NCBI RefSeq assembly: GCF_006716425.1
Contig: NZ_VFOZ01000001.1
Coordinates: 3,906,001-3,970,000 of the forward strand
Reading direction: 5' to 3'
DNA from: Actinoallomurus bryophytorum
GTDB taxonomy: Bacteria > Actinomycetota > Actinomycetes > Streptosporangiales > Streptosporangiaceae
DNA: 64,000 bases
Under the pieces are notes generated by a model. That model ran no database searches, was not told the DNA's origin, and was given only the letters and a program-made list of their open reading frames with translations. A program made the position numbers and the translations under genes. This document shows positions 1 to 64,000 of the stretch, piece by piece (the first letter of the stretch is position 1; each line of letters starts with the position of its first letter).

Positions 1-193
1 CCTGTCTGCAGGAAGTTGTGATTGGTGTCCACCCGGGGAGCTCCTTCGTTTTGCCGGGTCGCCGGCCTGCGCGCGGAAATGGCAGTGGCGTGCGTCGCGA
101 AGGGCCACTCTAATGACATGACCATGGTCATCGAGCGTAAGCAAAGAAATTCAGGGAAAAGAGATCCTTATCCCGGAGAAGCGGAATGCCGCT
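1..193. other. Left-edge intergenic stretch
   Basis: No supported gene is seen in the first 190 bases. The only clear structure is a perfect 14-bp palindrome at 118-131, ATGACCATGGTCAT, which could be an operator, but nothing in the window shows which gene it would serve. The stretch from about 110 to 180 is visibly less GC-rich than its surroundings, as expected for a promoter region of a gene outside the window. Confidence 0.4.
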
Positions 194-421
194 TTAGTCG
201 CGGCGATGACGGCCTTCGTAAGGGGCCGGTATCGCATGCGAGTTCACCATGGCCGAGACCACCGGACCGCGTCCGAGCAGGCGGTCCAGCTCGCCACGGC
301 CGAGGAAGACGCCACGGCAGGCCGCGCACTCCTCCACCGCGACGCCGCCACGTTGAAAGCTGACCATTCCGGCGCCGCACTTGGGACATTGCAGCACGGC
401 GTCGGTCATTGTGTTCCCCAT
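194..421 (-). CDS. Small TFIIB-type zinc-ribbon protein
   Basis: The 75-residue product carries CPKCGAGM near the N-terminus and CAACRGVFLGRGEL about 20 residues later. This is the two-CXXC zinc-ribbon plus 'GVxLxxGEL' signature of the zf-TFIIB family of small bacterial proteins. Members are widespread in actinomycetes and their role is not established; nucleic-acid or protein binding is assumed. Translation could begin at the first ATG (421) or four codons later at 409. It stands alone, reading toward the left window edge. Confidence 0.8.
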   Translation of the reverse strand: MGNTMTDAVLQCPKCGAGMVSFQRGGVAVEECAACRGVFLGRGELDRLLGRGPVVSAMVNSHAIPAPYEGRHRRD

Positions 422-531
422 TTCCCCCGAGCGCCCCGACTGGGCGCGCCTTCATGCCGCGCGCGCCGGCACGGATTTCGCGTGCCGCCAAGAGTAGTCA
501 AGCCAATACGGCAATAGTCGCAGTGTTTACC

Positions 532-1779
532 TTAGGCTGGCGTGTCTTCTGCCTTGAGATGGTGTCGTAGAGCGGTACAGATGAGTGCGACCGGGGCATC
601 GCCCACCCGGGTCAGAACAACGACGCATTCGCGTGAGCCGGACGTGCGTAGCTCACGCCTCAGCTGTTCGATGTCGGCGGCGAATCCCCGCTTCTTGATC
701 GTCAAGGTGCCCGCGTCGTGTCTCCTTAGCGCGGCCCGCAGCCGTTTGACCGAGAAGGGCAGCACCTCGTGGATCTCGTAGCCGCGGGCGAAGGGCGTGG
801 CCCGCGACGCGTCAGAGGTGATGTAGGCGATGCGCGGGTCGGCCAGGGCGCCGTCGAGCGTCACCGCGACCTCGGCGACCAGATGAGCGCGGACGACCGC
901 CCCGTCCGGCTCGTACAGATAGCGCCGCCAGCCGGCCACCGGCGGTGGCCCGAGCCGCGGGTCCGCCACCATCGTGGCCGTCTCCGTGCCCTCGCGGAGT
1001 ACGGTCGCGCGCCGCAGCGTCGTCCCTGGTCGTGCGCCGGAAAGGCCGCCGAGCCAGAGCGCCGCCTCCTTGACGTCACCGCCGTCGGAGATCCACTCGG
1101 CCTCGGCGCCGGGCGGGACCACGTCGTGCGGGATGCCCGGCGCCACCTTCACACAGCCCGCCGGAGCCGCGCGGGCCAGACCGAGCACGGTCGTGAGCGA
1201 GGGTTCGTACGCCTCCGGGTTGAAGATCCTTCCACTGGCGCCGCGGCGCCCGGGGTCGGCGAAGACCGCGGCGTGGCCCGCCGGGTCCTGGACGGCGGCG
1301 TCGCCCGCGCGTACGGAGGCCGAGCCCTCCAGGCCGAACGCGCCCAGGTTCGCGCGAGCGACGGCGGCGGTCAGCGGGTCGAGGTCGACGCCGACCCCAC
1401 GGCAGCCGGCCAGGCCACGCGCGACCAGGTCAGCGCCGATGCCGCAGCCCAGGTCCAGGACGGAGCCCGCGGGGCTCCCGGTGTTCAGATGGGCGGCGAA
1501 ACGCCGCGCGCGATGCCGGGCGACGCTGGCCCGTGTGGCCTGTTCGAGGCCGGCCGGCGTGAAGTACATGCGGTCGGCCTCCGCGCCGAACTTGGCGCGC
1601 GCACGCAGCCGGAGGCGTATCTGCGTGAGAGCGGCGCCGACCAGCTCCGGCGAATGGCGTGCGCGCAACCGTGACGCCGTCGCGAGCAGCGCGTGCTCGC
1701 TGACGTCGGAGGCGCCCACCTCGCCGAGCAGGGCCCGGCCGCCGGGGGTGAGCAGCCCCTCGAAGGCGGCGATGTCCAC
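532..1779 (-). CDS. Class I SAM-dependent methyltransferase, THUMP-like C-terminal domain
   Basis: About 415 residues when read from GTG 1779, which begins VDIAAFEGLLTPGG as in actinomycete relatives; longer in-frame starts to 1884 would add a basic low-complexity tail and are less likely. A SAM-binding core is seen with motif I VLDLGCGIGADLVA followed by GVDLDPLTAAVARANL and FADPGRR. The C-terminal part fits the THUMP-like domain annotated in this actinobacterial family. The substrate is unknown; RNA is plausible from the domain. It is divergent from groES, about 300 bp away, and probably has its own promoter. Confidence 0.85.
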   Translation of the reverse strand: MDIAAFEGLLTPGGRALLGEVGASDVSEHALLATASRLRARHSPELVGAALTQIRLRLRARAKFGAEADRMYFTPAGLEQATRASVARHRARRFAAHLNTGSPAGSVLDLGCGIGADLVARGLAGCRGVGVDLDPLTAAVARANLGAFGLEGSASVRAGDAAVQDPAGHAAVFADPGRRGASGRIFNPEAYEPSLTTVLGLARAAPAGCVKVAPGIPHDVVPPGAEAEWISDGGDVKEAALWLGGLSGARPGTTLRRATVLREGTETATMVADPRLGPPPVAGWRRYLYEPDGAVVRAHLVAEVAVTLDGALADPRIAYITSDASRATPFARGYEIHEVLPFSVKRLRAALRRHDAGTLTIKKRGFAADIEQLRRELRTSGSRECVVVLTRVGDAPVALICTALRHHLKAEDTPA

Positions 1780-1915
1780 CCGATGACGGTAGCGGCACGT
1801 CGCAGCGCCGGGAGACGAGCGAGAGCACGGTCTGTGGAGCGGTCCCACGGCGATCCTCAAGATCAGGTCGTCGGTGCAGGTCACAAGACTCAGGCCCGAT
1901 GCGGGCGGGCCCGTG

Positions 1916-1944
1916 TTGACGGGTTCCCGGCCACGGCATAATCT
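1916..1944 (+). promoter_or_regulatory. groES promoter, SigA/HrdB type
   Basis: A TTGACG -35 box (1916-1921) is followed after 17 bases by TAATCT (1939-1944); an overlapping alternative -10 is CATAAT at 1937-1942. It ends 6 bases before the CIRCE operator, so HrcA bound there would cover the transcription start. The elements are seen directly; activity is inferred. Confidence 0.65.
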
Positions 1945-1950
1945 CCATGA

Positions 1951-1977
1951 CTGGCACTCTCATCATCCGAGTGCCAA
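1951..1977 (+). promoter_or_regulatory. CIRCE operator (HrcA-binding site)
   Basis: The dyad is CTGGCACTC (1951-1959), nine spacer bases, then GAGTGCCAA (1969-1977). This matches the CIRCE consensus architecture of 9-bp arms and a 9-bp spacer, with one imperfect outer pair. CIRCE is the operator for the heat-shock repressor HrcA and typically lies in front of groES in actinomycetes. It is about 115 bp upstream of the groES start. Confidence 0.9.
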
Positions 1978-2092
1978 TCAAGCGACAGGCTGGTCTGGCA
2001 CCCGCGACGGCAGGCCACCGTGGTCGCGTCTCCAACATGCGGCTGGCCGCGAGGTCGGCCGAGGATACGCAATCGAAGGGGAAGGTCAGATC

Positions 2093-2404
2093 GTGTCGAC
2101 CGCCACCAAGGTTGTTCTCAAGCCGCTCGAGGACCGCATCGTCGTCCAGCCCCTCGAGGCCGAGCAGACAACTGCATCAGGTCTGGTGATTCCGGACACC
2201 GCCAAGGAGAAGCCCCAGGAGGGCACCGTCCTTGCCGTAGGCCCGGGACGCTTCGACGACAAGGGCGAGAAGCGCGTGCCGCTCGACGTCAAGGTCGGGG
2301 ATGTCGTGCTGTACAGCAAGTACGGCGGCACTGAGGTCAAGTACAACAACGAGGACTACCTCGTGTTGTCCGCTCGCGACGTGCTCGCCGTCGTCGAGAA
2401 GTAA
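2093..2404 (+). CDS. groES: Co-chaperonin GroES (Cpn10)
   Basis: The 103-residue product is the heptameric lid of the GroEL folding chamber in the cytosol. It begins [19 protein letters not shown] and contains the mobile-loop region [16 protein letters not shown] and the C-terminal [15 protein letters not shown], all typical of Cpn10. GTG 2093 is chosen because GGGGAAGG lies about 8 bases upstream and it gives the usual family length. It is followed by groEL after 92 bp containing a hairpin. Heat-shock control through HrcA is expected from the CIRCE site. Confidence 0.97.
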
Positions 2405-2425
2405 CAACAGATACAGAGATGCACC

Positions 2426-2456
2426 GCCCCGGTCGGCCCCCACGGGCGGCCGGGGC
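2426..2456 (+). other. Intercistronic hairpin between groES and groEL
   Basis: GCCCCGG (2426-2432) pairs perfectly with CCGGGGC (2450-2456), with a further inner GCCC/GGGC stem. There is no T-run. Because groEL follows immediately, this is more likely an mRNA processing or stability element, or a partial attenuator, than a full terminator. Confidence 0.5.
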
Positions 2457-2472
2457 TGTGTGCGTCTGATGA

Positions 2473-4119
<1,647 letters not shown>

Positions 4120-4163
4120 TTTTCGGTCACCGATTTTCGGTCCCTGACCCGGGCTCGACATCG

Positions 4164-4201
4164 GAAGGCCCCCCGCCGCTTCGGAGCGGCCGGGGGCCTT
4201 C
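4164..4201 (+). terminator. Hairpin terminator after groEL1
   Basis: GAAGGCCCCC and GGGGGCCTTC form the outer stem with an inner GCCGC/GCGGC stem around TTCGGA. There is no T-tract, as is usual in actinomycetes. It lies 45 bp after the groEL1 stop. Confidence 0.8.
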
Positions 4202-4336
4202 TACCGTTTCCGTACCCAGCAGCCGGTTTTCGTTTTCAGGTTCGGCGGCGATCCCCGGGTCGACCTTGCGGGGGATGCCAATAATTTCCTCTTCGTCGGC
4301 GGTAGCCGGAACATGTGTTGCAAATGACACGTAGGC

Positions 4337-4374
4337 ATGACGTGCGGGAGTCACTCCGCTACGCTGAGTGAGAA
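4337..4374 (+). promoter_or_regulatory. Putative shbA promoter with CIRCE-like dyad
   Basis: ATGACG (4337-4342), 17 bases, and TACGCT (4360-4365) form a plausible vegetative promoter for the sigma-factor gene. Around the -10 box lies CACTC (4352-4356), nine bases, GAGTG (4366-4370), i.e. the inner half of a CIRCE element with the exact 9-bp spacing. The right arm GAGTGAGAA matches 7 of 9 CIRCE positions and the left arm only 5 of 9. The remainder of 4202-4457 holds no gene that I can support. Confidence 0.4.
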
Positions 4375-4457
4375 ATAGCCGCTCGATCGTGCACTGTGAC
4401 CATTCCGTTGTCATCAACGTGGCAGACAGGTGCGATCTCGGTGGGCATCATGCTCTC

Positions 4458-5096
4458 GTGACCGAGGGAGCAATCGCCGGGGCCACGTATCGGGGTGCTG
4501 CCGACGATCTACGGTTGAGCCGTCCGGCCAAGGGAGACGAAAACGATCTCCGTGACTTGACGAGTTTGGCTGTGCAGGGAGACCCGGCGGCTGTCGAGTC
4601 TCTTATCGGGCGTGTTCGTCCGATGATCGTCCGTTACTGCCGAGCGCGCCTTGGCCGGGTATCCGGGCAATACCACATCGCGGACGACGTGGCACAGGAG
4701 GTGTGCATCGCGGTCCTCGGGGCGCTGCCCCGATATCGCGACATGGGCCGGCCGTTCGCCTCATTCGTGTTCGGCATCGCATCGCACAAGATCGCCGATG
4801 CGTTGCGCAGTGCCATACGGGCGGCCGTGCCGACCGAGGACCTTCCGGACGGCCCCGACGAGCGGCCGGGACCGGAAGAGACCGTGGTGCGCTACATCGA
4901 GGCCGAACGCGCTCGTAGCCTGCTCGACCGGTTGCCCGACCACCAGCGGGAGCTCGTGCTGTTGAGGGTGGTCGCCGGACTCTCGGCGGAGGAGACCGGT
5001 AATGTACTCGGTATGTCAGCGGGGGCCGTACGTGTCGCACAGCATCGGGCAATCGCCCGGCTTCGAGTGATGGCAAGTGAGGAGTCGATCGCTTGA
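4458..5096 (+). CDS. shbA: RNA polymerase sigma factor, ShbA/SigD type (ECF-like)
   Basis: A 212-residue group 4 sigma factor. Region 2 is seen in IADDVAQEVCIAVLGALPRYRDMGRPFASFVFGIASHK-like sequence and region 4 in LVLLRVVAGLSAEETGNVLGMS followed by AVRVAQHRAIARL. The place between groEL1 and guaB, next to DUF5319, is that of M. tuberculosis SigD and Streptomyces ShbA; ShbA drives the principal sigma gene hrdB in S. griseus. GTG 4458 gives the family length, but no good ribosome site precedes it; TTG 4515 is an alternative. Its stop overlaps the TTG start of the next gene, so the two are translationally coupled. Confidence 0.88.
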   Translation: MTEGAIAGATYRGAADDLRLSRPAKGDENDLRDLTSLAVQGDPAAVESLIGRVRPMIVRYCRARLGRVSGQYHIADDVAQEVCIAVLGALPRYRDMGRPFASFVFGIASHKIADALRSAIRAAVPTEDLPDGPDERPGPEETVVRYIEAERARSLLDRLPDHQRELVLLRVVAGLSAEETGNVLGMSAGAVRVAQHRAIARLRVMASEESIA

Positions 5097-5800
5097 CTCG
5101 TGGTCGTACCGCCACTCCCGATCCGTTCGACCTCAGCGCCGTGAGCAGCAGCGATGAGTTGTTCGACGCCCTTTCCGAGCGTCGTTTCGCGGGCCTGAGC
5201 GCCGGCCGCACCGACGACCCCGCCGCCTCGCTTCTGGCGGCGCTGGCCGCGGATGTCGACCTGGGTGCGCCGCCCCTTCCCACTCCGTCCCGCGTCACGT
5301 GCGGGGTCCAGGGCTCCTGTCGCCGGGGTGTACGCGCGTTCGTCACCTTCGGTGTCGCGGCACTCGTGCTGACCTCGGCCGGAGCCGCCGCCGCGGGCGG
5401 CAACGACGTCGGCGCGATGGGCACCGATCACGGATCGGTGCAGCCGAAGGATTCGGAACGTTCCAATGAGAACGTCCAACACCATGATCCCGTGAGCGGG
5501 AGCATCTTCACCGGTGGTAGATCGCCTTCCCCGCACGCCGGGGACCGGCACCGCTCTCTGCCGCCTCCGGCCGAGCCCGACTCCGCGTCCGCCTCCGAGC
5601 CGGCGGGAGCCTCCGTCCCGGTCGTCGAGGACGGACCGAAGAAAGCTCCGGCCGACCAGCCGGAGTGGGAACACCCGGGGCGCCGGTGGACCTGGGAACA
5701 CCAGCGCTCGTCGGTGGGATCCCACCATCAGCGCTCGGCGGACCCGTCCTCGCCGCCGGAGCAGAAATCCGAGCCGGAGCCGACGCCGCCCACGTCCTGA
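5093..5800 (+). CDS. Single-pass membrane protein, putative anti-sigma factor (RsdA-like)
   Basis: 235 residues from TTG 5093, supported by AGTGAGGAG ending 8 bases upstream and by overlap with the sigma stop codon. The first ~80 residues form an acidic/mixed cytoplasmic domain with SSSDELFDALSERRF. One membrane segment lies at about 82-103, followed by a long Pro/Ser/Glu-rich presumably extracytoplasmic tail. The organisation matches RsdA, the membrane anti-SigD factor of mycobacteria. The assignment rests on position and topology more than on sequence. It should hold the sigma factor at the membrane until released, for example by proteolysis (inference). Confidence 0.7.
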   Translation: MTRGRTATPDPFDLSAVSSSDELFDALSERRFAGLSAGRTDDPAASLLAALAADVDLGAPPLPTPSRVTCGVQGSCRRGVRAFVTFGVAALVLTSAGAAAAGGNDVGAMGTDHGSVQPKDSERSNENVQHHDPVSGSIFTGGRSPSPHAGDRHRSLPPPAEPDSASASEPAGASVPVVEDGPKKAPADQPEWEHPGRRWTWEHQRSSVGSHHQRSADPSSPPEQKSEPEPTPPTS

Positions 5801-5928
5801 ACCTTTTGTCGAGGCGCGGCGGTCTCCCCGTCAGAGGGATCGGTAAAGGAATCGGTTTCGGATGGCCAGGCCTGAGGTGTCGGGGTCGCGGACCCTGCGG
5901 GCGGGACAGGGGATTTGTCAGAAGTCCT

Positions 5929-6315
5929 CTAGCTGGAGTGGCCTTCTTCGCTGTCGATGACACCGTCGACGTAGCCGCGGGCGTACTCCCAGCTGACGTA
6001 GTCGGTCGGCTCGGCGGCGATGGCGGGTTCGTGCACCCGGGCCATTCCCTGGTCGAGCAGGTGGCGCAGGTTGCCGTAGAGGAGTTCCCAGTCGATGTGA
6101 TGCGGCTTGCCGCAGTCGGTGCAGTCGACGGTGAGGCCCTTGATGCCCAGGGGTTCGAGCAGGGCGCGGAAGACCTCGAGGTCGGACAGATCCGCCAGGA
6201 CGTCCTCGCGCTCGGTCATGCTCAGCGGCGCGACCTCATCATCCAGGTCGCCGAGCGCGGCGGCCGGGTCCTCCGGATCATCCGCGAAGGGATCGAGTGG
6301 GGCGTCATCGTGCAC
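5929..6315 (-). CDS. DUF5319 family protein
   Basis: A 128-residue acidic protein starting at GTG 6315. It contains a CTDCGKPHHIDWELLYGNLRHLLDQG block with a CXXC pair, and ends near WEYARGYVDGVIDS. Family members sit between the SigD/ShbA locus and guaB in many actinobacteria, as here. No function is established. The CXXC plus His residues could bind a metal (inference). It is convergent with the putative anti-sigma gene. Confidence 0.85.
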   Translation of the reverse strand: MHDDAPLDPFADDPEDPAAALGDLDDEVAPLSMTEREDVLADLSDLEVFRALLEPLGIKGLTVDCTDCGKPHHIDWELLYGNLRHLLDQGMARVHEPAIAAEPTDYVSWEYARGYVDGVIDSEEGHSS

Positions 6316-6486
6316 AAACCCACGCTACTGTGCGGCGCAAGTCGGGGATGCCCCGTCCGGCACACGTACACGTCCGTCCGGGAATTTCACACCTTCGGTG
6401 CCCCCACGTACGCCTCGGGCCACCCGGCCGCCATTCGACCGGCGAACCCCGCCCCATGAAACCCCGCCCCCTATCGGCATTCGGCC

Positions 6487-6670
6487 CAGGCCCCGGCCCA
6501 AGCCCAAGCCCAGGCCCAAGCCCAAGCCCAAGCCCAGGCCCCGGCCCAAGCCCAAGCCCAGGCCCCGGCCCAAGCCCAAGCCCAGGCCCCGGCCCAAGCC
6601 CAAGCCCAGGCCCCGGCCCAAGCCCAAGCCCAAGCCCAGGCCCTGGCCCTGGCCCTGGCCCTGGCCAGGT
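6487..6670. repeat. 24-bp GC-rich minisatellite
   Basis: About six to seven head-to-tail copies of a unit reading CAGGCCCCGGCC followed by CAAGCCCAAGCC. One copy varies, and the array ends in a 6-bp GGCCCT run. Because 24 is a multiple of 3, every frame reads as a simple dipeptide repeat (PSPG, GLGR, AWAG), which makes spurious open frames. Confidence 0.9.
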
Positions 6671-6735
6671 GCCCGTCGTCATGCCGCCGGGCGGGATCTC
6701 CCTGCCGGACAGGCAGGTGGCCACCCTGGCGGACG

Positions 6736-7280
6736 GCCGGTCGGCCGCCGCGGCCTTTCGCGACCGCGTCCTCACGACGATCACCGTGGTGACCCGCGCG
6801 CAAGTGGGAAGCAGGCGGCCCGGCGGCTCTCTATCTGGCTTTGCGGGCGCGGCCGCAGGCCCATCCGCGGACCGGGACATTCCGCGGATCGGCCGGCGCC
6901 GGCTCTCATCGCTGCCCGGCCATGATCGCGGCCGGAATGTGTTCGCCGGGCGGGTGGCCGCCGTCGGTCGTCCGCGGCCGGCCGTCCGGGAGGCCGGTCG
7001 CCGCGGTCTTTCGCCGCCGCGGCCTCGCGGTGATCACCGTGGCGGGTGCCCGCGCCGGCGAGCCGGGAACGGGCGGTGGCTCCCTCGGCGTCTGTCCGGC
7101 TGAGCGCCCGCCGCGCGGGATCCACCGCGCGGCGGATGGGTACGAGGGCGTCCGGTCCGCTCCTGTTTCCTCGCGTAAAGCGCTCGGCCAGGCCCTCGCG
7201 GGTTCGCCGTTCTGGCAGGTCGGCCGCTGCCGTCTCTCGCCACGGTGTCCGTGTCGTGATCGTCGTGGTGGTGACCCCTC
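6736..7280. repeat. Three diverged direct repeats upstream of guaB
   Basis: Related blocks lie at about 6736-6800, 6992-7060 and 7214-7280. The first two share GGCCGGTCG, GCCGCGG, CTTTCGC and ATCACCGTGG in the same order. The third keeps GGTCGGCCGCTGCCG and CTCTCGCC, then GTGATCGTCGTGGTGG. Similarity between the first two extends further downstream, through GGGAA..GGCGG. Conceptual translations resemble each other only when a different frame is used for each copy, so the relationship is at DNA level. Confidence 0.65.
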
Positions 7281-7337
7281 GGTGGCCGGGGGACCCGCGG
7301 TAACGGCCACCGCAGGCGGGAGGGCACCCTAAGATGA

Positions 7338-8885
<1,548 letters not shown>

Positions 8886-8943
8886 GGGACCGGGCACCCC
8901 GTATGATCACGGCGGCTGAGCCCTGGAAGCGGAGAGGACGCAG

Positions 8944-10056
8944 ATGGCCGAGGTAGAGATCGGGCGTGGCAAGAGCGGCCGGCGTGCGTACGAGCTGGAT
9001 GAGATCGGCATCGTGCCCTCACGCCGCACTCGCGACCCGGAAGAGGTCAGCGTCGCCTGGCAGATCGACGCGTACCGCTTCGAGATGCCACTGGTCGTCG
9101 CCCCGATGGACAGCGTGGTCAGCCCCGACCTGGCGATCTCGATCGGCAAGCTCGGCGGGCTCGCGGCGCTCGACCTCGAAGGGCTCTGGACCCGCTACGA
9201 GAGCCCCGAGCCGCTGCTGGCCGAGATCACTTCGCTCGAGGACGGCACCGCGACCAGGCGGCTCCAGGAGCTGTACGCCGAGCCGATCAAGGAGGAGCTG
9301 ATCGGGCGGCGCATCAAGGAGATCCGTGACGCGGGGGTGACCGTGGCCGCGCGGCTGTCGCCGCAGCGGACCGCGCAGTACCACAAGGCGGTCATCGACG
9401 CCGGTGTCGACCTGTTCGTCATCCGTGGCACCACGGTCAGCGCCGAGCACGTCTCCGGCCGTTCGGAGCCGCTCAACCTCAAGCAGTTCATCTACGACCT
9501 CGACGTGCCGGTGATCGTCGGCGGCTGCGCCACCTACACGGCCGCCCTGCACCTCATGCGCACCGGCGCGGCGGGCGTGCTCGTCGGCTTCGGCGGTGGC
9601 TCGGGGCACACGACGCGTACGGTGCTCGGCGTCGCGGTGCCGATGGCCACCGCGGTCTCCGACGTCGCGGCGGCCCGGCGCGACTACCTCGACGAGTCCG
9701 GCGGACGCTACGTCCACGTCATCGCCGACGGCGGCATGCGGCAGTCCGGCGACATCGCCAAGGCCCTGGCGGTCGGCGCCGACGCGGTCATGGTCGGCTC
9801 GCCGTTCGCCCGCGCCGCGGAGGCGCCGGGACGCGGCTTCCACTGGGGCAGCGAGGCGCACCACGAGGAGCTTCCGCGCGGGGCGCGGCTCGAGGTCGGC
9901 TCGATCGGCACGCTCGAACAGATCCTTTACGGCCCCTCCAACGTCGCCGACGGCTCGATGAACCTCATCGGGGCCCTCCGCCGCGCCATGGCCACGTCCG
10001 GTTACTCCGACCTGAAGGAGTTCCAGCGCGTTCAGGTCGTGGTCGCACCGCACTAA
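8944..10056 (+). CDS. guaB3: GuaB3 family IMP dehydrogenase-related protein
   Basis: A 370-residue TIM-barrel paralogue of GuaB without CBS domains. It begins MAEVEIGRGKSGRRAYELDEIGIVP-like sequence and retains APMDSVVSPDLAISIGKLGG and the phosphate-binding IADGGMRQSGDIAKALAVGADAVMVG region. ATG 8944 is preceded by GGAGAGGA at 8931-8938. The family sits directly after guaB in most actinobacteria. Its catalytic role is less well defined than that of GuaB, though IMPDH activity has been reported for cyanobacterial GuaB3. Confidence 0.92.
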   Translation: MAEVEIGRGKSGRRAYELDEIGIVPSRRTRDPEEVSVAWQIDAYRFEMPLVVAPMDSVVSPDLAISIGKLGGLAALDLEGLWTRYESPEPLLAEITSLEDGTATRRLQELYAEPIKEELIGRRIKEIRDAGVTVAARLSPQRTAQYHKAVIDAGVDLFVIRGTTVSAEHVSGRSEPLNLKQFIYDLDVPVIVGGCATYTAALHLMRTGAAGVLVGFGGGSGHTTRTVLGVAVPMATAVSDVAAARRDYLDESGGRYVHVIADGGMRQSGDIAKALAVGADAVMVGSPFARAAEAPGRGFHWGSEAHHEELPRGARLEVGSIGTLEQILYGPSNVADGSMNLIGALRRAMATSGYSDLKEFQRVQVVVAPH

Positions 10057-10211
10057 CGGATCGGCCCCTTCGGTCAAATGTCCTGGTCAGGGCGTAGATC
10101 GGTAGTCGCGGGGCCTATCTGTCAACCCACCGCCCGCCGTTGTGACTGGACTGATGGCGACATAGCGTGGTCCATGCCGTGGTCATCAAGGCGACGCGAG
10201 GGAGTGCGCAC

Positions 10212-11969
10212 ATGGTGGATGGGGATTCGGCGAACGGACTCGGCAACTCGCGTCTCGGCCCGGCCGAGCGGGAGACCGCGCTCGAACGCATGGGCACCGA
10301 GGAGTTCGACGTCCTCGTGGTCGGCGGCGGCATCGTCGGCGCGGGCGTGGCGCTGGACGCCGCCACACGGGGGCTGAGCGTCGCGCTCATCGAGGCGCGG
10401 GACTTCGCCTCGGGCACGTCCTCACGCTCCTCCAAGCTGATCCACGGTGGTCTGCGCTACCTCGAACAGCGCGACTTCGAGCTGGTCAGGGAGGCGCTCA
10501 CCGAGCGCGGCCTGCTGCTGGGCCGCATCGCACCCCACCTCGTACGCCCGGTGCCGTTCCTGTTCCCGATGACCCACCGCGTCTGGGAGCGTGCCTACAT
10601 CGGCGCCGGCGTCGCCCTCTACGACGGCCTGTCCCTGTCGATGGGCACCTCGCGCGGCGTCCCCCACCACCGGCACCTGACCCGTACGCAGGCACTCCGC
10701 GTCGCACCCTCGCTCAAACGCGAGTCGTTCGTGGGCGCCATCCAGTACTGGGACGCCCAGGTGGACGACGCCCGTTATGTCGCGATGCTCCTGCGTACGG
10801 CCGCGGAGTACGGCACCCAGATCGCCTCGCGTACGCAGGCGGTGGGCTTCCTGCGTGAGGGCGAGCGGGTCACCGGCGTCCGCATCCGCGACCTGGAGTC
10901 CGAGAGCGAGACCGAGGTACGCGCCAAGCAGGTCGTCAACGCCACGGGTGTCTGGACCGACGACATCCAGGAGCTGGTCGGCGGGCGCGGGCAGATCCAC
11001 GTGCGGGCCTCCAAGGGCGTGCACCTCGTCGTGCCCAAGGACCGCATCCATTCGGCGAGCGGCATCATCCTGCGTACCGAGAAGTCGGTGCTCTTCGTGA
11101 TCCCGTGGGGCCGGCACTGGATCATCGGCACCACCGACACGCCCTGGGCGCTCGACAAGGTCCACCCGGCGGCCTCCAAGGCCGACATCGACTACGTGCT
11201 CGAGCACGTCAACGCGGTGCTCAACGTGCCCCTCACCCACGATGACGTCGAGGGCGTGTACGCGGGGCTGCGGCCGCTGCTGTCCGGCGAGTCCGACGAG
11301 ACCTCCAAGCTGTCCCGCGAGCACGTCGTCGCCCACCCGGTCCCCGGGCTGGTGGTGGTCGCGGGCGGCAAGTACACCACCTACCGCGTGATGGCCAAGG
11401 ACGCCGTGGACGCGGTCGCCCACGGGCTGGACGGCAAGGTGCCGGGCTCCTGCACGGACCAGATCGCCCTGGTCGGCGGCGACGGCTTCCAGGCACTGTG
11501 GAACTCCCGTCACCGCCTGTCGGAGGCGTCCGGCCTGCACGTCGCGCGCATCGAGCATCTGCTGGGCAGGTACGGCACGCTGGCGGAGGACCTGCTCGCC
11601 CTGATCAAGGAGCGGCCCGATCTCGGCCGTCCCATCGAGGGCGCGGACGACTACCTGCGGGCCGAGATCGTCTACGCCGCCACCCACGAGGGCGCCCGGC
11701 ACGTGAACGACGTGCTGGCCCGGCGTACCCGCATCTCGATCGAGACCTGGGACCGCGGCATCGGTGTCGCCCGGGAGGCCGCCGAGCTGCTGGCGCCCGA
11801 GCTCGGCTGGTCGAAGGAGCAGACCGAACGGGAGATCGAGTACTACGAGAAGCGCGTCGAGGCCGAGCGCATCTCCCAGGAGCAGGAGGGCGACCAGGAG
11901 GCCGACGCGACCCGCCGCGGCGTCCCGGACATCGTCCCGACCATGACACCCGACACCCGGGCGAGTTGA
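10212..11969 (+). CDS. glpD: Aerobic glycerol-3-phosphate dehydrogenase
   Basis: 585 residues from ATG 10212, chosen for GAGGGAG 7 bases upstream over an in-frame start at 10167. The FAD-binding motif VVGGGIVGAGVALDAATRG (about residues 36-54) is followed by SSRSSKLIHGGLRYL and, later, WGRHWIIGTTDT, all diagnostic of GlpD. The enzyme oxidises glycerol-3-phosphate to dihydroxyacetone phosphate at the membrane and passes electrons to quinone. It is monocistronic after guaB3, with a 155-bp gap. Confidence 0.95.
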   Translation: MVDGDSANGLGNSRLGPAERETALERMGTEEFDVLVVGGGIVGAGVALDAATRGLSVALIEARDFASGTSSRSSKLIHGGLRYLEQRDFELVREALTERGLLLGRIAPHLVRPVPFLFPMTHRVWERAYIGAGVALYDGLSLSMGTSRGVPHHRHLTRTQALRVAPSLKRESFVGAIQYWDAQVDDARYVAMLLRTAAEYGTQIASRTQAVGFLREGERVTGVRIRDLESESETEVRAKQVVNATGVWTDDIQELVGGRGQIHVRASKGVHLVVPKDRIHSASGIILRTEKSVLFVIPWGRHWIIGTTDTPWALDKVHPAASKADIDYVLEHVNAVLNVPLTHDDVEGVYAGLRPLLSGESDETSKLSREHVVAHPVPGLVVVAGGKYTTYRVMAKDAVDAVAHGLDGKVPGSCTDQIALVGGDGFQALWNSRHRLSEASGLHVARIEHLLGRYGTLAEDLLALIKERPDLGRPIEGADDYLRAEIVYAATHEGARHVNDVLARRTRISIETWDRGIGVAREAAELLAPELGWSKEQTEREIEYYEKRVEAERISQEQEGDQEADATRRGVPDIVPTMTPDTRAS

Positions 11970-12112
11970 TCTATCGGCACCCTGACCTGCGGGTTCGGGG
12001 AAAATTTTTGACCGTTTGAGACTGTTCTGGCCGTGAGTGTCTCCTGTACGCTTTCCGCACTTCAGTGCTTGTCTGAGCGCTTTGTAGCTCCGTGTCCAGT
12101 TCAGGAGTGCAT

Positions 12113-13303
12113 GTGCGGAAGTCCTTGCCGGTCGCCGGGTGCGTGCTCACGGCCTGTCTCATGGGCGCCGGTGTCCTGGCGAAGGTCGCCGGGGCCGAAT
12201 CGGTCCCGCAGACGGGGCCGATCTTCAACTCCCCGGTCAGCGGCAGCGCGAAGCGTGACGCGATCTCCGCCCGCATCGCCGGCCTGGTCGCGGGCACCCC
12301 CAAGGGCGGCCAGATCGCCATCGCGATGTACCACTTCTCCAGCATGGACACGGCCGGCCAGCTCATCGCGGCGGCCAAGCGCAAGGTGAGCGTGCAGGTC
12401 GTGCTGGATTATGAGTCCCGGTCCTACGCCGCCTACAAGCGGCTGCGGAAGGGGCTGGGCGGGGACACCAAGAAGTCGTCCTGGGTGGTCGTGTGCGATG
12501 AGGACCGCGGCTGCATCGGGCCGGAGTTCAACCACAACAAGTTCTTCCTGTTCTCCAGCACCCGCGGGGCACAGAACATGGTCGTGCAGACCTCCGCGAA
12601 CGCCACGGACGGTGCCCGCGACACCCAGTGGAACGACGCGCTGGTCCTGCAGGACCCCGCCGTCTACGCGGCCTACCTGGCCTACTTTCGCGACCTGGTC
12701 GCCCAGCATCACACCGCGGACTACCACCGCACGGTGCAGGCCGGGAAGTATCGCCTGGACTTCTTCCCCTGGGCGAAGGGCGACCCGATCAGCCAGGCGC
12801 TCGACCAGGTCTCCTGCGCCGGCGGCACCCACATCAAACTCAGCCTCGGGCACTTCACCTGGGGGCCGATCGCCCGGCGGCTATGGAAACTGGACGACGC
12901 CGGCTGCCGGGTGCAGGTGGTCTTCGACATCGTCGGCCCCGTCGCCATCCACGCCCTCACCAAGAAGGGCGGCGGTCACGGCAACCCCGAGACCCGCTAC
13001 CTGACCGAGGGCGGCCGGACGACGTACGCGCACTCGAAGTACCTGCTGATCGACGGGCAGTACGAGGGCAAGCCGCAGAAGGTGGTCTTCACCGGCAGCA
13101 ACAACTACACGACCGTCGGCTTTCACGGGCACGACGAGGCGATGATCACTGTCGCGGACCCGGTGCTGGAGGCGAAGTACGCCACCAACTTCGACGCGGT
13201 CTTCGGCCACGGCCACGCCGTGAAGCCCACCGACCCGAGCTCGCTCCCACGAGCCGTACTCGAGCCGGAGGACCCCGGCGAGGCCAACCACAGCCGCGAA
13301 TAG
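12113..13303 (+). CDS. Secreted phospholipase D-like protein
   Basis: 396 residues from GTG 12113, which has AGGAG 5 bases upstream and gives a clean signal peptide (RKSLPVAGCVLTACLMGAG, then VAGAES). It has two PLD half-domains. The first motif is HNKFFLF at His141, lacking the Asp of HxK(x4)D. The second is a full HSKYLLID at His307, followed by GSNNYT. The product is presumably exported and could cleave phosphodiesters in lipids or nucleic acids; the substrate is unknown. It converges on a TetR gene across a shared hairpin. Confidence 0.85.
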   Translation: MRKSLPVAGCVLTACLMGAGVLAKVAGAESVPQTGPIFNSPVSGSAKRDAISARIAGLVAGTPKGGQIAIAMYHFSSMDTAGQLIAAAKRKVSVQVVLDYESRSYAAYKRLRKGLGGDTKKSSWVVVCDEDRGCIGPEFNHNKFFLFSSTRGAQNMVVQTSANATDGARDTQWNDALVLQDPAVYAAYLAYFRDLVAQHHTADYHRTVQAGKYRLDFFPWAKGDPISQALDQVSCAGGTHIKLSLGHFTWGPIARRLWKLDDAGCRVQVVFDIVGPVAIHALTKKGGGHGNPETRYLTEGGRTTYAHSKYLLIDGQYEGKPQKVVFTGSNNYTTVGFHGHDEAMITVADPVLEAKYATNFDAVFGHGHAVKPTDPSSLPRAVLEPEDPGEANHSRE

Positions 13304-13307
13304 CCGC

Positions 13308-13970
13308 TCAGGGGGTGTCTGTCAGGCACCCCTGGGGTAGCACCGGCCCGAGGACGAGGCTCATGCCGGAGCCGTACAGCTCCGCCGGCACGCGGTCGGG
13401 GTCGAGCAGGTGCTGGAGTGCCAGCCCGAACTCGATCGCCATGGCCAGCGACGCCCGGTCCTCCGATGACAGGTCGCCGCTGCCGTTGGTCTCGAGCCCG
13501 GCGGCGAGCCCCTCGCGGTGGTTCTGGTACCAGTCGGCGATGCGCCAGCCGGCCGAGAAGTCGCGCATGCCGAAGAGCCACAGCTCCATCAGCAGCAGCG
13601 CCTTCATGCGCGTCTCCTCGGCGGACAGCCGGCTGGCGTAGTGCCGGCCGGCATCGGCGCATCGGTCCGCGGGAGCGCGGTCGGTGTCACGCAGCTTCGA
13701 GGCCGTCCGGCGCCCGAGCTCGAGCTGCGTGTAGCGGTCGAGCAGCGCGAGGATCAGATCGGTCTTGCCCGCGAAGTTGGAGTAGACCGCGCCCTTGGTC
13801 ATTCCGGCCTGAGCGGCGATCTCATCGAGTGATGCTCCCCGGATGCCGTGCTTGGCCCACAGCCGTTCCGCGGCGTCCAGGAGCGCTGCCCGGGTCTGGG
13901 CGCGTTTCTCCTGACGAGGCGTCCGTCTGTCGTCCTCTGGGATGGCGCATTCCTCCGGGTCGGAGATCAT
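13308..13970 (-). CDS. TetR/AcrR family transcriptional regulator
   Basis: 220 residues. The N-terminal helix-turn-helix reads TRAALLDAAERLWAKHG, then ASLDEIAAQAGMTKGAVYSNFAGKTDL. The C-terminal ligand domain is family-typical but not assignable to a ligand. It is divergent from the succinate-semialdehyde dehydrogenase gene across 208 bp, so it most likely represses that gene and itself (inference). A CTCAA/TTGAG dyad with wide spacing lies between them near 14028-14060, but no convincing operator stands out. Confidence 0.88.
   Translation of the reverse strand: MISDPEECAIPEDDRRTPRQEKRAQTRAALLDAAERLWAKHGIRGASLDEIAAQAGMTKGAVYSNFAGKTDLILALLDRYTQLELGRRTASKLRDTDRAPADRCADAGRHYASRLSAEETRMKALLLMELWLFGMRDFSAGWRIADWYQNHREGLAAGLETNGSGDLSSEDRASLAMAIEFGLALQHLLDPDRVPAELYGSGMSLVLGPVLPQGCLTDTP
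13309..13334. terminator. Hairpin between convergent PLD-like and tetR genes
   Basis: CAGGGGGTG (13309-13317) can pair with CACCCCTG (13327-13334), leaving one bulged G and the loop TCTGTCAGG. It lies right after the PLD-like stop and overlaps the last codons of the opposing tetR gene, so it could terminate both. The core GTGTCTGTCAG is also found in the palindrome at 54590-54618. Confidence 0.5.
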
Positions 13971-14178
13971 CCTTGCCCTTCCGTCGTCGGCCGGTCATCC
14001 CTCCAACACCGGGATACAAGGTTTTCTCAATGTGCACCAGTAGAAACGAAACTTGAGTGACCCTAAGGCCCCACCTGAGCCGGCCGAAATGATGTTTGCG
14101 GTGTGTCCGCCTTCGCAAAACGGGCGTCAGTTGCCGTTCGGTGGCCAGAAACCGAATCTGGTTCTAGGCTTGCGTCCC

Positions 14179-15789
14179 ATGAGTCCAACCACTGCGTCGT
14201 CGGCCGAAGCGTCTGACAAGACGCCCTTGCCGACACCCGCCTCCGGAAGCGTGACCGGACCTTCCGTTCCCTCCGGTCTCCACCGGCTGACCGAGCGGGT
14301 GGTGTCCAGCGGAGCGACCACCACGACCACGACGCCGTTCACCGGAGCGCCCCTCGTCGAACTTCCCCTTTCCGGCCCCGCGGACGTGGCGACCGCGTAC
14401 GACCGCGCCCGCGAAGCCCAGCGGACCTGGGCGGCCCTCTCGCCCGCCGAGCGCGCCGCGCCGTTCATCCGCTTCCACGACGCGATCCTGGACCGTCGGG
14501 ACGAGATCCTCGACATCGTCCAGCTGGAGACCGGCAAGGCTCGCCGGCACGCGTTCGAAGAGGTCATGGACGCGGCCGCCGGCACGCTCTACTACGCGCG
14601 CCAGGCGCCGAAGCTGCTGAAGCCCCAGCGCCGGCAGGGCAGCATGCCGCTCGCGACGCGTACGGTCGAGCTCCGCCAGCCCAAGGGCGTCGTCGGGCTG
14701 ATCTCGCCGTGGAACTACCCGCTGGCGCTGAGCGTCCCCGACGCCGTCCCGGCGCTGCTCGCGGGCAACACGCTCGTGCACAAGCCGGACACCCAGACGT
14801 CACTGTCCACGCTGTGGTCGATCAACCTGCTGGTCGAGTGCGGGATGCCGGCCGACATCTGGCAGGTCGTGATCGGTGACCCCGCGGAGATCGGCGACGC
14901 GCTGATCGAGTCGGCCGACTACCTGTCGTTCACCGGCTCCACCCGCGGCGGGCGTGCGATCGCGGAGAAGGCGGCAGGCCGGCTGATCGGCTACTCGCTG
15001 GAGCTCGGCGGCAAGAACCCGATGATCGTGCTGGACGACGCGGACGTCGAGAGCGCCGCCAAGGGCGCGATCCGCGCGTGCTTCGCCAACGCCGGGCAGC
15101 TGTGCATCTCGATCGAGCGCATGTACGTCCACGACAAGATCTTCGACCGTTTCGCAGAGCGCTTCGCGGAGCGCGTACGCGACATGCGTCTCGGCGACGG
15201 CTACGAAGCCGACATGGGGTCGCTGACCTCACAGCGTCAGCTCGACACCGTCACCCGGCACGTCGAGGAGGCCGTCGAGAAGGGCGCCAGGGTCCTCGCG
15301 GGAGGAAAGGCGCGTCCCGACACCGGCCCGTACTTCTACGAGCCCACCGTGCTCACAGGCGTCGGTGATGACATGGAGCTGTGCCGGTCGGAGACGTTCG
15401 GGCCGGTAGTGTCGCTGTACCGGTTCTCCGGTGACGACGAGGCCGTCGAACTCGCCAACGACACCGACTACGGGCTGAACGCCAGCGTCTGGACCGGTGA
15501 CGTCGGCCGCGGAAATCGCGTCGCCGCGCGGATCAAGGCCGGCTCGGTCAACATCAACGAGGGATACGGCGCCACGTACGCTTCCTATGACGCGCCGATG
15601 GGCGGGATGAAGAGCTCCGGCGTGGGCCGGCGGCACGGATCGGAGGGTCTGCTGAAGTACACGGAGGCCCAGGCCGTCGCCAGCCAGCGCTGGATCGGAT
15701 TCGAACCGGCTGGGAAGATGTCGTACGCCAGATACGCGGCCATGCTCAGCGGCGCGTTGAAGACCATGAAGCGCCTTCGTTTCAGGTAG
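14179..15789 (+). CDS. Succinate-semialdehyde dehydrogenase (aldehyde dehydrogenase family)
   Basis: 536 residues from ATG 14179. The catalytic Glu275 lies in LELGGKNP and the nucleophile Cys309 in NAGQLCIS; the NAD(P) fold is seen at SPWNYPLALSVPDAVPALLAGN and FTGSTRGGRAI. The closest family by recollection is actinomycete succinic-semialdehyde dehydrogenase (GABA shunt). TAGGCT at 14165-14170 lies 8 bases before the ATG, and there is no ribosome site, so the mRNA may be leaderless. An in-frame start at 14053 would add 42 poorly conserved residues. The GMC oxidoreductase gene follows after 19 bp, suggesting an operon. Confidence 0.88.
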   Translation: MSPTTASSAEASDKTPLPTPASGSVTGPSVPSGLHRLTERVVSSGATTTTTTPFTGAPLVELPLSGPADVATAYDRAREAQRTWAALSPAERAAPFIRFHDAILDRRDEILDIVQLETGKARRHAFEEVMDAAAGTLYYARQAPKLLKPQRRQGSMPLATRTVELRQPKGVVGLISPWNYPLALSVPDAVPALLAGNTLVHKPDTQTSLSTLWSINLLVECGMPADIWQVVIGDPAEIGDALIESADYLSFTGSTRGGRAIAEKAAGRLIGYSLELGGKNPMIVLDDADVESAAKGAIRACFANAGQLCISIERMYVHDKIFDRFAERFAERVRDMRLGDGYEADMGSLTSQRQLDTVTRHVEEAVEKGARVLAGGKARPDTGPYFYEPTVLTGVGDDMELCRSETFGPVVSLYRFSGDDEAVELANDTDYGLNASVWTGDVGRGNRVAARIKAGSVNINEGYGATYASYDAPMGGMKSSGVGRRHGSEGLLKYTEAQAVASQRWIGFEPAGKMSYARYAAMLSGALKTMKRLRFR

Positions 15790-15808
15790 GGGCCGGCTGG
15801 GAGGGACC

Positions 15809-17533
15809 GTGGTCAGCACCGGTACGGACTACGACGTCGTCGTGGTCGGTTCGGGGTTCGGCGGCAGTGTCACCGCGCTGCGCCTCACCGAAAAGGGATA
15901 CCGGGTCGCCGTGGTCGAGGCCGGGCGCCGGTTCGACGACCCGGACGGCGAGCCGGGCACCCGCCACCGCGAGCTGCCGAAGACCTCCTGGCGCACCCGC
16001 AAGTACCTGTGGGCGCCGGGCCTGGGCATGACCGGCATCCAGCGCATCCACCTGCTGCGCGGCGAGAAGGGCTCGCGGGTCCTCATCCTCGCCGGGGCCG
16101 GCGTCGGCGGGGGATCGCTGGTCTACGCCAACACGCTGTACGAACCCCCGGCTCCGTTCTTCGAGGACCCCCAGTGGCGCCACATCACCGACTGGAGAGC
16201 CGAGCTGGGGCCCTTCTATGACCAGGCGCGGCGGATGCTCGGCGTCCGTACGAACCCGACGACGACACCGGCCGACGCGGCGGTGAAGCGGGTCGCCGAG
16301 CGGATGGGCCGGGGCGAGACCTTCCATCTCACCCCGGTCGGCGTGCTCTTCGGCGAGGCCGGCGAGCGGGTCGAGGACCCCTACTTCGGCGGCGCCGGCC
16401 CGCGCCGTGTCGCGTGCACCGAGTGCGGCTCGTGCATGACCGGCTGCCGCGTCGGCGCCAAGAACATGCTCACCGAGAACTACCTCTACCTGGCCGAGCA
16501 CGCCGGCGCCGACGTAGTGGCGATGACCACGGTGACCGCCGTACGGCCGAGGCCCGAGGGCGGCTACTCGGTCGAGACCCGGCGTACGGGCCGGCGGGCG
16601 CGGCGTACCCTCACCGCCGAGCACGTGGTGTTCGCCGCCGGGACGTACGGCACGCAGCGGCTGCTGCACCGGATGCGGACCACCGGAGTGCTGCCCCATC
16701 TCTCCGAGCGGCTCGGCGTGCGCACCCGGACCAACTCCGAGGCGATCCTCGGCGTCGAGAGGTTCGGCCGCGAGGGCGATGACCACTCCCGCGGGGTGGC
16801 GATCACCTCCTCGTTCCACCCGGACGAGCACACCCACATCGAGCCGACGCGCTACGGTCCGGGCTCCAACGCCATGGGCGGCCTCCGGTCGCTGCTCGTC
16901 GACGGCGGCGGCCGTACGCCCCGCTGGGTGAAGTTCCTCGGCCAGGCCGCGGCCCACCCGCGGGACCTCGTGCACCTGCCGAACCTCCGGGACTGGTCCC
17001 GCCGTACGATCGTCGCCCTGGTCATGCAGACCCTCGACAACTCGATCACCGTCGTGCCCTCGGCGTCCGGGCGCGGCATGCGGGCCCGGCGTGGCCACGG
17101 CGAGCCGAGCCCGACCTGGATCCCGCAGGCGCACCGGGCGGTCCGGATGCTGGCCGAGGAGATGGGCGGCATGGCCGGAGGCACCTGGCTGGACCTGTTC
17201 AACATCCCGACGACCGCGCACTTCATCGGCGGCTGCACGATCGGCTCGTCGCCGGCGGAGGGCGTGATCGACCCGTACCACCGGGTGTACGGCCATCCGG
17301 GCCTGCACATCGTGGACGGCTCGGCGGTCTCGGCCAACCTCGGGGTCAACCCGTCACTCACGATCACCGCCCAGGCCGAACGCGCGATGGCGTTCTGGCC
17401 CAACCGCGACGAGGCCGACCCACGCCCTGACCTCGGGACGGCCTACGAACGCCTCAGCCCGGTGCCGCCGAACTCCCCGGCCGTGCCCACCGGCGCCCCG
17501 TCCGCCCTGCGGCTCCCCATCTCACCGGCCTAG
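15809..17533 (+). CDS. GMC-family oxidoreductase (cholesterol-oxidase-like) with ferredoxin-like Cys motif
   Basis: 574 residues from GTG 15809, with GGGAGG 4 bases upstream. The FAD dinucleotide fold is VVVGSGFGGSVTALRL, with GAGVGGGSLVYANTL following and the GMC C-terminal block GCTIGSSPAEGVID..GLHIVDGSAVSANLGVNPSLTI. Residues 203-213 read CTECGSCMTGC, the CX2CX2CX3C spacing of a [4Fe-4S] ferredoxin site. The substrate is unknown; a sterol or other alcohol is usual for the fold. It is co-directional with and 19 bp after the SSADH gene. Confidence 0.87.
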   Translation: MVSTGTDYDVVVVGSGFGGSVTALRLTEKGYRVAVVEAGRRFDDPDGEPGTRHRELPKTSWRTRKYLWAPGLGMTGIQRIHLLRGEKGSRVLILAGAGVGGGSLVYANTLYEPPAPFFEDPQWRHITDWRAELGPFYDQARRMLGVRTNPTTTPADAAVKRVAERMGRGETFHLTPVGVLFGEAGERVEDPYFGGAGPRRVACTECGSCMTGCRVGAKNMLTENYLYLAEHAGADVVAMTTVTAVRPRPEGGYSVETRRTGRRARRTLTAEHVVFAAGTYGTQRLLHRMRTTGVLPHLSERLGVRTRTNSEAILGVERFGREGDDHSRGVAITSSFHPDEHTHIEPTRYGPGSNAMGGLRSLLVDGGGRTPRWVKFLGQAAAHPRDLVHLPNLRDWSRRTIVALVMQTLDNSITVVPSASGRGMRARRGHGEPSPTWIPQAHRAVRMLAEEMGGMAGGTWLDLFNIPTTAHFIGGCTIGSSPAEGVIDPYHRVYGHPGLHIVDGSAVSANLGVNPSLTITAQAERAMAFWPNRDEADPRPDLGTAYERLSPVPPNSPAVPTGAPSALRLPISPA

Positions 17534-18241
17534 TCAGCGGGCCCGGTAGGCGGCGAGCAGGTCCTCACGGTCCTTTTCGGGGAGGTGGCGTACGGCCTCG
17601 CGGATCGTGACGCCCGACACCACGGCCACGCGGTCGCGTACCCAGGTGGTCACCCATGCCGGGTCGGACCTGGCCAGTTCGCGCAGCACCCAGCCGAGTG
17701 CCTTGCGGATGAAGAACTCCCGCTCCCCGATGAGGGCGTCGCCGTGGCGGGAGAGCCGGTCCAGGTCGGGGCCGCCCGAGCGGATGCCCGGCAGCAGCGC
17801 GAGCAGCGACGTGCGACGGATCCAGAAGTCGTCATCGCCCGCCCACGTGTCGAGGGTGGCGGCGAGCGGCGGATACCGCGTGACCAGGCCACCGACGACC
17901 TTGACGGCCAGCGCGTCCACGTACGCCCAGGTGCGGGAGGCGCGGATCAGCCGTTCGGCCACGGCCAGGTCGGTCGCGGTCAGCAGCGGGGTGTTGCGGA
18001 TCAGTACCTCGATCGCCGCCATCCGGTGTTCGTGCACCGGCTCGTGCCAGAGCTCCTCGACCAGGGCCAGCGTCCGCTCGCGGTCCAGTCCTTTCGCGGC
18101 GGCGACCGCGACCCCGCGCAGGGCGGGCAGGCCCACGCCCAGATGGCGCAGGTCGCTCTTCAGATAGCGCTTGTCCTGCTCGGCGCGGACCGGGTCGGCC
18201 AGCTCGCCCAGCCGTGCCTCGATCTCGCCTGCGGCCGTCAT
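17534..18241 (-). CDS. AlkD-like DNA alkylation repair protein
   Basis: 235 residues, all alpha (HEAT-like repeats). Motifs of the AlkD family are visible: KRYLKSDLRHLGVGLPALR, then WAYVDALAVKVVGGL, DDDFWIRRTSLLALL and FFIRKALGWVLRELAR, where the Trp/Asp/Arg residues line the DNA-lesion cleft in known AlkD. It is predicted to excise or help remove alkylated bases. It is convergent with the GMC oxidoreductase, with adjacent stops. Confidence 0.85.
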   Translation of the reverse strand: MTAAGEIEARLGELADPVRAEQDKRYLKSDLRHLGVGLPALRGVAVAAAKGLDRERTLALVEELWHEPVHEHRMAAIEVLIRNTPLLTATDLAVAERLIRASRTWAYVDALAVKVVGGLVTRYPPLAATLDTWAGDDDFWIRRTSLLALLPGIRSGGPDLDRLSRHGDALIGEREFFIRKALGWVLRELARSDPAWVTTWVRDRVAVVSGVTIREAVRHLPEKDREDLLAAYRAR

Positions 18242-18327
18242 CGGATCAGTATGGCCCCCACGAGGAAAAACACCCCCGGTCCCGGCACTAGACTGTTGCC
18301 ATCCCGCGACTCCGAAAGGCGTTCTTG

Positions 18328-19899
18328 GTGTCCGTCGAGTCAGTCGAGCAGTCCTTCGACACGGTCCTCGTTGTCGACTTCGGGGCGCAGTATGCGCAGC
18401 TCATCGCGCGCCGCGTCCGAGAGTGTCACGTGTTCAGCGAGATCGTGCCCTCGACCATGCCGGTCGCCGAGATGCTCGCCAAGCGGCCGAGGGCGATCAT
18501 CTTGTCCGGCGGTCCCGCGTCGGTGTACGAGCCCGGCGCTCCCGCGGTGCCCGACGGCCTGTTCGAGGCCGGGGTGCCCACACTCGGGATCTGCTATGGC
18601 TTCCAGGTGATGGCGCGCGACCTGGGCGGCACGGTCGCCAACTCCGACATCGCCGAGTACGGCCGTACCGACCTGACCGTGATCGAGGAGGGCACGCTCC
18701 TCGCCGGGCTGCCCGACGAGCAGTCCGTCTGGATGTCGCACCGGGTCACCTGCAGCGTGCCGCCCACCGGCTTCACGGTGACGGCGCGCACCGGCAGCGC
18801 TCCGGTCGCGGCGATGGAGGACCCCTCGCGCGACTTCTACGGCGTGCAGTTCCACCCGGAGGTCATGCACACCGACCACGGGCTCGCGGTGCTGCGGCAC
18901 TTCCTTGCCGCGGCCGGCTGCCGCCCGTCGTGGACGATGGTCAACATCGTCGAAGAGTCCGTCGAGGCCGTTCGCTCCCAGGTCGGCGGCAAGCGGGCGG
19001 TCTGCGGACTGTCCGGCGGGGTCGACTCCGCGGTGGCCGCCGCGCTCGTCCAGCGGGCGATCGGCGACCGCCTCACCTGCGTCTTCGTCGACCACGGGCT
19101 TCTTCGCAAGGGCGAGGCGCAGCAGGTCGAGCAGGACTTCGTCGCCGCGACCGGTGTCGACCTCAAGGTCGTCGACGCCGCCGACCGGTTCCTGAAGGCG
19201 CTCGACGGCGTCACCGATCCCGAGGACAAGCGCAAGATCATCGGTCGGGAGTTCATCCGGGTCTTCGAGGAGGCCGCGCGCGAGGTCGTGGACGTCCACG
19301 GCGAGGCCGTGGAGTTCCTCGTCCAGGGCACGCTCTACCCCGACGTGGTCGAGTCCGGCGGGGGCACGGGTGCGGCCAACATCAAGTCCCACCACAACGT
19401 CGGCGGCCTGCCGGACGATCTTCAGTTCTCCCTGGTCGAGCCGTTGCGCACGCTGTTCAAGGACGAGGTACGCCGGCTGGGCGAGGAGCTCGGGCTGCCG
19501 CAGGAGATCGTCTGGCGTCAGCCGTTCCCCGGCCCGGGGCTCGGCATCCGGATCATCGGCGCGGTGACGCACGACCGGCTCGACCTGCTGCGCGAGGCCG
19601 ACGCGATCGCCCGCGAGGAGCTCACCAGGGCCGGTCTCGACCGCGACATCTGGCAGTTCCCCGTCGTGCTGCTCGCCGACGTGCGCTCGGTGGGCGTGCA
19701 GGGCGACGGCCGCACCTACGGACACCCCGTCGTGCTCCGCCCGGTGACCAGCGAGGACGCGATGACCGCCGACTGGGCGCGGCTGCCGTACGACGTCCTG
19801 CAGCGGATCTCCACCCGCATCACGAACGAGGTCGCCGACGTCAACCGCGTGGTGGTCGACATCACGAGCAAGCCGCCGGGCACGATCGAGTGGGAGTGA
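18328..19899 (+). CDS. guaA: GMP synthase (glutamine-hydrolysing)
   Basis: 523 residues from GTG 18328, with AAGG 8 bases upstream. The class I amidotransferase domain has nucleophile Cys89 in GICYGFQ and the HPE of [10 protein letters not shown]. The ATP-pyrophosphatase domain has SGGVDS at about residue 229, and the C-terminal dimer domain ends [16 protein letters not shown]. The enzyme converts XMP to GMP and so completes the route begun by guaB. It is convergent with kynU 4 bp away. Confidence 0.97.
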
Positions 19900-19903
19900 C
19901 CGG

Positions 19904-21154
19904 TCAGGTCACCCGCGCCGGCTCGCCGGAGAAGCGCTCGTAGGACCTGTCGGCCATGATCTGCCGCAGCCGGCTCAGGCCGTCCCAGACGTCCGTGAAG
20001 CCGGTGCTGACCGGCGCGGGGCCAAGGCGCAGGCGGTCGGGGGTCCGGTAGTCCGGGATCACCTTCGCCTCGACCAGCGCCTGCGTGATGCGCCAGGCGT
20101 CCGGGTGGCGCAGCGAGACGTGCGAGCCGCGCCGTCGCGGATCGGCGGGGGTGGCGAGGTCGAAGCCGGGCAGCCAGGCGCCGGCCAGCTCGATGACGTA
20201 GTCGGTGAGCGCGATGCCCTTGGCCTGCAGCCGGTCGATGCCGGCCTCGGCGAGCACCCGTACACCCTCCTCGACGGCGGCGATCCCCACCACGGCCGGC
20301 GTCCCGGCCAGATAGCGGTCGATTCCCGGCACGGGATCATAGGAGGGGCCCATCGCGAACTGGTCCCGCTGGCCGAACCAGCCCCAGATCGGCTGCCGCA
20401 GCGCGGCCTGCAGCTCGTCGCGCACGTAGAGGAACGCCGGGGATCCGGGGCCGCCGTTCAGATACTTGTAGGTGCAGCCGACCGCGAGATCGGCGCCGGA
20501 GGCGTCCAGCTCGACGGGTACGGAGCCGGCGGAGTGACACAGGTCCCACAGGACCAGGGCTCCCGCGTCGTGGACGATCGCGTTGACGGCCGCCATGTCG
20601 AGCAGCGCGCCGGAGCGGTAGGCGACGTGGGAGAGACTGACCAGCGCGGTGTTCTCGTCCACGACGTCGCGCAGCAGGTCCGGGTCGAGACCGTCGTCGA
20701 TGTCGGTGTGCACGACGCGCAGCTCGGCGCCGCGCTGAGCCGCCAGCCCCTGCAGGACGTAGCGGTCGGTGGGGAAGTTGTCGTCGTCGGTGATGATCAC
20801 GCTGCGGTCCGGCCGGGCGTCCAGTGCGGCCGCGGCCAGCTTGTACAGGTTCACCGTGGTCGAGTCCGAGACCACGACCTGGCCCGCGGCCGCGCCGAGG
20901 AGCGTGGAGCCGATCAGGTCGCCCGCGCGTGACGGCAGGTCCACCCAGTGCCGCCAGGACCGGATGAGGCCGGCCCCCCATTCGTCCCGTACGACCTGGG
21001 CGATCCGGTCCGCGGTCGCCTTCGGCAGCCGGCCGAGTGAGTTGCCGTCGAGATAGATGAGCTCGGGGTCGTCGACCACGAAGGCGTCACGCAGTGACAC
21101 GAGCGGATCGGCCGCATCGAGCGCGACGGCACGCTCACGGGACAAATCGGTCAT
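19904..21154 (-). CDS. kynU: Kynureninase
   Basis: 416 residues of the PLP fold-type I family. IYLDGNSLGRLP near residue 33, the phosphate-binding SDSTTVNLYKLA, LWDLCHSAGSVPVELD and the PLP-lysine motif GCTYKYLNGGPG are diagnostic. It hydrolyses kynurenine to anthranilate and alanine in tryptophan breakdown. No tryptophan dioxygenase or formamidase gene is in the window, so the rest of the pathway must be elsewhere. A GTGACC/GGTCAC hairpin near 19896-19912 may serve both convergent genes. Confidence 0.93.
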   Translation of the reverse strand: MTDLSRERAVALDAADPLVSLRDAFVVDDPELIYLDGNSLGRLPKATADRIAQVVRDEWGAGLIRSWRHWVDLPSRAGDLIGSTLLGAAAGQVVVSDSTTVNLYKLAAAALDARPDRSVIITDDDNFPTDRYVLQGLAAQRGAELRVVHTDIDDGLDPDLLRDVVDENTALVSLSHVAYRSGALLDMAAVNAIVHDAGALVLWDLCHSAGSVPVELDASGADLAVGCTYKYLNGGPGSPAFLYVRDELQAALRQPIWGWFGQRDQFAMGPSYDPVPGIDRYLAGTPAVVGIAAVEEGVRVLAEAGIDRLQAKGIALTDYVIELAGAWLPGFDLATPADPRRRGSHVSLRHPDAWRITQALVEAKVIPDYRTPDRLRLGPAPVSTGFTDVWDGLSRLRQIMADRSYERFSGEPARVT

Positions 21155-21283
21155 GAGCTCACTTTAGGCGCGTGCGCTCCGCCGCCGGCGGGATCCTCAA
21201 CCGTTCTGCGGCCCCACGGCCAAGCCGCTTGCCCGTCCCGGTAGCGACGGGCACGGGTGTCACCCGTCGCGGACGGCTTGCCT

Positions 21284-22162
21284 TCACCCGCCCACCGGGG
21301 TGTGAGCGTGGCCGGTGACCGCGGCGAGCCGCAGCTTGGTCTCGTCCGCGCTGCCGGGCGCGGTGGTCATGATCACGATCTTGCGATCGGAGTCGCCGTC
21401 GGTCAGCACGTCGCAGTCGACCGTGACCGGCCCGACCGACGGGTGCTCGATCGTCTTGTGGTCCTCGCGGTGAGCGGACACCGTGCCGGTCGCCCAGAGT
21501 TCGGCGAACCGCCGGCTGCCCATGCTCAGGTCGTGGATCAGCTCTGCGAGGCGCGCGTCCTGAGGGAAGCGGCCGGTGGCGCGGCGCAGGTCGGACACGA
21601 CGGCGAGGTCGGTGGTGTCCCTGTCCAGTTCGGTCACCGGCCATGCCGCGAGGCGAGCGGGACCGTCATCCACCGGGAACCTGTCACGGGCGAAATTGCG
21701 CAGCCGCGGTGGTGACGACGAGGGATCGCCCAGCAGCGCGGCCCAGCTCCGGTTCCACCAGATCAGCTGCCAATCCGCCGCGAACACGGCGACCGCGACA
21801 TCTCCGAGCCGAGTGAGCACCCGGTGAACGCCGGGTGGGATGTGGTCGGAGATCGCGTCGTCCGCCGGCGGTACGAGACGGGCCAGCCGGTACAGATGGT
21901 CCCGTTCGGCGAGGGTCAGCTGCAGGGCGCGCGCGAGGGACGCGATCACCTGTGCCGAGGGCGTCGTGGCCCGTCCCTGCTCCAGGCGTACGACGTAGTC
22001 GACCGACACCCCGGCGAGTTCGGCGAGCTCCTCGCGGCGTAGCCCGATCGCGCGGCGTGCCCGGCCCACCGGCAGCGCCGCGGCCGACGGGGGCAGCCGA
22101 TCCCGCCACGTGCGGATCATCGCGCCCAGCCCGGCCCCGGGTGTCGTGGTCATGACATCCAT
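21284..22162 (-). CDS. XRE-family regulator with MmyB-like sensor domain
   Basis: 292 residues from ATG 22162, with GGAGAG 7 bases upstream. The N-terminal helix-turn-helix reads GLRREELAELAGVSVDYVVRLEQGRATTPSAQVIASLARAL. The rest is the MmyB-like ligand-binding domain, with FAADWQLIWWNRSWAALLGDPS and the typical HEDHK-like tail (HREDHKTIEHPSVGPVTVDCDVL). It is divergent from the SDR gene at 22268, the usual pairing for this family in actinomycetes, and probably controls it. Confidence 0.9.
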   Translation of the reverse strand: MDVMTTTPGAGLGAMIRTWRDRLPPSAAALPVGRARRAIGLRREELAELAGVSVDYVVRLEQGRATTPSAQVIASLARALQLTLAERDHLYRLARLVPPADDAISDHIPPGVHRVLTRLGDVAVAVFAADWQLIWWNRSWAALLGDPSSSPPRLRNFARDRFPVDDGPARLAAWPVTELDRDTTDLAVVSDLRRATGRFPQDARLAELIHDLSMGSRRFAELWATGTVSAHREDHKTIEHPSVGPVTVDCDVLTDGDSDRKIVIMTTAPGSADETKLRLAAVTGHAHTPVGG

Positions 22163-22267
22163 CTTGCTGCTCTCCGGTCCTCGAACGCGCTATCGATGGT
22201 GGTACCGCTGTTCCTACCGTCGAGGCGTCTCTGGCTGGACGCCACGGGCGGACCGGACACTGGCCAC

Positions 22268-22966
22268 ATGACGATCACCTTCATCACCGGAGCGAACAAG
22301 GGGCTCGGCCGCGAGACCGCCCGCCGCCTCATCGAACTCGGGCACACCGTGCTCGTCGGGGCCCGCGACCCCGAAAGGGGCGCACGGGCCGCCGCGGCGC
22401 TCGGCGCGCGGTTCGTCCGCATCGACGTGACCGATGACGCGTCCGTCGCCGCCGCGGCCGCGGACGTCGCCGATCACGAGGGCTTGATCGATGTTCTGGT
22501 CAACAACGCCGGCGTTCACGGCCCCTTCGGTGACCCCACCGGCCTGACCGGTACCGACGCGCTCAGTGTCTTCGACGTCAATATCGCCGGTGTGGTCCGT
22601 ACGACCACCGCGTTCCTGCCGCTGCTGCGCCGATCATCGGACCCGGTCATCGTCAACGTCAGCAGCGGAATGGGCTTGCTGGCCTACACCCATGACCCGG
22701 CACGGCCCGAGTCTTCGGTGGTCGCACCGCTCTACACCGCCTCGAAGGCGGCGCTCACGATGCTGACCACCCAGTACGCCAAGGCACTGCCGGACGTGCG
22801 CGTCAACGCCGCCGACCCCGGCTACACGGCGACCGATCTGAACGGCAACAGCGGCCCTCAGACCGTCACCGAGGGCACGGACGCGATCGTCGGCCTGGCG
22901 ACCGAAAAGCCCGGCGCGGGCTCCGGACGCTTCGTCGACCGGACCGGCGAGATCTCCTGGTCCTGA
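22268..22966 (+). CDS. Short-chain dehydrogenase/reductase
   Basis: 232 residues from ATG 22268. TGANKGLGRETARR is the NAD(P)-binding TGxxxGxG motif, LVNNAGVHG the structural NNAG, and SSGMG..LYTASKAAL supplies the catalytic Ser, Tyr and Lys (YxxxK). The substrate is unknown. It is divergent from the MmyB-like XRE regulator, from which regulation is inferred. It is convergent with the NmrA-like gene. Confidence 0.9.
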   Translation: MTITFITGANKGLGRETARRLIELGHTVLVGARDPERGARAAAALGARFVRIDVTDDASVAAAAADVADHEGLIDVLVNNAGVHGPFGDPTGLTGTDALSVFDVNIAGVVRTTTAFLPLLRRSSDPVIVNVSSGMGLLAYTHDPARPESSVVAPLYTASKAALTMLTTQYAKALPDVRVNAADPGYTATDLNGNSGPQTVTEGTDAIVGLATEKPGAGSGRFVDRTGEISWS

Positions 22967-22986
22967 CCCGGGCGCGCCTCGATTTC

Positions 22987-23802
22987 TCACCGGAAGGCCG
23001 CGACGTTACGCCTCGCCCAGTCGGCGAAGGTACGCGGCGCGCGGCCGAGGATGTGCTCGACGGCGGGACTCACCTCGCGTTCGGCGGCGGTGGGCTCACC
23101 GAGGATGGCGAGGGTCCCCTCGACGACCGGCTCGGGCATGAACCCCAGCATCTGCGCACGCGCCTCCTCCCGTGTCTGCTCGACGAACCGCACCGGCGTG
23201 CCCAGCGCGTCGCCGATGGCCCTCGCGCGCTCGCGCGGGGTGATGGGCGCCGGTCCGGTGAGTTCGTAAGTGCGGTCCGTGTGGCCGGCCTGGCGCAGGG
23301 TCGCGGCGGCGACCTCGGCGATGTCCCCGGGGTCGATGGCGGGCAGCCCGACGTCCCCGAACGGCGCGGCGGCCGTCCGCTCCGCGCGTACGGACTCGGC
23401 CCACGCGTAGGTGTTGGTGTGGAAGCCGCCCGGCCGCAGGACCGTCCAGTCCAGGCCCGACCGGCGCACGGCGTCCTCGAACGCCACAGGGTGGGGGTAG
23501 GCCTCCGGCCGCGTCCCGGCGCCCTGCGAGGAGAGCAGGACGACGCGCCGGACCCCGCCCGCGCGGGCCACGTCGAGGATCCCCCGCGGATCCTCACCCG
23601 CGACGAGCAGGAACAGCGCGTCGGCCCCCTCCATCGCGGTCCGCAGGCTCACGGGTTCGGCGAGGTCGGCCTGCCAGTGCCGTACGCCCTCGGGCGTCCG
23701 CTCCGGTCGCCGGGAGACCGCCCGCACCGTCTCGCCCGCCGAGGCGAGAGTCCGTACGAGCTCGCGTCCGACGTTCCCGGTCGCACCCGTTACCACGATC
23801 AT
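22987..23802 (-). CDS. NmrA-like NAD(P)-binding oxidoreductase
   Basis: 271 residues of the atypical SDR (NmrA/quinone-oxidoreductase-2-like) type. The N-terminal VVTGATGNVGRELVRTL and RPERTPEGVRHWQADLAEP define the cofactor-binding fold, and the catalytic Tyr of classical SDRs is not obvious. It may act on quinones or act as a redox sensor. It is divergent from a TetR gene, with an operator-like dyad only 12 bp upstream of its start, so repression by that TetR is likely. Confidence 0.87.
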   Translation of the reverse strand: MIVVTGATGNVGRELVRTLASAGETVRAVSRRPERTPEGVRHWQADLAEPVSLRTAMEGADALFLLVAGEDPRGILDVARAGGVRRVVLLSSQGAGTRPEAYPHPVAFEDAVRRSGLDWTVLRPGGFHTNTYAWAESVRAERTAAAPFGDVGLPAIDPGDIAEVAAATLRQAGHTDRTYELTGPAPITPRERARAIGDALGTPVRFVEQTREEARAQMLGFMPEPVVEGTLAILGEPTAAEREVSPAVEHILGRAPRTFADWARRNVAAFR

Positions 23803-23813
23803 GGTTCCACCTT

Positions 23814-23829
23814 AGTTAGTCGACTGACT
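23814..23829. promoter_or_regulatory. TetR operator-like palindrome, site 1
   Basis: AGTTAGTC is joined directly to GACTGACT, a 16-bp dyad with one imperfect pair centred on GTCGAC. It lies 12 bp upstream of the NmrA-like start. The same half-sites recur at site 2, which argues that they are the binding motif of the TetR encoded next door. Confidence 0.65.
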
Positions 23830-23867
23830 GACAAAGAACCTAACGGCCGCCGGTGCCGTGCGTCTAC

Positions 23868-23887
23868 AGTTAGTCGGGTGACTGACT
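23868..23887. promoter_or_regulatory. TetR operator-like dyad, site 2, over the tetR start
   Basis: AGTTAGTC (23868-23875) and GACTGACT (23880-23887) are the half-sites of site 1 separated by 4 bases. The dyad covers the GTG start codon (23878-23880) of the tetR gene, consistent with tight autorepression and a short or absent leader. Confidence 0.6.
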
Positions 23888-24471
23888 CAAAAACGGCCCC
23901 GCGGCGATCAGGGAAGCGGGAGCGGCTGGTCACCGCCGCGGCGCGGGTGCTCCACGAGCAGGGCGTCGAGCGGACCACACTCGCCGACATCGCCCAGGCG
24001 GCCGACATCCCGGTGGGCAACGTCTACTATTACTTCAAGACCAAGGACCAGCTCGTCGGGGCGGCGATCGACGCGCACGCGCGCGGTCTCCAGGTCGTCA
24101 TCGACGCGCTCGACCGGCTGCCTGCGCCGCAGGAGCGGCTGAAGGCCCTCATCCGTGGCTGGGTGGAACAGCGTGACCTCGCGGCGCGCTACGGCTGCCC
24201 CACCGGCACCCTCGCCTCCGAGCTCGACAAACGTTCCCCGGAAAGCGACGAGGGCGGCCTCGGCCGAGAGGTCGCCGAGGTCATGCGCCGGCTGCTCGAC
24301 TGGGCGGAGGGACAGTTCGAGGAGATGGGCCGGAGCGACGCGAGAGAGCTGGCGGTCGCGCTGGTCGCCGCCTACCAGGGGATCTCCCTGCTCACCAACA
24401 CCTTCCGCGACCCCGAGCTCATGGCCACCGAAGGCCGCCGCCTCGAGCGCTGGATCGACTCGCTCGCCTGA
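23878..24471 (+). CDS. TetR/AcrR family transcriptional regulator
   Basis: 197 residues from GTG 23878. The helix-turn-helix reads RLVTAAARVLHEQGVERTTLADIAQAADIPVGNVYYYFKTKDQL. The C-terminal domain (GCPTGTLASELDKRSP, FEEMG) is like that of TetR proteins paired with NmrA-type oxidoreductases. There is no ribosome site upstream, and the operator-like site overlaps the start. It converges on coxG. Confidence 0.9.
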   Translation: MTDSKTAPRRSGKRERLVTAAARVLHEQGVERTTLADIAQAADIPVGNVYYYFKTKDQLVGAAIDAHARGLQVVIDALDRLPAPQERLKALIRGWVEQRDLAARYGCPTGTLASELDKRSPESDEGGLGREVAEVMRRLLDWAEGQFEEMGRSDARELAVALVAAYQGISLLTNTFRDPELMATEGRRLERWIDSLA

Positions 24472-24499
24472 CGCCGGCCGGGGAACAGAGCGCCTGGGC

Positions 24500-25267
24500 T
24501 CAGCGGCGGCGGATCCGCCTGATGATGCGCCGGAGTGTCCACGCGGCGGCCAGGCCCGCGACCACGGGGGCCAGGCGCTTGGCGATCGAGGGGCCCGCGA
24601 ACTCCAGCAGGTCGATGGCGTCCTCATCTGAGGAGCGGGCCGCGCGTTCTCTCGGTGCGGGGGCCGGTGAGGGCTTGGGAGTCTCCTGCGGCGCGGCGTC
24701 CTCGCCGGTCCCGGCCTCCGCGGGGACGACCTGCGGCTCGGCCGGTTCCGCTGCGGCGGTTTCGGGCGCCGGTGCGGCGGCGGGCGCCTCCGGCGCGGCG
24801 GCGCTCGCCTCGGCCGGGGACTCCTCGCGGGTGATCTCCTTCTCGAGGTTGCCGGCGAACCGGGTGATCAGCTTGCCGCCCACCTCGGACAGGATGTTGC
24901 GGCCGAACTGCGCGGGACGCCCGGTGACGTTCAGCTTCGTGTGCACGGTGACGCGCGTCCGCTCGCCCTCGTCGTGCATCTGCGCCTGTACGGTGGCGCT
25001 GGCCGTACCGGAGCCGCGCGCCTCCTTGCCGGTGCCCTCGATGGTCACTGTGTGGGCGCCCTCGTCCTGCGAGGCGATCCTGGCCAAGCCCTTGTAGGTG
25101 ATGGTCATCGCCCCGAGCTTGACCTTGAGGCGGCCGGTGAACTCGTCGCCGTCGACCGAGTCCAATGTCGCTCCGGGCAAGCAGGGTGCGATCCGCTCGA
25201 CATCGAGCAGGACCGGCCACGCCTGGTCGACCGGCACGGGAACGGTGAATTCGTGATCGAGTTCCAT
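24500..25267 (-). CDS. coxG: CoxG-like SRPBCC protein with C-terminal membrane anchor
   Basis: 255 residues from the ATG that starts MELDHEFTVPVPVDQAWPVL. Residues 1-150 are the CoxG/SRPBCC fold (PCLPGATLDSV, GRLKVKLGAMTITYKG, GRPAQFGRNILSEVGGKL). Next comes an Ala/Pro/Glu-rich linker of about 60 residues and a C-terminal hydrophobic/basic segment (APVVAGLAAAWTLRRIIRRI) that could hold it on the membrane. In Oligotropha CoxG recruits CO dehydrogenase to the membrane. It is the last gene of the coxSLMG run, 132 bp after coxM. Confidence 0.85.
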   Translation of the reverse strand: MELDHEFTVPVPVDQAWPVLLDVERIAPCLPGATLDSVDGDEFTGRLKVKLGAMTITYKGLARIASQDEGAHTVTIEGTGKEARGSGTASATVQAQMHDEGERTRVTVHTKLNVTGRPAQFGRNILSEVGGKLITRFAGNLEKEITREESPAEASAAAPEAPAAAPAPETAAAEPAEPQVVPAEAGTGEDAAPQETPKPSPAPAPRERAARSSDEDAIDLLEFAGPSIAKRLAPVVAGLAAAWTLRRIIRRIRRR

Positions 25268-25399
25268 TGCCTTCCTCCTAGCCTCCTCCAAAGCAGCGTA
25301 CGGGGGCCGTCAACGAGGCCGGCGAAGGGCCCTGCTCCGCCGGCGCCGGGGTACACACGATGCGTACCCCGGCGCCGGCGAGGCGAAATGTGACCGCGC

Positions 25400-26245
25400 T
25401 TACGCGCCGGCCGCCTTGGACAGGGCCCGTGCGGTCAGGACCTGGGCGAGGTGCCGGCGATATTCGGCGGACCCGTGCAGGTCACTCGGCGGGCTGGTGC
25501 CATCGGCGGCGTTCTCGGCCGCCGCGCGGAACGCCTCGCGGTCCGCGGCGCCACCGGCGACCGCGTCCTCGACCGCGGACGCGCGTACCGGCCTGGACCC
25601 CATGTTGGTCAGGCCGATCCGTGCCCCGGTGATCCCGCCGTTCGAACGCTCGACGAGACACGCGACGCCGACGATGGCCCAGGCCTGCGCGGTGCGGTGG
25701 AACTTCTCGTAGTGAAAGCCCCAGCCCGCGTACGCCTTCGGCAGACGCACGCCCACCAGGACCTCGTCGGGTTCGAGCGCCGAGGTCAGGTAGTCCGAGA
25801 AGAACTCACCGGCCGGGATCTCCCGCGACGAGGTCACGAACACCGCGTCCATGGCGACCGCGACGGCCGGCAGGTCGCCCGCCGGGTCCGCGTGCGCCAG
25901 GGAGCCGCCGAACGTGCCCCGATGGCGTACGGCAGGGTCGGCGACGGTCGAGGTGGCCGCCGCGACCAGCGGCGCGTACTCGCGGATCAGCGGGTCGCGC
26001 ATCACCTCGTAGTGCGTGGTCATGGCGCCGACGAGCAGCGACGAGCCCTCATCGCGTACGCCGTGGAGCTCCGGCACCGAACCGACGTCGACGAGGACCT
26101 CCGGATAGGCCAGCCGCAGCCGCAGGAGCGGCAGCAGGCTCTGCCCGCCGGCGATCACCTTGCCCTCGTCGCCGGCATCGCGTAGCGCCGTGACGGCCTC
26201 GTCCAGCGACGACGGCCGTACGTAGTCGAACGATCCGGGAATCAT
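25400..26245 (-). CDS. coxM: CO-dehydrogenase-like medium (FAD) subunit
   Basis: 281 residues. The FAD-binding motifs AGGQSLLPLLRLRLAYP and TFGGSLAHADPAGDLPAVA (the TxGGSLAHADPxxD signature) are visible, and the C-terminal CO-dehydrogenase flavoprotein domain follows. It carries electrons from the 2Fe-2S subunit to FAD in the molybdenum hydroxylase. The start overlaps the coxL stop by 4 bases, so translation is coupled. Confidence 0.92.
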   Translation of the reverse strand: MIPGSFDYVRPSSLDEAVTALRDAGDEGKVIAGGQSLLPLLRLRLAYPEVLVDVGSVPELHGVRDEGSSLLVGAMTTHYEVMRDPLIREYAPLVAAATSTVADPAVRHRGTFGGSLAHADPAGDLPAVAVAMDAVFVTSSREIPAGEFFSDYLTSALEPDEVLVGVRLPKAYAGWGFHYEKFHRTAQAWAIVGVACLVERSNGGITGARIGLTNMGSRPVRASAVEDAVAGGAADREAFRAAAENAADGTSPPSDLHGSAEYRRHLAQVLTARALSKAAGA

Positions 26246-28644
26246 GCCTCACCTCCGGCCGATCCAAGCCCGCCGCCCGCTCCGGGCCGGGGAGAGTGTT
26301 CGGGCCCGCCGCCTCTGATCGCCCGCCAGACGCGTTCGGGAGTGCAGGGCATCGGCACGTCGGCCACGCCGTACGGGCGGAGCGCGTCGACGATGGAGTT
26401 GACCACGGCGGGAGTAGAGGCGATCGTGCCGGCCTCGCCGACGCCCTTGACGCCCAGGGGGTTGGTCGTGGCGGGCGTCTCGGTGCGGTCGGTGGTGAAC
26501 GTCGGCAGGTCCGTGGCCGAGGGCACCAGATAGTCGGCCATCGTCGTGGTCGTCAGGTTGCCGTCGGCGTCGTAGACCGCCTCCTCGTACAGCGCCTGCG
26601 CGATGCCCTGGGCGAGGCCACCGTGCACCTGCCCTTCGACGATGAGCGGGTTGACCACCTTGCCCACGTCGTCCACCGCGATGTAGGAGCGGATCTTGGC
26701 GAACCCGGTCTCGGTGTCCACCTCCACGGCGCACAGGTGCGTGCCGTGGGGGAAGGAGAAGTTGTCCGGGTCATGGGTGGCGTCGGAGTCCAGTGAGGGC
26801 TCGAACCCCTCCGGCAGGTCGTGCGCCGCGAAGGTGGCCAGCGAGATCTCCTGGATGCTCCGCGTCTGGTCGGGCACGCCGCGTACCGAGAACGAGCCGC
26901 CCGCGAACTCGATGTCCTTCTCGTCGGCCTCCAGCAGATGGGCGGCCACCCGCTTGGCCTTCTCGACCACCTTGTCGCACGCGTTGTAGAGCGCGACGCC
27001 GCCGACCGCGAGCGACCGGGAGCCGTAGGTGTCCATGCCCTTGGGCGAGATGCCGGTGTCGCCGTGCAGCACGCGTACGTCCTCGAACGGCACGCCGAGC
27101 CGGTCGGCGGTGATCTGTGCCCACGCGGTCTCATGCCCCTGTCCGTGGGCGGAGGAACCGGTCACCACCTCGACCTTGCCGGACGGCAGTACGCGTACGG
27201 ACGCGTGCTCCCAGCCACCGGCGCCGTACGCCAGCGAGCCCAGCACACGGGACGGGGCCAGGCCGCACATCTCGGTGAAGGTCGAGACGCCGATGCCGAG
27301 CTGTACGGGGTCCTGCCGCTCACGCCGCTCGGCCTGTTCGGCGCGTAGCGCGTCGTAGTCGAACAGCTCCGTGGCCTTGTCCGTGGCGGCCTCGTAGTTG
27401 CCCGAGTCGTAGGTGAGCCCGGCGATCGTGTCGTAGGGGAACTCCTCGTGCGTGATCCAGTTGCGGCGGCGCACCTCGAGCGGGTCGAGAGACAGCTCGT
27501 TCGCGAGCTCGTCCATCAGGCGCTCGATCCCGAACGTCGCTTCGGGCCGGCCGGCTCCCCGGTAGGCGTCGGTCGGGGTCTTGGTGGTGAAGATCCCGGC
27601 GCACTTGAAGGTGTAGGCGTCCATCTTGTAGATGCCGTTGAACATGAACGCGCCGAGCAGCGGAACGCCGGGCGTGACCAGCATCAGATAGGCGCCCATG
27701 TCCGCGAGCAGGTCGACCTTCAGGCCGCGGATGCGGCCGTCCGCCTCGGCGGCGAGGGACAACCGCTGGATCTGGTCGCGGCCGTGGTGCACGGACGCGT
27801 TGCCCTCGCTGCGCGACTCGGTCCACTTGACCGGACGGCCGAGCCGTCTGGCCAGCAGCAGGCAGATGACCTCCTCGCTGTACACCTGCAGTTTCGAGCC
27901 GAACCCGCCGCCGACGTCGGGCGCGATGACCCGCAGCCGGTGCTCGGGGATGCCGGTCACGGTGGCCAGCATGAGCCGCAGGATGTGCGGGATCTGCGTG
28001 GCCGACCACATCGTGTACTCATCGCCGACCACGGAACAGACGACCGCACGGGGCTCCATGGCGGTCGGGATGAGGCGCTGCTGTATGTAGCGGCGCTCGA
28101 TCACGACGGGGGCGTCGCGGAAGGCGGCGTCGATGTCACCGGCCTCGAAGACCCACTCGTAGGACTGGTTGGTGCCCTTGTCGGAGTGGACGAGGTCGGC
28201 GCCCTCCTTGATCGCCTCCTCCATGTCGAGTACGGCCGGGAGCGTCTCGTAGTCGACGTCGATCGCCTCGAGCGCGTCCGCCGCGGCGTACCGGTCGCGG
28301 GCCACGACGACGGCCACGGGCTCACCGGCGTAGCGCACCTCGTCCACCGCGATCGGCGGATGGTCCGGCAGCACCATGTCCTCGGTGACCGGCCACGCAC
28401 AGGGCAGGCTGCCCTGCTCGTCGGCGAAGTCCGCGCCGCTGAACGCGGCGACCACGCCGGGCCGCTGGCGCGCGGCCTCGACGTCGACGCGGGTGATGCG
28501 AGCGTGGCTGACGGGGCTGCGCAGGAACGCGACATGGAGCAGGCCGGGAAGCTGGATGTTGTCGGTCCAGTTGGTCTGGCCGGTGATCAGCTTGGCGTCC
28601 TCGGAGCGCAGGCGCGCGCTGCCGATCTCGGGAGCGGCCGTCAT
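26242..28644 (-). CDS. coxL: Form II CO-dehydrogenase-like large (molybdopterin) subunit
   Basis: 800 residues of the xanthine oxidase superfamily. The active-site loop at about residue 360 reads AYRGAGR, the form II signature, not the AYxCSFR of proven form I CO dehydrogenases. Cofactor motifs PDVGGGFGSK and GSSAHGQGHETAWAQI, and the C-terminal GVGEAGTI containing the catalytic Glu, are present. Form II enzymes may oxidise other aldehydes, purines or aromatics, so CO oxidation should not be assumed. Start and stop overlap coxS and coxM by 4 bases each. Confidence 0.93.
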   Translation of the reverse strand: MTAAPEIGSARLRSEDAKLITGQTNWTDNIQLPGLLHVAFLRSPVSHARITRVDVEAARQRPGVVAAFSGADFADEQGSLPCAWPVTEDMVLPDHPPIAVDEVRYAGEPVAVVVARDRYAAADALEAIDVDYETLPAVLDMEEAIKEGADLVHSDKGTNQSYEWVFEAGDIDAAFRDAPVVIERRYIQQRLIPTAMEPRAVVCSVVGDEYTMWSATQIPHILRLMLATVTGIPEHRLRVIAPDVGGGFGSKLQVYSEEVICLLLARRLGRPVKWTESRSEGNASVHHGRDQIQRLSLAAEADGRIRGLKVDLLADMGAYLMLVTPGVPLLGAFMFNGIYKMDAYTFKCAGIFTTKTPTDAYRGAGRPEATFGIERLMDELANELSLDPLEVRRRNWITHEEFPYDTIAGLTYDSGNYEAATDKATELFDYDALRAEQAERRERQDPVQLGIGVSTFTEMCGLAPSRVLGSLAYGAGGWEHASVRVLPSGKVEVVTGSSAHGQGHETAWAQITADRLGVPFEDVRVLHGDTGISPKGMDTYGSRSLAVGGVALYNACDKVVEKAKRVAAHLLEADEKDIEFAGGSFSVRGVPDQTRSIQEISLATFAAHDLPEGFEPSLDSDATHDPDNFSFPHGTHLCAVEVDTETGFAKIRSYIAVDDVGKVVNPLIVEGQVHGGLAQGIAQALYEEAVYDADGNLTTTTMADYLVPSATDLPTFTTDRTETPATTNPLGVKGVGEAGTIASTPAVVNSIVDALRPYGVADVPMPCTPERVWRAIRGGGPEHSPRPGAGGGLGSAGGEA

Positions 28645-29135
28645 CGCGTGGCCTCCTCTTGTGCCGGGCTCTGCCGCATCGCACCGGCGGCGTTACGCAC
28701 GGCGCGCACGATGTTCTGGTAGCCCGTGCACCGGCACAGGTTGCCTTCGAGCCCCTCGCGGACCTCCTGGTCGGACGGGTCGGGGTTCTCGCGGATCAGG
28801 TCGAGCGCCGCCATGATCATGCCGGGGGTGCAGTAGCCGCACTGCAGGGCGTGCTCCTCGTGGAAGGCCTGCTGCAGGGGATGCAGCCCATGGCCGTCGC
28901 CGAGGCCCTCGATGGTGGTGACGTCCTTGCCGTCCGCCTGTACGGCGAGGACGGAGCAGCTCTTGACGCTCATCCCGTCGAGGAGAACGGTGCAGGCGCC
29001 GCAGTTCGATGTGTCGCAGCCGATGGGTGTACCCACCTTGCCCAGACGGTCGCGGAGATAGTGGGCGAGTAGAAGACGGGGTTCGACGTCATCGTCGTAC
29101 TTGACTCCGTCGACCTCTACGGACACGCGCGGCAT
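28641..29135 (-). CDS. coxS: CO-dehydrogenase-like small (2Fe-2S) subunit
   Basis: 164 residues from ATG 29135, with GGGAGG shortly upstream. Two [2Fe-2S] sites are seen: the plant-ferredoxin type [21 protein letters not shown] and the C-terminal [12 protein letters not shown] with CRCTGYQNI. It is the first gene of the coxSLMG operon. No coxD/E/F maturation genes lie in the window. Confidence 0.95.
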
Positions 29136-29325
29136 TCGTCCTCCCTGGGAGATGTGATTCGGATAGGGCCGTGCCGAATCAGGGAGGAGGTCCGCGGACC
29201 GTGAAGGGAATTGCTGCTGGCCACATCGCATTGCCTTCTTCGTCGAAGGAAGTGGCATTGGCGACGTTCGCCCATGCGGAAGCTCCACGCCAGCCCCCTC
29301 TGGCGCTTTCCGTGCTGGGTTTGCG

Positions 29326-29445
29326 TCAGTCCTTACCGGATTTATCAGGCGTTTTCGCCTCGCGTGTCCGCCGTACGGCCGAGCGGTGCTTGCGACGTAA
29401 CCGCGCGGATGCCCGGCGAATGCGTTTGGTACGGCTGCGCGCCAT
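29326..29445 (-). CDS. Possible 39-residue very basic peptide
   Basis: An ATG at 29445, with GGGAG 6 bases upstream, opens a 39-codon frame ending TGA. The product starts MARSRTKRIRRASARLRRK and is extremely rich in Arg/Lys. It contains a TTA leucine codon, rare in such genomes. It lies about 190 bp upstream of coxS on the same strand. I do not recognise a family; it could be a nucleic-acid-binding micro-protein or a chance frame. The surrounding 29136-29666 otherwise shows no gene. Confidence 0.35.
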   Translation of the reverse strand: MARSRTKRIRRASARLRRKHRSAVRRTREAKTPDKSGKD

Positions 29446-29666
29446 CACGATCTCCCATGGGAGGAGGCTTCTAGTGCCAACGTAAGCCTCAATACCCCCG
29501 TGAGACCAGACCTGAGCACCGTGTGATCGCCTCAGGAGTCACGCGAGTTTCGCGGCAGGGAAACTGCCGTATTAGTTAGTAGTTGCGAGCCCCATAAGGG
29601 TGGCAGCGTCGCATTAGCTCCATCTGGTGTTGATCTGATCTCTTTTTTGCGGCGTCCGGGGGGCCG
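29446..29666. other. Intergenic stretch downstream of phoD
   Basis: No gene is supported. The region is visibly less GC-rich and contains a TTAGTTAGT at 29572-29580 that resembles one half of the TetR operator at 23814, but no matching second half. A T-run at about 29641-29647 lies near the phoD stop but without a convincing hairpin. Confidence 0.4.
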
Positions 29667-31205
29667 TCAGCGCTGCGCGGGGAGCGCGACCGTGTAGAGG
29701 ACCTTGCCGCTGTAGTCGCGCAGGCGGGTCGTCAGCTCGCCGGAGTGCCCGTCGACGGCGATCTCGCCGAAGAACTGCGAGCCTTCCAGCGGTGAGGTGT
29801 TGGCGTGCGGCGGCACCGCCTGGAACTTCACCGTGGGGCCGAAGGTCGTGTCCAGGACGCTCGGGCCGAAGGCGCCGGCGTTCAGTGGCCCGGACACGAA
29901 CTCCCAGAACGGGTCGAAGTCCTGGAACGCCGCCTTCGCGGGGTCGTAGTAGTGCGCGGCCGTGTAGTGCACGTCGGTGGTGATCCAGACGACGTTCCGC
30001 ACCCGGTGCTTCTTGATCGAGGACAGCACGCCGGCCATCTGCAGCTCGCGGCCCAGCGGTGTGCCGTTGTCGCCCTGGGAGACGGCCTCGATGCGGTCGG
30101 CGTCCGGCACCACGAGCGACAGCGGCATGTCGGCGGCGACGATCTTCCAGGTGGCCTTGGAGGCGGCCAGCGAGCGTTTCAGCCACTCGGCCTGGCGGGC
30201 GCCGAGGATGCCCTGGTCGTCGGCCGTCTGGTCGTCCGGGCCGTTCGCGTTGCGGTAGGTCCGCATGTCGAGCACGAACACGTCCAGCAGCGGGCCGTAG
30301 GAGATCTTCCGGTAGATCCGGCCGTCCTGGTGCGGCTGCTGGGTGATCGGGAGGTACTCGAAGAACGCCTGCCGGGCACGTACCGACAGCACGTCCGTGC
30401 GCTTCTCGGTGTAGTTCGGGTCGTCCAGGATCTCGCCCGGGTACCAGTTGTTGTGCGTCTCGTGGTCGTCCCACTGGTTGATCTGCGGGATGGCGGCGGC
30501 GAGGGCGCGCAGGTTGTCGTCCATCAGGTTGTACTTGTGCTGGCCGCGGTACTCCGCGAGGGTCTCGGCGACCTTCGACTTCTCCGGAGTCGTGAGGTTG
30601 CGGTAGATCCGGCCGTCCGGGAGCGTGACGGTGGGCAGGATCGGGTTGTCGGCGTACCAGTGGTCGCCGTTGCACAGGAAGAAGTCCGGGTCGGTAGCCT
30701 GGATCGCCTTGAAGATCCGGTATCCGCCGATGTCGGGGTTGATGCCGAAGCCCTGCCCGGCGAGGTCGCCGGACCAGACGAAGCTGACGTCACGGCGCGT
30801 CGTCGGGGCGGTGCCGAAGGCGCCGGTGACCGCCGCGGAGGCGAGGGACGAGTCGTGCAGGTCGGCGGCGCGTACCCGGTAGTGGATCTGCTGCCCGGCG
30901 GGCAGCCCGTCCAGCCGCACCTTTCCGGTCAGGTCGGTGTCCGGGGTGAGCAGCGGTCCGCGCACGGTCGAGAAGTGCTTGAAGTCCGGGCGCGTGCTGA
31001 CGTCGACCAGCATCCGCGAGGGCCGGTCGGCGCGGGTCCAGACGACGCCGCCGTGGGCGGACATGTCACCGCTCTGCACGCCATGCGTTAGCTGCGGGCG
31101 GCCGGAGCGCACCAGGGCGGTGGCGCGCGGGCCGGTGCCCAGCAGCGCGGCCCCTCCGCCCGCGACGAGGCCGTTGCGAAGAAAAGAACGCCGGTCCAGA
31201 CCCAT
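29667..31205 (-). CDS. phoD: PhoD-type alkaline phosphatase/phosphodiesterase, Tat-exported
   Basis: 512 residues from the ATG that gives MGLDRRSFLRNGLVAGGGAA, a twin-arginine signal (RRSFLR). PhoD metal-site motifs are visible: SGDLAGQ, CNGDHWYADN, INQWDDHETHNNWYPG and WITTDVHYTAAHYYDP. The N-terminal Fn3-like PhoD domain has HGVQSGDMSAHGGVVWTRAD. It should release phosphate from esters outside the cell. A PHO-box-like direct repeat is seen about 120-135 bp upstream. Confidence 0.93.
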   Translation of the reverse strand: MGLDRRSFLRNGLVAGGGAALLGTGPRATALVRSGRPQLTHGVQSGDMSAHGGVVWTRADRPSRMLVDVSTRPDFKHFSTVRGPLLTPDTDLTGKVRLDGLPAGQQIHYRVRAADLHDSSLASAAVTGAFGTAPTTRRDVSFVWSGDLAGQGFGINPDIGGYRIFKAIQATDPDFFLCNGDHWYADNPILPTVTLPDGRIYRNLTTPEKSKVAETLAEYRGQHKYNLMDDNLRALAAAIPQINQWDDHETHNNWYPGEILDDPNYTEKRTDVLSVRARQAFFEYLPITQQPHQDGRIYRKISYGPLLDVFVLDMRTYRNANGPDDQTADDQGILGARQAEWLKRSLAASKATWKIVAADMPLSLVVPDADRIEAVSQGDNGTPLGRELQMAGVLSSIKKHRVRNVVWITTDVHYTAAHYYDPAKAAFQDFDPFWEFVSGPLNAGAFGPSVLDTTFGPTVKFQAVPPHANTSPLEGSQFFGEIAVDGHSGELTTRLRDYSGKVLYTVALPAQR

Positions 31206-31323
31206 GTCCCCACTCCCGTCTCGTGAGAGCCCGCGTGGATGGGACCGCGCTACCGCGCGTCGCCCAGGCGGCCTCAAGCCGCACTGATCGTGGCGTGGCG
31301 CGGCGTACGGCGCCAGGACCGAA

Positions 31324-31341
31324 GGTGGCCAACCGGTGAAC
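31324..31341 (-). promoter_or_regulatory. PHO-box-like direct repeat upstream of phoD
   Basis: Read on the minus strand, GTTCACC (31341-31335), four bases, then GGCCACC (31330-31324) form an 11-bp-period direct repeat as in the PhoP box of Streptomyces. A third, poor unit GTCCTGG follows at the same period. Only the first unit matches the consensus perfectly. Confidence 0.4.
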
Positions 31342-31403
31342 TATTCGACGTCTGCGCCTGGGCGAACGGCGTGCTTTGTGGCTGGTCGCGGCATTAGTCC
31401 AGC

Positions 31404-31433
31404 TTGACAGGGCGCGAACGCGGCTAGCAGACT
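31404..31433 (+). promoter_or_regulatory. Promoter of the Cys leader peptide and cupin gene
   Basis: A perfect TTGACA -35 (31404-31409) is followed by 18 bases and CAGACT (31428-31433) as a possible -10, with TAGCAG at 31425-31430 as an alternative. The leader ATG is at 31440, 6 bases after CAGACT, so the transcript is probably leaderless. Confidence 0.6.
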
Positions 31434-31439
31434 TCTCCC

Positions 31440-31520
31440 ATGCCAGCGCGTACCCTTCCGGCCGCCGACGTGGAGTCCCGCCACGCGGTCGTCGCGCTGT
31501 GTCCTTCGTGTTGTCGCTGA
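31440..31520 (+). CDS. Cysteine-rich leader peptide (putative attenuator)
   Basis: The 26-codon frame reads MPARTLPAADVESRHAVVAL, then CPSCCR and TGA. Three of the last six residues are Cys (codons 21, 24 and 25). It begins at or near the predicted transcript 5' end and has no ribosome site, as in the leaderless poly-cysteine short ORFs reported in mycobacteria as cysteine-responsive attenuators. It precedes a cysteine-dioxygenase-like cupin gene by 55 bp. Its Cys-codon region overlaps a sequence complementary to that gene's ribosome site. Existence as a translated peptide is inferred from these coinciding features. Confidence 0.65.
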   Translation: MPARTLPAADVESRHAVVALCPSCCR

Positions 31521-31570
31521 CCTGACCTCCGTCTCGTCAGCCCGCGGCGCTCGGCCGCTGTCCGAAGGAC
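31501..31570 (+). promoter_or_regulatory. Anti-Shine-Dalgarno pairing over the leader's Cys codons
   Basis: GTCCTTCG (31501-31508), which spans leader codons 21-23, is an exact complement of CGAAGGAC (31563-31570), the ribosome site of the cupin gene. Pairing would hide the site. A GCGGC/GCCGC hairpin (31544-31548 and 31554-31558) lies between. A ribosome paused at the Cys codons would free the site. The complementarity is seen; the switch is inferred. Confidence 0.5.
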
Positions 31571-31575
31571 TTTCC

Positions 31576-31974
31576 ATGAACTTCTCGGTCATCCCCGATA
31601 TCACCATGCAGGCCCACCACGACCTGGCCGGCGGATCCACGATCGGCCGGCTGGCCGGTGTCGTACGCGAGATGGCCGCCCGGCCGGCGTACTGGTGGCA
31701 TCTCGCCCGGTTCGACGGCACCCCGGTGCCGGTGGCGGCGGCGGACGACCTGTGGCTCTCGGCCTGGCCGCCCGGCCACCGCGGCGTCCCGGCCGGCCCC
31801 GGCGTACTCGCGGTGCTCGCGGGTGAGCTGTCCGAGCGGACCATCACCGGCCAGGGCGTCGCCGAACGCACCCTGCGGGCCAACCGGATCCGCGTCTACG
31901 GCACCGACGCCCCCCGTGAGCTGGTCAACCTCGGCCCCGCGTACGCCCTGAGCCTGCACGCGACCACCGCGTGA
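31576..31974 (+). CDS. Cysteine-dioxygenase-like cupin lacking metal ligands
   Basis: 132 residues from ATG 31576, with GAAGGA 6 bases upstream. TIGRLAGVVREMAARPAYWWHLARFD and VLAVLAGELSERTI, then RIRVYGTDAPRELVNLGPAYALSLHA, follow the layout of actinomycete cysteine dioxygenases. The HxH expected before the 'GxxxVLxGEL' strand is missing (GHRGVPAGPGVLAVLAGEL), as is the later His before the Asn (PRELVN). A thiol-oxidising iron enzyme would need these residues, so this protein may bind a thiol without catalysis. The family assignment is from pattern recall and moderately sure. Confidence 0.65.
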   Translation: MNFSVIPDITMQAHHDLAGGSTIGRLAGVVREMAARPAYWWHLARFDGTPVPVAAADDLWLSAWPPGHRGVPAGPGVLAVLAGELSERTITGQGVAERTLRANRIRVYGTDAPRELVNLGPAYALSLHATTA

Positions 31975-32012
31975 TGGTCGGGTGAACTCCGCGTACCATC
32001 GCGCGGATACGC

Positions 32013-32207
32013 TCACGGGTCGCGGCGGCGGGACTGGAACACGAGGCGGAACAGGGCGATCGCCCCGATGGCGGCGATGACGGCCGGCACGGCCCAGGGG
32101 AACGAGACCGGGTGGCCGCCGAGTCCCTCGGCCAGATAGCGGGCCGCGATGCCGGCGAACAGGACCGCGGCCACCAGCGAGGACGGGTCGAACCTATGCC
32201 GGAACAC
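32013..32207 (-). CDS. Small membrane protein
   Basis: 64 residues with two predicted membrane segments (LVAAVLFAGIAARYLAEG and WAVPAVIAAIGAIALFRLVF) and a basic end QSRRRDP. Its start lies inside the end of the PspC-domain gene, overlapping by 14 bases, so it is translated from the same mRNA. This small protein commonly follows PspC genes in actinomycetes. Its function is unknown. Confidence 0.75.
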   Translation of the reverse strand: MFRHRFDPSSLVAAVLFAGIAARYLAEGLGGHPVSFPWAVPAVIAAIGAIALFRLVFQSRRRDP

Positions 32208-33588
32208 GCGTGACCTCCATGTCGCCCACCTTGCTCCGGATGTGCAGCACGATGGTGGGGATCGGCCCGGCGACCTGGCCTTCGGGCTCGAGCACTCGGC
32301 GTACGCGTGCGCCGGGGCCGCTCGTCACCTGCCGGTCGATGGTGATGTCGCCGAGGTAGGCATGCCCGTCGATCTCCACGCGTGCTGCGGCCGGCACCCT
32401 CACCGCCAGCACACCCAGCGTCACCTGGGCGTTCACGCGGAGCGACTCGCCCGGCGAGAGCGGCACCGTGGTCAGGTCCACGACACCCTGGCCGACGAGG
32501 ACCTTGTGTGACTGCTCGGCCTGCGCGGTCGCGACCGGGCGCCAGATCTGATGATGCGTCTTCCGTGCGACGGCGGCGTTGCCGGCGATCGAGGTCGATG
32601 CGAGGGCGAAGGACATGATGGCTCCAACGAGGACGAGCTTGCGGTCCCGGCCGAACCAGGCACCGAGAAAGAGGCCGCAGGCGATGACCGCCAGCGCCCC
32701 GGCGATGACGACCTGGTACCGGCTGAAAGCGGTCCGGTCGTCGACGGTCAGGTACAGCACGGCGCCGACGATCACGGCCGTCAGCAAGGTCAGCGTGGCG
32801 AGGTAGGACCGGCGATGCGGCCGGACCCACGGGGACTCGGCGGGCGGCGGCGCGGCGTCGGCCGCGTGCGGGCCCTGGGAATAGGGGTCGGTGCCGTACG
32901 GGCCGGGGACGGTGTCGGAGGGTTCGGCCGTGTCCGCCGGCGGCGTGTGCGCGGCCGTGGAGCCCGAAGCGGCGGCGTAGGGGCCCGCGGCGTACGTGTC
33001 TCCGCGCCGGCCGAGCCGGGCGAGGTCCACCATGCCGTCGGACAGCCCCGGGGCCGGCGCGGGTGGCGGCGTCCAGGACGACAGCGGCCGGCCCTTGATG
33101 TGGTCCGGCAGGCCGCGAGCGACCTGAACGAGGTCGACGCCACGCGACCGTGCCACGAGCAGTGTCAGGCCGAACACCACGACCACGGCCAGTGCCTTGC
33201 CGGAGCCCCAGTTTCCGGCAATGCCGAACACCATGCCCGCGGCGAACACCGCGCCGAGCAGCGCCAGCGCGGTGTCGCCGTCGAAGATGCGCCGGCCCAT
33301 CCTCTCGATCTTCGAAGGGCCGCCGTCCGGCGCACCCATGAGGAGGAAGGCGGCGATGTACAGCAGCACACCGACGCCGGTCGCGAGTACGAGCAGCGCG
33401 AACGCCACTCGGAACACGATGGCGTCGATGCGCGTATAACGGGCGAGGCCGGCGCAGACACCGGTGATCAGGCGTCCCTCCTGAGAGCGGATGAGCCGTC
33501 GCGGCTCGGCGCCCGCTCGGGGGCCTGGCGGAGCCTCGGCCTGGGGTCCAGGCTCGGAGCTCCGCGGTGGGTCGCTGTCCTCGTTCAT
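32194..33588 (-). CDS. PspC-domain multi-pass membrane protein
   Basis: 464 residues from the ATG giving MNEDSDPPRSSEPGPQ. The PspC domain is at about residues 35-95 (RLITGVCAGLARYTRID, FRVAFALLVLATGVGVLLYIAAFLLM). Further membrane segments follow, then a proline/alanine-rich linker, two more membrane helices and a C-terminal extracytoplasmic domain of beta character (VTLGVLAVRVPAAARVEIDG). It probably senses or buffers envelope stress. It is divergent from a histidine kinase that also begins with a PspC domain. Confidence 0.85.
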   Translation of the reverse strand: MNEDSDPPRSSEPGPQAEAPPGPRAGAEPRRLIRSQEGRLITGVCAGLARYTRIDAIVFRVAFALLVLATGVGVLLYIAAFLLMGAPDGGPSKIERMGRRIFDGDTALALLGAVFAAGMVFGIAGNWGSGKALAVVVVFGLTLLVARSRGVDLVQVARGLPDHIKGRPLSSWTPPPAPAPGLSDGMVDLARLGRRGDTYAAGPYAAASGSTAAHTPPADTAEPSDTVPGPYGTDPYSQGPHAADAAPPPAESPWVRPHRRSYLATLTLLTAVIVGAVLYLTVDDRTAFSRYQVVIAGALAVIACGLFLGAWFGRDRKLVLVGAIMSFALASTSIAGNAAVARKTHHQIWRPVATAQAEQSHKVLVGQGVVDLTTVPLSPGESLRVNAQVTLGVLAVRVPAAARVEIDGHAYLGDITIDRQVTSGPGARVRRVLEPEGQVAGPIPTIVLHIRSKVGDMEVTRVPA

Positions 33589-33717
33589 GGTCCCATCGTC
33601 GCGGGTCCGCGCCGCGACGACCATCCGGGAGGACCCTGACTCATCCCTGAGGGTCTCCGGGATCTCCCAGGGCGGTCCCCGATGCGCTGATGGCCTGGAA
33701 CGTGTGACCATCTCCTT

Positions 33718-34911
33718 GTGTCTGAAACGCCCAGCGGGGAGACCGTCGAGCTGACCCCCCCACGCCTCGAACGACGAGCCGACCGCCGGCTCGTCGCCGG
33801 CGTGTGCTCTGGGCTGGCCGAGCACCTCGGCCTCGAACTGACCGTCGTACGCGTGGCGTTCGCCGTGCTCATCTCCACGGGCGTGGGCATCATCGCGTAC
33901 GTCGCGCTCTGGCTGATGGTGTCGCGCCGTGAGGAGCCCGAGGGCCGCCGTGACCTGGGCCGGCTCGTCGCGTACGGCGCGCTGGTCGGAGGACTCTGCC
34001 TGTTCACGTGGGGGGCGGGCGCGCTCAACTGGGCCGCGTGGCCGATCGTCGCCGGCGGCATCGGGGTCGGGATCATCTGGCAGCAGGCCGATCCGGAGCG
34101 GCGGCAGCGCTGGGTGCGCAACAGCCAGGCCATGTGGCTCCGCAGCATCATCGGCATGCTGCTGGTGGCCGGCGGCCTGGTCGCCTTCCTCGCCAGGAAG
34201 GTCCAGCCGGGTGAGGCCGGGCAGGTGCTGTTCGGCTCGATCGTCGTGCTGGCCGGGTTCGGCGTCGTCGTCGCGCCCTGGCTGCTGCGGATGTGGCGCG
34301 ACCTGGACAGCGAACGCCGCGAGCGCATCCGTTCCCAGGAACGCGCCGAGGTCGCCGCGCACGTACACGACTCCGTCCTGCACACGCTCACGCTGATCCA
34401 GCGCAACGCCCACGACGTGCGCGAGGTACAGCGGCTGGCCCGCTCCCAGGAACGCGACCTGCGCGCCTGGCTGTACGAACCCAAGGCCGACGCCGAACAG
34501 GATCTCGCCGCCGCGGTGCGCAAGGCCGCCGCCGAGGTGGAGGATCATCATGGGATGCCGATCGAGGTGGTGTGCGTGGGCGACTGCCCGCTGGACGAAC
34601 GCCTCGGCGCCATGCTCCAGGCGGCCCGCGAGGCCATGGTCAACGCCGCCAAGTACGCCGATGGCGACCCGGAAGACGAGGCCAGGACCTCGTCACTGTC
34701 GGTCTACGCCGAGGTGGCCGGCGAGGACGTCTCGATCTTCGTACGCGACCGTGGCCGCGGCTTCGACCTCGACGCCGTCCCCCAGGACCGGATGGGCCTG
34801 CGCGAGTCCATCATCGGACGCATGGAGCGCAACGGCGGAAAGGCCGAGATCCGTACGGCCCCGGGCGAGGGCACCGAGGTCAGACTGGAGATGCGGCGCG
34901 ATGCGAAATGA
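33718..34911 (+). CDS. PspC-domain sensor histidine kinase
   Basis: 397 residues from GTG 33718. The PspC domain is at about 15-70 (RRLVAGVCSGLAEHLGLELTVVRVAFAVL). Three to four more membrane helices follow, then a dimerisation helix with the phosphoacceptor in AAHVHDSVLHTLTLIQ (His217) and an ATPase domain with EAMVNAAKYA (N box) and VRDRGRGFDLD. It pairs with the LuxR-type regulator 25 bp downstream. The shared PspC domain with the divergent neighbour suggests both read the same membrane signal. Confidence 0.92.
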   Translation: MSETPSGETVELTPPRLERRADRRLVAGVCSGLAEHLGLELTVVRVAFAVLISTGVGIIAYVALWLMVSRREEPEGRRDLGRLVAYGALVGGLCLFTWGAGALNWAAWPIVAGGIGVGIIWQQADPERRQRWVRNSQAMWLRSIIGMLLVAGGLVAFLARKVQPGEAGQVLFGSIVVLAGFGVVVAPWLLRMWRDLDSERRERIRSQERAEVAAHVHDSVLHTLTLIQRNAHDVREVQRLARSQERDLRAWLYEPKADAEQDLAAAVRKAAAEVEDHHGMPIEVVCVGDCPLDERLGAMLQAAREAMVNAAKYADGDPEDEARTSSLSVYAEVAGEDVSIFVRDRGRGFDLDAVPQDRMGLRESIIGRMERNGGKAEIRTAPGEGTEVRLEMRRDAK

Positions 34912-34935
34912 CGGGCGAACAGGGATGATGCGGCC

Positions 34936-35562
34936 ATGACACGTGTGGTGCTGGTCGATGACCATCAGATGTTCCGGAGCGGCGTGAAGGCCGAGCTGGG
35001 CGACTCCGTCGAGATCGTCGGTGAGGCCGGCGACGTGGACGAGGCGGTCGCGGTCATCAAGGAGACCGTGCCGGAGGTGGTGCTGCTCGACGTCCACCTG
35101 CCTGGAGGCGGGGGCGTCGAGGTGCTGCGCCAGGTGCTCCCGTCGGAGACCAAATTCCTGGCCCTGTCGGTGTCGGACGCCGCGGAGGACGTCATCGGCG
35201 TCGTACGCGGCGGCGCCCGCGGCTACGTCACCAAGACCATCTCGGGCGGCGAGCTGACCAACGCGATCGAACGCGTGGCCGAGGGCGACGCGGTGTTCTC
35301 ACCGCGCCTGGCGGGCTTCGTCCTGGACGCGTTCGCCGCCTCCGACGCCCCGTCCATCGACCCCGAGCTCGACCAGCTCACCCAGCGCGAGCGCGAGGTC
35401 CTGCGCCTGATCGCCCGTGGCTACGCGTACAAAGAGGTCGCCAAGGAGCTGTTCATCTCGGTCAAGACCGTCGAGACGCACGTGAGCAGCGTCCTGCGCA
35501 AGCTCCAGCTCTCGAACCGCCACGAACTCTCCCGCTGGGCCGCCGCCCGCCGCCTCGTGTGA
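34936..35562 (+). CDS. LuxR/NarL-type response regulator
   Basis: 208 residues. The receiver has the acidic pair in LVDDHQMF and phosphoacceptor Asp52 in VVLLDVHLPG, with the conserved Lys in GYVTKTISG. The C-terminal GerE helix-turn-helix reads LTQREREVLRLIARGYAYKEVAKELFISVKTVETHVSSVLRKL. It forms a two-component pair with the PspC-domain kinase upstream. Confidence 0.94.
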   Translation: MTRVVLVDDHQMFRSGVKAELGDSVEIVGEAGDVDEAVAVIKETVPEVVLLDVHLPGGGGVEVLRQVLPSETKFLALSVSDAAEDVIGVVRGGARGYVTKTISGGELTNAIERVAEGDAVFSPRLAGFVLDAFAASDAPSIDPELDQLTQREREVLRLIARGYAYKEVAKELFISVKTVETHVSSVLRKLQLSNRHELSRWAAARRLV

Positions 35563-35571
35563 CGTCGCGGG

Positions 35572-37059
35572 TTACGAGGCCGGGCGAGGCGGGGCGGTGA
35601 GCCAGGTGCAGCCGGGCGGATCCAGGCGGCTCTTGTCGTCCGGGCGGTAGGCCGCGCAGGCGGTGACGGTGAAGGTCTTCGCCGGATTGCCCTGCTGCGC
35701 GTACGGGCCGCCCGAGGAGGGGTGGTCACAGGTCGGCAGGAGGGCGGGATCGCTGCGCGGGGTGCCCGTCGACGAGGCGTTGCTCTGCCAGCAGTTGCGG
35801 TCGCCCTGCTCGTCCCACCAGAAGTCGGTGCCGTTGGGCGCCGGCAGGCCGGCCGGTGTCACGCCCATGAGGTTGCCGACGTAGCGGTTGCCGTGTGAGG
35901 TGTCGCGCTGCTTGGCCGGGTCGGTCTCCCCGCGGCGGCTCGCCGGGATCCAGTACTGCGCGATGCCGAACCGCCAGTTGTCGTAGACGAGGTTGCTCGC
36001 GTAGGTGTTCTCGTCGCCGCCCGCGAGCAGCATGCCGGTGCCGACGGGTACCGCCCGGCGCGGGCACCGTGCGTGGCAGTCGTGGTAGAGGTCCGCGTTG
36101 TTGCCGAAGACCCGGTTCGCGACGAACATCGCGTGGTTCTGCGGCATGCCGACCGCCTGCACGCTGCTGTCGAGCATCGCGCCGGTGGAGTTGCCGTTGA
36201 ACACGTTGTCGTGGACGTACACCGAGTCGCCCGCGGTGCCGGAGTAGCCGACCAGGTTGCCGTACGAGCGGCAGCGGCGGATCTCGACGGCCAGCCGGTC
36301 GCCCTGGCGGTCGGCGGCCGAGGCGGTGGCGATGCCGGCGTCACCGTTGCCGGACGCCGTGCAGTCGGTGACCAGCCCGTGGTCGGAGGTGTAGGAGGCG
36401 AGCCCGTGCCCGCCGTTGCCGAGGCCGCTGACCTGGTCCAGTACGAAGCCGTCGGTCTCGGACACGCTCACGCCGTCCTCGCCGAAGCCGCGGACGGTCA
36501 CGCCGCGCAGGTAGAACCCGTCGGCGCGGTCGGCGCGGATACCGACCTGCTTGCCGCCCTCGATGATCACAGGGCCGCCGACGCCCTCGATCTGCAGGTC
36601 GGGCATGCCGGCGATGCTGATGAGGCTCTGCAGGTGGGGGCAGGCGCGCTGGTCGTCGTAGGACAGGGGCGCCTCGTCGTCGAGCTTGGCGCACCGGCCC
36701 TTCGGCGCGGCCAGCGAGGACTTCTCGCGGTAGGTGCCGGGCAGCACGTAGATCGTCGTCCCGCGCGTGGTCGCGGCGTCGATCGCCTTCTGGATCTCGT
36801 GGTAGGCGCACGAACCCGCCAGTTGCTTCGCGACGCCGGTCAGCCGGGCGCCGGGCCGGCAGACGACCAGGTGCGGCGAGGCGGTCGCCGGGCGGTAGAC
36901 CGGCACGTGGTAGGTCCCGGGGGTCGGGGTGGCCGGCCAGGTGGCCGTGGCCGGAGACGTGCCGGGTCGCGCGTCAGCGGCGAGGGCCGGCGAGGCGAAC
37001 GAGACCGTGGTCACGATGAAGACGACTGCGACGAGGAGACGCCGCGCGAACCGCCCCAT
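35572..37059 (-). CDS. Secreted right-handed beta-helix protein
   Basis: 495 residues with a signal peptide (RRLLVAVVFIVTTVSFASPALA). The middle third shows parallel beta-helix coils with repeated GNGGHG, SGNGDAGI and HDNVFNGNSTG-like turns, as in NosD/pectate-lyase-like proteins. A Cys-rich C-terminal part follows (NCWQSNASSTG, TVTACAAYRPDD). It is presumably exported and may bind or cleave a polysaccharide; the substrate is unknown. It converges on the response regulator gene. Confidence 0.83.
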   Translation of the reverse strand: MGRFARRLLVAVVFIVTTVSFASPALAADARPGTSPATATWPATPTPGTYHVPVYRPATASPHLVVCRPGARLTGVAKQLAGSCAYHEIQKAIDAATTRGTTIYVLPGTYREKSSLAAPKGRCAKLDDEAPLSYDDQRACPHLQSLISIAGMPDLQIEGVGGPVIIEGGKQVGIRADRADGFYLRGVTVRGFGEDGVSVSETDGFVLDQVSGLGNGGHGLASYTSDHGLVTDCTASGNGDAGIATASAADRQGDRLAVEIRRCRSYGNLVGYSGTAGDSVYVHDNVFNGNSTGAMLDSSVQAVGMPQNHAMFVANRVFGNNADLYHDCHARCPRRAVPVGTGMLLAGGDENTYASNLVYDNWRFGIAQYWIPASRRGETDPAKQRDTSHGNRYVGNLMGVTPAGLPAPNGTDFWWDEQGDRNCWQSNASSTGTPRSDPALLPTCDHPSSGGPYAQQGNPAKTFTVTACAAYRPDDKSRLDPPGCTWLTAPPRPAS

Positions 37060-37569
37060 TTTCCTCCCAACGGGCCGCAGGTGCTCCCAGGTGCATCATG
37101 CAGGTCCGCGCGCAACATGTCGACGCCCGCATCCGGCCATCCGAAACGTGCAACCTGGCCGGCGCACGTGCGCCTGAAATCCCGCCGGTCCGTTGGCCAT
37201 CGCGCCGATGGGGGTTCGCGCGATCCGGGAAGACCTGGCAGGGATCCTTTCACGACCGGGTCCTTCATGAGTGGTGCGCCACCGTCGCGGACGGCGCGAG
37301 CGGAGCGGCCGGTCTGGCGGAGCGGCCGGTCTGGCGGAGCGGCCGGTTTGGCGGAGCGGCCGGTCTGATGGCGGCGGCGCGCTCGAGAGGTCCGGCCGGC
37401 TCATCCTTCGACGGCAGCTCCCGGACGGCGGGAAGGCCTGGATACGCCGGTGCCGGGCCCGCGGGTACAGCGTTCGTCGCCCAAATGGGCGATTCACCCG
37501 GTCTTGTCCGTACGGGCTGGTAGCTTCATCCGGCGCACGGCACGGCGCGCTTGGATGTGGGGGATTCGG
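37060..37569. other. Intergenic region with 17-bp tandem repeat
   Basis: No gene is supported between the beta-helix and channel genes. The overlapping open frames here owe their length to GC bias. The region holds four copies of a 17-bp repeat at 37303-37370. No promoter motif is convincing. Confidence 0.5.
37303..37370. repeat. 17-bp tandem repeat, four copies
   Basis: Four consecutive copies of GAGCGGCCGGTCTGGCG. The third carries one substitution and the fourth has a degenerate end. The 17-bp period rotates the reading frame, so it is unlikely to be coding. Confidence 0.9.
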
Positions 37570-39441
37570 TTGGCTCAGGTGCGGTTGCGGGATCGCGGGC
37601 GGTACGCGTTCGACAACACCATGTCGAAGGGCCCGTCGGCGCTGATCGGCTGGCTCGGCCTGGCCTCAGCGATCCTCATCGTCGTGTTCGCCTCCCTGAC
37701 CGTGGCGCTCACCCCCGGCGACGCCGGTCACAACGGGCACTGGCCAGGGATGCTGTGGCGCACCCTGATGCGCGCCATCGACCCCGGAACCGTGGGCGGG
37801 GACACCGGCAGCCCGATGTACCTGGCGCTGATGCTGGCCGTCACGGTCGGCGGCATCTTCATCGTCAGTGCCCTGATCGGTGTGCTCACCACCGGTCTGG
37901 AAACCAAGATCGCTGACCTGCGCAAGGGCCACTCGAAGATCATCGAGCGGAACCACACCGTGCTGCTGGGCTGGTCGGATCAGGTCTTCACCGTGATCTC
38001 CGAACTCGGGAAGGCCAACGAGAGCCAGCGCCGCTCCTGCGTGGCGATCCTCGCCGACCAGGACAAGGTCGACATGGAAGAGGCGATCCGCCGCCACGTC
38101 GACCTCGGCAACACCCGGGTGGTCTGCCGCCGTGGTGACCCTCTCAAGGTCGCCGACCTGGACCTGGTCAGTCCGGACACGGCACGATCCATCATGGTCA
38201 TCGCGCCGCCCGCCGAGGATCCCGACACCCATGTGATCAAAGTGCTGCTCTCTCTCGGCGCGAGGGACTGGAGCTCGCACCGGCCCTCGGTCGTGGCCGC
38301 CGTGACCAACTCGGCGAACCTGCCCGCCGCGAGGCTCGCCGGCGGCTCTGCCGCGCACGTGATCGACGCCGATGACATCGGGGTCCGGCTGGTCGTCCAG
38401 TCCCACCGCCAATCCGGCCTGTCCACCGTCTGTACGGACCTGCTGGACTTCTCCGGCAACGAGTTCTACCTCCGGTCCGAACCGTCCCTGACGGGCAAGA
38501 CGTTCGGTGACGCGCTGGACGCGTACGAGCTCGGCATCTCGATCGGGCTACGGCGAACGGGTGGCACCGTGCTGGTGAACCCGCCCATGGACACCGTCAT
38601 CGAAACCGACGACCAGCTCATCGTGCTGGCCGAGGACGACCTGCTGGTCCGGCTCGCCGCCGGCCCTCCGCAGGTCGTGACCGATGCGATCAGCACCACC
38701 GAACCCGAGGGCGCCAAGCCCGCTCGTACGCTGCTGGTCGGCTGGAACCAGCGAGCCCCGAAGATCATCAGCCTGCTCGACGCGTTCGCCCAGCCAGGAT
38801 CGGTGCTGGACGTCGCGGCGTTCAGGGACGACCCGCGAAAGCGGCTCACCGATCCGGCCCACCTCACGATCGGCTTCACCAGCTGTGACCCCACCGACCG
38901 TGCCGCGCTGGAAGCCCTCGACGCCGGCTCGTACCAGCACGTCATCGTGCTCTCCGACGATGCCCACGCCCCGCAGCACGCCGACGCCCGTACTCTCGTC
39001 ACCTTGCTGCACCTGCGTGACATGGAAGAACGCATCGGTGATCCCTACTCGATCGTCAGCGAGCTCAACGACGAGGGCAACCGGGAGGTCGCCCAGGTCA
39101 CCAGGGCCGATGACTTCGTCGTCAGCGCCCGGCTCATCAGCCTGCTGCTGACCCAGCTGACCGAGAACCACCACCTGCGGGATGTGTTCGCCAGCCTGCT
39201 GGACCCGACCGGTTCGGAGATCTACCTCAAACCCGCCACCGACTACCTGCTCCCCGGCACGCCGGCGAACTTCGCCACCGTCATCGAAGCCGCACGCAGG
39301 CGAGGTCAGACGGCCCTGGGGTACCGCCGTCGCGAGGAGTTCCACCGGTCGCCCGCCTACGGCGTCGTGCTGAACCCCGACAAGGCCGCCCCGCTCACCC
39401 TGTCGGCCGACGACCGCGTCATCGTCCTGTCCGAACAGTGA
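37570..39441 (+). CDS. CASTOR/POLLUX-like ion channel with RCK (TrkA-N) domains
   Basis: About 623 residues from TTG 37570, which has GGGGGA 5 bases upstream; ATG 37555 is an alternative. The pattern RDRGRYAFDNTMSKGPSALIGW leads into helix 1. A pore region (MLWRTLMRAIDPGT) and helix 2 (VTVGGIFIVSALIGVLTTGLE) are followed by ETKIADLRKGHSKIIE. Two NAD-binding RCK-like modules follow (HTVLLGWSDQVFTVISEL and TLLVGWNQRAPKIISLLD). This is the layout of the bacterial relatives of plant CASTOR/POLLUX channels. It probably conducts cations under ligand control. Confidence 0.85.
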   Translation: MAQVRLRDRGRYAFDNTMSKGPSALIGWLGLASAILIVVFASLTVALTPGDAGHNGHWPGMLWRTLMRAIDPGTVGGDTGSPMYLALMLAVTVGGIFIVSALIGVLTTGLETKIADLRKGHSKIIERNHTVLLGWSDQVFTVISELGKANESQRRSCVAILADQDKVDMEEAIRRHVDLGNTRVVCRRGDPLKVADLDLVSPDTARSIMVIAPPAEDPDTHVIKVLLSLGARDWSSHRPSVVAAVTNSANLPAARLAGGSAAHVIDADDIGVRLVVQSHRQSGLSTVCTDLLDFSGNEFYLRSEPSLTGKTFGDALDAYELGISIGLRRTGGTVLVNPPMDTVIETDDQLIVLAEDDLLVRLAAGPPQVVTDAISTTEPEGAKPARTLLVGWNQRAPKIISLLDAFAQPGSVLDVAAFRDDPRKRLTDPAHLTIGFTSCDPTDRAALEALDAGSYQHVIVLSDDAHAPQHADARTLVTLLHLRDMEERIGDPYSIVSELNDEGNREVAQVTRADDFVVSARLISLLLTQLTENHHLRDVFASLLDPTGSEIYLKPATDYLLPGTPANFATVIEAARRRGQTALGYRRREEFHRSPAYGVVLNPDKAAPLTLSADDRVIVLSEQ

Positions 39442-39472
39442 CCTCGCCGCCGCTTGTGGCCGTTCGAAGACC

Positions 39473-41782
39473 CTAGAGTTTCTGTATCGGCGCGTAGCGG
39501 AGCACGAAGCGCTTGACGCCGTAGTCGCCGCCGAAATCAACGGTCGCGGCGGCCTTTTCACCGGCGCCGTCGACGGTGACGACCGTGCCCAGCCCGAACG
39601 CGTCGTGGACGACCCGGTCGCCCGCGGACAGGGCCGGAACCTCACGGTTGCCCGGCGAGCGTACGCCCGGCCGCTGGGCGACCGAGGCCATCGCCGGAGC
39701 GCCCGAGGCCTCGGAGCGCTGCCACTCGACCAGCGTCTCGGGGATCTCGGTGAGGAAACGCGAGGCCGGATTGTAGGACGGCGCGCCCCACGAGCTGCGC
39801 ATGGTCGCGCGGGAGACGTAGAGCCGCTGCCGGGCGCGGGTGATGCCGACGTAGGCGAGCCGCCGCTCCTCCTCCAGCTGCTTGGGGTCGCCGAGCGAGC
39901 GCAGGTGCGGGAAGACGCCGTCCTCCATGCCGGTGAGGAAGACGACGGGGAACTCCAGGCCCTTGGCGGTGTGCAGCGTCATCAGCGTGACGACGCCGTC
40001 GCCGCCCTCGGGGCTGCGCTCGCCGGGCGGGACGACGCCGTTCTGCCCGCCGGGAATCTGGTCGGCGTCGGCGACGAGCGCGACCTGCTCCAGGAACTCA
40101 ACGAGCCGGCCCTCGGCGGGACGCTCCCGTACCTCCTCGCCCTCGGCGGGCTGGACCGCCAGCACGCCCGTCGCGAGGCGCTCCTCGAACTCGGCCGCCA
40201 CCGACTCCATCTCGCGGAGGTTCTCGATGCGGGTCTCGTCCTGCGGGTCGCGCGAGCCTTCGAGCTCGGCGAGGTAGCCGCTCTTGGTCAGGATGGCCTC
40301 GACGAGCTCGGCCGGCGTGGAGGTCTCCACCATCTCGCCCAGCTCGTCCAGGAGCGCGACGAAGTCCTTGATCTGGTTGAGCGACCGGGTGGCGATGGCC
40401 GGCGCCTCGTCGGCCCGCCGCAGCGCCTGCCAGAACGAGATGCGCTCGCGCCCTGCGAGCGCCTCGACACAGGCCTCGGCACGGTCGCCGATGCCGCGCT
40501 TGGGGACGTTGAGGATGCGCCGCAGGCTCACGGTGTCCTCGGGGTTGCCCAGGACACGCAGGTAGGCGAGCAGGTCGCGGATCTCCTTGCGCTCGTAGAA
40601 CCGGACGCCCCCGACGACCTTGTACGGCAGGCCGACGCGGATGAAGACCTCTTCGAACACACGTGACTGCGCGTTGGTGCGGTAGAAGATCGCCACCTGA
40701 CCGGGCTTGATCTCCTCGTCGTCGGTGAGCCGGTCGATCTCCTGCGCGACGAACGCCGCCTCGTCGTGCTCGTTGTCGGCGACGTAGCCGGTGACGTTGG
40801 GCCCGTTGCCCTGGTCGGACCACAGGCGCTTCGGCTTGCGGTCGGCGTTGCGCTCGATCACCGCGTTGGCCGCCGACAGGATCGTCTGCGTGGAGCGGTA
40901 GTTCTGCTCCAGCAGGATGACGCTCGCGTCGGGGTAGTCGCGCTCGAACTCCAGGATGTTGCGGATCGTCGCGCCGCGGAAGGCGTAGATCGACTGGTCG
41001 GCGTCGCCGACCACGCACAGCTCGGCGGGTTTGAGTCCCTCGTCGTCGCCCTGCTGGCCGACCAGCTCGCGGACCAGGACGTACTGCGCGTGGTTGGTGT
41101 CCTGGTATTCGTCCACGAGCACGTGACGGAACCGCCGCCGGTAGTGCTCGGCGACGTCCGGGAACGCCTGCAGGAGGTTGACGGTCGTCATGATCAGATC
41201 GTCGAAGTCCAGCGCGCCGGCCTGCTGAAGCCGCGCCTGGTAGGTCTCGTACGCCTCGGCGAGCGTCTTTTCGAGATGGGTCGACGCCTGGGACTTGAAG
41301 GTCTCGTAGTCGATGAGCTCGTTCTTGAGGTTGGAGACCTGGGCGGAGAAACCGCGCGGCGGGTAACGCTTGGGGTCCAGGTCGAGCTCCCGGCAGACCA
41401 GCGCCATCAGGCGTTGTGAGTCGGCCTGGTCATAGATCGAGAAACCGCTGGGGAACCCGAGCCGCTTCGCCTCACGACGCAGGATGCGCACGCAGGCGGA
41501 GTGGAACGTCATCACCCACATCGCACGGGAACGGTTGCCGACGAGCGCCTCGACGCGCTCTCTCATCTCACCGGCGGCCTTGTTGGTGAACGTGATCGCC
41601 ATGATCTCCGCGGGCTGAACGTCACGCTCGGCGAGGAGGTAGGCGATGCGGTGGGTGAGCACACGGGTCTTACCCGAGCCGGCTCCGGCCACGATCAGCA
41701 ACGGACCGCCGTGATGCACGACCGCCGCGCGCTGAGCGTCGTTGAGGCCGTCGAGAAGGGGATGGCTTACAAGCGTCGACAC
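39473..41782 (-). CDS. pcrA: ATP-dependent DNA helicase PcrA/UvrD
   Basis: 769 residues, superfamily 1A. Seen are the Q-motif/GLNDAQRAAV start, Walker A GAGSGKT at 33-39, TFTNKAAGEMRERV, the Walker B motif LVDEYQDTNHAQY, the QNYRSTQTIL motif, VTLMTLHTAKGLEFPVVFLTGMEDG and VGITRARQRLYVSRA. A C-terminal Tudor-like tail (GTVVTVDG) is present. It is a 3'-5' helicase in repair and replication restart. It is convergent with the channel gene. Confidence 0.96.
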   Translation of the reverse strand: MSTLVSHPLLDGLNDAQRAAVVHHGGPLLIVAGAGSGKTRVLTHRIAYLLAERDVQPAEIMAITFTNKAAGEMRERVEALVGNRSRAMWVMTFHSACVRILRREAKRLGFPSGFSIYDQADSQRLMALVCRELDLDPKRYPPRGFSAQVSNLKNELIDYETFKSQASTHLEKTLAEAYETYQARLQQAGALDFDDLIMTTVNLLQAFPDVAEHYRRRFRHVLVDEYQDTNHAQYVLVRELVGQQGDDEGLKPAELCVVGDADQSIYAFRGATIRNILEFERDYPDASVILLEQNYRSTQTILSAANAVIERNADRKPKRLWSDQGNGPNVTGYVADNEHDEAAFVAQEIDRLTDDEEIKPGQVAIFYRTNAQSRVFEEVFIRVGLPYKVVGGVRFYERKEIRDLLAYLRVLGNPEDTVSLRRILNVPKRGIGDRAEACVEALAGRERISFWQALRRADEAPAIATRSLNQIKDFVALLDELGEMVETSTPAELVEAILTKSGYLAELEGSRDPQDETRIENLREMESVAAEFEERLATGVLAVQPAEGEEVRERPAEGRLVEFLEQVALVADADQIPGGQNGVVPPGERSPEGGDGVVTLMTLHTAKGLEFPVVFLTGMEDGVFPHLRSLGDPKQLEEERRLAYVGITRARQRLYVSRATMRSSWGAPSYNPASRFLTEIPETLVEWQRSEASGAPAMASVAQRPGVRSPGNREVPALSAGDRVVHDAFGLGTVVTVDGAGEKAAATVDFGGDYGVKRFVLRYAPIQKL

Positions 41783-41847
41783 TCAAAGAAGCCTACGGCC
41801 TACCGCCGACATCCGGCGGCGAGCCACGGGAACGAACCACGGCGGCA

Positions 41848-42075
41848 GCGGTTATCCACAGCTCGGCCGAGACCTGTTCCCCCGGTCGCTTCCCCTTGGA
41901 CAATAGGAGTGGGCTGGAGCCCCCTGGGCGGGCGGGGAGTGCCTGGGCGGGCGGGGAGCCCCAAGGGCGGGCGAGGAGTGCCTGGGCGGGCGGGGAATGC
42001 CAGGGCGGGCGGCGCCCCCCGGACGAGCTGGAGCCCCCAGGGCGGGCGGGAGCTTCCAGGGCGGGCGGGAGTGTG
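41848..42075 (+). repeat. TTATCCACA-led minisatellite element, copy 1
   Basis: In order: GCGGTTATCCACAGC (41848-41862, containing a perfect DnaA-box consensus), 40 bases, ATAGGAGTGGG (41903-41913), 6 bases, CCCCCTGGGCGGG (41920-41932). About eight imperfect copies of a 19-bp unit follow (GGAG, then YSCCYRGGGCGGGCG) to about 42075. The same three blocks at identical spacing occur in reverse orientation at 58245-58329. No gene is supported in 41783-42172. The single box and lack of oriC genes argue against a replication origin. Confidence 0.8.
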
Positions 42076-42172
42076 GGCGTCTCGGCGGACGGGGAGCCTT
42101 CGCGTGATCCTGGCATCACGGGGACGTGTAGGGGTGCCTTCTGTCGCAGGCGGTTCGCTGGTTGACCGGCAC

Positions 42173-42325
42173 TTACCGCAAGGCGGCCCGTACGGCGCGA
42201 GGAGTGTCGCTCACGTCCGGCTTCTTGCTGTCGCGGAGGCCGCTGTTACCGGAGAGGTTCGCGACTTCTACACAGTCGCTGTTCTCGATGCCCTGACTCC
42301 GGCTCGACTTACGCCATCGGATCAT
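42173..42325 (-). CDS. Short DUF397-family protein
   Basis: 50 residues from ATG 42325, with a strong AAGGAGG 9 bases upstream. WRKSSRSQGIENSDCVEVAN and GNSGLRDSKKPD are the DUF397 hallmarks (WRKSS, DCVEVA, VRDSK). The usual end (roughly RFSPAEWRAF) is missing and the protein stops after VSDTPRAVRAALR, so it is C-terminally shortened. DUF397 genes normally accompany an XRE regulator; none is adjacent here. It is too short to show in routine gene finding. Confidence 0.75.
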   Translation of the reverse strand: MIRWRKSSRSQGIENSDCVEVANLSGNSGLRDSKKPDVSDTPRAVRAALR

Positions 42326-42432
42326 GGCGGATGACCTCCTTCGTCTGTTCTATCAACCTTCGAAAAGAGTCTTCGGGTGATATCCGCCGGGCGGGGGAGC
42401 GTACGCCCGGTGTGACGCCCCCCAAGACCGGA

Positions 42433-42825
42433 TCACGTCTTGCGGAACTGATACGCCTCTCCGGCCGCGGTGGTCACTCCGGCCACATCGGCACCGCCGG
42501 CAGCGGCCGACGCGGCCGCCACCGCGCCCTCCACGAAAGGCGCGTCGGCCAGGACGACCTCGGTGTCCTCCTCAAGGTCCTCCAGGTAGGTCTTCGCCGT
42601 CAGGACCGAGCTGCCGAGGTCGGCGATCAGCACGACTCCGCCGCCCCCGTCGGCCTTGCGTACCGCCGCCTCGAGCAGGTCGATGCTCGTGCCCAGTCCG
42701 CCGTCCTCGGTGCCTCCGGCGGGCTCCACGGAGACCTCGCCGACGCCCATCTGGCGCGCGAGTTCGGCCGCGCCCTCGGCGAGCGCCCGGCTGTGTGAGA
42801 TCAGCACGATTCCCACGTTGGCCAT
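42433..42825 (-). CDS. dhaM: Dihydroxyacetone kinase phosphotransfer subunit DhaM
   Basis: 130 residues of the EIIA-mannose type. VGIVLISHSRALAEG places the phosphorylated His at residue 11, and GGTEDGGLGTSIDLL and VVLIADLGSSVLTAK are typical. Unlike the E. coli protein it has only the EIIA domain, with no HPr or EI fusion, so it depends on the general PTS for phosphate. It passes phosphate to ADP held on DhaL. It is the last gene of dhaKLM, 10 bp after dhaL. Confidence 0.92.
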   Translation of the reverse strand: MANVGIVLISHSRALAEGAAELARQMGVGEVSVEPAGGTEDGGLGTSIDLLEAAVRKADGGGGVVLIADLGSSVLTAKTYLEDLEEDTEVVLADAPFVEGAVAAASAAAGGADVAGVTTAAGEAYQFRKT

Positions 42826-42835
42826 TCGTTCCCCC

Positions 42836-43444
42836 TCAGGACCGGCCGGCCACGTCGGCCAGGGCGCGGAAGAGCAGCACGGTCGAGGCGGCGCCGGGGT
42901 CGAGGTGGCCCACGCTGCGCGGCCCCAGATAGCTGGCCCGCCCCTTGCGTGCCTGGAGCGCCACGGTCGCCTCGGCGCCCTTCTCCGCGCCGTCCAGCGC
43001 GGCTCGTGTCGCCGCCGCGAGACCCTCGCCGGCCGCTCCCTCGTACGCGGCGACCGCCGGGGTCAGGGCGTCGACCATGGTCTTGTCGCCCTCCTCGGCC
43101 TTGCCCAGCTCCTTGATGCCCTCAAGCGCGGCGCGAAGGGCCGCGCCGAGTCCGGCGGCGTCGACCTCGGTCGCGTCGCCGAACGCCTTGCCCGCGCGGC
43201 GCAGCGCGGTGCCGTACAGCGGTCCGGACGCTCCGCCGGTCTTGGAGACCAGCGTGCGGCCCGCGGTCATCAGCACCTTGCCGGGCGGCAGGTCCGAGTC
43301 CAGCGCGGCCACGGCGGCGCGCAGGCCGCGGTCGAGGTTCGTCCCGTGGTCACCGTCGCCGATGTCCGAGTCGAGCCTCGTCAGCCGCGAGGCGTCGGCG
43401 GTGACCAGCTCGGAGAACCGCACGATCCATTGGCGTACGTCCAT
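42836..43444 (-). CDS. dhaL: Dihydroxyacetone kinase ADP-binding subunit DhaL
   Basis: 202 residues from the ATG that gives [14 protein letters not shown]. The metal/ADP site is LDSDIGDGDHGTNLDRG, followed by SKTGGASGPLYGTALRRAG and GDKTMVDALTPA; the end ARKGRASYLGPRSVGHLDPGA is typical. It works with DhaK and DhaM to phosphorylate dihydroxyacetone. Its start codon overlaps the dhaK stop (TGATG), so the two are coupled. Confidence 0.94.
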   Translation of the reverse strand: MDVRQWIVRFSELVTADASRLTRLDSDIGDGDHGTNLDRGLRAAVAALDSDLPPGKVLMTAGRTLVSKTGGASGPLYGTALRRAGKAFGDATEVDAAGLGAALRAALEGIKELGKAEEGDKTMVDALTPAVAAYEGAAGEGLAAATRAALDGAEKGAEATVALQARKGRASYLGPRSVGHLDPGAASTVLLFRALADVAGRS

Positions 43445-44439
43445 CAGCGTCCCCATCGCAGGCCGGGCGTCTCCACCGGCGCGTCCCACAGCTCGGCGAG
43501 CCGCGGCGTCAGCCGGCAGACCGAGATCATGCACCCGGCCATGTCCAGGCTCGTCACGTAGTTGCCGACCAGGCGGCGCGAGACGGTGGCCCCGTGCCCG
43601 GTCAGCCATTTGTCCGCCGCGGCGTACGCGCCGTACAGCTCCATCAGCGGGGTTCCGCCCATGCCGTTGACCATGACGAGCACGTCGGACCCGGACAGCG
43701 GCATGTCGTCGTTGATCGCGGACAGCGAGAAGTCGACGATCTCCGTGGCGGTCCGGAGCTTCGTACGCTCGCGGCCGGGCTCCCCGTGGATGCCGATGCC
43801 CAGCTCGATCTCGTCCTCGCCGAGCTCGAAGGTGGGCCGTCCCGCGGCCGGGACCGTACACGCGGTCAGGGCGACGCCGAACGACCGGCTCCGCTCGTTG
43901 ACCTCGGTGGCCACGGCTGCCACGTCCGCCACAGCACCATCCGCCTCGGCGAGCGCGCCAGCGATCTTCTCGACGAAGACCGTCGCGCCGGTGCCACGGC
44001 GTCCGGCCGTGAACGTGCTGTCCTGCACCGCGACGTCGTCGTCGATCACGACGGGGATGACCTCGATGTCCTCGTCGTCGGCAAGCTCGGCCGCCATCTG
44101 GAAATTCAGCACGTCGCCGGTGTAGTTCTTCACGATGTGGACGACCCCGGCCCCACCGGAGACGGCGGTCGTCGCGGCGAGGATCTGGTCGGGCACCGGG
44201 GAGGTGAACACCTCTCCAGGGCAGGCGGCGTCGAGCATGCCGTACCCCACGAACCCTCCGTGCAACGGCTCGTGCCCGGAACCTCCCCCGGAGATGAGCC
44301 CGACCTTGCCCGTACGCGGCGCGTCGGCGCGCACGATGATCCGTTGGTCCAGGTCCACGCGCAGGGACGGGTGGGCCGCGGCCATGCCGCGCAGGGCGTC
44401 GAGGACTACGTCGTCAACGGCGTCAATCAGTTTCTTCAT
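43444..44439 (-). CDS. dhaK: Dihydroxyacetone kinase substrate-binding subunit DhaK
   Basis: 331 residues from ATG 44439. [19 protein letters not shown] binds substrate, and GIGIHGEPG carries His218, equivalent to the residue that holds dihydroxyacetone covalently in E. coli DhaK. FVEKIAGA and [12 protein letters not shown] are further signatures. With glpD elsewhere in the window it feeds C3 units into glycolysis as dihydroxyacetone phosphate. It is the first gene of the dhaKLM operon. Confidence 0.96.
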
Positions 44440-44540
44440 CTGTCCGGAATACCCCGCCAACACGCAAAACGCCAGAGTCGGAGGGGGACGGCAGGGTAAA
44501 GCCCGTGTGTTCTTCATGAGCGCTTTCCTAGGATGTGACC

Positions 44541-45251
44541 GTGATCGAAGACGTGGCACGCGCGCTGATGGTGATGGCCCACCCCGACGATGTCGACTTC
44601 TCCGCGGCCGGGACGGTGGCGACCTGGACCGACGCGGGCATTGAGGTGACGTACCTCATCGTGACCGACGGCGACGCGGGAGGCTTCGACGACGACGTGC
44701 CGCGAGAGGAGATCGCACCGCTGCGCCGCGCCGAGCAGCGGGCCGCCGCCAAATGCGTGGGCGTCACCGACGTCCGCTTCCTCGGCTATCCCGACGGACG
44801 GGTGGAGGCGACCCTCGACCTCCGGCGTGACATCGCGCGGGTCATCCGGCAGGTGCGTCCCGACCGGGTGGTGGTGCCGAGCCCGGAGCGCAACTACCAG
44901 CGCCTGGCCCCGAGCCACCCCGACCACCGCGCGGTGGGCTCGGCCGCCCTGGACGCCGTGTACCCGGACGCACGCAACCCCTACGCCTTCCCCGAGCTGC
45001 GTGCCGAGGGCCACGAGGCGTGGACCGTACGCGAGGTGTGGATCTCTGCCGCAGGGTCGGGCGAGCACCTCGTCGACATCACCGAGGTGTTCGATCGCAA
45101 GGTGGCGGCGCTGCGGGCGCACGCCAGCCAGATCTCCGAGACCGCCGACCTCGAGGGAATGCTGCGCGGTTTCCTGTCCGCCAACGCCGAGCGCGGCGGC
45201 CTCGCCGAGGGGCGTCTGGCCGAGGCGTTCCAGATCATCCCCGCGGCGTGA
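44541..45251 (+). CDS. PIG-L family deacetylase
   Basis: 236 residues from GTG 44541 (AGGA 7 bases upstream); an in-frame GTG at 44535 is also possible. The zinc motif [13 protein letters not shown] and the second site [16 protein letters not shown] are those of GlcNAc-PI de-N-acetylase/MshB-type enzymes. The substrate may be a GlcNAc conjugate, mycothiol-related or antibiotic-like; nothing local decides. It is followed at once by a nucleoside hydrolase. Confidence 0.9.
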
Positions 45252-45268
45252 CTTTCCCCGGAGAACCC

Positions 45269-46210
45269 TTGAAGACCAGGATCCTGCTCGACTGCGACAC
45301 CGGGATCGACGACGCCCTGACGCTGCTCTACCTGGCCTCGCTGGTCAGGTCCGGTGAGGTCGACCTCGTCGCCGTCGGCACGGTGCACGGCAACGTCGCT
45401 CCGGAGATCGGTGCGCTCAACACCCTGCGGGTGCTGGAGCGTGCGGGGCTGCACGACGTGCCGGTGGCGGTCGGTGCCGCCCGGCCGATGGCCCAGGAGG
45501 TCGCGTACGCCCACGACTGGCACGGTACGGACGGCCTCGGCGAGACCGGGCTGCCGGAGCCCTCGGGCCGTCCGGGTGACATCTCCGCGCCGGAGCAGAT
45601 CATCCGGCTGGCCAGGGCGCACCCCGGCGAGCTGAGCCTGCTGGCGGTGGGCCCGCTGACCAACCTCGCCATCGCGCTCCTGCTCGAACCCGCGCTGCCC
45701 GGCATGTTCCGCGAGGTCGTCGTGATGGGTGGGGCCTTCGAGTACGGCGGCAACATGACGAGCCACGCCGAGGCGAACGTCTGGCACGACCCCGAGGCGG
45801 CCGAGCTCGTCTTCGCCGCGGGCTGGCCGGTCACGCTGGTGCCGCTCGACGCGACCCACCCGACCGCGCTGGACGGCGAGTGGCTGGACAGGCTGGCGGC
45901 GGCGGAGGGCGACGTCGCCCGGTTCGCCGCCCGGATCCTGGAGTTCTACGTCACGGCCTACGAACGCTCGCTGGGCGTACGGGGCGCGGTGATCCACGAC
46001 GCGCTCGCCGCCATGCTGACCGTCGATCCCTCGCTCGGGGAGTACGCCGAACGGCCGGTACGGGTCGAGCTGCGCGGCGACCGTACGCGCGGCGCGACGC
46101 TCTGGGACCGGCGGTTGTACGCCGACGAAGGCGGCCGCCCGCCGGTCAAGGTCGTGGTGCGCACCGACGTCGAGGCCTTCCGGGAGCGCCTGCTCGCGAG
46201 CCTGCTCTGA
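45269..46210 (+). CDS. Inosine-uridine preferring nucleoside hydrolase family protein
   Basis: 313 residues from TTG 45269, with GGAG 5 bases upstream; GTG 45248, overlapping the previous stop, is the alternative. The calcium-binding LLDCDTGIDDALTLLYL (the DxDxGxDDA signature) is at the N-terminus, with VVVMGGAFEYGGNMTSHAEANVWHDPEAA and VPLDATH later. It should release the base from ribonucleosides for salvage. It is probably co-transcribed with the PIG-L gene. Confidence 0.92.
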   Translation: MKTRILLDCDTGIDDALTLLYLASLVRSGEVDLVAVGTVHGNVAPEIGALNTLRVLERAGLHDVPVAVGAARPMAQEVAYAHDWHGTDGLGETGLPEPSGRPGDISAPEQIIRLARAHPGELSLLAVGPLTNLAIALLLEPALPGMFREVVVMGGAFEYGGNMTSHAEANVWHDPEAAELVFAAGWPVTLVPLDATHPTALDGEWLDRLAAAEGDVARFAARILEFYVTAYERSLGVRGAVIHDALAAMLTVDPSLGEYAERPVRVELRGDRTRGATLWDRRLYADEGGRPPVKVVVRTDVEAFRERLLASLL

Positions 46211-46414
46211 CGGTGGGTGGGGGGCTGGCCACGGACCGTTTCGTGTGCTGTGATCGCGGTATGTCCGACGGCCCCGGGATCCTGCTCGACGTCTTCTGGG
46301 TGAGCCGTCGCCTCTACCTGTTCGACCAGCTCAGTCGCAGGGGTCGCAGGCCGGTGCCTGCAGGCCGCCTGCGGCCCGCCCCGGTTTCCCACCACGGAGA
46401 GAAGGAGCGGTCGA

Positions 46415-46909
46415 ATGTCCGTTACGGACGAACTACTGGCCAACGCCCAGCGCTACGCCGCCGGGTTCGACAAGGGTGACCTCCCACTGCCCCCCGCCAA
46501 GGGGGTGGCGATCGTCGCCTGCATGGACGCACGGCTCAACGTGTACGGCCTGCTGGGCCTGTCCGAAGGCGACGCGCACGTCATCCGCAACGCCGGCGGC
46601 GTGATCACCTCGGACGAGATCCGGTCCCTGGCGATCAGCCAGCGGCTGCTCGGCACGAAGGAGATCGTGCTGATCCACCACACCGACTGCGGGATGCTGA
46701 CGTTCACCGACGACGGGTTCCGTGCCCAGGTGCAGGCCGACACCGGGATCAAGCCCGAATGGGCGGCGGAGGCGTTCCCCGATCTCGAGGGCGACGTGCT
46801 GCAGTCGATCGAACGCATCAAGGCCAGCCCGTTCGTGCCGGACAAGTCCTCGGTGCGCGGGTTCGTCTACGACGTCAAGACCGGTGAGCTGAACGAGGCC
46901 ACCGGCTGA
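46415..46909 (+). CDS. Beta-class carbonic anhydrase
   Basis: 164 residues. Zinc ligands are Cys36 in CMDAR (with Asp38 and Arg40 as the catalytic dyad) and His89/Cys92 in HHTDCG. RNAGGVITSDEIRSLAISQRLLGTKEI is the family core. It interconverts CO2 and bicarbonate, the latter needed by carboxylases and purine synthesis. ATG 46415 is preceded by AAGGAG. The 200 bp upstream contain an ATG (46261) opening a 73-codon frame that overlaps this gene; I do not call it. Confidence 0.92.
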   Translation: MSVTDELLANAQRYAAGFDKGDLPLPPAKGVAIVACMDARLNVYGLLGLSEGDAHVIRNAGGVITSDEIRSLAISQRLLGTKEIVLIHHTDCGMLTFTDDGFRAQVQADTGIKPEWAAEAFPDLEGDVLQSIERIKASPFVPDKSSVRGFVYDVKTGELNEATG

Positions 46910-46921
46910 CCTGGCATGCCG

Positions 46922-46952
46922 GGGTGGTCCCGTCTTCGCGCCGGGGCCACCC
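46922..46952 (+). terminator. Hairpin terminator after carbonic anhydrase
   Basis: GGGTGGTCCCG (46922-46932) pairs with CGGGGCCACCC (46942-46952), all but one position Watson-Crick and the remaining one G-T. It starts 13 bases after the stop. Confidence 0.6.
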
Positions 46953-47037
46953 TTCGCCCGGTGCGCATCGCCCCGCTCGGGCGGCTCTCCAGTGGGTACG
47001 GCTAGTCTGCGGAAAAGTATTCCACTAGGAGGCGGTA

Positions 47038-47454
47038 ATGGCTGGTCCGATCCGCGTCGTCGTCGCAAAGCCCGGTCTCGACGGGCATGATCGCGGCGCG
47101 AAGGTCGTCGCCAGGGCGCTGCGTGACGCCGGTATGGAGGTCATCTACACCGGGTTGCACCAGACGCCGGAGCAGATCGTCGAGGCGGCCATTCAGGAGG
47201 ACGCCGACGGCATCGGCCTGTCCATCCTGTCGGGAGCGCACATGACGCTGTGCGCCAAGGTCCTCGAGCTGCTCAAGGAGCGCGACGCCCTCGACATCTC
47301 CGTCTTCGTGGGCGGCATCATCCCCGAAGGTGACTTCCCGGAGCTGGACAGGCTCGGCGTGGCGAGGATCTTCACCCCCGGCGCGACGACCCAGGACATC
47401 GTCGAGTGGGTACGCGCCAACGTGGGTGCGAAGGAGAGCGTCGCCGAGAGCTGA
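47038..47454 (+). CDS. icmB: Cobalamin-binding small subunit of an acyl-CoA mutase (IcmB-like)
   Basis: 138 residues, a stand-alone B12-binding domain. DGHDRG at 15-20 is the DxHxxG motif whose His ligates cobalt, followed by [12 protein letters not shown] and [14 protein letters not shown]. Length and sequence match Streptomyces IcmB, the small subunit of isobutyryl-CoA mutase. The large subunit gene is not in the window. Chromosomal position (between pcrA and sucCD) agrees. AGGAGG lies 5 bases upstream of ATG 47038. Confidence 0.85.
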
Positions 47455-47514
47455 GGCCGCCGACCGGCCGAAACCCGGTTCCGTCCGCCGTCGCGGCATC
47501 CCTAGTGTGGCGTC

Positions 47515-48048
47515 GTGATGCCTCAGGTGATCGTCCTCAACGGCGGCTCCAGCTCGGGAAAGTCCGGCATCGCCCGGTGCCTGCAGGCGGTGCTGCCGGA
47601 CCCGTGGCTGGCGCTCGGGACCGACACGTTCGTGGAGGCGATGCCCGCGTCGATGCGGGCATCGGAGGCGGGGATCGAGTTCGCCGCGGACGGCGAGGTC
47701 GTCGTCGGGCCGGACTTCCGGACGCTGGAGGCCGCATGGATCGACGGGGTGGCCGCGATGGCCCGTGCCGGTGCACGGGTCATCGTCGACGAGGTCTTCC
47801 TCGGCGGAGCGGCGTCCCAGCGGCGCTGGCGGACGGCGCTCGCCGGCCTGGACACGCTGTGGGTCGGTGTCAGGTGCGAGAGCGCGGTCGCCGCGGGCCG
47901 TGAGGTCGCGCGGGGCGATCGTGCCGCCGGCATGGCCGCCCTGCAGGCGGACATGGTGCACCACGGTGTGGTCTATGACCTGGAAGTGGACACGACCCAC
48001 ACGGAGTCGATGGAGTGCGCGCGGGACATCGCCTCCCGCCTCGGCTGA
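47515..48048 (+). CDS. Chloramphenicol phosphotransferase-like kinase
   Basis: 177 residues. The P-loop [17 protein letters not shown] and the following [13 protein letters not shown], with its Asp, fit the CPT family; VDEVFLGG is a Walker B-like strand. TAGTGT at 47503-47508 is 6 bases before GTG 47515 and there is no ribosome site, so the mRNA is probably leaderless. True chloramphenicol resistance is known only for some members. The natural substrate is unknown. Confidence 0.82.
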
Positions 48049-48061
48049 CGGGCGGCCCGGC

Positions 48062-49453
48062 TCAGGCCGGCGGGCTCGGCAGCGCGGTCTGGCCGGCGGT
48101 CAGGGCGAGGACGACCAGCGCGGAGGTCCAACCCAGTGGTGCGACGCCCGCCTGGGCGCCGCGGCCGTCGACCTTCTCCGGGAACGACCCCAGCGACGTG
48201 CGATGCCCGATCAGCCAGGTGAGCCAGCTCTGCGCGCCCAGCAGATCACCGGAGGCCGCCGCGGAGAGCGCGAACAGGCCCGTCTCCGGGGTCCAGGCGA
48301 CCTGTGCGCCGTACCCCTCACCCGGCACGACGCCGCCTCCCGGCAGCCGCAGCCGATTGCCCGTGGCCGTGACCGCGCTGAGCACCGCCGCGGACGACGG
48401 CGCGAACGGCGGCGCCAGGAACGTCACCGAGGAGTCCAGCAGGCCGCCCGGGATCGGCGAGCGCGGATAGCCGTACGGGGCGAAGCGCCGCTCGATGCCC
48501 TGCGCGAGGCGTTCGGCGCTCCGGTGCCACCGCTGCGCCTCCTCGGTCTCACCGCGGTCGGTGGCCAGCGCGGCGGCGGCCCTGAGCCCGGCGAGTATCG
48601 GCGCGCACACGCCGAGCGTCGCCGCGTGCGGTAGCTGCTCGCGTGAGGTGCTGCGCTCCCAGTAGTCCGGTGACGGCGGCGGCATGCCGTCGGAGCGCAG
48701 GGAGTCGGCGGCGCGGTCGGCGGCACGGCGCACCATCGGCCACAGGGTGGTCATGTTCGCCGCCTGCGGGTCGGTCTGGTGCAGGAACCACGTCGCCCAA
48801 AGGACCCAGCCCAGGCTGTCGAGCTGCACCTCGCGTCCGTCGGCGACGGCGGTGCCGTCGGGCCGGTAGCGCGCCGCCCACAGGCCGCCGTGGTCCTGCG
48901 CGCGGGCCAGGAAGTACAGCACTCGCTGTGCCTCCTCCCCGTGACCGGTCACGGCGAACGCCGCGGCGGTGAAGGCACCGTCGCGCGGCCACATGTAGTT
49001 CCACGAGGCGTACCACGAGGCGGTCGAGGCGCCGTTCGGCAGCGTCAGCATGCGCAGGTCGAGCAGGGCGCGCGAGGACGCGTCGCGTTCGGCGGGGGTG
49101 CCGCCGGGCACCGCCCCGTCGGCGAGCCACGCCTGGTCGGCGTGTACGGCCTCGGCCACGCGCGGGTCGCTTCGCGAGAGTGTCACCGGAGTGTTGAGAC
49201 CGAACGGGATGAGCCGCGCCTTGCCGCCCGGCAGCCCGAGAACGGAACTCCCCGGAATGTAGGAGGCGTTCTCGGCCTCCTCCGGGAGAATCGCGGCGCG
49301 GGAGAACGGCCAGCCGCCGTTGCCGATCAGCCCGGGGCTGCTCCAGGCGGGCCCGTCGTTGTCCGGCATGGTCGCGGCGCAGGTCGCGGCAAGTGCGGCG
49401 ACGAGGAGAAAAGAAGCGACACGGCGCACATCCCGTGCCTTGTTCTTACTCAC
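48062..49453 (-). CDS. Secreted glycoside hydrolase family 15-like protein
   Basis: 463 residues from GTG 49453, with GGGAG upstream. An export signal is present (RRVASFLLVAALAATCAATM; the Cys could be lipidated). The (alpha/alpha)6-barrel motifs SWNYMWPRDGAFTAAAF, FLARAQDHGGLWAARYRPDG and GEGYGAQVAWTPETGLFALSAA are seen. It resembles actinomycete GH15 relatives (glucoamylase/trehalase fold). The substrate is not predictable. It is convergent with the CPT-like gene and divergent from sucC. Confidence 0.85.
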   Translation of the reverse strand: MSKNKARDVRRVASFLLVAALAATCAATMPDNDGPAWSSPGLIGNGGWPFSRAAILPEEAENASYIPGSSVLGLPGGKARLIPFGLNTPVTLSRSDPRVAEAVHADQAWLADGAVPGGTPAERDASSRALLDLRMLTLPNGASTASWYASWNYMWPRDGAFTAAAFAVTGHGEEAQRVLYFLARAQDHGGLWAARYRPDGTAVADGREVQLDSLGWVLWATWFLHQTDPQAANMTTLWPMVRRAADRAADSLRSDGMPPPSPDYWERSTSREQLPHAATLGVCAPILAGLRAAAALATDRGETEEAQRWHRSAERLAQGIERRFAPYGYPRSPIPGGLLDSSVTFLAPPFAPSSAAVLSAVTATGNRLRLPGGGVVPGEGYGAQVAWTPETGLFALSAAASGDLLGAQSWLTWLIGHRTSLGSFPEKVDGRGAQAGVAPLGWTSALVVLALTAGQTALPSPPA

Positions 49454-49662
49454 CCGCAACTCCCGAAAATCCTGGCATCCAGTGGACCAATAAGCAGTAA
49501 ACACCTGTGGTTCATGTGCTCATTACCCGAGTGTCACCGATACGAAGCACTCCCCGGGCCCCGGCGGTCAGGGCCGGGTCATGTTGCGACTAGGCTGCCT
49601 GGTCGGAGCGGACCGCCGGAGCGCGGTCGCAACCTTCTCGATCCCGTTAAGGACGGACCCCC

Positions 49663-50853
<1,191 letters not shown>

Positions 50854-50854
50854 C

Positions 50855-51739
50855 ATGGCGGTCTGGCTGACCGAGAACAGCAAGGTCATCGTTCAGGGGA
50901 TGACCGGTTCGGAAGGGTCGAAGCACACCGCGCGGATGCTGCGTGCCGGCACGAACGTGGTCGGTGGCGTCAACGCACGCAAGGCCGGGCAGTCGGTCAC
51001 CCACGAGGGCAAGGACCTGCCGGTCTTCGGCACCGTCGCGGACGCGATGGCCCAGACCGGCGCCGATGTGTCCGTCGCGTTCGTGCCGCCCAGGTTCAGC
51101 AAGGACGCGTTGATCGAGGCGATCGACGCGGAGATCCCGCTGTGCATCGTGATCACCGAGGGCATCCCGGTCCACGACAGCACCTACGCGTGGGCGCACG
51201 CGGTGGCCAAGGGCAACAAGACCCGGATCATCGGCCCCAACTGTCCCGGTGTCGCCTCGCCGGGTAAGTCCAACGCGGGGATCATTCCGGCGGACATCAC
51301 GACGCCGGGGCGGATCGGGCTGGTGTCGAAGTCCGGGACGCTGACGTATCAGATGATGTACGAGCTGCGGGACATCGGGTTTTCGACCTGTATCGGTATC
51401 GGTGGTGACCCGGTGATCGGGACCACGCACATCGATGCTCTGGAGGCTTTTCAGGCCGACCCGGAGACCGACGCGATCGTGATGATCGGTGAGATCGGCG
51501 GGGACGCCGAGGAGCGTGCGGCGGCCTACGTCGAGCAGCACGTGACCAAGCCGGTCGTGGGTTATGTCGCCGGTTTCACCGCGCCCGAGGGCAAGACGAT
51601 GGGCCATGCGGGTGCGATCGTGTCGGGTTCGTCCGGCACGGCCGAGGCGAAGAAGGAAGCGCTGGAGAAGGTCGGCGTCCGCGTCGGCAAGACCCCGTCC
51701 GAGACCGCACGCCTCATGCGCGAGATCATGTCGCGCTGA
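50855..51739 (+). CDS. sucD: Succinyl-CoA synthetase alpha subunit
   Basis: 294 residues from ATG 50855, one base after the sucC stop. The CoA-binding Rossmann part has [19 protein letters not shown], and the phospho-His is His251 in [32 protein letters not shown] is the ligase signature. It is coupled to sucC and followed by a strong terminator. Confidence 0.97.
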
Positions 51740-51760
51740 CGCACAGCGGAGCTCCGCGTT

Positions 51761-51801
51761 CCGAAGCCCCGGCACCGGTCTCGGTGGCGCCGGGGCTTCG
51801 G
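51761..51801 (+). terminator. Hairpin terminator after sucCD
   Basis: CCGAAGCCCCGGC (51761-51773) pairs perfectly with GCCGGGGCTTCGG (51789-51801), with an inner ACC/GGT pairing around GGTCTC. It lies 21 bp after the sucD stop. Confidence 0.85.
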
Positions 51802-51916
51802 CCTGTACGGGCGACGATCCCGCGACACGCCGGACGCCCTGCCCCGGCCCTAGATCGCGGACTGCGACCATGATGGGCGCCTGTGCCCAGCCCAGCCGAG
51901 GAGCGGTGACTGACCG

Positions 51917-53470
51917 ATGAGCCCGGAGCGGAATGGGCGGCCGAGCGAGGGCCGGACACGCGGCGTTGACAAGAAGCCCGCCGGCGCGCGGCGGGGTGAG
52001 CGGCCACGACCACCGGAGGACGCGGCCACGCGTGACGGGGATGACCGTACGGAGGCCGCCTCCGATGCCGTACGTCCGCTGGCCGTCTCCGGCATCGTCG
52101 CCGCCATCTGGTGCGCCGGGCTGGGCCTCACCACCCTGACCACGATCACCCTGATCGGCTGGATCGCCGCGCCCCGTACCCCGCTCGGCACCGGCCTACC
52201 GGGCGTCTTCCGTACCGCGGTCAACTTCTGGCTGGTCTCCCACCACGCGGGCTTTTCGGTGCCGCACGGCCGCGTGGGCCTGCTGCCGCTCGGCCTGGCG
52301 GTCCTGCCGGGCGCCCTGCTCTTCCGCGGCGGCGGGTGGATCACCCGTACCGGGCGCGTACGTGGCCGCTATCGCATCGGGGTCGTGCACGCCGCGCTCG
52401 CGCTCGCCGTCCCGTACGCCGTCCTCGCCGGCCTGCTCGCCCTCCTGGCACGGTCGACGGTGGTGACGCCGTCGGCCTGGCAGGCGCTGCTCGCGTGCTT
52501 CCTGCTCGCGCTCGTCGCCGGTGGCCTCGGCGCGGCGCGTGCCCTGGTCGCCTCGACGACCGACCGCTCGCCCTGGGTGGCGATGCTCATGCTGCTGCCC
52601 CACCGGGCACGTTCAGTGGCCGCCGGGGTCACGGGCGCCACCGCGGTGCTGCTCGGGTCCGGACTGTTGATCTTCCTGGTCTCCCTGCTCTTCCACATCT
52701 CCGACATGGCCAACATCTACGGCGTACTCGGCCCCGGCGTCGTGGGCGGCATCCTGCTGTCCATCGTGGCGCTGGCCTACCTGCCCAACGCGGCGATCTG
52801 GGCCGTGTCGTACGCCGTCGGACCGGGCTTCGCGGTCGGTGCGGGAACGAGCGTGGCCCCGTCCGGGGTGTTCGTCGGCATGATCCCGGCCTTCCCTCCG
52901 TTCGCGGCGCTGCCCTCGCCAGGGCCGGCGCCGTTGGTCTCCCTGCTCGCGCTGGTCGTGCCGTTCGCCGCCGGGGTGGTCGGAGGCGTCCTGACGGTCC
53001 GTGCCCTGCCGACCCCGGTCACCGAGGCGGCGCCGCTGTGGGGCTTCGTGTGCGGCGTGCTGACCGGAGGCGTGGTCGCCTTCCTGGCGGCACTGTCCGG
53101 CGGCCCGGTCGGCGGCCAGCGCATGGCGGTCATGGGCCCGTCGGCCTGGCAGACCGGCCTGATGGCGGCACTCGAGGTGGGCGTCTCGGCGGCCATCGCC
53201 GCCTGGGCCGCGAACTGGCGGCTCCTGCGCCGTGCACCGAGTGCGGAGGCGGTCCCGGCGGAAGAACCTGCCAAGATCGCTGACCGGGTGGAGTTCGAGG
53301 ACCCCGAACCCGTACTGGCGACGGTGGAGATGCAGCCGCGCCTGCCCGATGGCGTCACGCCGATCGGCGAGAAACCGGGACTGCCGGGCGTACCCAGGCC
53401 GCGTACGGAGACCGAGCCGGGCTCGGTCTCACCTCTGCGAAAGCGCCCGCCGCGCGACCGCCCGCTCTAG
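51917..53470 (+). CDS. DUF6350 family multi-pass membrane protein
   Basis: 517 residues. About 50 charged N-terminal residues precede roughly ten membrane helices (from VSGIVAAIWCAGLGLTTLTT to ALEVGVSAAIAAWAAN), and a charged C-terminal tail follows (EFEDPEPVLATVEMQPRLPD). The family sits between sucD and purN in actinomycetes, as here, and its role is unknown. The stop codon TAG (53468-53470) lies within the CTAG target duplication of the IS, so the reading frame is intact and ends exactly at the insertion. Confidence 0.85.
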   Translation: MSPERNGRPSEGRTRGVDKKPAGARRGERPRPPEDAATRDGDDRTEAASDAVRPLAVSGIVAAIWCAGLGLTTLTTITLIGWIAAPRTPLGTGLPGVFRTAVNFWLVSHHAGFSVPHGRVGLLPLGLAVLPGALLFRGGGWITRTGRVRGRYRIGVVHAALALAVPYAVLAGLLALLARSTVVTPSAWQALLACFLLALVAGGLGAARALVASTTDRSPWVAMLMLLPHRARSVAAGVTGATAVLLGSGLLIFLVSLLFHISDMANIYGVLGPGVVGGILLSIVALAYLPNAAIWAVSYAVGPGFAVGAGTSVAPSGVFVGMIPAFPPFAALPSPGPAPLVSLLALVVPFAAGVVGGVLTVRALPTPVTEAAPLWGFVCGVLTGGVVAFLAALSGGPVGGQRMAVMGPSAWQTGLMAALEVGVSAAIAAWAANWRLLRRAPSAEAVPAEEPAKIADRVEFEDPEPVLATVEMQPRLPDGVTPIGEKPGLPGVPRPRTETEPGSVSPLRKRPPRDRPL

Positions 53471-54465
53471 GTGTACTGCCCAGGGAGGTTGGTCAAGCGG
53501 GTGATGGGTGGTTTGCCGTTGGTGGCGGTGTGGGGTCGGTGGTGATTGTAGAAGTGGAGCCAGGCCGGGAGGGCTTTGCGTCGGGCTTGTTCGGAGGTGT
53601 AGAAGCGGCCGAGTGCCCAGCCGTCGGCCAGGGTGCGGTGGAAGCGTTCGACTTTTCCGTTGGACTGTGGCCGGTAGGGTCGGGTCTTTTTCGCCTGGAT
53701 ACCGAGGTCAGCGCACGCATCACGCCAGGCGTGGGATTTGTAGGCCGAGCCGTTGTCGCTGAGCACTCGTTCGATCACCACGCCACGGCTGGCGAACCAG
53801 GCCACGGCGTTGGGGAGCACCTGGATCGCGGTAGTGGCCTTCTCATCATTGCGGATTTCGGCGTAGGCGATGCGTGAGTGGTCATCGATGACGGTGTGCA
53901 CGAACGCGGTGCCCAGGCGGGGCTCATAACGGGTGTTGCGGTTGCCGGTGCGATCAGCGGTGGCTTCGCGGTTGCGTTCGCCTTGGACTCTGCCCACATA
54001 GCGCCAGCCGCCGCCATCGGGGATGTTCCCGAACTTCTTCACATCCACGTGCAGCATCGCGCCCGGCCGGTCGTGCTCATACCGCCGGATCGGCTCCCCG
54101 GTAGCGCGATCGATGTAGGTCAAGCGGTTGAGACGGCACCGGGTCAGGACGGCGTGGACGGTCGAGGCCGGCACGCCCAGCCGCCCGGCGATCTGCGCCG
54201 GCCCCAGCCGCTGCTTCAACCGCACATGCACGATCTTGCGCACCATCGGCTGTGGCGTCTTGGACGGGCTATGGCGTGGCCGCGATGACCGATCGACCAT
54301 CCCAGCCACGCCATCGCGGCGGTAACGCTGCGCCCAACGTTTGGCGGTCGGCCAGGACACCTCATAACGCTCCGCCACCCGAGCGATCGGCCAGCCCTCA
54401 TCAACGACCAGACGCGCGAGGCGAAGACGCCCGCGAGGGGTCAGGGCAGCGTTAGCGTGGGACAC
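53467..54465 (-). CDS. IS481-family transposase (DDE integrase fold)
   Basis: 332 residues. The N-terminal helix-turn-helix part reads LARLVVDEGWPIARVAERYEVSWPTAKRWAQRY. The rve catalytic domain has Asp in AMLHVDVKKFGNI, Asp in VLSDNGSAYKS and Glu in NGKVERFHRTLADGW. The last residues NLPGQYT are encoded by the inverted repeat and the stop codon falls in the CTAG target duplication, so the target supplies the stop. It appears functional. Confidence 0.93.
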   Translation of the reverse strand: MSHANAALTPRGRLRLARLVVDEGWPIARVAERYEVSWPTAKRWAQRYRRDGVAGMVDRSSRPRHSPSKTPQPMVRKIVHVRLKQRLGPAQIAGRLGVPASTVHAVLTRCRLNRLTYIDRATGEPIRRYEHDRPGAMLHVDVKKFGNIPDGGGWRYVGRVQGERNREATADRTGNRNTRYEPRLGTAFVHTVIDDHSRIAYAEIRNDEKATTAIQVLPNAVAWFASRGVVIERVLSDNGSAYKSHAWRDACADLGIQAKKTRPYRPQSNGKVERFHRTLADGWALGRFYTSEQARRKALPAWLHFYNHHRPHTATNGKPPITRLTNLPGQYT

Positions 54466-54593
54466 GAAGGCCTCCTGTTGGCGGAGCGGTTCCTAGACAG
54501 CTCCACTCCACAACCGGAGGCCTTCACCCGTCACGGACATTCAGACCGTGTCGTCACACAACCTCAACCAACTTGCCTGGGCAGTACACCTAG
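53467..54593. mobile_element. IS481-family insertion sequence, intact
   Basis: The element spans 53471-54589 (1,119 bp) and is flanked by the direct repeat CTAG (53467-53470 and 54590-54593). The terminal inverted repeats begin GTGTACTGCCCAGG at both ends and continue as GAGGTTGGT versus CAAGTTGGT. One full-length transposase gene fills it. It sits between DUF6350 and the VOC gene and interrupts one edge of their shared palindromic terminator without breaking either gene. Confidence 0.92.
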
Positions 54594-54618
54594 GGCGTGT
54601 CTGTCAGACACGCCCTAG
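54590..54618. terminator. Perfect palindromic terminator at IS junction
   Basis: CTAGGGCGTGTCTG (54590-54603), one T, then CAGACACGCCCTAG (54605-54618) is a perfect 14-bp-arm inverted repeat. Before IS insertion it would have lain directly between the DUF6350 stop (TAG in its left end) and the VOC stop (TAG in its right end), serving both genes. Its loop core resembles the hairpin at 13309-13334. Confidence 0.8.
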
Positions 54619-54992
54619 GCGTCGCCCGGGAGCGCGCGCAGGACGCAGAACTCGTTGCCCTCCGGATCGGCCAGCACGACCCAGGACACGTCGGTGGACT
54701 GTCCGATCGCCGCCCGCCGTGCGCCAAGTGCGATCAGGCGCTCCACTTCGCGTTCCTGGTCCTCGGGGCGTAGGTCCAGGTGCAGCCGGTTCTTGCCGGG
54801 AGTCGGGTCGGATACCCGCAGGAACAGCAGGTCGGGGGCGACGCCGTCCTCGGCGCTGCCCGCGGGGGGTTCGAGGACGATCTGGTCGGCGCCGTCGTGG
54901 GTGCGCCGCCAGCCCAGCGCCGCCTCCCAGAAGCCGGCGACGACCCCTGGGTCGTGACAGTCGACGTCCAGGCACTGAATTCTCAACGTCAT
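54615..54992 (-). CDS. VOC (glyoxalase/dioxygenase superfamily) protein
   Basis: 125 residues from ATG 54992. It begins MTLRIQCLDVDCHDP with the beta-alpha-beta-beta-beta VOC fold, FWEAALGW, then NRLHLDLRPEDQEREVERLIALGA and VVLADPEGNEFCVL, as in glyoxalase-like proteins of actinomycetes. The function is unknown; a metal-dependent role is possible through the His and Glu residues. The stop codon lies in the palindromic terminator next to the IS. Confidence 0.85.
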   Translation of the reverse strand: MTLRIQCLDVDCHDPGVVAGFWEAALGWRRTHDGADQIVLEPPAGSAEDGVAPDLLFLRVSDPTPGKNRLHLDLRPEDQEREVERLIALGARRAAIGQSTDVSWVVLADPEGNEFCVLRALPGDA

Positions 54993-55045
54993 GAACCGAC
55001 CCTGAGGGGTCCGGCGGTGCGTGTCGAACGAATATCCGCCGCGCG

Positions 55046-55537
55046 TCACATCATGGAGCGGTAGCGGTCCAGGGAGCCCTTGGGCAGGTGCAGCTTGTGC
55101 TCGATCTGCGGGAAGTAGCGGTCCTGGCAGGTCTGCTTGTCCGTGATGGTCAGGGCCGAGGAACGGCATTTCAGGTAGTCGCCGTACTCCGTCGCGACCA
55201 GCGAGCCGAGGACGACGCCCATCAGGGCAAGGCACAGGCCGATGGTGCCGATGACGATGGCCCCGATCGAGCCCGGCGCCCGGGTGAGGATCCGGCGGGC
55301 CCGGCGCCGCGCGCGTACGCCGGTGACCACACCGGCGATGAGCAGGGCCAGGCCGATCAGGGCGATGCCGGGGATCGGCAGGAAGAAGAGCAGCAGACCG
55401 GTGATGCTCAGGAACAGCGCTCGCATCCCGCCGCGCTCGGCCGCCGTCGGGGGTGGCGGGGGCGGGGGTGAGGACGGGGGCGGCGCGGGAAGCTGTGTCT
55501 GCGGTCCGCTCTCGCCCGGTCCTTGGGCGTCGCTCAC
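55046..55537 (-). CDS. DUF4190-like small membrane protein
   Basis: 163 residues from GTG 55537, with AGGAG 6 bases upstream; longer in-frame starts have no such site. A proline-rich cytoplasmic N-terminus (PAPPPSSPPPPPPP) leads to two to three membrane helices (ITGLLLFFLPIPGIALIGLA, and GAIVIGTIGLCLALMGVVLG). The outside tail has two Cys (LKCRSSALTITDKQTCQDRYF) that could form a disulfide. The function is unknown. It is divergent from purN. Confidence 0.75.
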   Translation of the reverse strand: MSDAQGPGESGPQTQLPAPPPSSPPPPPPPTAAERGGMRALFLSITGLLLFFLPIPGIALIGLALLIAGVVTGVRARRRARRILTRAPGSIGAIVIGTIGLCLALMGVVLGSLVATEYGDYLKCRSSALTITDKQTCQDRYFPQIEHKLHLPKGSLDRYRSMM

Positions 55538-55690
55538 AGTGTCTCCTGGTTCAGTCCGCCTGCCGGGTGCAGGCTGTAGGGGGCCCGGCCGACGAAACGG
55601 ATCCTTACCGGTGTCGGCTGAGCCCGGCCGAGCGGCGGCCGATAGGCTGGAGCGGCCCGCCAACCAGTCTGTATCTCCCTGGGAGTCACG

Positions 55691-56296
55691 GTGTCCGCCC
55701 GGCTCGTCGTCCTCGTCTCCGGTGCGGGGACCAACCTACAGGCGCTGCTCGACGCGTGTGCCGACCCAGCCTACGGTGCCCGGATCGCCGCCGTGGGCGC
55801 CGATCGCGATGGGATCGAGGGACTGGACAGGGCCCGACGGGCGGGAGTGCCGACTTTCGTCGAACGTGTCAAGGACCACGATACGCGCGACGCGTGGGAC
55901 GCGGCCCTGACCCGCGCGGTCGAAGAACACAGCCCTGACCTGGTCGTATCGGCCGGTTTCATGAAGATTCTCGGCAAGCGTTTCCTCGACCGGTTCGGCG
56001 GCCGAGTGATCAACACGCACCCCGCGCTGCTGCCGTCATTCCCCGGTACGCACGCCGCACGCGACGCTCTCGACCACGGCGTCAAGGTGACGGGCTGCAC
56101 CGCGCATTTCGTGGACGCCGGAGTCGACACCGGCCCGATAATCGCGCAGGAGGCAGTGCCCGTCCTCGACGACGATGACGAAGACACGCTGCACGAGCGG
56201 ATCAAGGACGCGGAGCGTCCGCTGCTCGTACGGACCGTGGGCCGCCTGGTCCGCGAGGGATGGACCATCGAAAGCAGGAGAGTGAGGATCGGGTGA
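55691..56296 (+). CDS. purN: Phosphoribosylglycinamide formyltransferase
   Basis: 201 residues from GTG 55691. [19 protein letters not shown] starts the fold. The catalytic Asn/His/Asp are in [15 protein letters not shown] and [11 protein letters not shown], and [13 protein letters not shown] is the folate-site loop. It transfers formyl from 10-formyl-THF to GAR in purine synthesis; that folate is made by the nearby folD. Its stop overlaps the purH start (GTGA). TAGGCT near 55641 is a candidate -10. Confidence 0.96.
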
Positions 56297-57849
56297 CCCG
56301 GATCGCGATCAAGCGTGCGCTGATCAGCGTCTATGACAAGACCGGCCTGGAGGAGCTCGCCACGGGGCTGCACCAGGCCGGGGTCGAGATCGTTTCCACG
56401 GGCTCGACAGCGGCGCGCATCGCCGGGGCCGGAGTACCGGTCATGAAGGTGGAGAAGCTCACCGGCTTTCCCGAGTGCCTGGACGGCCGGGTCAAGACCC
56501 TGCACCCCAAGGTGCATGCCGGGCTGCTCGCCGACCGGCGCAACCCCGACCACGTACAGCAGCTCGAAGATCTGCACGTCGAGCCGTTCGACCTGCTGAT
56601 CTCCAACCTCTACCCGTTCCAGGAGACGGTCGCCTCGGGCGCGTCACCGGACGAGATCGTCGAGCAGGTCGACATCGGCGGGCCGGCCATGGTCCGCGCC
56701 GCCGCCAAAAACCACCAGAGTGTCGCGGTCGTGGTGGACCCGGGCGCGTACGGGATCGTGCTCGACGCCGTACGCCGCGGCGGGTTCGAGCTGACCGAGC
56801 GCAAGCGGCTCGCGGCGGCGGCCTACGCGCACACCGCGGCCTACGACGCCGCGGTCGCCTCCTGGTTCGCGAACTCCTACGCGGCTGACGAGGTCGGGGA
56901 GGAGAGCGGCTGGGCCCCGATCGTCGCCAGCGTGTGGGACCGCAAGGCCGTGCTGCGCTACGGCGAGAACCCCCACCAGCGCGCCGCGCTCTACACCAGC
57001 GGCCACGGCGGCCTGGCCGAGGCCGACCAGCTGCACGGCAAGGAGATGTCCTACAACAACTACGTCGACGCCGACGCCGCACGCCGCGCCGCGTACGACT
57101 TCGACGAGCCGTGTGTGGCGATCATCAAGCACGCCAACCCCTGCGGCATCGCCGTGGGCGCGGACATCGCCGAGGCGCACCGCAAGGCCCACGCCTGTGA
57201 CCCGCTGTCCGCCTACGGCGGCGTGATCGCCACCAACCGGCCCGTCTCGGTGGAGATGGCCCGGCAGGTCGCCGACATCTTCACCGAGGTGCTCGTCGCG
57301 CCCGGCTTCGACGACGAGGCGGTCGAGCTCCTGACGGTGAAGAAGAACATCCGCCTGCTGGTCTGCCCGGAGGGTCCGGCGGGGGTGGCGGAGTTCCGCC
57401 GCATCGACGGCGGCCTGCTGACCCAGACCACGGACAAGATCGACGCATCCGGCGACGACCCGGCCACCTGGGAGCTCAGGGCCGGCTCCGCGGCGGACGA
57501 GCAGACCCTGCGCGAGCTCGCCTTCGCCTGGCGGGCGTGCCGTTCGGTCAAGTCCAACGCGATCCTGCTGGCGGCCGACGGCGCGACCGTCGGCGTCGGC
57601 ATGGGCCAGGTCAACCGGGTCGACTCCGCACGCCTCGCGGTGACGCGTGCCGGCGACCGCGCGACGGGCTCGGTCGGCGCCTCCGACGCGTTCTTCCCGT
57701 TCCCCGACGGGCTGGAGGTGCTCACCGAGGCGGGCGTACGCGCCATCGTCGAGCCCGGCGGCTCCGTACGCGACGCGGACGTCATCGAGGCCGCGGAGAA
57801 GGCCGGCGTCACGCTGTACTTCACCGGAGTACGGCACTTCTTCCACTGA
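56293..57849 (+). CDS. purH: Bifunctional AICAR transformylase/IMP cyclohydrolase
   Basis: 518 residues from GTG 56293. The N-terminal IMP cyclohydrolase domain (to about 195) has [39 protein letters not shown] and NLYPF. The transformylase domain has [13 protein letters not shown], the catalytic Lys279-His280 in IIKHANPCG, and ends [13 protein letters not shown]. It performs the last two steps to IMP. It is coupled to purN by start/stop overlap and followed by a strong hairpin. Confidence 0.97.
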
Positions 57850-57856
57850 TCGCGCC

Positions 57857-57888
57857 ATGGCAGGGCGCGGTCCTCCGCGCCCTGCCAT
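57857..57888 (+). terminator. Hairpin terminator after purNH
   Basis: ATGGCAGGGCGCGG (57857-57870) pairs perfectly with CCGCGCCCTGCCAT (57875-57888) around TCCT. It begins 7 bp after the purH stop. Confidence 0.9.
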
Positions 57889-57954
57889 TCCGGACGGAGA
57901 CCGAGATGCGCGTCGCGGCCGCACCTGCGGACGCCGCCACCGTCCCCCTCACGG

Positions 57955-58329
57955 GAGCAGGTTCCGTCTGCAGGTTCCCGTCTGTAGGTCTCGTCCGCAG
58001 GTCTCGTCTGAAGGTCCCCGTCTGCGGGATCCGCGACACGATCAAACGCGCCGACGGCGCCATGGCCGGCCTCCGTCCGTGGGTTCCGTCCGCGGGTTCC
58101 GTCCGCGGGTTCCGTCCGTGGGTTCCGTCCGTGGGTTCCGTCCGTGGGTTCCGTCCGCGGGTCCCGTCCGCGGGTCCCGTCCGCGGGTCCCGTCCGCGGG
58201 TCCCGTCCGCAGGTCCCACCCGCAGGTCCCACCCGCAGGTCCCACCCGCCCAGGGGGAACCATCCCACTCCTATGGTCGTGACCTGCGGATTCGGCCGCA
58301 AGGGCGTTCCACAGGCTGTGGATAACCGC
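57955..58329 (-). repeat. TTATCCACA-led minisatellite element, copy 2
   Basis: Read on the minus strand from 58329: GCGGTTATCCACAGC (58329-58315), 40 bases, ATAGGAGTGGG (58274-58264), 6 bases, CCCCCTGGGCGGG (58257-58245). A 13-bp minisatellite follows (plus-strand unit YGGGTTCCGTCCG, drifting to CAGGTCCCACCCG), about 14 clear copies to ~58068 and degenerate copies to ~57955. Block spacings are the same as in the copy at 41848, though the tandem units differ. Beyond this and the purH terminator, 57850-58529 holds no supported gene. Confidence 0.8.
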
Positions 58330-58529
58330 CTGCGGTCCAGGGGATGAGTGAGGAGCTGCACCGGCCGGACCTACATGGGCGTCCGAACGGGGACTTCACG
58401 ATCCCGCAGGTGGATCCCCCGGAGGGCAGGATGACGACGACGCGCCGCGTCGGGCCGCTCGCCTGAGGCACCCCTGTGGCAGGCCCCGGCCGTTGGGCCC
58501 TCGCGGGCGCGCCTGACACAATGTCGCAT

Positions 58530-59375
58530 GTGACCGCACAGATTCTGGACGGCAAGGCGACCGCGGCGGAGATCCGTAGCCGGCTCAAGGCACGTGTCGA
58601 GGCTCTGCGCGAGCGAGGCATCACCCCGGGGCTGGGCACCGTCCTCGTGGGCGACGACCCGGGTAGCCAGGCGTACGTCGCCGGCAAGCACCGTGACTGC
58701 GCGGAGGTCGGGATCGCGAGCATCCGGCGCGACCTGCCCGCGACCGCCACGCAGGAGGAGGTCGAGGCCGTCGTCGACGAGCTCAACGCCGACCCCGCCT
58801 GCACCGGCTACATCGTGCAGCTGCCGCTGCCGAAGGGCCTGGACGAGCAGCGCGTGCTCGAGCGCATCGACCCCGCCAAAGACGCCGACGGCCTGCACCC
58901 GGTCAACCTGGGCCGGCTCGTCCTGATGCAGCCGGGTGCCCTGCCCTGCACGCCGCACGGCATCGTCGAACTCCTGCGCCGCTACGAGGTGCCGCTACGA
59001 GGCGCCGACGTCACCGTGATCGGCCGCGGTATCACCGTCGGCCGCTCGCTCGGCCTCCTGCTCGGCCGCCGGACCGAGAACGCCACCGTGACCACCTGCC
59101 ACACCGGCACGAAGGACCTCGCCGCGCATACGCGCGACGCGGACATCGTCGTGGTCGCGGCGGGCGTCCCGGGACTCGTGACCGCGGACATGATCAAGCC
59201 GGGCGCGGCCGTGCTCGACGTCGGCATCACGCGTACCGAGGCGGGCCTGACCGGAGACGTCGACCCTGGCGTACGCGAGGTGGCGGGCTGGCTGGCCCCC
59301 ATGCCCGGCGGCGTCGGCCCGATGACCCGCGCCATGCTCCTCGCGAACGTCGTGGAGTCCGCCGAGAACGCCTGA
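58530..59375 (+). CDS. folD: Methylenetetrahydrofolate dehydrogenase/cyclohydrolase
   Basis: 281 residues from GTG 58530, which gives the family start [21 protein letters not shown] ends 7 bases before it, so the mRNA may be leaderless, and ATG 58521 is the alternative. [17 protein letters not shown] has the catalytic Lys53, with [10 protein letters not shown] and the NADP-site [26 protein letters not shown] is the C-terminal signature. It makes 10-formyl-THF for PurN and PurH. Confidence 0.96.
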
Positions 59376-59403
59376 GTCTGCCCTGGATGTCTCCTGGCGG
59401 GCC

Positions 59404-60144
59404 TCAGCTGGCCGCTCGCCGGCCGGGTGCGGTCGGTCTGCGCGTCGCGCCCGGACGGGTGGCTCCGGGGGTGCCGCCGACGGTGCCGGCTCCGCCGCCC
59501 GGCCGTGGGCCGTCGGGTCGCCGTGCCGTCTCGGGCGTGCGACCGCCCTGTGGCGGCACGTGGACCGGCGGCAGCGGGCGTACGAGGCCGAGTGCGATGA
59601 CCTCGTTGGCCAGCCGGGTGCGCCGGTTGGCACCCTCCGGGATGCGGAACTTCTGGTAGAGACGCAGCAGGTGCTGCTTGACCGCCGCCTCGGTGACGAC
59701 CAGGTCCGTCGCGATCTCGCGCGCGGTGGCCGGAGCCACGAACGCCTCGTCGGACAGGGCCGGCCGGCACAGCGACGTGAGCACGTCGACCTCGCGGCGG
59801 GTCAGGTCAGGGGCGACGGCCCGGCGCAGCTCGACGTCAGGGTCGACGTCTTCGCGCGGGATGCCACCCATGCGACAGCGGGCGGCGCCGAAGCTCACGA
59901 CGTCGCCGTCCTCGAGAACGCGCCGCGCGATCGGGCGGCCGTTGACACGTGTTCCGTTGCGAGAAAGTCCGAGGTCCACGACGTAGACGTACGGGCCGCG
60001 CCGGACAAGCTCGGCGTGCAGCCGGGAGACGCTGGGCTCGTCGAGTCGTATGTCCACGCCTCGCCCCCGCCCGATCGTCGTCACCTCGGGTCGCAACGGC
60101 ACCACGGTGCCGTTCTCCTCGATCCGTATGAACGGGCCCTCCAC
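59404..60144 (-). CDS. FHA-domain protein with LuxR-like helix-turn-helix
   Basis: 246 residues. The FHA domain is at about 15-95 (TTIGRGRGVDIRLDEPSVSRLHAELV, LGLSRNGTRVNGRPI), which binds phosphothreonine peptides. Residues about 110-190 are a helix-turn-helix like those of LuxR proteins (LTRREVDVLTSLCRPAL, TAREIATDLVVTEAAVKQHLLRLYQKFRI). The tail is Pro/Arg/Gly-rich. It could link a Ser/Thr kinase signal to transcription; partner and targets are unknown. It is convergent with folD. Confidence 0.88.
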   Translation of the reverse strand: MEGPFIRIEENGTVVPLRPEVTTIGRGRGVDIRLDEPSVSRLHAELVRRGPYVYVVDLGLSRNGTRVNGRPIARRVLEDGDVVSFGAARCRMGGIPREDVDPDVELRRAVAPDLTRREVDVLTSLCRPALSDEAFVAPATAREIATDLVVTEAAVKQHLLRLYQKFRIPEGANRRTRLANEVIALGLVRPLPPVHVPPQGGRTPETARRPDGPRPGGGAGTVGGTPGATRPGATRRPTAPGRRAAS

Positions 60145-60386
60145 GGCGGTCCCTCCCAGCTAGTTAGCGACCCCTGTCTGGCGGGTTACCCGGACGGGCC
60201 ATGGTCACACCCTCCTACTGGCCGGTAGGGCCGAGTACGACGGGAATCCTGGGGCATGACGAGCATTTTGGACTGGTATTTCAGAGGCGCCTGCGCGCGG
60301 CCGTGACACGAGGGACCGAAGACACGGACCAGACCATCCGTGCGGACGGTCGGTGCCGGTTGACGGCCGCTGCCAAGATAGGAGAC

Positions 60387-60881
60387 ATGTCAGAGCCGTA
60401 CGGTCCGCCGGACTCGCCCGCGCCGATCCACGAGCCCCCTCCGGCGGCGTCGCCGGGCGATGAGGCTCCGGTCGCGCCACCGGGGTCACGGCCGCTGTAC
60501 GGGGCCTTTTCCGAGGCGCACGCGGTGGATCCGCCGGAGGTGCACCCGCAGCCGGGCCCCGCGACGCCACCGCCCTCCCACAGCACCGACGCCGGGCGGG
60601 CCCGTCCGGCGGTGCCGCGCTGGTTCGGCAGGCTCCCGTACGGCCTGGTGCTGTGCGGTGTGGCGGCCGGCCTCGCCGTCGTGGCCACCAACCACTTCCG
60701 GCGCGGAAGCATGCTCATCGCGGCCTCGGTTTTCATCGGCGCGCTCGCGCGGCTGCTGCTGCCAGAAAGCCAGGTGGGCATGCTCGCCGTGCGTCGCAGG
60801 TGGCTGGATGTGTTCCTGATGACGGCCGCCGCGGTGGGCATCACGCTTGTCGCTTTTGTCGCGAAGGGGACCAGCGGCTGA
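60387..60881 (+). CDS. DUF3017 family membrane protein
   Basis: 164 residues from ATG 60387. The first ~75 residues are Pro/Ala-rich and disordered. Then come three membrane helices (LPYGLVLCGVAAGLAVVATN, GSMLIAASVFIGALARLLLP, VFLMTAAAVGITLVAFVAKG) with the conserved FRRGSMLIAAS linker. DUF3017 genes follow folD in actinomycetes and have no known role. AGGAG lies unusually close (2 bases) to the ATG. Confidence 0.82.
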   Translation: MSEPYGPPDSPAPIHEPPPAASPGDEAPVAPPGSRPLYGAFSEAHAVDPPEVHPQPGPATPPPSHSTDAGRARPAVPRWFGRLPYGLVLCGVAAGLAVVATNHFRRGSMLIAASVFIGALARLLLPESQVGMLAVRRRWLDVFLMTAAAVGITLVAFVAKGTSG

Positions 60882-61000
60882 ATTACGCCGACGCTCCGAT
60901 AGCCTCGTCAGCGAGCCTAACGAAGGACTGCTGACCAGTGTGGAGCGAAACAGCCGATCGCGCCCTCGCTACCACGGCGTAGGAAGGGACAGCTACAGCA

Positions 61001-62215
61001 ATGCCCAAGATCAAGGTAGCGGGCCCCGTCGTCGAACTCGACGGCGACGAAATGACACGGATCATCTGGCAATTCATCAAGGACCAGTTGATCCTGCCCT
61101 ACCTGGACGTCGACCTGCGGTACTACGACCTGGGGATGGAACACCGGGACGCGACGGACGACCAGGTCACCATCGACGCGGCGAACGCCATCAAGGAACA
61201 CGGCGTCGGCGTCAAGTGCGCGACCATCACCCCCGACGAGGCCAGGGTCGAGGAGTTCGGCCTGAAGAAGATGTGGCGTTCGCCCAACGGGACGATCCGC
61301 AACATCCTCGGCGGCGTCGTCTTCCGTGAGCCCATCGTCGTCTCCAACATCCCCCGCCTCGTACCCGGATGGACCAGGCCGATCATCATCGGCCGTCACG
61401 CCCACGGCGACCAGTACCGCGCCACCGACTTCGTCGTCCCCGGCCCCGGCAGACTGACCATCGCGTTCGAGCCCGCGGACGGCTCTGAGCCGATGGAGTT
61501 CCAGGTCGCGGAGTTCCCCGGCGGGGGCATCGCGATGGGGATGTACAACTTCGACGAGTCCATCCGCGACTTCGCGCGCGCCACGATGCGCTACGCGCTC
61601 GACCGGAAGTTCCCCCTCTACCTGTCGACCAAGAACACGATCCTCAAGGCCTACGACGGCCGCTTCAAGGACCTGTTCGCCGAGGTCTTCGAGGCCGAGT
61701 TCAAGGCCGACTTCGAGGCCGCGGGGATCACCTACGAGCACCGCCTCATCGACGACATGGTCGCCCAGGCCCTCAAGTGGGACGGCGGCTTCGTGTGGGC
61801 GACGAAGAACTACGACGGCGACGTGCAGTCCGACGTCGTCGCGCAGGGCTTCGGCTCACTCGGCCTGATGACCTCCGTACTGATGACCCCGGACGGCCGT
61901 ACGGTCGAGGCCGAGGCCGCGCACGGCACCGTCACCCGGCACTACCGCCAGCACCAGCAGGGCAAGCCGACGTCGACCAACCCGATCGCGTCGATCTTCG
62001 CCTGGAGCCGTGGCCTGGCCCACCGTGGCAAGCTCGACAACACCCCCGCGGTGACCGAGTTCGCGAACACGCTGGAGAAGGTCTGTGTCGAGACCGTCGA
62101 GGGCGGTCAGATGACCAAGGACCTGGCCCTGCTCGTCGGCGGCGACCAGGGATGGCTGACCACCCAGGAGTTCCTCACCGCACTGGATGAGAACCTCCAG
62201 AAGAAGCAGGCCTGA
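61001..62215 (+). CDS. icd: NADP-dependent isocitrate dehydrogenase, dimeric eukaryote-like type
   Basis: 404 residues. [36 protein letters not shown], the substrate-binding [29 protein letters not shown] and [15 protein letters not shown] are family signatures. It oxidises isocitrate to 2-oxoglutarate, making NADPH. This homodimeric type matches M. tuberculosis Icd1 rather than the ~740-residue monomeric enzyme of Streptomyces. GGAAGGGA lies upstream of ATG 61001, and a strong terminator follows. Confidence 0.96.
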
Positions 62216-62220
62216 CCGAC

Positions 62221-62255
62221 CGAAGGCCCCCTCTCCGCAGGAGAGGGGGCCTTCG
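62221..62255 (+). terminator. Hairpin terminator after icd
   Basis: CGAAGGCCCCCTCTC (62221-62235) pairs perfectly with GAGAGGGGGCCTTCG (62241-62255) around CGCAG. It begins 5 bp after the stop. Confidence 0.9.
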
Positions 62256-62490
62256 TATGTCCGGGCCCCTCATCCTGGGACGTGAGGTCGAGGACGAACC
62301 GGTACTCGACATCGCCCGCGGCCGGCCGGTCAAGTGCTGACCTGACCGGGACCCGTCGCTCGTACCCGGGTCGCGAGAGTGAGACGTGACCGGTCCCGTA
62401 GAGGGAGGCGCGGCCATGGCCGGGTGGCGCAGTCTGGACGGCACTCCACCACAAGGACCCATCGGGGGACCCGATCACGGGAGAGCCGGA

Positions 62491-63570
62491 ATGAGGATCA
62501 GGCCAGGGGCCGACGCGGTGCTCGCCTCGGTCGTCACGGTGGCCTCCGTCACGCCACTGCTCCTCCCTCACCGGCAGGTCTGGTGGCTGATCGCGTTGGG
62601 GTTCGCGGCGTCCGTACCGATCGCGTGGCGCCGCCGCGCCCTGGTCCCGGTCACCTTCGTCGTGGGCTCCGCCACCATGGCGATGGTGCTGACCCTGACG
62701 CACCGGGACGTCCTGGTCCTGATGCCGTACGGGGGCCTGGTGTGCACCTACACGTTCGCGACGCTGGACCGGCCGGCGCCGCGCGTGGGTGCCGCCGTCC
62801 TCACGGCCGCGGGCGTGATCGTGACCCTGGTCATCCCGCACGAGGACCTCGAGACCTACCGCTACGTCGGCGCCGTCTATGTCGCCTCGTACGCCCTCGG
62901 GGTCGGGACGCGGGCAAGGCGCGCGCAGCGTCGCGCGGAGGAGGAACGCACCCGGCGGCTGGCCGAGGAGCGGGCCGCCGCGGTGGAGCGCGAGCGCACC
63001 CGCATCGCCCGCGACATGCACGACATCGTGACGCACTCGGTCGGGCTGATGGTCGTCCAGGCCGAGGCGGGCCCGCTGGTCGTACGGGACGATCCGGCGC
63101 GCGCGGAGGCGGCGTTCGAGGCGATCGCGGACACCGGGCGGGAGGCCATCGGCCGGCTCCGGCTGATCCTCGACGCACTGCGGGGCGACGGTGGCCGCGA
63201 GCCGCAGCCGGGCCTGGACACCCTGCGCGACCTGGTGGAACGGACCCGCCGTGCCGGGCTCGACGCGTCGTTCGAGGAGCGGGGGACGCCGGTGCCGGTT
63301 CCCGCCGAGGTCGGTGTCGCGGCCTACCGGATCGTCCAGGAGTCGCTGACGAACACGTTCCGGCACTCCGCCGCCCGTACGGTCCGCGTCGTCCTGGCCT
63401 GGGCGGATTCGTCGCTCACGGTAGAGATCCGTGATGATGGCGGCAGCACGGCGGCGCCGCGCGAGGGCCACGGCATCACCGGGATGCGCGAGCGGGCGCA
63501 CGCCTGCGGCGGCAGGCTTGACATCGATCCGGGCGGGTTCGCCGTCACCGCGACCCTGCCGATCGGATAA
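62491..63570 (+). CDS. Sensor histidine kinase (NarL-partner, HisKA_3 type)
   Basis: 359 residues from ATG 62491 (GGGAGAG about 5 bases upstream); ATG 62416, with GGGAGG, is an equally spaced alternative adding 25 residues. Four to five membrane helices (from VLASVVTVASVTPLLL) precede the dimerisation helix with RTRIARDMHDIVTHSVGLMVVQ (phospho-His177). The ATPase domain has VQESLTNTFRHSAA and EIRDDGGS..GHGITGMRERAHACGG. It partners the response regulator 17 bp downstream. The signal is unknown. Confidence 0.92.
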   Translation: MRIRPGADAVLASVVTVASVTPLLLPHRQVWWLIALGFAASVPIAWRRRALVPVTFVVGSATMAMVLTLTHRDVLVLMPYGGLVCTYTFATLDRPAPRVGAAVLTAAGVIVTLVIPHEDLETYRYVGAVYVASYALGVGTRARRAQRRAEEERTRRLAEERAAAVERERTRIARDMHDIVTHSVGLMVVQAEAGPLVVRDDPARAEAAFEAIADTGREAIGRLRLILDALRGDGGREPQPGLDTLRDLVERTRRAGLDASFEERGTPVPVPAEVGVAAYRIVQESLTNTFRHSAARTVRVVLAWADSSLTVEIRDDGGSTAAPREGHGITGMRERAHACGGRLDIDPGGFAVTATLPIG

Positions 63571-63587
63571 GCGACCGGAGGACCATC

Positions 63588-64000
63588 GTGCTGCGTGTGC
63601 TCGTCGTCGACGACCAGGACCTGTTCCGTGGCGGCTTCGCCCTGATCCTCAACGCGCAAGACGGCATCACGGTGGTCGGCGAGGCCTCCGACGGGGCCGC
63701 CGCGATCACCGCCGCGGTCGAGCTGGAACCCGACGTGGTGCTCATGGACATCCGGATGCCGGGCGTTGACGGCGTCGAGGCCACGGCGGAGATCTGTACG
63801 CGTACGTCGGCGAGGGTGCTCGTGCTCACCATGTACGACCTCGACGAATACGTCTACGACGCACTGCGCGCCGGCGCCGCCGGATTCCTGCTGAAAGACG
63901 CACGCCGCGAGGAACTGGTCCATGGCGTACGTACGGTCGCCGCGGGCGAGGCGCTGCTGGCGCCGTCGGTGACCCGGCGGCTGATCGCGGACGTCGTCGG
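63588..64000 (+). CDS. LuxR/NarL-type response regulator, cut by window end
   Basis: The first 137 codons are seen from GTG 63588, which has GGAGGA 5 bases upstream. The receiver domain shows LRVLVVDDQDLFRGGF, phospho-Asp54 in VVLMDIRMPGVDG, and the conserved Lys in AGFLLKDARREEL. The DNA-binding domain lies beyond the window. It is the partner of the preceding kinase. Confidence 0.92.
   Translation, partial: MLRVLVVDDQDLFRGGFALILNAQDGITVVGEASDGAAAITAAVELEPDVVLMDIRMPGVDGVEATAEICTRTSARVLVLTMYDLDEYVYDALRAGAAGFLLKDARREELVHGVRTVAAGEALLAPSVTRRLIADVV

Follow-up and report, generated by a model that had tools for sequence, protein, structure and literature searches.

A short open reading frame (sORF) ending in Cys codons lies just upstream of a small cupin gene of Actinoallomurus bryophytorum. 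The question raised by this locus is whether the sORF switches the gene in response to cysteine and, if so, what kind of protein is placed under such control. The DNA analysed (hereafter, the window) is the whole stretch of 64,000 nucleotides from positions 3,906,001 to 3,970,000 of contig NZ_VFOZ01000001.1 (contig C1 of a 9.47-Mb genome); coordinates below are window positions, and all features are on the plus strand. A cysteine-responsive translational attenuator was the best explanation of the data, and we hold it with considerable confidence.

Leader elements in the window

The sORF (26 codons, MPARTLPAADVESRHAVVALCPSCCR) starts at the ATG at 31440, stops at 31518-31520 and ends 55 nt 5' of the cupin ATG at 31576. 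An earlier note had proposed this frame with terminal Cys codons from the letters of the sequence alone; its position (31440-31520) was confirmed, a Cys-ended frame is kept in relatives, and the sORF is predicted to encode a leaderless Cys leader peptide. The codons for Cys-Pro-Ser-Cys-Cys (31500-31514), with three Cys codons in the window, are the proposed sensor. Within the Cys-Pro-Ser codons, GTCCTTCG (31501-31508) is the exact complement of CGAAGGAC (31563-31570), which contains the Shine-Dalgarno (SD) sequence of the cupin gene; on the basis of sequence, relatives and folding, these segments were assigned as the 5' arm (putative anti-SD) and the 3' arm of a helix, P2. The arms of a second predicted helix, P1, are CAGCGCG (31444-31450) and CGCGCTG (31493-31499), the latter adjoining the first Cys codon on its 5' side. 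The minimum-energy fold of the window RNA contained P1, P2 and, inside P2, a third helix (P3) between GCTGAC (31516-31521, in the stop-codon region) and GTCAGC (31536-31541); matching P3 arms were visible in the eight Actinoallomurus rows of alignment A3 (see below), one of them with a G-U pair. The putative regulated gene (31576-31974) encodes a cupin of 132 aa with a predicted thiol-dioxygenase fold and without iron ligands, and the next frames downstream of it are on the opposite strand. Rfam gave no match across the whole window at gathering scores, and no tandem repeats were found within 30000-34000.

Cys-ended frames upstream of related cupin genes

A protein search recovered the cupin gene from every one of the 7 other genomes in the genus; overall, 20 of 60 genomes had it, its own included. 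A profile search of 341 genomes of the family gave matches in 156, more distant paralogs of the cysteine dioxygenase (CDO) type included. Of the 135 loci with an A1 match, 28 repeats (L051-L058, and the 20 matching loci among L079-L103) and 12 paralogous or distant loci (L016, L018, L020 and L023-L031; the script found no Cys-ended frame at 10 of them) were excluded, so that 95 subfamily loci (94 distinct) were kept. The leader script required Cys within the last five residues and at least two Cys within the last nine. Under these settings, a Cys-ended frame was found upstream of the cupin gene at 94 of the 95 loci (94 rows, or 93 distinct loci, since L011 and L069 are one place), and at the one missed by the script (L127, genome G306) the leader MPARISLDGPVALRRVASALCPSCR was found by peptide search. 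The last nine residues hold 2 to 5 Cys codons per row (94 rows), the minimum of two being imposed by the script, and a terminal run of Cys codons is conserved upstream of the orthologous genes. The sORF-to-gene spacing ranges from 38 to 157 nt, and the Actinomadura peptides share an end whose conservation extends beyond Cys (RVASALCPSC).

A profile built from 20 leader peptides gave one strong match in the own genome, namely this locus (E 5e-12; the next, 0.12). In the 341 family genomes it gave 95 matches, of which 77 were directly upstream of the cupin gene; the remaining 18 had E values of 3.4e-6 or worse, and the five of these that were inspected were of the HVDL/HVDF..SALC type. Conversely, 23 of 100 subfamily cupins had no leader-profile match at 1e-4, and for 18 of those 23 (G300, G357, G359, G360 and G361 excluded) divergent Cys-ended frames were present in the inspected upstream DNA. 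A peptide-profile search of 396 genomes of the phylum returned the own genome and three weak matches (E 1.4e-4 to 8.5e-4), which were treated as noise. When genome contigs were scanned for TGTCCTTCGTGTTGTN{42,72}CGAAGG, 25 loci were obtained; the 20 with a cupin gene belong to Actinomadura, Actinoallomurus or less precisely named actinobacteria, and the other five, from unrelated taxa, had no cupin match within the DNA stretch examined.

Outside the family, a distant homolog (L016, genome G057) has a Cys-rich frame upstream (..ARCSCCRCSSC). Gene neighbours were viewed at nine named loci and named by inspection: L083, L088, L091 and L093 have a divergent phosphatase-like frame upstream, and L091 has a same-strand, possibly transporter-like frame about 150 nt downstream.

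The choice of Cys codon in the leaders is uneven: their last 15 codons contain 292 TGT and 19 TGC (94 leaders), against 23 TGT and 85 TGC in 26 long high-GC3 ORFs of the window, some of which may be spurious. The bias towards TGT is consistent with selection for base pairing to the SD; it could also stem from slower decoding of this codon.

Promoter and transcript start

A TTGACA -35 box lies at 31404-31409, 36 nt 5' of the sORF start. In the relatives, 85 of 94 rows have TTGAC 35-38 nt 5' of the sORF start, a count that is reduced from 88 by the removal of the spurious L131, L144 and L152 and for which the script had chosen the start codons by TTGAC spacing. In an unselected listing, in which TTGAC was sought 20-60 nt before any in-frame ATG or GTG, the peaks were at 36 nt (23 cases) and 37 nt (61 cases), the next being at 31 nt (18 cases). 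With a -35 box at this distance and the usual promoter spacing, transcription would begin at the sORF start codon or beside it; there would then be no room for an untranslated leader, and the fixed TTGAC spacing supports leaderless transcription. The earlier note had put a leaderless start at or beside the ATG at 31440, which agrees with the TTGACA box and its conserved spacing and agrees poorly with the -10 box and with a strict sigma-70 scan of 31200-32250, which gave no promoter.

Pairing of the Cys codons with the SD

The 8-base complementarity, although exact as first reported, is not significant in the window by itself: shuffled leader ends were equal or better in 16% of cases (p = 0.16). 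Since the match in the window alone is weak, the case for more than chance pairing rests on the relatives, in which it is strong. At least seven Watson-Crick pairs between the frame end and the SD region were found in 82 of 94 rows, compared with 7 of 94 for the control (the 36 nt that come before this segment in each frame), and the longest exact helix averaged 8.76 pairs versus 4.87 for those 36 nt. A few of the 82 helices are built from other bases (e.g., L015). With G-U pairs counted, at least eight pairs were found in 84 of 94 rows versus 7 of 94 in the control; row by row, the helix was better than shuffles at p <= 0.05 in only 64 of 94. Among the 12 of 94 rows without a 7-pair Watson-Crick helix, L060, L067, L077, L115 and L163 had at least 10 pairs once G-U was counted; the helix of L011/L069, L017, L131, L154, L160 and L162 stayed weak even so. 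Duplex energies averaged -21.6 for the own leaders and -15.8 for shuffled leaders, with 52 of 94 rows at p <= 0.05 (the window, at 0.13, not among them); against synonymous recoding (mean -13.9), 76 of 94 were better, including the window (0.025).

Own leaders matched their own SD regions with a mean of 8.78 pairs, which exceeded all of 2000 random re-pairings (mean 8.22; relatedness ignored). For the column-wise analysis, 90 of the 94 rows were aligned (alignment A3; L069, L106, L113 and L146 left out). The 8-pair helix was 93.2% paired in these 90 sequences (711 cells), and slid partners were 35-57% paired. Covariation between the 8-base arms, which had been named beforehand as a check, was scarce column by column: changes on both sides occurred in only four cells and two pairs (1 and 38 of 500 shuffles did as well), further pair types were unremarkable in number (185 of 500 shuffles), and the covariation score was reached by 22 of 500 shuffles. 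The evidence for P2 in this alignment is mostly invariance, and the SD and the codons can be invariant for other reasons.

Compensatory change was seen at the level of the whole helix. In genus g87 (L060, L065, L075, L077 and L115), the CCTTCG arm is absent, and a replacement helix of 10-14 bp (G-U counted) joins Cys/Arg codons to changed bases just 5' of the SD (p <= 0.005 each). It is the best compensatory case, in which the masking helix appears to have moved and both strands to have changed to match. The second is given by four Actinomadura loci (L117, L135, L137 and L148), in which the CPAC codons contain TCCTG and the SD side contains CAGGAC. The loss of Cys codons and of complementary arms in related genomes had been set as a refuting result for the proposed switch; both were found to be conserved.

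P1 and the predicted effect of a ribosome on the Cys codons

P1 was examined in 85 of the 94 rows, and at least six pairs were found at 74 of 85 loci versus 8 of 85 in the control. Its variable pair, counted at the 65 loci with GCG as the third codon, is A-U at 52, G-U at 4 and G-C at 3 (all in g87), and is unpaired at 6. The AGCGC core of P1 is absent at 21 of 85 loci and sits in two reading-frame positions at the others (52 and 12 loci), a pattern suggestive of conservation at the RNA level and not at the peptide level.

Switching was evaluated at 91 of the 94 loci by static folding, which does not represent kinetics. The mean unpaired fraction of the SD was predicted to be 0.060 in the free RNA, 0.326 with a ribosome on the first Cys codon of the tract and 0.064 with a ribosome 12 codons earlier, and accessibility rose by at least 0.2 at 63 of 91 loci versus 1 of 91 in the control. 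The SD was paired to the leader end with a mean probability of 0.84, and 0.99 in the window. In the window itself, the folding contrast was small (0.00 free, 0.27 with the ribosome stalled on Cys, 0.16 with the ribosome stalled earlier). By comparison and folding, the leader is thus predicted to form a structure that masks the ribosome-binding site unless a ribosome is on the Cys codons.

Proposed mechanism and alternatives

RNA polymerase would initiate at the ATG of the 26-codon leaderless frame or beside it. When Cys-tRNA is plentiful, the ribosome would pass the CPSCC codons, terminate and depart; the Cys codons would then pair with the cupin SD (P2, beside P1), a helix seen by comparison and folding, and the gene would be off. 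When Cys-tRNA is short, the ribosome would wait on the Cys codons and cover the anti-SD arm, the SD is predicted by folding to become free, and the cupin would be translated. The earlier note's idea of a translational switch survived the comparative tests (conserved Cys codons, conserved arms and compensatory cases), with pausing and release as its inferred steps.

Three other readings were weighed. Transcription attenuation, in which the leader acts on a terminator upstream of the gene (intrinsic or Rho-dependent) and not on the SD, is the classical model for amino-acid leaders, and Rho has been proposed for mycobacterial cys leaders (PMC1262725). However, the one terminator-like match (31483-31502) falls within the sORF, where it overlaps the arms; between the sORF and the gene the scan, Rho sites aside, found none, and it is the SD with which conserved pairing occurs; this reading is improbable. 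Slightly less probable still is plain translational coupling or re-initiation, in which the sORF merely delivers ribosomes and its Cys codons sense nothing. The short sORF-gene spacing given above would suit it, and leaderless sORFs are described as common in mycobacteria (PMC4633059), but the Cys-rich end, the preference of TGT over TGC, the paired arms and P1 would all be left unexplained.

In erm leaders, translational attenuation has the same output architecture as that proposed here. A stall peptide that senses an antibiotic, a metal or oxidised thiols in place of Cys-tRNA and acts through P2 in the manner of those leaders would also accommodate the conservation of the Actinomadura peptide end beyond Cys, but the number of Cys differs between loci, and NF042934-type leaders of the own genome with the ASALC core lie before genes that, by inspection, include ones for transport of the sulfur type, for sulfite reduction and for a paralog of CDO; this is the least credible of the three. 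The cysteine-responsive translational attenuator is accordingly retained as the preferred reading in what follows.

The putative target cupin and its lost iron site

Searches of Pfam and NCBIfam with the window protein gave nothing up to E = 10, and phmmer against PDB gave one match, at chance level (E 1.1); the family profile matched 8qfo in PDB (E 5e-6). With AlphaFold2, the best model had a mean pLDDT of 82, with residues 1-18 poor, and two of the five models were below 50. The best PDB match of this model in Foldseek was the ergothioneine dioxygenase 8qfl (E 5e-6, TM 0.68 by query length); 4z82 followed with E 6e-6 (TM 0.62 by query length), and mammalian CDO structures were among the best matches. 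The window protein is thus predicted from its model to have the cupin fold of CDO. In searches with PF05995 (cut-off 23), L012 (33.2 bits) and L011 (31.7 bits) passed, L014 (14.4) was below the cut-off, and the window protein and L008 gave no match.

Ligand positions were read from a MAFFT alignment with the paralog L026 as the reference, using the three His that are the iron ligands of cysteine dioxygenase. None of the three is present in the 8 of 8 Actinoallomurus proteins, the window protein included; 60 of 94 rows lack one or more (L019, cut by a contig end and not fully judgeable, is counted here), and 34 of 94, or 33 of 93 distinct loci, retain the full triad. The description of the protein as cysteine-dioxygenase-like therefore holds for the modelled fold and not for the iron site, nor was it recovered by the Pfam and NCBIfam searches. 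Within Actinomadura, the triad varies (HQH, HGQ, RRN, HRC and others, e.g., among L104-L158), a variety that suggests several independent losses. Across 28 Actinoallomurus pairs, dN/dS was 0.135-0.449 (NG86), which indicates purifying selection, and 92 of the 95 proteins, counting L026, retain a His close to the C-terminus; judging from these sequences, what has been maintained seems to be a protein devoid of its metal site.

The Actinoallomurus cupin probably functions without catalysis in a thiol- or sulfur-related role, and not as a cysteine dioxygenase. Its predicted control by cysteine shortage is the opposite of what a cysteine-breaking enzyme needs: because the proposed switch would turn on when cysteine is short, it argues against a role in cysteine degradation. 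For the same reason, and with the iron ligands absent, the earlier suggestion that the sensor amino acid is tied to its own dioxygenase is doubtful. Since the sense of control is opposite to cysteine breakdown, the true role of the annotated 'cysteine dioxygenases' becomes testable. A fuller reading, which we advance tentatively and at somewhat less than even chance, is that the switch controls a pseudo-thiol-dioxygenase that has repeatedly lost its iron site and serves as a non-catalytic thiol/sulfur binder or regulator, made only at cysteine shortage; on this reading, selection has maintained both the protein and its Cys-codon switch. If this were true, actinobacterial 'cysteine dioxygenase' genes behind Cys leaders would serve sulfur scavenging or sensing, not cysteine breakdown. 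Sulfur release from other thiols, or a binding role, are our guesses for the ligand-less cupin.

Comparison with known systems

Canestrari et al. (2020; Mol Microbiol 114:93-108) reportedly found the start site to be masked by leader structure in mycobacterial polycysteine sORFs. According to the accessible parts of later papers that refer to the 2020 work, these leaders act by translational attenuation (PMC9094748, PMC9031893, PMC13236596). The mycobacterial cys operon leaders had been noted in 2005 without a known output structure, the survey of actinobacterial leaders giving none for cys operons in its available text (PMC1262725), and Cys leaders of mycobacteria were seen as leaderless uORFs in 2015, likewise in the part available (PMC4633059). 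The mycobacterial sORFs and the window leader are alike in their terminal Cys codons and, by prediction for the window, in a leaderless start, in control of the next gene via ribosome speed on those codons and in a start site hidden by leader structure. The window leader differs in its lineage and sequence, in its CDO-fold target and in the extra helix P1. Its Cys codons are themselves the putative anti-SD, which may be a further difference.

Two curated NCBIfam models were tried. NF042934 (27 bits needed) gave no match to the window peptide at E <= 10, nor at its place in the genome, and two Actinomadura leaders also failed; NF042936 (leader_Ms4527A, 45 bits needed) matched neither the window peptide nor its genome place. 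The core ..R(V/Q)ASALC.. is common to NF042934 cis_reg_atten leaders and to leaders of the window type. NF042934 has six matches over the cut-off in the own genome. Unlike the window leader, the NF042934-type leaders of this genome reach a leader-SD helix of at most six pairs (7 of 8 leaders, being the six over the cut-off and L039, not L038). One of the six precedes the canonical CDO-type paralog (L026, HDHG kept), so that CDO-type genes are tied to Cys leaders twice in the own genome. Together, L032-L039 (six over the cut-off, L038 and L039 below) make up a genome-wide set of Cys leaders, whose targets by inspection are two solute-binding proteins, an ABC permease, a small membrane protein, the canonical CDO-type paralog, a HEAT-repeat-like protein, a sulfite-reductase-like gene and a winged-helix-like regulator. 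Upstream of the canonical CDO-type paralogs L024-L030 (and of L031, with changes), there is a promoter-like motif close to TTGACTTAGTRGG. In genome G033, a hybrid leader (MRSRRTRKTHVDLRRVSSALCPSC, L185) lies 244 nt 5' of a cupin-like gene with ACACGAAGGAC at the SD; this hybrid HVDLRRVSSALCPSC frame links the window leader type to NF042934.

On the protein side, CDO_I (PF05995) and the Thermocatellispora ergothioneine dioxygenase (8qfl) share the predicted fold of the window protein, which differs from them in having no Pfam match and in lacking all three iron ligands. No publication on Cys leaders before CDO-type genes was found in a literature search mostly without subscription journals. The LEU element of actinobacterial leuA, as described in the 2005 survey, is alike in that consecutive codons for one amino acid within a leader peptide base-pair to the downstream gene's SD, and unlike in that it concerns leucine, a pseudoknot and leuA (PMC1262725).

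The kind of mechanism is already known, since both attenuation by Cys leaders and codon-SD pairing in LEU have been described before. What is new is a leader subfamily whose Cys codons are the predicted anti-SD and which is tied to a CDO-fold protein; it counts as new because both curated models that were tried miss it and because leaders of the known model reach at most six SD pairs. It adds to the Cys leaders a subfamily that these NCBIfam models fail to catch, and with it a Cys-codon leader that has a visible, partly covarying output structure.
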